IMG/VR virus record: IMGVR_UViG_3300008448_000782
Coordinates: 1 to 21,633 of that record
Length of the DNA: 21,633 nt
Origin: a virus
Direction: 5' to 3' (one strand)
The position numbers and the translations under genes were made by a program. Under the pieces are notes generated by a model. That model saw nothing but the letters and a program-made list of their open reading frames with translations, was not told the DNA's origin and did not search any database. Shown here piece after piece: positions 1-21,633 of the stretch; position 1 is the stretch's first letter; every line of letters begins with the position of its first letter.

Positions 1-2
1 GA

Positions 3-2705
3 GCACAGCGTGTAGATAAGTTCGGTAAGGTCTACAACAAACTACGCCCAGCCCAAGGTTTAGGCGAAGATTTGATTGATGGTCTTGACTCACTACTTAA
101 GTTTGAAGTTTTAGCCCGTCTTGGTTACCCAGTCCGTAACGTGACTGAGGGACATATGCGTATCCTCACCACAGCAGGACCTATGGTTATCCTTAACAAG
201 ATTAAGGCTGGCTCACGAAACATTGTCTCTAATGGATTCAAGGGTGCATCACTAGATGACATCTACAACTGGAGCGATAGCGTCAAGTTGAACACTAAGC
301 GTTCTGAGTTGGTTGCAATGCTAGACAATGCAGATGACCCAATCCAGATTCAGCGTGAGATTGACGAAATTGACAAGATGCTTGATGGCACAATCAAGAT
401 TAAGGACCGCTATGGTCTTGGCTTGCGTGAGATTGATGGCGTTAAGTATGAAGATGCTTTGGGTGCTACACCTGAGCGAGCCAGATTTATTCAAGAGAAG
501 TTTATTGCTAACGCAGCGAAGATTGTTGATAACCATTTCAGCGAATCTTCAAAGAAGTTAAAGAACCTATATGAGACAAACGGGGACTTCGTTGTCATCA
601 GAGGTTCAGATGCTATGTGGGAAGATGCTTACTACCGTGTAGTTAATCGTCAAGTCCGTAATAGCAAGTTGACTTCTATCCTGCTACAGAATAAGCCAAG
701 AGAACAACTCATTGATGAAGCAGAGATGTTCCTATTGAAGAACTCTGAGGGTCGTAAGATTCTTAAGAACCTTGCAATGGGTCGTGATGCCCGTGCTATC
801 GCTGAAGCCAATATGCTTAACGTTGAGAACTTGTTCCCATCTTGGGTTAATCCTAAGTTAAAGGACATTGCATCTAAGCGTGCTATTACTCTTGACGATA
901 TCAAGAAGTATTTCGGTACAGATACCACACGTCGTCCTGATGTGAACGCAGCACAGATAGGTGCAGCCAACGGAACAGGCGTTGCTGCCCGTATGTGGGG
1001 TGATTTCCTAGAGGGATTCTATAAAGTAATGGGTGAAATCCCAGAATCTGAATTAGTTCGTAATCCACTCTTTGTTGACCTATATCGCAAGCGTATGGCA
1101 GCATCTGTACAGAATGCTATTGAAACATACCCTGGCAAGGATATTCCACAGGCTTATCTGCGTAAACTAGAAAACTCATCCCGTCAATGGGCAAGAGCAG
1201 AACTACGTCGTACACTTTACGATACATCAGAGCGTGTATCTGCAGCCAAGAGTCTTAAGTATGTGTTCCCCTTCTTCGGAGCATTTGCTGACGTGGCTGA
1301 AAAGTGGGGTCGCATTGTTCTTAATGACCCATCAGTTATCCGTAAACTAGAAACAGTTTATGATTCACCTGACCGCTCAGGTATGGTTGAAGAACGTGAT
1401 GGTATTACATACATTAATCTTCCTGGTGAGTGGGCTAAGCGTCTTACATTAGGTAAAGTTGAGGGACGACCTCTTGCAATTCCTAAGCCATCACTCAATC
1501 TCATCTTCCAAGGTGGTGCTTGGTGGAATCCAGGTGCAGGTTGGTTCGTGCAGTTCCCAGCATCAGCACTATTGAAGGCTATTCCAGACCTAGAACGTAA
1601 TGCTTTAGTTAAGGAAATCCTTCCATACGGTGCAGATGGTACTGGTTGGAAAGATTTAGTTGTTCAATCTGCAGGTGCTCGCAAGATTCTTGCCATCTTT
1701 GATGAAGATGACCCTATGCGTAAGAACTTAACTGTGCTTATTGCAGCAGAAGAGAACCAAAAGTATGACAGCGGTCTTCGTGCTACAGCACCTAGTGCTA
1801 AGGAAATCAATAAGAGAGTACGAGATATCCTTGGTATGGAAGCAGCAGCACGTTTGGTCTTGCCATTTGCAACCAATACACGCTCACCTTACCAGTACTA
1901 CATTGATGAGTACCACCGTCTTCGTGAAGAAGACCCAGTAACTGCTGCTGATAAGTTCTACGACAGGTACGGAGATGACTACTATCTCTTTACAACTAGC
2001 CTATCTAAGAACAACACAGGTATTGGCGCAACTATTGAGGCAGATAAGCGTACAAAGCAACTGTCAGATTTGATTGCAAAGAACCCTGAGTACGGTTGGT
2101 TCCTTGTAGGAGATGCTAACGCAGGTCAATTCTCACCTACTGTTTATCAAAAGCAGCGTGAGATGGCAGTAGCCCCAGGTAGCACACGCAAGTTCCGTGA
2201 GTCTCAAGACCCATACGAGGCTATTAAAGAGACTAATGCCGAAAAGGGTTGGCTTGAGTACAACAAGGTTAATGACTTAATTGAAGCACAGCGTATTGCT
2301 CGTGGTCTTAAGACATTAAACTCAAAGGGTGCTGAAGACCTTAAGCAAATCAAGGAAGAGTTTATTGCTGAGTTGTCTCAGGAGAACCCTGACTGGGCAA
2401 CAGCACGAGGCAAGATTGATACAGGCAAGGTTAACAACTTCTTGAAGTTTGCTAATACTGCAGTCAAGGACCCACGTCTTGCCAATCGTTCCGATATGAA
2501 GAGTATGAAGGAATACTTGGAAGTTCGTGAATTGATTGTAAATGCTTTGTCTCAACGCAAATCAAAGAGTCTTGACAATGAAGGTAACGCTGATATCAAG
2601 GAAATCTGGGATGAGTTCATTGGTGACTTGATTGACCAAGATGTTACATTCAACAAAATCTATACACGCATACTTGAAAATGATGACCTTCGGAAGGGCT
2701 TATAA
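3..2705 (+). CDS. Large virion protein, C-terminal part (5' end outside window)
   Basis: The frame is open from base 3 with no stop, so the gene starts to the left of the window; the TTG at 72 is merely the first start-like codon. At least 901 codons are visible, ending TAA 2703-2705 and sharing one base with the next ATG. The protein is mainly charged and helical, with no membrane segment. Around nt 1258-1320 it has a hydrophobic-aromatic patch (YVFPFFGAF, then a KWGRIVLNDP stretch). Similar 'FPFF...W...nP' patches occur in very large phage proteins of the polyvalent or ejected type. Lying upstream of the scaffold and capsid genes, it is likely an internal or ejected virion protein. That role is inference; no catalytic motif was recognised in the visible part. 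Confidence 0.75.
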   Translation, partial: AQRVDKFGKVYNKLRPAQGLGEDLIDGLDSLLKFEVLARLGYPVRNVTEGHMRILTTAGPMVILNKIKAGSRNIVSNGFKGASLDDIYNWSDSVKLNTKRSELVAMLDNADDPIQIQREIDEIDKMLDGTIKIKDRYGLGLREIDGVKYEDALGATPERARFIQEKFIANAAKIVDNHFSESSKKLKNLYETNGDFVVIRGSDAMWEDAYYRVVNRQVRNSKLTSILLQNKPREQLIDEAEMFLLKNSEGRKILKNLAMGRDARAIAEANMLNVENLFPSWVNPKLKDIASKRAITLDDIKKYFGTDTTRRPDVNAAQIGAANGTGVAARMWGDFLEGFYKVMGEIPESELVRNPLFVDLYRKRMAASVQNAIETYPGKDIPQAYLRKLENSSRQWARAELRRTLYDTSERVSAAKSLKYVFPFFGAFADVAEKWGRIVLNDPSVIRKLETVYDSPDRSGMVEERDGITYINLPGEWAKRLTLGKVEGRPLAIPKPSLNLIFQGGAWWNPGAGWFVQFPASALLKAIPDLERNALVKEILPYGADGTGWKDLVVQSAGARKILAIFDEDDPMRKNLTVLIAAEENQKYDSGLRATAPSAKEINKRVRDILGMEAAARLVLPFATNTRSPYQYYIDEYHRLREEDPVTAADKFYDRYGDDYYLFTTSLSKNNTGIGATIEADKRTKQLSDLIAKNPEYGWFLVGDANAGQFSPTVYQKQREMAVAPGSTRKFRESQDPYEAIKETNAEKGWLEYNKVNDLIEAQRIARGLKTLNSKGAEDLKQIKEEFIAELSQENPDWATARGKIDTGKVNNFLKFANTAVKDPRLANRSDMKSMKEYLEVRELIVNALSQRKSKSLDNEGNADIKEIWDEFIGDLIDQDVTFNKIYTRILENDDLRKGL

Positions 2706-3445
2706 TGAGTGCTGCAGATAAGGCAAAGGCTAAACTTAGTGGCGAATCTAGCGCTGCTACAGGATACGCTCCTGGAACTGTATATCTAGGTTCAGAGGCT
2801 TATGCTGCTAGTACAGTTATGAGTCCTACTGGAACTACATACAACATTCCTGCTGGCAAGTCAGACCGTACCGTTCCTCTTAATGATGCAAAGAAACTTT
2901 ACATCACAGACCCAGCAGTCAAGGCAAAGTGGAATGCAGCGCTAAAGAAGTATGGCTTTGAGACTGACCCAATCAAGGGTCGTATGATGTGGGAGATGGC
3001 AGTAGATGGTGCATCTGACTGGTATCAAACATCTGAAGGTCAGCAGAAGATTACACCTGAGATGTACCTACAATGGTATGCAAAGGAAACTGCACCAAAG
3101 AAGAAAGAGAATCTTCCAAGCCGTCAGGTTTATATGTATGACGAGGCTACAGTCCAGGGCATTATTACAGACACAATCTCTAAAACATTAGGACGTAAGC
3201 CTACAGATAGCGAAAGCAAAGACTTTTATACAGCAATTCAGAAGATGATTGAAGAGGGAACTGTTACAACTAACAAGACCCGCATCAATCCTGAGACTGG
3301 CTTGAAGGAAAGTTACTCAGTTACTGAGCCAGGGTTTAGTCGTGAAAAGGCAGAAGCATTTATCCAGAGCAAGATTACTGGAACAGAAGACTACGAAGAG
3401 AAGAAGAGTCTTGACTTCGTTGACTTCATCCGAGGAATCAGGTAG
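2705..3445 (+). CDS. Phage virion-associated hypothetical protein (246 aa)
   Basis: A 246-aa soluble protein whose ATG overlaps the TAA of the upstream gene (TAATG), so translation is probably coupled. The N-terminal 50 residues are Ala/Ser/Gly/Thr-rich and likely flexible. Residues 60-130 contain a helical Trp/Tyr-containing segment, and residues 145-185 a helical stretch with LGRKPTDSE. The acidic/basic C-terminus ends in DFVDFIRGIR. There is no signal peptide or membrane segment. I do not recognise a named family. Position between a giant virion protein and two more large soluble proteins, all before the scaffold, suggests a minor internal head or ejection component; this is inference from context. 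Confidence 0.7.
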   Translation: MSAADKAKAKLSGESSAATGYAPGTVYLGSEAYAASTVMSPTGTTYNIPAGKSDRTVPLNDAKKLYITDPAVKAKWNAALKKYGFETDPIKGRMMWEMAVDGASDWYQTSEGQQKITPEMYLQWYAKETAPKKKENLPSRQVYMYDEATVQGIITDTISKTLGRKPTDSESKDFYTAIQKMIEEGTVTTNKTRINPETGLKESYSVTEPGFSREKAEAFIQSKITGTEDYEEKKSLDFVDFIRGIR

Positions 3446-3453
3446 GAAGTATA

Positions 3454-4449
3454 GTGGCTGACACAAAAGAACAGATTGCATACGACCAGGAACTTGCTTC
3501 TCTCAACCAGATGAAGGGCATCCCTTCACTTAAGGTTGCCTATGATGCTGCTCTTGCTGCATTCAATAAGAAATATCCTAATGGTCGTCCAGGTACATCA
3601 TCATCAACTGGTGCCAAAGCAGCATCATCAAAGGGATTAACACAGGCTCTTATTGATAGCCGTCCTGATGATGTTAACTTACGTCTTGCGTGGGAAGCAT
3701 TCCTTGCAGATAACCTTACTGACGCAGAGCGTTACTGGCGTTCAAGTAAGTACTTCACAGAAGTATCTGACTTATCACAGTCACGAGGCGAAACCAAGTT
3801 AGGTCGCCCAGGGGTATACGCACAAGACCTTTCCAAGTATCGCGCTGCTCAGCGTGTGCGTTTGGCTCAGTCTGGAATTACATTAAGTGAAGCGCTATTC
3901 AATACAGTAACCGAAGATGCTTACCTTGGCGGATTGTCTGACCAAGAACTAGATGTCAAGGCATTGGCTGCATTCCAGGGAAAAATTGGTGGCAACACCC
4001 TTTCTCAGGTTAACTCACTTAAGTCATATGCAAACTCATTCGGTATGCAGTACGACCAAAATACTTTTGATACTTACTCACGAGATATCTTTGCTGGATT
4101 GACAACAGTTGCAGATGTCCAAGAGAAGATTCGTATGGATGCTGCTAGCACATATCCAGTCTACAAAGACCAGATTGATAAGGGCGTAAGCCTTGATGCT
4201 TTGGCTTCTGCCTACAAGTCTTCTATGGCTAACATCCTTGAGAAGGACCCAGACTCAATCGGATACAACGACCCTATCTTGCGTCGTGCTTTGCAGTACA
4301 TAGGTCCAGATGGCAAGCCATCAGTCAAACCACTATGGCAGTTTGAAAAAGAACTACGCAGCACTCCTGAATGGGAATACACAAATAATGCACGAGACAC
4401 AATTGACTCGTTATCACTTAAAGTTCTTCGTGATTGGGGGCTAGCCTAA
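3454..4449 (+). CDS. Phage virion-associated helical protein (331 aa)
   Basis: Starts with GTG at 3454, preceded by an AGGAAG Shine-Dalgarno at 3444-3449, and ends by overlapping the next ATG (TAATG at 4447-4451). Residues 45-60 are a low-complexity Ser/Ala linker. Residues 165-270 form a helical domain (about YANSFGMQY to NILEKDPDS) reminiscent of a segment in the next gene (about 320-410), in which a 'Y..fGl' motif is followed by a spaced helical region. The C-terminus (PLWQFEKELRSTPEW to WGLA) looks like a conserved end seen in actinophage proteins. No enzyme motif or membrane segment is visible. A structural or ejected internal protein is likely, with low certainty on exact role. Confidence 0.72.
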   Translation: MADTKEQIAYDQELASLNQMKGIPSLKVAYDAALAAFNKKYPNGRPGTSSSTGAKAASSKGLTQALIDSRPDDVNLRLAWEAFLADNLTDAERYWRSSKYFTEVSDLSQSRGETKLGRPGVYAQDLSKYRAAQRVRLAQSGITLSEALFNTVTEDAYLGGLSDQELDVKALAAFQGKIGGNTLSQVNSLKSYANSFGMQYDQNTFDTYSRDIFAGLTTVADVQEKIRMDAASTYPVYKDQIDKGVSLDALASAYKSSMANILEKDPDSIGYNDPILRRALQYIGPDGKPSVKPLWQFEKELRSTPEWEYTNNARDTIDSLSLKVLRDWGLA

Positions 4450-6035
4450 TGGCATACACAGCAGCACAATGGGCTAGATTACAGGCTGGGCTACCACCAG
4501 AGGACAAGACTTCATACGCAGAATATCTTGCGTCGCTTAATCAGAAAGACCCATCTGATGTAAAACTTTCTGCACAGGCTGCAGCAGCAACACCAGCAAC
4601 AGCCTCTCAATCAAATGATGCAGCCCGTGCTGCTCTAATGAGACTTACATCTGGCGCAACACTAACTGATGCTGAGAAAAAGTTATTAAATATTTCAACA
4701 ACACCTGCACCAGCAGCGACACCAACTGCTAAGACTGTAACAGGAACATCTTACAAGGGAACTGGCGCTAATAGAATTAAGGTAACATCTTATTCTGATG
4801 GCTCAACATCTGAAGAACCAGCACCAGTTGATGTAGTTGTTACCAGTAATCTTCCAGCAGGATTTACTGCAGGGGCATTTCCAAAGGAATTAGAAAAGTT
4901 CTTTGGTGCAGCATCTGCTTATCCTGGATATAAGATTGATTCTTTCACAGACAAAGATGGAAAGGTTTACTACCAACTATCTGTTGCTACTGGACCTAAT
5001 TCATCTCAGACATTCGGTGCTAGATTTGCCAAAGATGCAGCAGGTGGATGGACGACATACAGTTCAACAACACCTACAGCCACAAATACATCATCTACAA
5101 ATGGCGCAACATCTGATGAGATTGCAAATCTTAAGGCACAACTTGCTTCACTTCAGAATCAAAACACAGCAGCAGCAAATATTGCAGCAGCCAACGCAGC
5201 CAAAGAAACAGAGTCTAAGCGCCAGTCAGTTATTGCAGTTCTTACTGACCGCTTTAATAAGTATGGCTTGAGTTCACTAGTAACAAAGATTCGTGACCTA
5301 GCAGTAGATGGAGCAACAGAGGCTACTATTACTCTTGCTCTTCAGGAGACACCTGAGTATCAGCAACGCTTTGCTGCTAACTCAGAACGTCTTAAGAAGA
5401 ATCTTCAGGTGCTTACACCTGCAGAGTATCTCAACCTAGAAGACGGATACCGTCAGGTTCTACGAGCATACGGACTTAAGCAGTTTGACACAGATGAGTA
5501 TGTCCGTCAGTTTATTTCTAATGACGTATCAGCAGCAGAACTATCTGACCGCGTAGTAACAGCAGTACAGCGTGTACAGAATGCTGACCCATCAGTATCA
5601 AAGCAGTTGCGTGACTACTACGGTATCGGCAATACTGACCTTGTTGCATATGTTCTTGACCCTAACCAGCAACTACCTAAGATTCAACGTCAGGTTGCAG
5701 CAGCAGAGATTGGTGCAGCAGCAGCGGTACAGGGAATCACAGCAGGAGTATCTGTTGCAGAACAACTTGCTGCACAAGGAGTCACACAGGCTGAGGCTCG
5801 TAAGGGTTATGCGACTATCGCAGACATCCTGCCTACAGCAGAGAAACTTTCAGCAATCTATGGTGGAGTTGAAGCAGGTTACGGACTTGGCGAAGCAGAG
5901 CAAGAAGTATTTAATTCTCTTGCAGAAGCACAGCGCAAGCGTGAACGCTTAACATCACGAGAGATTGCAGCATTTAGTGGGCGAACAGGTATTGCCCGCA
6001 CAGGTCTGACCCAGACAACACAGGGTCAATTCTAA
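4449..6035 (+). CDS. Conserved phage internal/structural protein (528 aa)
   Basis: I choose ATG 4449, coupled to the preceding TAA, rather than a TTG 15 bases upstream that would run into the previous gene without its own ribosome site. Residues 40-225 are Ala/Thr/Ser-rich with a central beta-like part. Residues 222-260 are a predicted coiled coil (IANLKAQLASLQNQN). Residues 260-528 form a conserved helical region with recognisable stretches: LTPAEYL, YRQVLRAYGL, NDVSAAELSDRV, LDPNQQLPKIQRQVAAAEIG and a GRTG motif near the end. That C-terminal half resembles proteins common in actinophage structural operons, from my recall of the family. With the two preceding genes it probably forms an internal virion or DNA-ejection set. 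No tape-measure-like length or membrane segments were seen. Confidence 0.78.
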   Translation: MAYTAAQWARLQAGLPPEDKTSYAEYLASLNQKDPSDVKLSAQAAAATPATASQSNDAARAALMRLTSGATLTDAEKKLLNISTTPAPAATPTAKTVTGTSYKGTGANRIKVTSYSDGSTSEEPAPVDVVVTSNLPAGFTAGAFPKELEKFFGAASAYPGYKIDSFTDKDGKVYYQLSVATGPNSSQTFGARFAKDAAGGWTTYSSTTPTATNTSSTNGATSDEIANLKAQLASLQNQNTAAANIAAANAAKETESKRQSVIAVLTDRFNKYGLSSLVTKIRDLAVDGATEATITLALQETPEYQQRFAANSERLKKNLQVLTPAEYLNLEDGYRQVLRAYGLKQFDTDEYVRQFISNDVSAAELSDRVVTAVQRVQNADPSVSKQLRDYYGIGNTDLVAYVLDPNQQLPKIQRQVAAAEIGAAAAVQGITAGVSVAEQLAAQGVTQAEARKGYATIADILPTAEKLSAIYGGVEAGYGLGEAEQEVFNSLAEAQRKRERLTSREIAAFSGRTGIARTGLTQTTQGQF

Positions 6036-6155
6036 GAATCCTTGACGGACTTACCAGCACCGTCAGGCGTATAAGACTGGAAGCAGAAGCCGACCTACTC
6101 CCCCTAGTAGCAATCGTGGTCTGCGAACTAACAACGAATAGAAAGGGTGGTTGCT
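6036..6155 (+). other. Structured intergenic leader before scaffold gene
   Basis: About 120 bp without an acceptable gene. It holds a hairpin at 6040-6067 (GACGG/CCGTC core, extended by CCT/AGG around one bulged T, 11-nt loop). A second weaker hairpin follows near 6096-6125 (CTACT/AGTAG nested in GACC/GGTC). One frame (6046-6141) is open for 31 Arg/Ser-rich codons but has no ATG, GTG or TTG. A TATAAG lies at 6070-6075, with a TTGACG 22 bp upstream, too far for a normal promoter spacer. The region could be an RNA processing or attenuation site between the internal protein genes and the head genes. Confidence 0.5.
6141..6147 (+). promoter_or_regulatory. Ribosome binding site deciding scaffold start
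   Basis: GAAAGGG lies 8 bases before ATG 6156. A GTG at 6147, three codons upstream and in frame, would overlap this site, so ATG 6156 is preferred. Confidence 0.6.
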
Positions 6156-6626
6156 ATGAGCAACAACAATTACTGGGATGAAGACGACGACGACCTAGAT
6201 ATGGATTCCACAGCCGAAGGCGGAGACTTAGTTAAAAAACTAAGAAAAGCCAAGCGTGCTGATGAGAAGCGTATTAAGGAACTTACCGAGCAACTTGAGA
6301 CATTTACCAAGTCGCAGCGTGAAAGCACCGTCAAGCAAATCCTGGAGAAAAAGGGAGTTAATCAGAAGGCTGCACGCCTTATCCTAAAAGACTTGGAAGG
6401 CGACTTCTCAGAAGATTCAGTTTCAAACTGGCTTGATGATAACGCTGACCTCTTTGGTTTACAGGTGCAGGACACTCAGAAAGAACAAAATCTTTCAACA
6501 TTGCGTCAACAGGACACAATTGCACAGAGTGCCATAACTCCCGATAGAGCAGAAGACTTTGAGTTGCGTCTGAACAATGCTGGCAGCACAGAAGACATCA
6601 TTGACTTGCTCCGTTCGCAGCAGTAA
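6156..6626 (+). CDS. Capsid scaffolding protein
   Basis: A 156-aa acidic protein immediately before the major capsid gene, the usual place of a phage scaffold. The N-terminus is strongly acidic (WDEDDDDLDMD, residues 7-17). Residues 24-60 form a Lys/Glu-rich coiled coil. Residues 60-105 carry a helical part with VNQKAARLILKDLEGDF and NWLDDNADLFGL, a pattern I associate with actinophage scaffolds. The C-terminus is a short helix. Scaffolds assemble with coat subunits into the procapsid and leave before or during DNA packaging. Size, charge, coiled coil and position all agree; direct sequence identity to a named scaffold was not tested. Confidence 0.82.
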   Translation: MSNNNYWDEDDDDLDMDSTAEGGDLVKKLRKAKRADEKRIKELTEQLETFTKSQRESTVKQILEKKGVNQKAARLILKDLEGDFSEDSVSNWLDDNADLFGLQVQDTQKEQNLSTLRQQDTIAQSAITPDRAEDFELRLNNAGSTEDIIDLLRSQQ

Positions 6627-6646
6627 TTATCCGTTCATAGTCACTT

Positions 6647-6654
6647 GGAGGTGA
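6647..6654 (+). promoter_or_regulatory. Very strong ribosome binding site of capsid gene
   Basis: GGAGGTGA is a full match to the 16S rRNA anti-Shine-Dalgarno core, 7 bases before ATG 6662. It is the best ribosome site in the window, fitting the need for hundreds of capsid copies. Confidence 0.85.
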
Positions 6655-6661
6655 CCAAACA

Positions 6662-7864
6662 ATGTCCAACCAATATACAGATACCTCTAGCACCTCGCTA
6701 GGCGGTACAGTAGGTGGCGCTGGTCTCGTACAGAAGGCGTATGACCGCCTTCTAGAGTTTGCTCTCCGTTCAGAACCACTAATTCGTTCTGTCGCAGATA
6801 AGCGTCCAGCACGCCAAGCATTCCCAGGACAAACAGTTGTCCTACAGAAGTGGGTTGACCTTGACCAGTCAACATCAGCACTTACAGAAACAGTTGACCC
6901 AGATGCAGTTGCATTGTCAACACCAACAACAGTTACAGTAACTCTTCAGGAGTTCGGTAACTCTGTTCTTGTAACTCGTGCTCTACAGTTATTCTCACTC
7001 GCAGACGTTGACCCAGGTATTGCAAACATCATTGCTTACAATGCTGCAGACTCAATTGACGCAGTAGCAATGACAACACTACGCTCAGGTTCAAACAACA
7101 TCTACGCAGGTAACGCAACAGCAGTTGCAAACGTAGATGCAGCAGACACAATTGACTCAGCAGACATCCGTCGTGCTGTAGCAAAGTTGCGTGCTAACAA
7201 GGCTAAGGCTCGTCGTGGCACAGCATACTGGGCTGGAATCCACCCAGAAGTTTCACACGACCTTCGTGCAGAGACAGGCAATATGGGCTGGAACTTCGTT
7301 CACGCTCAGACAACACCATCTGTTGACAAGATTTGGGCTGGCGAAATCGGACAGTACGAAGGCGCATTCTTCGTAGAGTCTCCACGTCTTTACTCAAGCA
7401 AGTCAGGTGCAGACCAGACAGCGCTAACAACAACAGCAGTAACAGTTGCAGGAACATCAGCAGGATTCACATTCGGCGTTGCTTCATCATCTGTTATCGC
7501 ATCTCGTGCAGAAGTTGGCGACAAGATTGCAGGAACAGGTATCGCTTCAGGCGCACTTATTTCTGACATCTCAACAACAGGTTCAACAACAACAATTACT
7601 GTATCTATTGCTAACACAGCAGCAGTTACAGCAACAACAACTGTAACTGTAACCCCAGTAACTCGTGTCTTTGACACAATCCTCTGCGGTTCACAGGCTA
7701 TGGCTGAGGCAGTTGCTGAAGAGCCACACGTCGTTATCGGTAACGTTACAGATAAGTTGATGCGCTTCCGCCCAATGGGTTGGTACGGCGTACTTGGCTT
7801 CGCTGTATACCGTGATGAGGCTCTATACCGAATCACATCAGGTTCATCAATCGCTGCTCTCTAA
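6662..7864 (+). CDS. Major capsid protein with inserted beta-rich domain
   Basis: A 400-aa protein following the scaffold and a near-perfect ribosome site. Residues 20-245 have the pattern of HK97-fold coat proteins of the N4-gp56/P22-like kind: LVQKAYDRLLEFALRSEPLIR, then VVLQKWVDLD, VTVTLQEFGNSVLVTRAL, and a later HPEVSHDLRAETG segment. After residue 332 the core resumes with TRVFDTILCGSQAMAEAV, and ends with DKLMRFRPMGWYGVLGFAVYRDEALYRI, a typical coat-protein end. Residues about 249-332 are different: Thr/Ser/Val/Ala-rich, with VGDKIAGTGIASGALISDI, as in small beta-sandwich add-on domains of phage tail proteins. The insert is probably exposed on the capsid surface. Coat assignment is strong; the exact fold subclass is inferred. 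Confidence 0.9.
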   Translation: MSNQYTDTSSTSLGGTVGGAGLVQKAYDRLLEFALRSEPLIRSVADKRPARQAFPGQTVVLQKWVDLDQSTSALTETVDPDAVALSTPTTVTVTLQEFGNSVLVTRALQLFSLADVDPGIANIIAYNAADSIDAVAMTTLRSGSNNIYAGNATAVANVDAADTIDSADIRRAVAKLRANKAKARRGTAYWAGIHPEVSHDLRAETGNMGWNFVHAQTTPSVDKIWAGEIGQYEGAFFVESPRLYSSKSGADQTALTTTAVTVAGTSAGFTFGVASSSVIASRAEVGDKIAGTGIASGALISDISTTGSTTTITVSIANTAAVTATTTVTVTPVTRVFDTILCGSQAMAEAVAEEPHVVIGNVTDKLMRFRPMGWYGVLGFAVYRDEALYRITSGSSIAAL

Positions 7865-7881
7865 TTGAGTTGATTGACTGT

Positions 7882-7903
7882 AGGGCTAGGGAAACCTAGC
7901 CTT
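7882..7903 (+). terminator. GAAA-loop hairpin after capsid gene
   Basis: GGCTAGG (7884-7890) and CCTAGCC (7895-7901) pair perfectly around a GAAA tetraloop, extendable by two weaker pairs. Only a short TT follows, so it is probably a partial terminator or an mRNA-stabilising 3' end rather than a full stop. Confidence 0.6.
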
Positions 7904-7928
7904 ATGGTGAGTTCACTAAGGAGGACTA

Positions 7929-8201
7929 ATGGCTAACTGGACTTTTACAACACCAACAGTATTAGAAGGACCAATTGGCGAAGGTCGCTTATTTGACTTC
8001 TATCGTCAGGACAGAGGCGTAACAATTGTTATGCAACCTTCTGGAACTTATAAGCAAATTCGTTATCCAATGGATGAAGACCTTGCCCAATATCCACAAG
8101 TCTACAGAGGTGGCTATAACCACACAGTAGATGATGCAACAAAGGCAGCACTTATTGCTGGCAATGTAGGAATAACAGAAGCAAACTTCGTAGAACAGTA
8201 G
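7929..8201 (+). CDS. Conserved small phage protein (90 aa), possible head completion/decoration
   Basis: A 90-aa protein with a strong AAGGAGG site at 7918-7924, the first gene after the capsid hairpin. Sequence features are an N-terminal ANWTFTTPTV stretch, a central beta-like part (RGVTIVMQPSGTYKQIRYP), then DEDLAQYPQVYRGG and an N-terminally capped helix VDDATKAALIAG. Proteins of this pattern sit directly behind the capsid gene in many actinophages, as far as I recall. No enzyme motif or membrane segment is present. Its good ribosome site and place suggest a virion component made in quantity, such as a decoration or head-completion protein, but function is unknown. Confidence 0.75.
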   Translation: MANWTFTTPTVLEGPIGEGRLFDFYRQDRGVTIVMQPSGTYKQIRYPMDEDLAQYPQVYRGGYNHTVDDATKAALIAGNVGITEANFVEQ

Positions 8202-8207
8202 GGGACA

Positions 8208-8639
8208 ATGGAACATATCCATATCAGTAAGGTTCTTGAATTTGGATTTACAGAGACGCACGACTTCAAAGCAACACTATGGGGTTGCTCTCTCTGTGAT
8301 GCAACACAAGACAAACCATTTGAACACGAAGATATAGAGATTGACCACACCAACTGTGATGATGATTGTTTTGGTTGCAAGGTCAAGACATTAGAACTTA
8401 ATACTGGTGACGCTAATAGTAAAAAGACTATGAGCAATAAGAAGTTCAATTCAGAATTGAATGCTTACAGGGAAGCAAGAAGCCAGGGCATTCAACCATC
8501 AGGTACGACTATGACCAAGATTGAAGAGGCTTACAAAGCCTCAGAAAATCTAGGCAAAGCCTACAAGGGTGAGAGTATGCCTGATGCAAGCAAGATAGAT
8601 AAATCACTAGCAAAAACTATGAATGAACTGGGAGCATAA
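8208..8639 (+). CDS. Cys-rich conserved phage protein (143 aa), probable zinc-binding
   Basis: A 143-aa protein starting at ATG 8208, 6 bases after the previous stop. Residues 1-60 hold a metal-site-like set: C27 and C30 (CSLC), H40 and H47, then C50, C54 and C57 (CDDDCFGC). This fits one or two structural zinc sites. Residues 60-70 read TLELNTGDAN, and residues 75-143 are helical with a YREARSQGIQP segment and the partial repeat EEAYKASENLGKAYKG. I recall this architecture as a phage-associated conserved protein of unknown function in actinophages. There is no DNA-binding motif beyond the Cys cluster. It heads the run of tiny Lys-rich genes and is probably co-expressed with them. Confidence 0.75.
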   Translation: MEHIHISKVLEFGFTETHDFKATLWGCSLCDATQDKPFEHEDIEIDHTNCDDDCFGCKVKTLELNTGDANSKKTMSNKKFNSELNAYREARSQGIQPSGTTMTKIEEAYKASENLGKAYKGESMPDASKIDKSLAKTMNELGA

Positions 8640-8640
8640 A

Positions 8641-8784
8641 ATGATGGGTAAGAAGATGGCTGGTAAGGCTGGCAAGATGTACAAGAAGGCAGAGAAGATG
8701 GAAGAAATGGCTATGAAAATGAAGATGGCTAAGAAGTCTCCTGCTAAGAAGGCAGCAGCAAAGAAGATGGGCAAGAAGAAGTAA
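8641..8784 (+). CDS. Lys/Met-rich 47-aa basic protein
   Basis: A 47-codon gene starting ATG 8641, one base after the previous stop, and ending in TAATG shared with the next start. The product is extraordinarily basic: nearly half the residues are Lys, with many Met and Ala, and hardly any acidic residues (MMGKKMAGKAGKMYKK at the start, KKAAAKKMGKKK at the end). It resembles histone-tail-like or DNA-neutralising peptides. The codon pattern is ordinary for the region and the ribosome site GGGAGC precedes it, so translation is plausible. A role in charge neutralisation of packaged DNA is inference; it could equally be a small assembly factor. Confidence 0.65.
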   Translation: MMGKKMAGKAGKMYKKAEKMEEMAMKMKMAKKSPAKKAAAKKMGKKK

Positions 8785-8849
8785 TGCCAGTTCGTAAGCC
8801 AGGCAAGTGCCGTAAGTGCGGAAAATCAGACAAAGCGTGTAAGTGCTAA
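8784..8849 (+). CDS. 21-aa Cys4 zinc-knuckle-like microprotein
   Basis: A 21-codon reading frame exactly filling the space between two neighbours, with TAATG junctions on both sides (8782-8786 and 8847-8851). The product has four Cys in CxxC-x6-CxC spacing (C9, C12, C19, C21), embedded in Lys/Arg (KCRKCGKSDKACKC). Such spacing could bind one zinc ion. It has no strong ribosome site of its own and would rely on coupled translation. Support is the exact fit, the coherent Cys/Lys composition and the shared junction style. It is too short for statistical coding evidence, so confidence is moderate; no known family is claimed. Confidence 0.6.
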   Translation: MPVRKPGKCRKCGKSDKACKC

Positions 8850-9019
8850 TGAAGAAGAACAAAGTTGAGAAAGTAATGGGCGAGTTTAAGCGGGGAACAC
8901 TTCACTCTGGAAAGGGTGGCAAAGTTGTTAAGTCTCGCAAACAGGCTGTGGCTATTGCTCTCTCTGAGGCTGGAAAGTCAAAAGCGAAAAAGACAGTTAA
9001 GAAGGCGAATAAAAAATAA
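8849..9019 (+). CDS. Small basic protein, DUF6496-like (56 aa)
   Basis: A 56-aa Lys-rich protein, ATG 8849 overlapping the previous TAA, and TAA 9017-9019 overlapping the next ATG. The core KVMGEFKRGTLHSG...VKSRKQAVAIALSEAGKSK matches my memory of the small DUF6496-type family, in which a 'V-M-x-E-[FY]-K-x-G-x-L-[KH]-S-G' stretch is followed by 'S-R-[KD]-Q-A-[IV]-A-I-A-L-S-E-A-G'. The C-terminal 14 residues are almost all Lys and Ala. The family's function is unknown. It occurs in phages and bacteria and is often near other tiny basic genes. The family name is from recall, not a search. Confidence 0.75.
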   Translation: MKKNKVEKVMGEFKRGTLHSGKGGKVVKSRKQAVAIALSEAGKSKAKKTVKKANKK

Positions 9020-9279
9020 TGCAAAGAGACCCTAGACTAAAGCGAGCAGGAGTGTCAGGCTTTAACAAGCCTAAGCGCACACCAAGTCATCCAACAAAGT
9101 CACACGTTGTTGTGGCAAAAGAAGGCGATAAGGTCAAAACTATTCGCTTTGGTCAACAGGGTGTGACAGGGGATAGACAACCAACTGCACGTCAGAAATC
9201 TTTTAAGGCACGTCACGCAAAGAACATTGCCAAAGGAAAGATGAGTGCAGCCTACTGGGCAGATAAGGTGAAATGGTGA
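9019..9279 (+). CDS. Conserved small basic phage protein (86 aa)
   Basis: An 86-aa basic protein coupled to the gene before by TAATG. It contains KPKRTPSHPTKSHVVVAKEG, then KVKTIRFGQQG and a helical end KSFKARHAKNIAKGKMSAAYWADKVKW. This is a recognisable conserved phage protein: the 'SHVVVAKEGDKVKTIRFGQQGV' core and the 'ARHAKNIAKGKMSAAYWA' end recur together in phages of several hosts, in my recall. Function is unknown. A high pI and a compact beta core followed by a basic helix would suit nucleic acid binding, which is inference. Neighbours on both sides are also tiny and Lys-rich, so the group is probably expressed as one unit. Confidence 0.8.
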   Translation: MQRDPRLKRAGVSGFNKPKRTPSHPTKSHVVVAKEGDKVKTIRFGQQGVTGDRQPTARQKSFKARHAKNIAKGKMSAAYWADKVKW

Positions 9280-9434
9280 AGAAGAAAGCATTCTGGGATA
9301 CAAAGAATCCTAAAAAGAAATCAACTCCTTTGACTCCAGCACAAAAGGCTAAGGCAAAGGCAGCAGCCAAGAAGGCTGGTCGTCCTTACCCTAACCTTAT
9401 TGATAACGCAGCAGCAAAGCGAAAGGGTAAATAA
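9273..9434 (+). CDS. Small Lys/Ala-rich phage protein (53 aa)
   Basis: A 53-codon gene overlapping its neighbours at both ends. ATG 9273 gives a 7-base overlap; GTG 9276 would give the 4-base GTGA overlap seen elsewhere here and sits at better distance (7 bases) from AAGG 9265-9268, so the product may be one residue shorter. The protein begins VKKKAFWDTKNPKKK, has a Lys/Ala-rich helix (AKAKAAAKKAG) and a conserved-looking RPYPNLIDNAAAKRKGK end. The 'GRPYPNLxDN' signature recurs in small phage proteins from recall. Function is unknown; a DNA-condensing or assembly role is only a guess from charge and context. Confidence 0.72.
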   Translation: MVKKKAFWDTKNPKKKSTPLTPAQKAKAKAAAKKAGRPYPNLIDNAAAKRKGK

Positions 9435-9709
9435 TGGCAACAGGTACAGCAGGTAGTTCTTTTACTAGTGAACTCAACCGCTTGGCTAATGGCGGAACTT
9501 ACCCAGCAATCAGCGCATATGTTGCTCCTACTAAGGCTGCAAATGTTTATGCTGGAACAACTGGCTTGGCACTTATTGGTGCTTTGAATCTTAAGGCAGA
9601 TGCTAACCGTCAGCCAGATGACTACAAGGCATTGGGTGGAATCTGCAACGAACTAGCAGGAACAACAGACTTATCCCCGACTGATGCCTTAAGGAGTATT
9701 AACCTGTGA
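9434..9709 (+). CDS. Small Ala-rich phage protein (91 aa)
   Basis: A 91-aa protein with ATG 9434 overlapping the previous TAA. It is rich in Ala, Gly, Thr and Asn: a helix near residues 10-18 (FTSELNRLANGG) followed by short Ala-rich helices (GLALIGALNLKAD, LGGICNELAGTTDL). Patterns such as 'LNxLAGTTGL..GALN' are common in short phage proteins placed between head and tail genes. It overlaps the next gene by four bases (GTGA at 9706-9709), and its own 3' end carries the next gene's AAGGAG. A minor structural or connector-type protein is plausible. There is no motif that decides function. Confidence 0.68.
   Translation: MATGTAGSSFTSELNRLANGGTYPAISAYVAPTKAANVYAGTTGLALIGALNLKADANRQPDDYKALGGICNELAGTTDLSPTDALRSINL
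9691..9696 (+). promoter_or_regulatory. Ribosome binding site fixing GTG start of adaptor gene
   Basis: AAGGAG inside the end of the preceding gene lies 9 bases before GTG 9706, which supports the non-ATG start. Confidence 0.7.
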
Positions 9710-10623
9710 CAACACTAGCAAACCTTATTGATGAAGTTCTCATCAATCTCTCAGGTTATACATACCAGCAGGAGCGGTCAACATATCTGACTCAGGCTGT
9801 TACAACTTTGACCTCACCAAGTTCTAACCCTACTATCTTAAGTCTTGGTTCTACCGACAACGTAGGTAAAGGTGTCCTTGAAATTGATGAGGAACTATTG
9901 TGGGTTGACTCATTTGACCGTATTGCTAACACGGCAACCATTGCTCCCTATGGTCGTGGGTATCTAGGTACATCAGCAACTACTCACGCAGTAGATGTCA
10001 AGGTAACAGTATCGCCAATCTTCCCACGCTTCTCAGTCAAGAAGGCTATCAACGACACTATCCGCGCTATGGGAAATCAGTTGCTTGCAGTCAAGCAGAC
10101 TTCTTTCACATTCAATGCAGCGGTAAACACATATGGTTTTAATGACTTAAACATTGACAGAATTATTCGTATTGACTGGCAGGATGTAGGACCTACTGAG
10201 GAATGGATTCCAGTTCGTCGCTGGGACTTTGATTCCTTTGCAGATGGTTCTGTGTGGGGCTCAAATGCTCAGACAATAACAATGAGTGACTACATTACTG
10301 CAGGTCGCATAGTCAAGGTTACATACCTAACTACACCTTCAGCGTTAGAGAACTCATCAGATGTATTTACAACAGTAACTGGCTATCAGGAGTCAGCAAA
10401 GGACATTGTTGTTCTAGGTGCTTCGTACAGACTACTGACATACCTAGACCCTGCTCGTGCAGCACAGATAAGCCCACAGGCAGACGAGACAGATGGCAAG
10501 CGCCCATACGGTGCAAGCGCATCTGCAACCAAGCAACTTTACGCACTCTACTCACAGCGTCTGCGAGAAGAGATTCAAGCCCTCCAGGGTCAATATCCCC
10601 CACGAGTTCACTACAGCCGATAG
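9706..10623 (+). CDS. Head-tail adaptor / tail tubular-like protein (305 aa)
   Basis: A 305-aa protein using GTG 9706. Residues 1-30 are helical (LIDEVLINLSGY). Residues 33-102 form a beta module with EIDEELLWVDSF and a PYGRGYLGTSATTHAVDVKV end. Residues 105-135 read FPRFSVKKAINDTIRAMGNQLLAVKQ, a helical pattern typical of adaptor/tail-tube A proteins, where a 'v..aIndtlr.m' helix follows the N-terminal part. The end, residues 227-305, has a conserved helix (YQESAKDIVVLGASYRLL), a second helix (LYALYSQRLREEIQALQG) and YPPRVHYSR. Such proteins link the portal ring to the tail in short-tailed phages. The assignment is by overall pattern; a minor tail protein is the alternative. Confidence 0.6.
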   Translation: MTTLANLIDEVLINLSGYTYQQERSTYLTQAVTTLTSPSSNPTILSLGSTDNVGKGVLEIDEELLWVDSFDRIANTATIAPYGRGYLGTSATTHAVDVKVTVSPIFPRFSVKKAINDTIRAMGNQLLAVKQTSFTFNAAVNTYGFNDLNIDRIIRIDWQDVGPTEEWIPVRRWDFDSFADGSVWGSNAQTITMSDYITAGRIVKVTYLTTPSALENSSDVFTTVTGYQESAKDIVVLGASYRLLTYLDPARAAQISPQADETDGKRPYGASASATKQLYALYSQRLREEIQALQGQYPPRVHYSR

Positions 10624-10631
10624 GAACCTGA

Positions 10632-12464
10632 ATGACAACACGCAAATACTCCTCACGCTCTCAGCAGACAACCCTGACTGGAGCAGTTACATCTGGTGCT
10701 ACATCAATGACTGTAGTTTCAGGCACAGCACTCTTGGGTGGTGTAACTATTACAGCGGGAACAACCTTCACGCTTGTACTAGACCCCGATACAGCCATTG
10801 AAGAAATTGTAGATGCTACCGCGAACTCTACTAACACCTTCACAATAACCCGTGCCATTGATGGCTCATCAGCCCAAGAGCATTCGGCTGGTGCAGTAGT
10901 TCGTCATATGGCAATTGGTCGTGACTATCGTGATGCAAACTTACACGCTGAAGCATCTGCTTACTACAATGATGGTTCAGGTACTGGTCATACAATGCAC
11001 GGTATTGGTTCAGGTGAAGGTGATGTAGTAGGTACGCTTAAGACACAAACTCTTACTAACAAGACTCTTACAGCGCCAACTATCTCTGACCCAACTATTA
11101 CTGGCACAGCATCTGCTGGTGCAGTACTGGTCTTTGAGGGTACAACTGCTGACGCATACGAGACAACCTTAACTGTAGTTGACCCAACACAGGACAACAC
11201 AATCACATTGCCTAACACAACAGGCACAGTAACTATTAATGATGCTACTCAGACTCTCACCAACAAGACCATTACAAGTCCTATTATTGGCGGTAGCCCA
11301 GTCATTACTGGTCTTTCATCTGTTGGTATGTCAACATCATCTGCTACACCAAAAGATTATGTAGACAGCATTTTAGGTTCAGCAACTGCAGCAGCAACAT
11401 CTGCAGCCAGCGCTGCAGCCAGCGCAACTGCAGCAGCCACAAGCGCTACAAGCGCAGCAGCCTCAGCCTTGGCAGCAGCATCTTCTGCTACAGCCTCAGC
11501 GACATCTGCTAGTGCAGCAGCAACTAGTGCTACCTCAGCATCAGCATCTGCCACAGCAGCAGCGACGAGTGCAACTAGTGCAGCAGCAAGTGCAACCGCT
11601 GCAGCAACTTCAGCCACATCTGCTGCAGCATCTGCAGTAACTGCTGCTAACTCAGTAGCCACAATTGCAGGATATGCAACAACTGCTTCTAACTCAGCAA
11701 GTGCTGCTGCTACCTCTGCTACAAGCGCTGCAGCCAGCGCAACTGCTGCTGCTACATCTGCAACTTCATCTGCTACATCTGCTAGCGCTGCAGCAACATC
11801 TGCTTCTAGCGCTGCAACTTCTGCATCTTCTGCAGCAACCTCTGCTGCTAGTGCAGCAACAAGTGCAGCCTCTGCTGCTGCTGCAGTTGCAGCATCATTT
11901 GATGCTAAGGGTGACTTACTAGTAGGTACAGGTGCAGCAACATTTGACCAACTAACAGTTGCAGCAACTAATGGTTATGTTCTAAGCGTTAACAGTGCAA
12001 CTGCAACAGGACTTGAATGGTCCCCTGCTAACGCTGGTGATATTACAGCGGTATCTGCTGGAACTGGTTTGACAGGTGGAGGAACAGCAGGTGCAGTAAC
12101 AGTATCTCTTGATACATCATCTGTGTATGTAGTTCCTTCACAGTCAGGACAATCTGGCAAGTACTTAACTACAGACGGAACAACATCTTCTTGGGGTGCT
12201 GTCGCTGGTGGTTCACAGGTTAAGATTGATGGTGGCGCACCTTCAACCTATGACTACATTGACTTTGATGGAATGGGTACAAGCACAGCAACAACTGGAA
12301 CTGTTGTAGTTTCACCAATCACAGTAACAGATGCTGACCCAGGTAAAAGAATCTATGTTGGAACAACAACTCCTTCATCTCCAGAAACAGGAGATGTATG
12401 GATTGATGAGTCAACAGACACAGACCCTGACCTACGCACTATGACACTTATGGGAGCATACTAA
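10632..12464 (+). CDS. Tail fibre protein with Ala/Ser/Thr coiled stalk (610 aa)
   Basis: A 610-aa modular fibre. Residues 13-95 are a beta module (LTGAVTSGATSMTVVSG... TITRAIDGSSAQEHSAGAVVRH) similar in layout to residues 33-102 of the upstream adaptor protein. Residues 125-245 carry fibre-type TQTLTNKTLTAPTI and TQTLTNKTITSPII repeats. Residues 250-422 are almost only Ala, Ser and Thr in a 14-residue repeat, probably a trimeric helical stalk. Residues 423-530 hold the common fibre motif DAKGDLLVGTGAATFDQL and a beta-rich 'GTGLTGGGTAGAVTVSLD' stretch. The end carries TTTPSSPETGDVWID, a widely seen fibre terminus. It lies directly before further fibre genes and probably forms the shaft joining receptor-binding tips to the tail. 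Confidence 0.85.
   Translation: MTTRKYSSRSQQTTLTGAVTSGATSMTVVSGTALLGGVTITAGTTFTLVLDPDTAIEEIVDATANSTNTFTITRAIDGSSAQEHSAGAVVRHMAIGRDYRDANLHAEASAYYNDGSGTGHTMHGIGSGEGDVVGTLKTQTLTNKTLTAPTISDPTITGTASAGAVLVFEGTTADAYETTLTVVDPTQDNTITLPNTTGTVTINDATQTLTNKTITSPIIGGSPVITGLSSVGMSTSSATPKDYVDSILGSATAAATSAASAAASATAAATSATSAAASALAAASSATASATSASAAATSATSASASATAAATSATSAAASATAAATSATSAAASAVTAANSVATIAGYATTASNSASAAATSATSAAASATAAATSATSSATSASAAATSASSAATSASSAATSAASAATSAASAAAAVAASFDAKGDLLVGTGAATFDQLTVAATNGYVLSVNSATATGLEWSPANAGDITAVSAGTGLTGGGTAGAVTVSLDTSSVYVVPSQSGQSGKYLTTDGTTSSWGAVAGGSQVKIDGGAPSTYDYIDFDGMGTSTATTGTVVVSPITVTDADPGKRIYVGTTTPSSPETGDVWIDESTDTDPDLRTMTLMGAY
11379..11897 (+). repeat. Degenerate 42-bp (14-codon) repeat region encoding the fibre stalk
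   Basis: About 12 units of a 14-residue motif (best form AAATSATSAAASAT) run in tandem in the fibre gene. They are interrupted once by a 21-residue block (TAANSVATIAGY...), which keeps the 7-residue register. Codons for the same residue vary (GCA/GCT/GCC, AGC/TCT/TCA/AGT), so the DNA repeat is worn down while the protein repeat is kept. Confidence 0.8.
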
Positions 12465-12465
12465 T

Positions 12466-13407
12466 ATGGCAGTCAAAAGATATAATGGAACCTCCTGGGA
12501 TACTGTCGCAGGTCTAGGCGCTCAAGGCGCAGCAGCAACTTCCTCAAGTATTACTACTTGGGTAAAGACTGCATCAGGTGGCGAGACATCACTAACTGGT
12601 AACAGCGACTCATCTACAACTCTTGCCTACACTCCAGGACAAGAACAACTATTTATTAACGGCGTGCTACAAGTACGAGGTTCTGATTACACCGCAACCA
12701 ACGGTACATCTATCACTGGTCTTGCAGCACTTACTGCTGGAGACATTGCAACTGTTACTACAGTCAATGCTTTCTCCGTAACTGGAGCAGTACCACTATC
12801 TACAGTAACTGCTAACGGTGACTTGATTGTTGGTACATCTTCTGGTGCGGTAGGTCGCCTAGGTATTGGTTCATCTAGTCAGGTGCTTACAGTGTCTGGC
12901 GGTGTGCCTACTTGGGCTACACCAACTCCTGGCGCTTTAACTAAAATTACATCTGCAACATTTACGACTGTTGCCGATACAGGAACAACATTTGATGGTG
13001 TCTTTTCTAGTAGTTACAAAAATTATTATATTATGTTTTCTAATATTGTTGGCTCTGCTGCAAATACAGATTTTAATTTTCAATTACGCAAATCAGGACC
13101 AACAACTCAAGCAAGTGCGTATTATGGAGTCAGATTAACTGGTGCAACGGCAACAACAATATCAAATGGAACAGCCTTCAAGTTATTTACTTTACAAACT
13201 GAAGCATCATCAGGAGATATGACACTAGCCCGTAACGCAACCCCAACATCTTGGTCATATAAAGGTCTTGAGAGATACCTCAATACAACAATTTTGGCTG
13301 CTGGACACAACGACTCTGTTGGCGCTAATTCAGCATTAGGTTTTATCTTATCCGCATCATCTGGAACAATAAGCGGCTTTGTGGCTGTTTATGGATTGGC
13401 AGACTAA
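12466..13407 (+). CDS. Tail fibre / receptor-binding protein A (313 aa)
   Basis: A 313-aa fibre-type protein one base after the 610-aa fibre. The N-terminus (MAVKRYNGTSWDTV) is a common phage fibre opening. Residues 45-110 have the motif LAYTPGQEQLFINGVLQVRGSDYTATNG, typical of marine and freshwater fibres. Residues 115-155 hold ANGDLIVGTSSGAVGRLGIGSSSQVLTVSGG, a linker shared with the fibre two genes downstream. Residues 160-313 are a distinct beta-rich tip ending IXGFVAVYGLAD-like, the usual form of a jelly-roll receptor-binding end. The tip DNA (from about 13000) is visibly richer in A/T than the upstream part, suggesting exchange. It is followed by its likely partner, the 81-aa protein. 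Confidence 0.8.
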   Translation: MAVKRYNGTSWDTVAGLGAQGAAATSSSITTWVKTASGGETSLTGNSDSSTTLAYTPGQEQLFINGVLQVRGSDYTATNGTSITGLAALTAGDIATVTTVNAFSVTGAVPLSTVTANGDLIVGTSSGAVGRLGIGSSSQVLTVSGGVPTWATPTPGALTKITSATFTTVADTGTTFDGVFSSSYKNYYIMFSNIVGSAANTDFNFQLRKSGPTTQASAYYGVRLTGATATTISNGTAFKLFTLQTEASSGDMTLARNATPTSWSYKGLERYLNTTILAAGHNDSVGANSALGFILSASSGTISGFVAVYGLAD

Positions 13408-13652
13408 TGACAACTAAGGCAGAAAAAGTAACAGAGTTAAAAGCAGAATATCCAGTCCTGTTAAATGGTAGTGATGAGACTGGCTATACAGAATTAAATG
13501 CTGATGAATATGAAGCAAAGATTTCTGAATGGGCTGACAATATATTGGCTAAAGAAGCAGAAGAAACAGCCAAGGCTGCTGCAAAGCAGGCACTACTAGA
13601 TAAACTAGGTATTACAGCAGAAGAAGCACAACTACTTCTTGGAGGTAACTAA
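13407..13652 (+). CDS. Small helical protein paired with fibre A (81 aa), possible fibre chaperone
   Basis: An 81-aa acidic, helical protein coupled by TAATGA to fibre A and by TAATG to fibre B. Residues 1-45 have Tyr/Trp-containing helices (ELKAEYPVLLN, YEAKISEWADNI). Residues 48-80 form an Ala/Glu/Lys helix ending QALLDKLGITAEEAQLLLGG. The end matches the 73-aa protein behind fibre B in pattern: Ala-rich helix, then L..LG[IL]T..[DE]. Small proteins with this 'aaaxxaLlxxLGit.eE' end follow tail fibre genes in many phages, where chaperone or attachment roles are suspected. A fibre-specific assembly factor is my inference from pairing and size. Confidence 0.65.
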   Translation: MTTKAEKVTELKAEYPVLLNGSDETGYTELNADEYEAKISEWADNILAKEAEETAKAAAKQALLDKLGITAEEAQLLLGGN

Positions 13653-14296
13653 TGACACGCAGTAGAGATGTAGCAAACATTGATGGATTGCTAACAACCA
13701 CAGGTGATACCTATTATGCCTCTGCTGCTGCAACACCAGCACGCTTAGGCATTGGTTCTACTGGTCAGGTACTGTCTGTATCTGGTGGTGTTCCTGCTTG
13801 GGTTACTCCTACTAGCGGTAGTATGACATTGCTATCAACAACAACTTTGTCTGCTACAACAACAACTGTTTCTGGTATTTCACAATCTTACAAGCATCTT
13901 TATATTGAAATACTTGGAATAGATACATCTGCTTTTAATCCAACAATAAATTATCAAACAAATTCAACGGGCGTTGTTTGGAATGTTTTACAGGCTGCTT
14001 CCACAACAGGTGCTGCTTACTACAACACCAGCGGAACAGTCGGCAATGCTCAAAACTATGGTGGCAATTATGGTTCTGGCACAAACAAAGCCGCAATGTG
14101 GGTTTATGACTACACAGACGCGGTGAATCCAAAGGTTGGAACATTCACACAAAGATGGGTGAACGAAGGTGGTTCGCCAATTTTGTTCAATGGTCAACTG
14201 GTCGCAAATCATACTGCGGCAATGACATCATTCTCAATGGTAGTTTCAACAGGCAATTATGACGGCGGAACTATCAGAATTTACGGAGTAAACTAA
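13652..14296 (+). CDS. Tail fibre / receptor-binding protein B (214 aa)
   Basis: A 214-aa fibre-type protein, a shorter paralogue of fibre A. Residues 31-54 (nt 13742-13813) repeat the fibre A linker, 19 of 24 residues identical, with RLGIGSTGQVLSVSGGVP. The N-terminus (TRSRDVANIDGLLTTTGDTYYAS) is the usual short entry. Residues 58-214 are a beta-rich tip with conserved-looking YKHLYIEILGI and an end GGTIRIYGVN, comparable to the GFVAVYGLAD end of fibre A. The tips share little other sequence. It may be an alternative or co-assembled receptor-binding unit. Overlapping starts (TAATG) tie it to both neighbouring small helical proteins. Confidence 0.78.
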   Translation: MTRSRDVANIDGLLTTTGDTYYASAAATPARLGIGSTGQVLSVSGGVPAWVTPTSGSMTLLSTTTLSATTTTVSGISQSYKHLYIEILGIDTSAFNPTINYQTNSTGVVWNVLQAASTTGAAYYNTSGTVGNAQNYGGNYGSGTNKAAMWVYDYTDAVNPKVGTFTQRWVNEGGSPILFNGQLVANHTAAMTSFSMVVSTGNYDGGTIRIYGVN

Positions 14297-14517
14297 TGAG
14301 CAGACCACAAGTAAAAGAACACAACATTGAAACTGATGAAATTATTGTTCGCGATATGACCGATTTTGAATTGGCAGAGTACGAGGCATTTCAAGAAGCA
14401 GAGTTACAAAAAATTGAAGATGCCAAAATAGCAGCACTAGCCAAAGCAGCAGCAGAAGCAAAACTTGCTGCCCTTGGCTTAACAACAGACGACCTTAAAG
14501 CGCTCGGATTAAACTAA
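14296..14517 (+). CDS. Small helical protein paired with fibre B (73 aa), possible fibre chaperone
   Basis: A 73-aa protein with ATG 14296 overlapping the end of fibre B. The start SRPQVKEHNIETDEIIVRDMTDFELAEYE is typical of a small phage family, from recall, in which 'EHNIETGE...R.mt..E.a.yea' opens the protein. The rest is an Ala/Glu/Lys helix ending KLAALGLTTDDLKALGLN. The end matches the layout of the 81-aa protein after fibre A, although the starts differ. The fibre-plus-small-helix order is thus repeated. A helper that folds or attaches fibre B is the most natural reading, but no chaperone fold was recognised directly. Confidence 0.65.
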   Translation: MSRPQVKEHNIETDEIIVRDMTDFELAEYEAFQEAELQKIEDAKIAALAKAAAEAKLAALGLTTDDLKALGLN

Positions 14518-14536
14518 CAACGAAAGGTAGTAACTA

Positions 14537-14839
14537 ATGGCTACAGTAAGTAAGGTGCTGGCTAGAACAGCAGCAGCAACAACAAGCACAACCCTATACA
14601 CAACACCTGCTGGAACTACAGCAGTAGTAACTAACATTGTTATCTGCAACCCGACAACGGCTGGAGTTACAGCATCAATGACTATCAATAGCGTTGACCT
14701 ACTAGGTAGCGTCTCTATTGCTGCTAATACTTCTGCCTTCTTTGACTTAAAGCAGGTAGTACCAGCAACACAGGTAATCGCTGGAAGCGCATCATCAACA
14801 TCAGTTGACTTCCACATCAGCGGAGTGGAGATTGCATAA
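14537..14839 (+). CDS. Small beta-sandwich-like virion protein (100 aa)
   Basis: A 100-aa protein behind an AAAGG site in the 19-base gap after fibre B's partner. It is rich in Thr, Ala, Val and Ser and appears entirely beta: LYTTPAGTTAVVTNIVICNPT, then ASMTINSVDLLGSVSIAANTS, FFDLKQVV and VDFHISGVEIA. This pattern, a 'tplYt.P.gt.avvtni.icN.t' strand pair followed by a 'a.t.s.f.dlkqvl' part, is common in small proteins of phage fibre clusters. Proteins of this pattern are thought to be head or fibre-attached beta sandwiches. It is coupled by TAATG to the glycine-rich gene and may be its base or partner. Confidence 0.68.
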   Translation: MATVSKVLARTAAATTSTTLYTTPAGTTAVVTNIVICNPTTAGVTASMTINSVDLLGSVSIAANTSAFFDLKQVVPATQVIAGSASSTSVDFHISGVEIA

Positions 14840-16092
14840 TGGGTCAAACAGTTTATCCTTCTCTTAATTACCCACAATATCCTACTTGGACAACTAACAC
14901 ACGCCCATCAACTTCTGGTCTTGCTAATGGTTATGTTGGATTTAATTCAAGTTCTTCTAAATTAGAAATCTGGAACGGCGCTGCCTGGAAAGATATGCTA
15001 GGCGGAACTCCAGCAGCACTAATGCCTTGGGCTGGTACTGCAATTACATTTACTGGAGCAAGCAGCAATGTAAGTGGAGCAGATGTTGCATCTGTCGGCA
15101 AAGGTATGGCTAACTCAACAGCATCAACTTCTGCTGTACAAACTGGCGGAACAATGACAATCAATAGCGTGTCACTTGGTTCCTATGATTTTGTTATTAA
15201 GAATACATCTACAACTGTTAGTACATTTACTAACTCTGATTGGTTTACAACAACAGCAGATACCCGTTCGGCTTGGGTTGTTGTTCAAGGAGATTTAACT
15301 ATCCCTGCTGGAGTAACATTTATACCTAGCAACCGCAAATTATTTACTTGTATTTATGTAACTGGAAACTTAAATATTGGTGGAACAATATCAATGGCAA
15401 GCCGTGGTTCTAACCACAGCGGTACTGGTGTATCAGGCGGTTCTGTGACTGCTGGTGCAATTCGTATTGCAACTGGAACATACACATCAATTTCAAACCC
15501 AGAAGTTCCTGCTGCAGGTGGTGCTGCTGTTGCAAGTAGCACAAACGGTACCGCAGGTACTGGTGGCGGAACAGGCTCTGGTGGTGGTGGACAAAACGAT
15601 AACGCCGTAGCAGCCCCACACGGTGCTGCTGGAACATCATTCTCTGGCGGAGCAGGTGGTGGTGGTGGACGTTCTTATGGAGGAATTGGAACACCTAACG
15701 CTGGTGCTGCAGGTGGAGCAAACGGTGGTGCTGGTGGTGCTGCCCTTCCTGCTGGTGGACCATACCCAACTGCTAACCCTTCATCTGGTGGTTCTGGTAA
15801 CAACGGTGGAGCAGGTGGAGAAAACGCTGGTAACAATGGTACTGGTGGAGTTTTGTTCATTATTGTTGAAGGAACAATCTCTGGCGCAGGTTCAATTACT
15901 GTTAACGGTGCTGCTGGTACCGCTGCTTCTGAGCGCCCTGGTGGTGGCTCAGGTGGTGGAAGTGTTACAGTCTTATCAACAACAGACTCATCAACAATTA
16001 CACCAACCGCTGCAGGTGGTGCAGGTGTTTCTATTTATGGTTCTACTACTAATGGTGGAGCAGGAACTGCTAGAAAGTTGGCGATTGCATAA
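14839..16092 (+). CDS. Glycine-rich tail fibre adhesin candidate (417 aa)
   Basis: A 417-aa protein. Residues 1-55 have a fibre-type opening with RPSTSGLANGYVGFNSSSSKLEIWNGAAW. Residues 55-225 are beta-rich (GDLTIPAGVTFIPSNRKLF, YVTGNLNIGGTISM). Residues 227-338 are glycine-rich with Asn, Ala, Pro and Ser: runs such as GGGTGSGGGG, GGAGGGGGRSYGG and GGANGGAGGAA. A beta region VLFIIVEGTISGAGSITVNG and a second Gly patch (PGGGSGGGS, residues 367-375) follow. Glycine-rich blocks separated by variable loops form polyglycine II adhesins in the T-even-like S16 gp38 fibre tip; a similar design is possible here. It ends at the TAATG of the 115-aa gene. Fibre context is firm; the PGII fold is inference. 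Confidence 0.75.
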   Translation: MGQTVYPSLNYPQYPTWTTNTRPSTSGLANGYVGFNSSSSKLEIWNGAAWKDMLGGTPAALMPWAGTAITFTGASSNVSGADVASVGKGMANSTASTSAVQTGGTMTINSVSLGSYDFVIKNTSTTVSTFTNSDWFTTTADTRSAWVVVQGDLTIPAGVTFIPSNRKLFTCIYVTGNLNIGGTISMASRGSNHSGTGVSGGSVTAGAIRIATGTYTSISNPEVPAAGGAAVASSTNGTAGTGGGTGSGGGGQNDNAVAAPHGAAGTSFSGGAGGGGGRSYGGIGTPNAGAAGGANGGAGGAALPAGGPYPTANPSSGGSGNNGGAGGENAGNNGTGGVLFIIVEGTISGAGSITVNGAAGTAASERPGGGSGGGSVTVLSTTDSSTITPTAAGGAGVSIYGSTTNGGAGTARKLAIA

Positions 16093-16439
16093 TGACTACA
16101 CAAAAATATTTATTTCATAATGTTTATGGTGATGCTCAAAGTCTAATTGACAATAAGCCAGAAGATGTAATTGCCGTTCCATTTGGCTGGGACCCACAGA
16201 CAGAAGCCATTAGAGATTCAATCTTGAATCTTCTTGGCGTTTCTATTGCTGCATTGCCAGCGGTAGTTGCTTGGCGTGAGGAATATACAACTACATCACC
16301 AAGCCCTCTTGACCCACCAAAAGTAATTCCCGCTGGTTGGTTCGTGTTGCATCTTCACAATGTCCCACAATCAGACTGGAACTGGGGATATATCCAATCC
16401 GTCATTGACGGATGGGGTGACGAGTTAGATTATTTGTAA
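16092..16439 (+). CDS. Hypothetical protein paired with glycine-rich fibre (115 aa)
   Basis: A 115-aa protein coupled by TAATG to the glycine-rich adhesin gene, in the place where fibres A and B have their small partners. The start TTQKYLFHNVYGDAQSLIDN is followed by VIAVPFGWDPQTEAIRDSILNLLGVSIAALPAVVAWREE, with a mid-protein hydrophobic helix. A Trp-rich end carries WFVLHLHNVPQSDWNWGYIQSVIDGWGDEL. I do not recognise a family by name. Fibre assembly or attachment is possible, by position only. Its stop region overlaps the stop of the opposing minus-strand gene by 10 bases, leaving no space for a terminator. The DNA is more AT-rich than neighbouring structural genes. Confidence 0.68.
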   Translation: MTTQKYLFHNVYGDAQSLIDNKPEDVIAVPFGWDPQTEAIRDSILNLLGVSIAALPAVVAWREEYTTTSPSPLDPPKVIPAGWFVLHLHNVPQSDWNWGYIQSVIDGWGDELDYL

Positions 16440-17149
16440 GACTTCTTTGACCAGAAGTTTTTAATGTAGTGGTTAACTATAGTTGAGTTGAAGGTTTTAT
16501 CCTCACGCAACTTATGCTCACCATCTTCATAGTAATCAAACTCAGATTTCCAGTCAGTTCTTTTGAAAGGAATAAGTTGAACTAAAGGTGTTCCTTTTTC
16601 AACAACTCCCTCAAAGCCTTCTTTTACCCACATTGGGAACAAAGGTTCAAGGCTTGCCTTATCGCTATCAAGTATTGCTTCAATAGCCTTAAATGGTAGG
16701 TTCTTATGACCGACTGGTGGCAATACTAAAACAGAATAACCCTTTGGCGTATTGGGAATCCACTTGTTCATAAACTTAAATACAGAGTTTGTATATCCAA
16801 GTGGACTCTCAATATGCTGAGAGTTTTCTCCGTGTTGTTCAAAGACTTCAAGACTAGAACGCCAAGTTATTCTTGGTCCAGTTATAGTCTGTTTGACCTG
16901 CACATCTGACCACAATGGGATGATGTACCCAGAGGTTAACATATCTAACATTGGTACACATTTCTTGAATGTAGCGTTAGACATACGATTCTCAAGAATA
17001 AACTTTTTTCCATCTGGGTTATCAGGAGAAATCTGATACGGAGTCATATCCCTGTGCCACTTAGGTAGGGCTTGACTGGCTGGAAATGGGCGGTCACACA
17101 AATCGTATGAGTACTTATCTTTAGCAATAAAAGTAATTTTTTGAGTCAT
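16430..17149 (-). CDS. Antisense accessory gene, DUF6065-like (239 aa)
   Basis: A 239-aa protein read against the late operon. It has conserved-looking blocks: CDRPFPASQALPKWHRDMTPYQ near the start, FKKCVPMLDMLTSGYIIPLWSDV (residues 60-84), SPLGYTNSVFKFMNKWIPNTPKGYSVLVLPPVGH (residues 112-147), VEKGTPLVQLIPFKRTDWKSEF (residues 183-204) and a NHYIKNFWSKKSYK end. The 'P.p...+P.W......C.P..D.m..GY.iPl..D' and 'GtPl.Q.iPFkR..W' pattern fits DUF6065-type phage proteins from recall, for which I know no function. It has no ribosome site and seems leaderless. The protein looks intact, so it is maintained. It is a likely moron or host-modifying gene. Confidence 0.82.
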   Translation of the reverse strand: MTQKITFIAKDKYSYDLCDRPFPASQALPKWHRDMTPYQISPDNPDGKKFILENRMSNATFKKCVPMLDMLTSGYIIPLWSDVQVKQTITGPRITWRSSLEVFEQHGENSQHIESPLGYTNSVFKFMNKWIPNTPKGYSVLVLPPVGHKNLPFKAIEAILDSDKASLEPLFPMWVKEGFEGVVEKGTPLVQLIPFKRTDWKSEFDYYEDGEHKLREDKTFNSTIVNHYIKNFWSKKSYK

Positions 17150-17156
17150 AGTGTTT

Positions 17157-17165
17157 AATATACCA
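17157..17165 (-). promoter_or_regulatory. Extended -10 promoter for leaderless antisense gene
   Basis: On the minus strand TGGTATATT (TGn plus TATATT) ends 7 bases before the ATG at 17149. This distance places the transcription start on or next to the start codon. No Shine-Dalgarno lies between, consistent with leaderless expression. Confidence 0.6.
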
Positions 17166-17198
17166 TAGGCAAAACAGTTTGCTATTTAGGGGGACAAA

Positions 17199-17936
17199 AT
17201 GGTAGGACCAAAAGAGACAGTAGCAATTGGATGGTGCGACAACGGAACCACTGATGGCAAGTTCACGGAAGGTCTTATGACCGCTGTGATTGCAGGTGGT
17301 TCCAATGGTATGCCTATCCACACAAGCATCCGAGTTCAGGGTAATCAGATAGGTCGTCAGCGTCAAGTCCTGTGGGACTACTGGGCTGACAATATCAAGA
17401 CCGACTGGATTCTATGGGTTGACTCAGACATTGTTCTGACTTTAGACGTAATGCAAAAACTCTGGCAGACAGCAGACAAGCACCACCGTCCTGTTGTCAG
17501 CGGGGTTTACTTCATCTCTAAACAGAATGAAGGAACTCTGATGCAACCTTATCCAGTCTTGTTCAATGATGTATCTGAATTTCAGATTCAGTACCTGCAC
17601 CCACTACCTGACAACCAAGTTGTCAAGTGTGACTCAGCAGGGTTTGGTCTTGTCTTAATGCACAAGTCTATTATAGAAAAGATGAGAAGCACACATCCTG
17701 GCGAGTCTATGTTCTTAGAGACTGGCAGCGCCAATGATGATGAGTTTATTGGTGAGGACATTATCTTCTTTAGAAAGATGAAGAAGGCTGGCATCCCACT
17801 ACACGCACATACTGGGGCGTTAGTAAAGCATATGAAGAGGTTCTCTCTTGATGTGGATTACTACGCTATGTACTGGAATATGCAAGCAATTAAAAAGAAG
17901 ATTGAAGAAAGTAAACAACAAACACAAGGAGACTAA
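17199..17936 (+). CDS. GT-A-type glycosyltransferase (GT2-like, 245 aa)
   Basis: A 245-aa soluble protein with AGGGGGA at 17188-17194 before ATG 17199. Near the N-terminus AIGWCDNG begins a Rossmann-like half, and RQVLWDYW is the following helix. The key block TDWILWVDSDIVL (residues 68-80) carries D75-S-D77, the DxD motif that binds metal and nucleotide sugar. SGVYF (101-105) and the CDSAGFGLVLMHKSIIEK block (144-161) are acceptor-side features of GT-A enzymes. GEDIIFFRKMKKAGIPLHAHTG (residues 185-206) supplies the catalytic-base-type ED and a late His, with H211 near the end. It probably transfers a sugar to phage virion protein, phage DNA or host surface; which one cannot be told. There is no membrane anchor. 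Confidence 0.82.
   Translation: MVGPKETVAIGWCDNGTTDGKFTEGLMTAVIAGGSNGMPIHTSIRVQGNQIGRQRQVLWDYWADNIKTDWILWVDSDIVLTLDVMQKLWQTADKHHRPVVSGVYFISKQNEGTLMQPYPVLFNDVSEFQIQYLHPLPDNQVVKCDSAGFGLVLMHKSIIEKMRSTHPGESMFLETGSANDDEFIGEDIIFFRKMKKAGIPLHAHTGALVKHMKRFSLDVDYYAMYWNMQAIKKKIEESKQQTQGD
17926..17931 (+). promoter_or_regulatory. Ribosome binding site for GTG start of 737-aa tail gene
   Basis: AAGGAG ends 5 bases before GTG 17937, inside the end of the glycosyltransferase gene, supporting the GTG start immediately after the upstream TAA. Confidence 0.65.
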
Positions 17937-20150
17937 GTGGCTGGTCGTGATATTACCGAAGGTCGTGCAACGCGGGCGATTGCGGTTGACGTTGGTGTCG
18001 TAGCAACTTCTGCCATTTGGCAAAACACAGATATTGCATACGATACTGCTATTGGTGGTATGCCATTCATCTATGCCATTAGCGACGGACGACCATACAT
18101 TCGTCAGACTGCACCCTTTAAGAAGGAACAGTTTGATAACCAGACAGAACCAGGCGAGCAGTCACTTACTGGTTGGTGGATTCGTAGTCAGTCATCATTC
18201 CATTATGGAGATGGCATTACATTCTATGACCCAGCCACAACCACATCCAACTCACCTGACCACTACCGCTATGCAGAGTCTAAGGGTGTAGATGTCTGGA
18301 CACCAGGACAGGTAACTCTCCTTAATGATGTCAACGTTGGTCACATAACAACTGGTGATATCCAAGCCAACGGACGAGCCAACCAATACTTACGCTCTAT
18401 CAAGTGGAACAACACATCAGGCGTGCTACTGGCAGATGAGTACGACGTTGACAAGATTGATACTACTGGAACTGAAACACACTTCATCAACTACAACGCT
18501 GGTACAGACTCACCTGTGTATGCCATCTGTGATGATGGAACATATGCCTTCTGGATTACCAATACATCAACCAAGAAGACTGTATACAAGAAGCCTTTGA
18601 CTGGTACCTCTGCATCTACTGCAGATGTGACATTGATGTTTGATGAAATTGGCACCATCTCTAACGCAACAATGGAGTACGTCAAAGAGCGTATTGTCCT
18701 ATGTGCTGACAACAAGGTATATGAGTTTGCTCCATCTGCTGTGGCTATGCCTACTGCTGTATATACGCACCCGTCATCTACTCACGTCTTTACATCAGTA
18801 GCAGCATCTGGTGCTGCCATCTATGTTGCTGGGTACAACGGCATCCAATCAACAATTATTAAATTTACTTTGTCTACCGCTGGTGTAATGCCAACTCTTA
18901 CCTCAGCCATTACTGCAGCAGAGTTTCCTGCTGGTGAAGTAGTACACAAGATTCACTACTACCTTGGCTATATGATGATTGGAACTAGTGAGGGTATCCG
19001 TGTTGCTCAAGTAGGAGACGACGGAAGCCTGAATTATGGACCTCTAATTGTAGAAACATCTCAGCCAGTCTATGACTTTGCATCTCGTGACCACTATGTC
19101 TGGTGTGCTACAGGTGTAGATGGTGAACCAGGTCTTATTCGTATTGACTTAAGTGCTGAGATTGAACCGCTTCGCTTTGCTTGGGCTAACGACCTTTATT
19201 ATGGCGGTGTAACAGGACGTTATACAACAGCCTGTGCTTTTGCTAATGGTACTGACCAACTAATCTTCTGTAGCAACGGAGATACAGTGGGTGGAACCAT
19301 TGTCAACAAGGCAATGACATCAGGTGTTGCAACATTGACAACCGCATCTAGCCACGGTTTAGTAGCAGGTGACTCAATCTGGGTTGAAGGAGTTGACTCT
19401 AACTTCAATTCAACTACAGGTCCTTGGACTGTTACATCTGCAACAACTACAACATTTACTTATACAAGTGCAGTCACAGCAACTGTTGCATCTACTGCTG
19501 TTTCATCTGCTACTGCTGTAGTTAATAAACCTGGTGCTGTTTATCTTGAGGATGAAACACAACTGATGCCAACTGGTTACCTACAGACTGGCTACATTAG
19601 ATTCCAAACACTTGAGCCTAAAAACTTTAAGCGTCTTGTTGCCCGTGGTGATTTCACTTATGGCTCTATGACTTTAGAAACTGTTGATGCAGATGGTCTT
19701 GAGTATGACCACATCTCCTATGACGTATCAGTCCCACCTATTGAGGTAACTACATCTCAGCCACAAAGCGCACAAGAGTATGTTGCCTATAAGTTTATTA
19801 TGTACCGAGATGGAACTACCCCATCATTGGGTCCTATTATGAAGGGCTATCAGGCGAAGGCAACTATTGCTACACCTCGCCAGCGAGTAATGAGATTTCC
19901 CGTCTATTGCTACGACGTGGAGACTGACAGATACAACGTGCAGGTTGGATACGAAGGCAGAGCCTTTGACCGAATTGCAGAACTAGAATCCATTGAAGAA
20001 AATGGTGACGTTGTAACTTGGCAGGACTTAACCACAGGCGAATCTCGCCAGGTTGTCATTGAGCAAATTTCATTTACCCGCCTAACTCCACCTGACCGAG
20101 GCTTTACTGGCTACGGTGGTGTTATTGAGATGACCATTAGGACCGTATAA
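17937..20150 (+). CDS. Large tail protein, propeller-like, possible tail nozzle (737 aa)
   Basis: A 737-aa beta-rich protein. The N-terminus (MAGRDITEGRATRAI) precedes a region with GGMPFIYAISDGRPYIRQTAPFKKEQFDNQTEPGEQSL. From about residue 160 to 450 there are repeated short beta units with YAICDDGTYAFWIT, YVKERIVLCADNKVYEF, IYVAGYNG, YMMIGTSEGIRV, HYVWCATGV and GTDQLIFCSNGD, compatible with a beta-propeller. Residues 456-528 are an inserted Ig-like module (VNKAMTSGVATLTTASSHGL... FTYTSAV). After it, the main chain resumes with GAVYLEDETQLMPTGYLQTGYIRF and continues to a beta-rich end. In short-tailed phages such as T7 the nozzle protein is also propeller-like, which with the lack of a tape measure suggests a nozzle. 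A minor tail protein remains possible. Confidence 0.65.
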   Translation: MAGRDITEGRATRAIAVDVGVVATSAIWQNTDIAYDTAIGGMPFIYAISDGRPYIRQTAPFKKEQFDNQTEPGEQSLTGWWIRSQSSFHYGDGITFYDPATTTSNSPDHYRYAESKGVDVWTPGQVTLLNDVNVGHITTGDIQANGRANQYLRSIKWNNTSGVLLADEYDVDKIDTTGTETHFINYNAGTDSPVYAICDDGTYAFWITNTSTKKTVYKKPLTGTSASTADVTLMFDEIGTISNATMEYVKERIVLCADNKVYEFAPSAVAMPTAVYTHPSSTHVFTSVAASGAAIYVAGYNGIQSTIIKFTLSTAGVMPTLTSAITAAEFPAGEVVHKIHYYLGYMMIGTSEGIRVAQVGDDGSLNYGPLIVETSQPVYDFASRDHYVWCATGVDGEPGLIRIDLSAEIEPLRFAWANDLYYGGVTGRYTTACAFANGTDQLIFCSNGDTVGGTIVNKAMTSGVATLTTASSHGLVAGDSIWVEGVDSNFNSTTGPWTVTSATTTTFTYTSAVTATVASTAVSSATAVVNKPGAVYLEDETQLMPTGYLQTGYIRFQTLEPKNFKRLVARGDFTYGSMTLETVDADGLEYDHISYDVSVPPIEVTTSQPQSAQEYVAYKFIMYRDGTTPSLGPIMKGYQAKATIATPRQRVMRFPVYCYDVETDRYNVQVGYEGRAFDRIAELESIEENGDVVTWQDLTTGESRQVVIEQISFTRLTPPDRGFTGYGGVIEMTIRTV

Positions 20151-20354
20151 ATGACCGCAGCAAACTGGGCTGGATTAATCGTATCTGTAATAGCAATCGT
20201 AACTGCATTTGCAGGAGCGGTTCGTTGGTTAGTCAAGCATTACCTCTATGAACTCAAGCCAAACTCAGGTTCAAGTCTTAAGGATTCTGTCATAAGACTT
20301 GAAGAAAAGGTTGAGATTCTCTACCAGATTTTAATTCAACAAGGAAAGAAATGA
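20151..20354 (+). CDS. Small membrane protein with coiled tail, holin-type candidate (67 aa)
   Basis: A 67-aa protein whose ATG follows the previous TAA directly. Residues 6-28 are a single hydrophobic helix (WAGLIVSVIAIVTAFAGAV), followed by a basic turn and YELKPNSGSSLKDSVIRLEEKVEILYQIL, an amphipathic coiled segment. The 'VKHYLxELKPNxGSSxKDxVxRxE' pattern is common in actinophage lysis clusters, from recall. It is located just before the endolysin, so a holin or antiholin function in the inner membrane is likely. Topology is probably N-out/C-in, but one membrane helix could also serve as a spanin-like or regulatory subunit; the sequence alone does not decide. Confidence 0.68.
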   Translation: MTAANWAGLIVSVIAIVTAFAGAVRWLVKHYLYELKPNSGSSLKDSVIRLEEKVEILYQILIQQGKK

Positions 20355-20357
20355 GCA

Positions 20358-20825
20358 ATGAAACCTGTAGCCAAGAAAGCCACACCTGCTGCAATTGCTG
20401 TGCTCCGTCAGGCGACGGCTCTATCTCCAAGGAGAAAGAAAGTATCAGATGGTTTACTCCCTTCTGCTGCTCACCTCAAAGCCAGTCCTGATTCTGACCA
20501 CAACACAGGGCTTGCAGTAGATTTAACTCACGACCCAGCAAACAACATTGATTGTGCTGAGATTTATGAAGAGTTGAAGAAAGATAAGAGAGTTAAATAT
20601 CTAATCTTCAAGGGACAGATATGGATTCCTGGTAGAGGTGACAAGCCTTATACTGGCAGCAACCCACACAACAAGCATTTACATATATCAATTAAGGATA
20701 ACTGCGGAGATGACACATCCCCTTGGTTCCCTTGGTTAGACAAACCAGTTTACAAAACTGTTGACCAAGCCAGGTTAGCAGCCTTAAGACTGAAGCCCCT
20801 ACCGAAAAAGAAGGAAAAGAAATGA
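20358..20825 (+). CDS. Endolysin, M15-type D-Ala-D-Ala peptidase-like (155 aa)
   Basis: A 155-aa soluble protein in the lysis cluster. Residues 46-55 read SDHNTGLAVD, matching the SxHxxGxAxD zinc-binding signature (H48, D55). KHLHIS (residues 106-111) supplies the late His ligand (H109). These are the marks of M15-family or VanY-like peptidases, which cut peptide cross-links of peptidoglycan. The N-terminus is basic (MKPVAKKATP) without a signal peptide, so release needs a holin. The C-terminus after residue 128 is a basic tail (LKPLPKKKEKK) rather than a recognisable wall-binding domain. Start ATG 20358 lies 3 bases after the previous stop, and the end overlaps the next gene by 4 bases (ATGA). 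Confidence 0.85.
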   Translation: MKPVAKKATPAAIAVLRQATALSPRRKKVSDGLLPSAAHLKASPDSDHNTGLAVDLTHDPANNIDCAEIYEELKKDKRVKYLIFKGQIWIPGRGDKPYTGSNPHNKHLHISIKDNCGDDTSPWFPWLDKPVYKTVDQARLAALRLKPLPKKKEKK

Positions 20826-21037
20826 AAGCACTAATCAAGAAGTTCATCACCCCAAAGGATGTCGCTGCGATTAAGTCTTACCTACGAGCCTTGCTTGCAT
20901 CAGCAATCACTATGGGTATCGCTTTGCTTACAGATATGAAGCCAGAGTACGCAGTACTTATCGGCGCATTGGCTGCACCATTGGCAAAGTGGGCAGATAA
21001 GAACGAGAAGGCATTCGGGCGAGGCTCCGACGAGTAA
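20822..21037 (+). CDS. Second small membrane protein, holin candidate (71 aa)
   Basis: A 71-aa protein that overlaps the endolysin stop by ATGA. A basic N-terminus (MKALIKKFITPKD) leads to two hydrophobic segments, residues 21-37 (LRALLASAITMGIALLT) and 43-57 (YAVLIGALAAPLAKW), and a polar end KNEKAFGRG. The size, two membrane helices and charged ends are those of small holins, and similar 'R.LLAS...G' plus 'FGRG' proteins end actinophage lysis clusters, from recall. It is the last gene of the late operon before the strong terminator. Which of the two small membrane proteins acts as the holin cannot be told from sequence. Confidence 0.7.
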   Translation: MKALIKKFITPKDVAAIKSYLRALLASAITMGIALLTDMKPEYAVLIGALAAPLAKWADKNEKAFGRGSDE

Positions 21038-21045
21038 CCTTTAGA

Positions 21046-21059
21046 AGCCTTCCAAGGCT
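21046..21059 (+). terminator. Short inverted repeat before main terminator
   Basis: AGCCT/AGGCT (21046-21050, 21055-21059) around TCCA, followed by GTTTT. A weak first hairpin, possibly an RNA end trimmed from the main terminator stem. Confidence 0.35.
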
Positions 21060-21074
21060 GTTTTAAGACACGAA

Positions 21075-21125
21075 GACCCCTCGGCTTAGTAGAAATACTA
21101 GGCTGGGGGGTTCTTTTTGTTTTTC
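21075..21125 (+). terminator. Strong intrinsic terminator of the late operon
   Basis: A 17-pair stem (21075-21091 with 21096-21112; four G-U pairs) closed by a GAAA loop and followed by TTCTTTTTGTTTTTC. It ends late transcription and abuts the convergent minus-strand gene. Little T-run is present on the other side, so it acts mainly on + strand transcripts. Confidence 0.9.
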
Positions 21126-21580
21126 TATGCAGGAATTACCAGCGGAATTAGGTAAAGGTTGAGTCGCTCTGGCTCAAGTTTGATAACCAAGTCACGCTCC
21201 TGAGTGTCCTGTCGTATGTTCCAGACTGGGATGTCCCCTGCTAGGTGTGAGACTGGGATGATGGCTGTGGCATCTGAGAACCTGAAGCAGATTCTGTGGA
21301 AGCACTCTTCCCCATCTGTGTACGGTGGTGCGATAACTAACTTCTGTAACTTCTCAAAGGGGAAGACCGCCCCTTCAGATAGTTGAGATTTCAACCACTT
21401 GATTTCTAAGTCACCTATGTAGTTCTCACGACCATCACCCCAAGCCTTAGTCAGGTGAAAGTCTGAGAAGTAAAACCTTGGTGTTGAGTAGTATCTCCAG
21501 TCAGGATAGATACTTGATAGGTGGTAGGCAGCAATCTGTTCCTTGCGCCCATCATCTGCGACTTGCCGAATAGGTTCCAA
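21125..21580 (-). CDS. Hypothetical protein with PD-(D/E)XK-like motif (151 aa)
   Basis: A 151-aa protein read opposite to the late operon, start TTG at 21580. The start is chosen because AGGAG sits 8 bases upstream; an ATG at 21591 gives only an 11-codon frame. Residues 22-58 are aromatic-rich (SIYPDWRYYSTPRFYFSDFHL). Residues 56-62 read GDLEIKW, with D57, E59 and K61 in the order seen in PD-(D/E)XK nucleases. Residues 75-87 (FEKLQKLVIAPPY) follow, then a beta-rich end. The layout (acidic, ExK, downstream Lys helix) would suit a small nuclease, but no known phage nuclease family was recognised and the motif is short. It probably belongs to the early or middle gene set reading leftward. Confidence 0.6.
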   Translation of the reverse strand: MEPIRQVADDGRKEQIAAYHLSSIYPDWRYYSTPRFYFSDFHLTKAWGDGRENYIGDLEIKWLKSQLSEGAVFPFEKLQKLVIAPPYTDGEECFHRICFRFSDATAIIPVSHLAGDIPVWNIRQDTQERDLVIKLEPERLNLYLIPLVIPA

Positions 21581-21581
21581 T

Positions 21582-21609
21582 TTGCATTCTCCTGTCAGTC
21601 GTGTATAAT
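21582..21609 (+). promoter_or_regulatory. Possible + strand promoter at right edge
   Basis: TTGCAT, 16 bp, then a perfect TATAAT (21604-21609), followed by an AT-rich start region. The -35 fits poorly (3 of 6), so this would rest on the -10. It would read out of the window to the right. Confidence 0.3.
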
Positions 21610-21617
21610 TAATATAT

Positions 21618-21626
21618 ATAATAACA
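21618..21626 (-). promoter_or_regulatory. Possible extended -10 promoter for minus-strand gene
   Basis: On the minus strand TGTTATTAT (TGn plus TATTAT) lies 38-46 bases before the TTG start, in an AT-rich 33-bp block. The -35 would be outside the window. Confidence 0.35.
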
Positions 21627-21633
21627 TATATAA

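Follow-up and report, generated by a model that had tools for sequence, protein, structure and literature searches.

Introduction

A lambdoid moron is an extra gene among the late genes of a phage that has its own promoter and is patchily present. In hafunaviruses, which are archaeal myoviruses, the adhesin is the host-range determinant and a small-protein gene then follows (PMC8651126). In cyanophages that carry a tryptophan halogenase, the idea that this enzyme protects against antibiotics has been called speculative (PMC2984593). Both of these virus groups hold relatives of one protein family, phrog_7084, for which PHROGs v4 gives no function and to which we assign a predicted fold and a genomic context here; DUF6065, its counterpart in Pfam, had no mention in the literature that we searched.

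We analysed g19, a phrog_7084 gene in a 21,633-nucleotide stretch (the window, positions 1 to 21,633) of the virus record IMGVR_UViG_3300008448_000782. The host of this virus is probably a freshwater actinobacterium; the nearest named relatives of its capsid protein are those of Streptomyces phages (53%). Like a lambdoid moron, g19 is an extra gene among late genes with patchy presence, and it may have a promoter of its own; unlike one, it is convergent and has a predicted leaderless start, and a simple scan of its own strand found no terminator for it. The gene order is that of the hafunaviruses HF2, HSTV-2, HCTV-6 and Hardygib1, where a tail fibre, a Gly-rich adhesin, one or more small proteins and a convergent homologue follow one another, although this homologue is only about 30% identical. 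The tryptophan halogenase cassette of cyanomyoviruses (syn9, S-CREM1, S-RIM44, Sf-FR1, P-TIM40) also holds a family member, mostly beside fibre genes; that member is co-directional, whereas g19 is antisense and has no halogenase in its window. The gene, the fold, the promoter motif, the linkage and the neighbours described below were all obtained by computation. They lead us to favour a reading that we give about an even chance of being right, namely that g19 is a self-promoted, moron-like accessory gene in a g17-g18-g19 cassette, with a dUTPase-fold product that works with the tail-fibre/adhesin module.

Results

ORF analysis of the window gives g19 an ATG start and no internal stop (Table 1). 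The initial annotation had described it as the sole minus-strand gene of the late run, and we agree: the plus-strand genes around it include capsid, adaptor and fibre genes by family matches, and the other minus-strand ORFs of at least 80 aa in this run lie mostly inside plus-strand genes and look spurious. A 122-aa minus-strand ORF over g16 (14509-14877), which is found again in a near-identical contig, is probably spurious as well. The overlap with the end of the plus-strand gene is exactly 10 bp, as had been noted, and the partner is g18. Since the phrog_7084 profile matches g19 over its whole length (residues 3-235, E 9e-43) and the gene is under strong purifying selection, with dN/dS of about 0.03-0.15 among close copies, g19 is a real gene rather than a chance ORF. 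Homologues are present in 194 collected loci. The GC content of g19 is 0.382 against 0.447 for the window and lies below that of every other gene measured, which fits the expectation for an acquired gene.

Table 1. Genes and predicted signals around g19 in the window.
Feature	Position	Strand	Description
g17	14839..16092	+	417-aa Gly-rich adhesin/fibre-like protein
g18	16092..16439	+	115-aa small protein, convergent with g19, without family match
Terminator-like hairpin	16438..16461	+	AAGACUUCU-UUGACC-AGAAGUUUU(U); 9 bp, U tract
g19	16430..17149	-	239-aa phrog_7084 / DUF6065-like protein, predicted dUTPase fold
Candidate extended -10 box	17157..17165	-	TGGTATATT; hexamer ends 7 nt before g19 ATG
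g20	17199..17936	+	glycosyltransferase (phrog_34859), divergent neighbour of g19

The earlier label of g19 as DUF6065-type holds as a remote kinship at the superfamily level only, via intermediates: 59 of the 90 relatives in an alignment that includes g19 match PF19541 (DUF6065; best E 1.5e-11), while g19 alone has no Pfam match up to E 10, the PF19541 cut-off included. Bacterial DUF6065 members are about 25-30% identical to g19, and a genome-contig search with the single g19 protein as query returned no match. Across the 90 aligned sequences K62, C64, P66, D69, G74, D161, Q191, R197 and Y228 are invariant or at least 97% conserved, and K-x-C-x-P-x-x-D forms the invariant site of the family. 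Loci L197, L203 and L204 have four tandem paralogues of the family per phage, an arrangement that suggests diversification and has no ready explanation for an enzyme.

Structure prediction, proposed at the outset as a way to look for an enzyme fold, returned that of dUTPases. The best 50 PDB matches of the AlphaFold model of g19 (pLDDT 96.4, pTM 0.90) in Foldseek comprise trimeric dUTPases plus a single dCTP deaminase, with a probability of about 1 for nearly all of these 50 and E values from 2e-3. A second AlphaFold model, of a rhizobial DUF6065-type protein (pLDDT 94.5), gives the same classes among its top 50 PDB matches (best E 9e-5), although the alignments behind the two models overlap in part, so that they are not fully independent. 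TM-scores normalised to the g19 query lie at a low 0.3-0.4; a match limited to the core domain would give such values in a protein that has about 100 residues more. At the profile level, whole-length (global) hhalign gave no working alignment of the family to dUTPase; a local alignment to the true dUTPase profile covers 71 columns, keeps motifs II-IV in register and scores higher than 43 controls (P 0.0011, the best of 44 alignments tried). A sequence search of the PDB gave no significant match, its weak top matches being dUTPases (E 0.78). The motif III catalytic Asp is matched by D161 and the motif IV Gln by Q191, so that g19 partly keeps two of the five dUTPase motifs. Thus g19 appears to share its core fold with the dUTPase/dCTP deaminase family (PF00692), from which it differs in its extra length of about 100 residues and in having a conserved site of its own. 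The models argue for the same fold as the trimeric dUTPases in a protein that by motif is no dUTPase, and g19 may form trimers as well. For the phrog_7084/DUF6065 branch, previously unassigned, this predicted fold is new. In S-CREM1, the depositors annotated ORF 70 (L349:6672-7409) as a 'triphosphate nucleotidohydrolase', which independently agrees with a dUTPase fold.

Such a fold could mean that g19 serves as a nucleotide enzyme or in dUTPase-like signalling, hydrolysing or binding (deoxy)nucleotides and so protecting phage DNA synthesis or unlocking a repressor, with its proximity to fibre genes being incidental. Staphylococcal phage dUTPases unlock the repressor Stl. The aligned D161 and Q191 would suit such a role, and so would the neighbours of some homologues, with ribonucleotide reductase nearby in HF2, Hardygib1 and S-RIM4 and thymidylate synthase in mincapviruses; however, the family/dUTPase profile alignment lacks the motif II Arg-Ser as well as motif V, K-x-C-x-P-x-x-D is foreign to the dUTPase motifs, as many as four tandem paralogues in one phage would be odd for a housekeeping enzyme, and 10 of 10 tested genomes with DUF6065-type genes also match a true dUTPase. 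We therefore consider a nucleotide role unlikely.

The reading that we favour, in which g19 works with the fibre module, draws on its neighbours. It had been described as bounded by a fibre gene and a glycosyltransferase gene. The second of these stands, since g20 matches phrog_34859 with E 7e-106 (its Pfam glycosyltransferase match is below the cut-off), but the adjacent gene on the other side is g18, and the fibre-like g17 lies one gene further. We considered g18 as a phrog_7759-type small fibre-associated protein and rejected this, as it is not in that family; no distant relatives of g18 were found among the collected sequences, and no halovirus homologue was detected. The g18 gene occurs only where a close g19 is present; on contigs that extend far enough, no close match of g17 or g18 was seen to lack g19. 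In five loci (L003-L007) close copies of g19, 85-97% identical, lie antisense beside g18 and g17 while the far side varies; with no glycosyltransferase next to g19 in these close relatives, g20 lies outside the travelling cassette.

More distant relatives extend this pattern in part. Among 86 loci that hold both a fibre gene and a glycosyltransferase, 61, from the same phage group, lack the family; a member of any kind is found in 25, mostly a distant one, and in most of these remaining loci the member is roughly 30% identical, occupies the same region and is co-directional. Among members of at least 45% identity, both neighbours are co-directional in 3 of 22 cases, compared with 112 of 154 baseline genes, and on the tree the orientation of the family switches at least 7 times. 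The gene is thus patchy and varies in orientation, rather than fixed and co-linear with late genes in all relatives. In one cyanophage subclade, the homologue lies directly behind a tryptophan halogenase in all 14 records (8 phages), mostly beside tail-fibre genes and, in annotated examples, often with 2OG-Fe(II) oxygenases following it. Over 79 family loci a tryptophan halogenase is found in 12 and a 2OG oxygenase in 12 (here the control is a single phage group and not matched), and halogenase, 2OG and fibre-type partners recur in IMG/VR loci. The tie of the family to adhesin and halogenase cassettes that these contexts suggest is, like the fold, new.

Other contexts are points against a link to fibres. 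The S-RIM4 homologue sits near ribonucleotide reductase and transaldolase, away from fibre genes; those of mincapviruses are likewise away from fibre genes and lie beside thymidylate synthase; some relatives adjoin an endolysin or a carbamoyltransferase instead; and in bacterial chromosomes with homologues we found no conserved neighbour and, in these bacterial loci, no halogenase or 2OG match. One homologue (L247) comes from a 24.9-kb contig that was binned with a Microbacteriaceae MAG but may belong to a phage.

Could the neighbours simply mark an accessory hot spot? In that case g19 would be an anti-defence or superinfection-exclusion moron at a permissive site, as its patchy presence, low GC, predicted promoter, orientation switches and tandem paralogues would allow. 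The halogenase adjacency in 14 of 14 records and the constant linkage to g17 and g18 are more specific than a hot spot predicts, and we regard this explanation as distinctly improbable.

Upstream of its start, g19 has a candidate promoter of its own. Many plus-strand genes of the window are preceded by Shine-Dalgarno-like sequences, and none was found at the g19 ATG. The absence of such a site together with TGGTATATT 7 nt upstream suggests a leaderless, self-promoted transcript, whose start and timing we infer from this arrangement. Leaderless genes, over 20% of all genes in Actinobacteria, are marked by a -10-like signal some 12 bp ahead of the start codon (PMC3160421). A consensus sigma-70 promoter scan of the window stayed at chance level, the g19 motif is common in AT-rich DNA, and TGNTATANT has one match in the 21.6 kb where 3.4 are expected, a count that is not significant alone; the argument rests instead on the spacing and recurrence of the motif. 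Upstream regions of close g19 homologues are otherwise mostly dissimilar. Yet among 18 close-clade genes with an upstream neighbour on the opposite strand, 7 have TGNTANNNT at a distance of 5-7 nt from the start; for control genes the figure is 11 of 271 (5-8 nt; p 2e-5). This p value is optimistic because the motif was spotted in the same sequences that were counted and the relatives are not independent. In halovirus HF2 the homologue HrrHF2_475 starts directly behind the repeat IR6. When nine HF2 repeats were cloned in front of a reporter, each of them showed promoter activity (PMC8707807). IR6 is not named among the nine, but the tally of 7 class I and 2 class II repeats lets us deduce that it is one of them. 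The self-promoted, convergent layout of the g19 family, apparently recurring in unrelated viruses at unrelated insertion sites, is also new. With its own extended -10 box, low GC, patchy presence and orientation switches, g19 fits well the autonomous accessory (moron) gene that the initial annotation had envisaged.

The annotation had also seen no space for a terminator between the converging genes, and here we differ: the g18 reading frame stops at a U-tract hairpin that lies within the 3' end of g19 (Table 1) and could end the plus-strand transcript. It folds with -7.2 kcal/mol (z -2.9) and is kept in relatives, being identical in L003 and L004, with a paired synonymous change in L005 and a weaker fold in L006; the consensus terminator scan, which stayed at chance level like the promoter scan, missed it, presumably owing to its few G-C pairs. 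With no terminator found on the minus strand, read-through of the g19 transcript into g18 and g17 is possible. The suggestion that the layout mainly yields an antisense transcript damping the fibre genes early could draw on such read-through, and on the long counter-transcripts of halovirus HF2 (PMC8707807), but the strong purifying selection on the g19 protein and the many family homologues that are co-directional with their neighbours indicate that the coding function is what is kept, making antisense damping very unlikely and not needed as an explanation for g19.

Discussion

How might g19 work as a self-promoted accessory gene of the fibre module? We propose that g17, g18 and g19 form a three-gene cassette at the end of the tail-fibre operon, in which the leaderless extended -10 promoter, thanks to the convergent layout, would let g19 be made independently of the late transcript, while the plus-strand transcript would end at the hairpin inside the 3' end of g19. 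The product would have the tail-fibre/adhesin module as its target or its partner and would share a pathway with the halogenases, 2OG-Fe(II) oxygenases and glycosyltransferases encoded around its relatives. This fibre-related activity is suggested by genomic context; the conserved site of g19 points to no particular substrate.

More generally, phrog_7084/DUF6065 may represent a new kind of dUTPase-fold protein, an enzyme or an assembly factor, through which the receptor-binding tips of tail fibres mature in bacterial and archaeal viruses; tryptophan halogenases and 2OG oxygenases would be its partners. We think this tentative proposal unlikely as it stands. If it is true, halogenated or hydroxylated residues would be expected in virion adhesins. 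The position of the cassette beside fibre genes suggests that the tryptophan halogenases of cyanophages have their target in the virion, which could be checked by mass spectrometry. An unnamed family of cyanophages, haloviruses and freshwater phages thereby becomes testable, with a predicted fold, a likely active site and a strict partner in cyanophages.

Several minor features of the window concern other genes. Relatives of g21 (17937-20150, 737 aa, phrog_11667-like) lie near a g19-family gene in 19 collected loci, also in otherwise unrelated phages. The product of g22 (20358-20825), a possible endolysin, resembles VanY weakly and below significance (E 0.069). Finally, g13 (12466-13407) and g15 (13652-14296) share an LGIGS-x-x-QVL-x-VSGGVP-x-W-like motif, probably a repeated fibre-shaft module.
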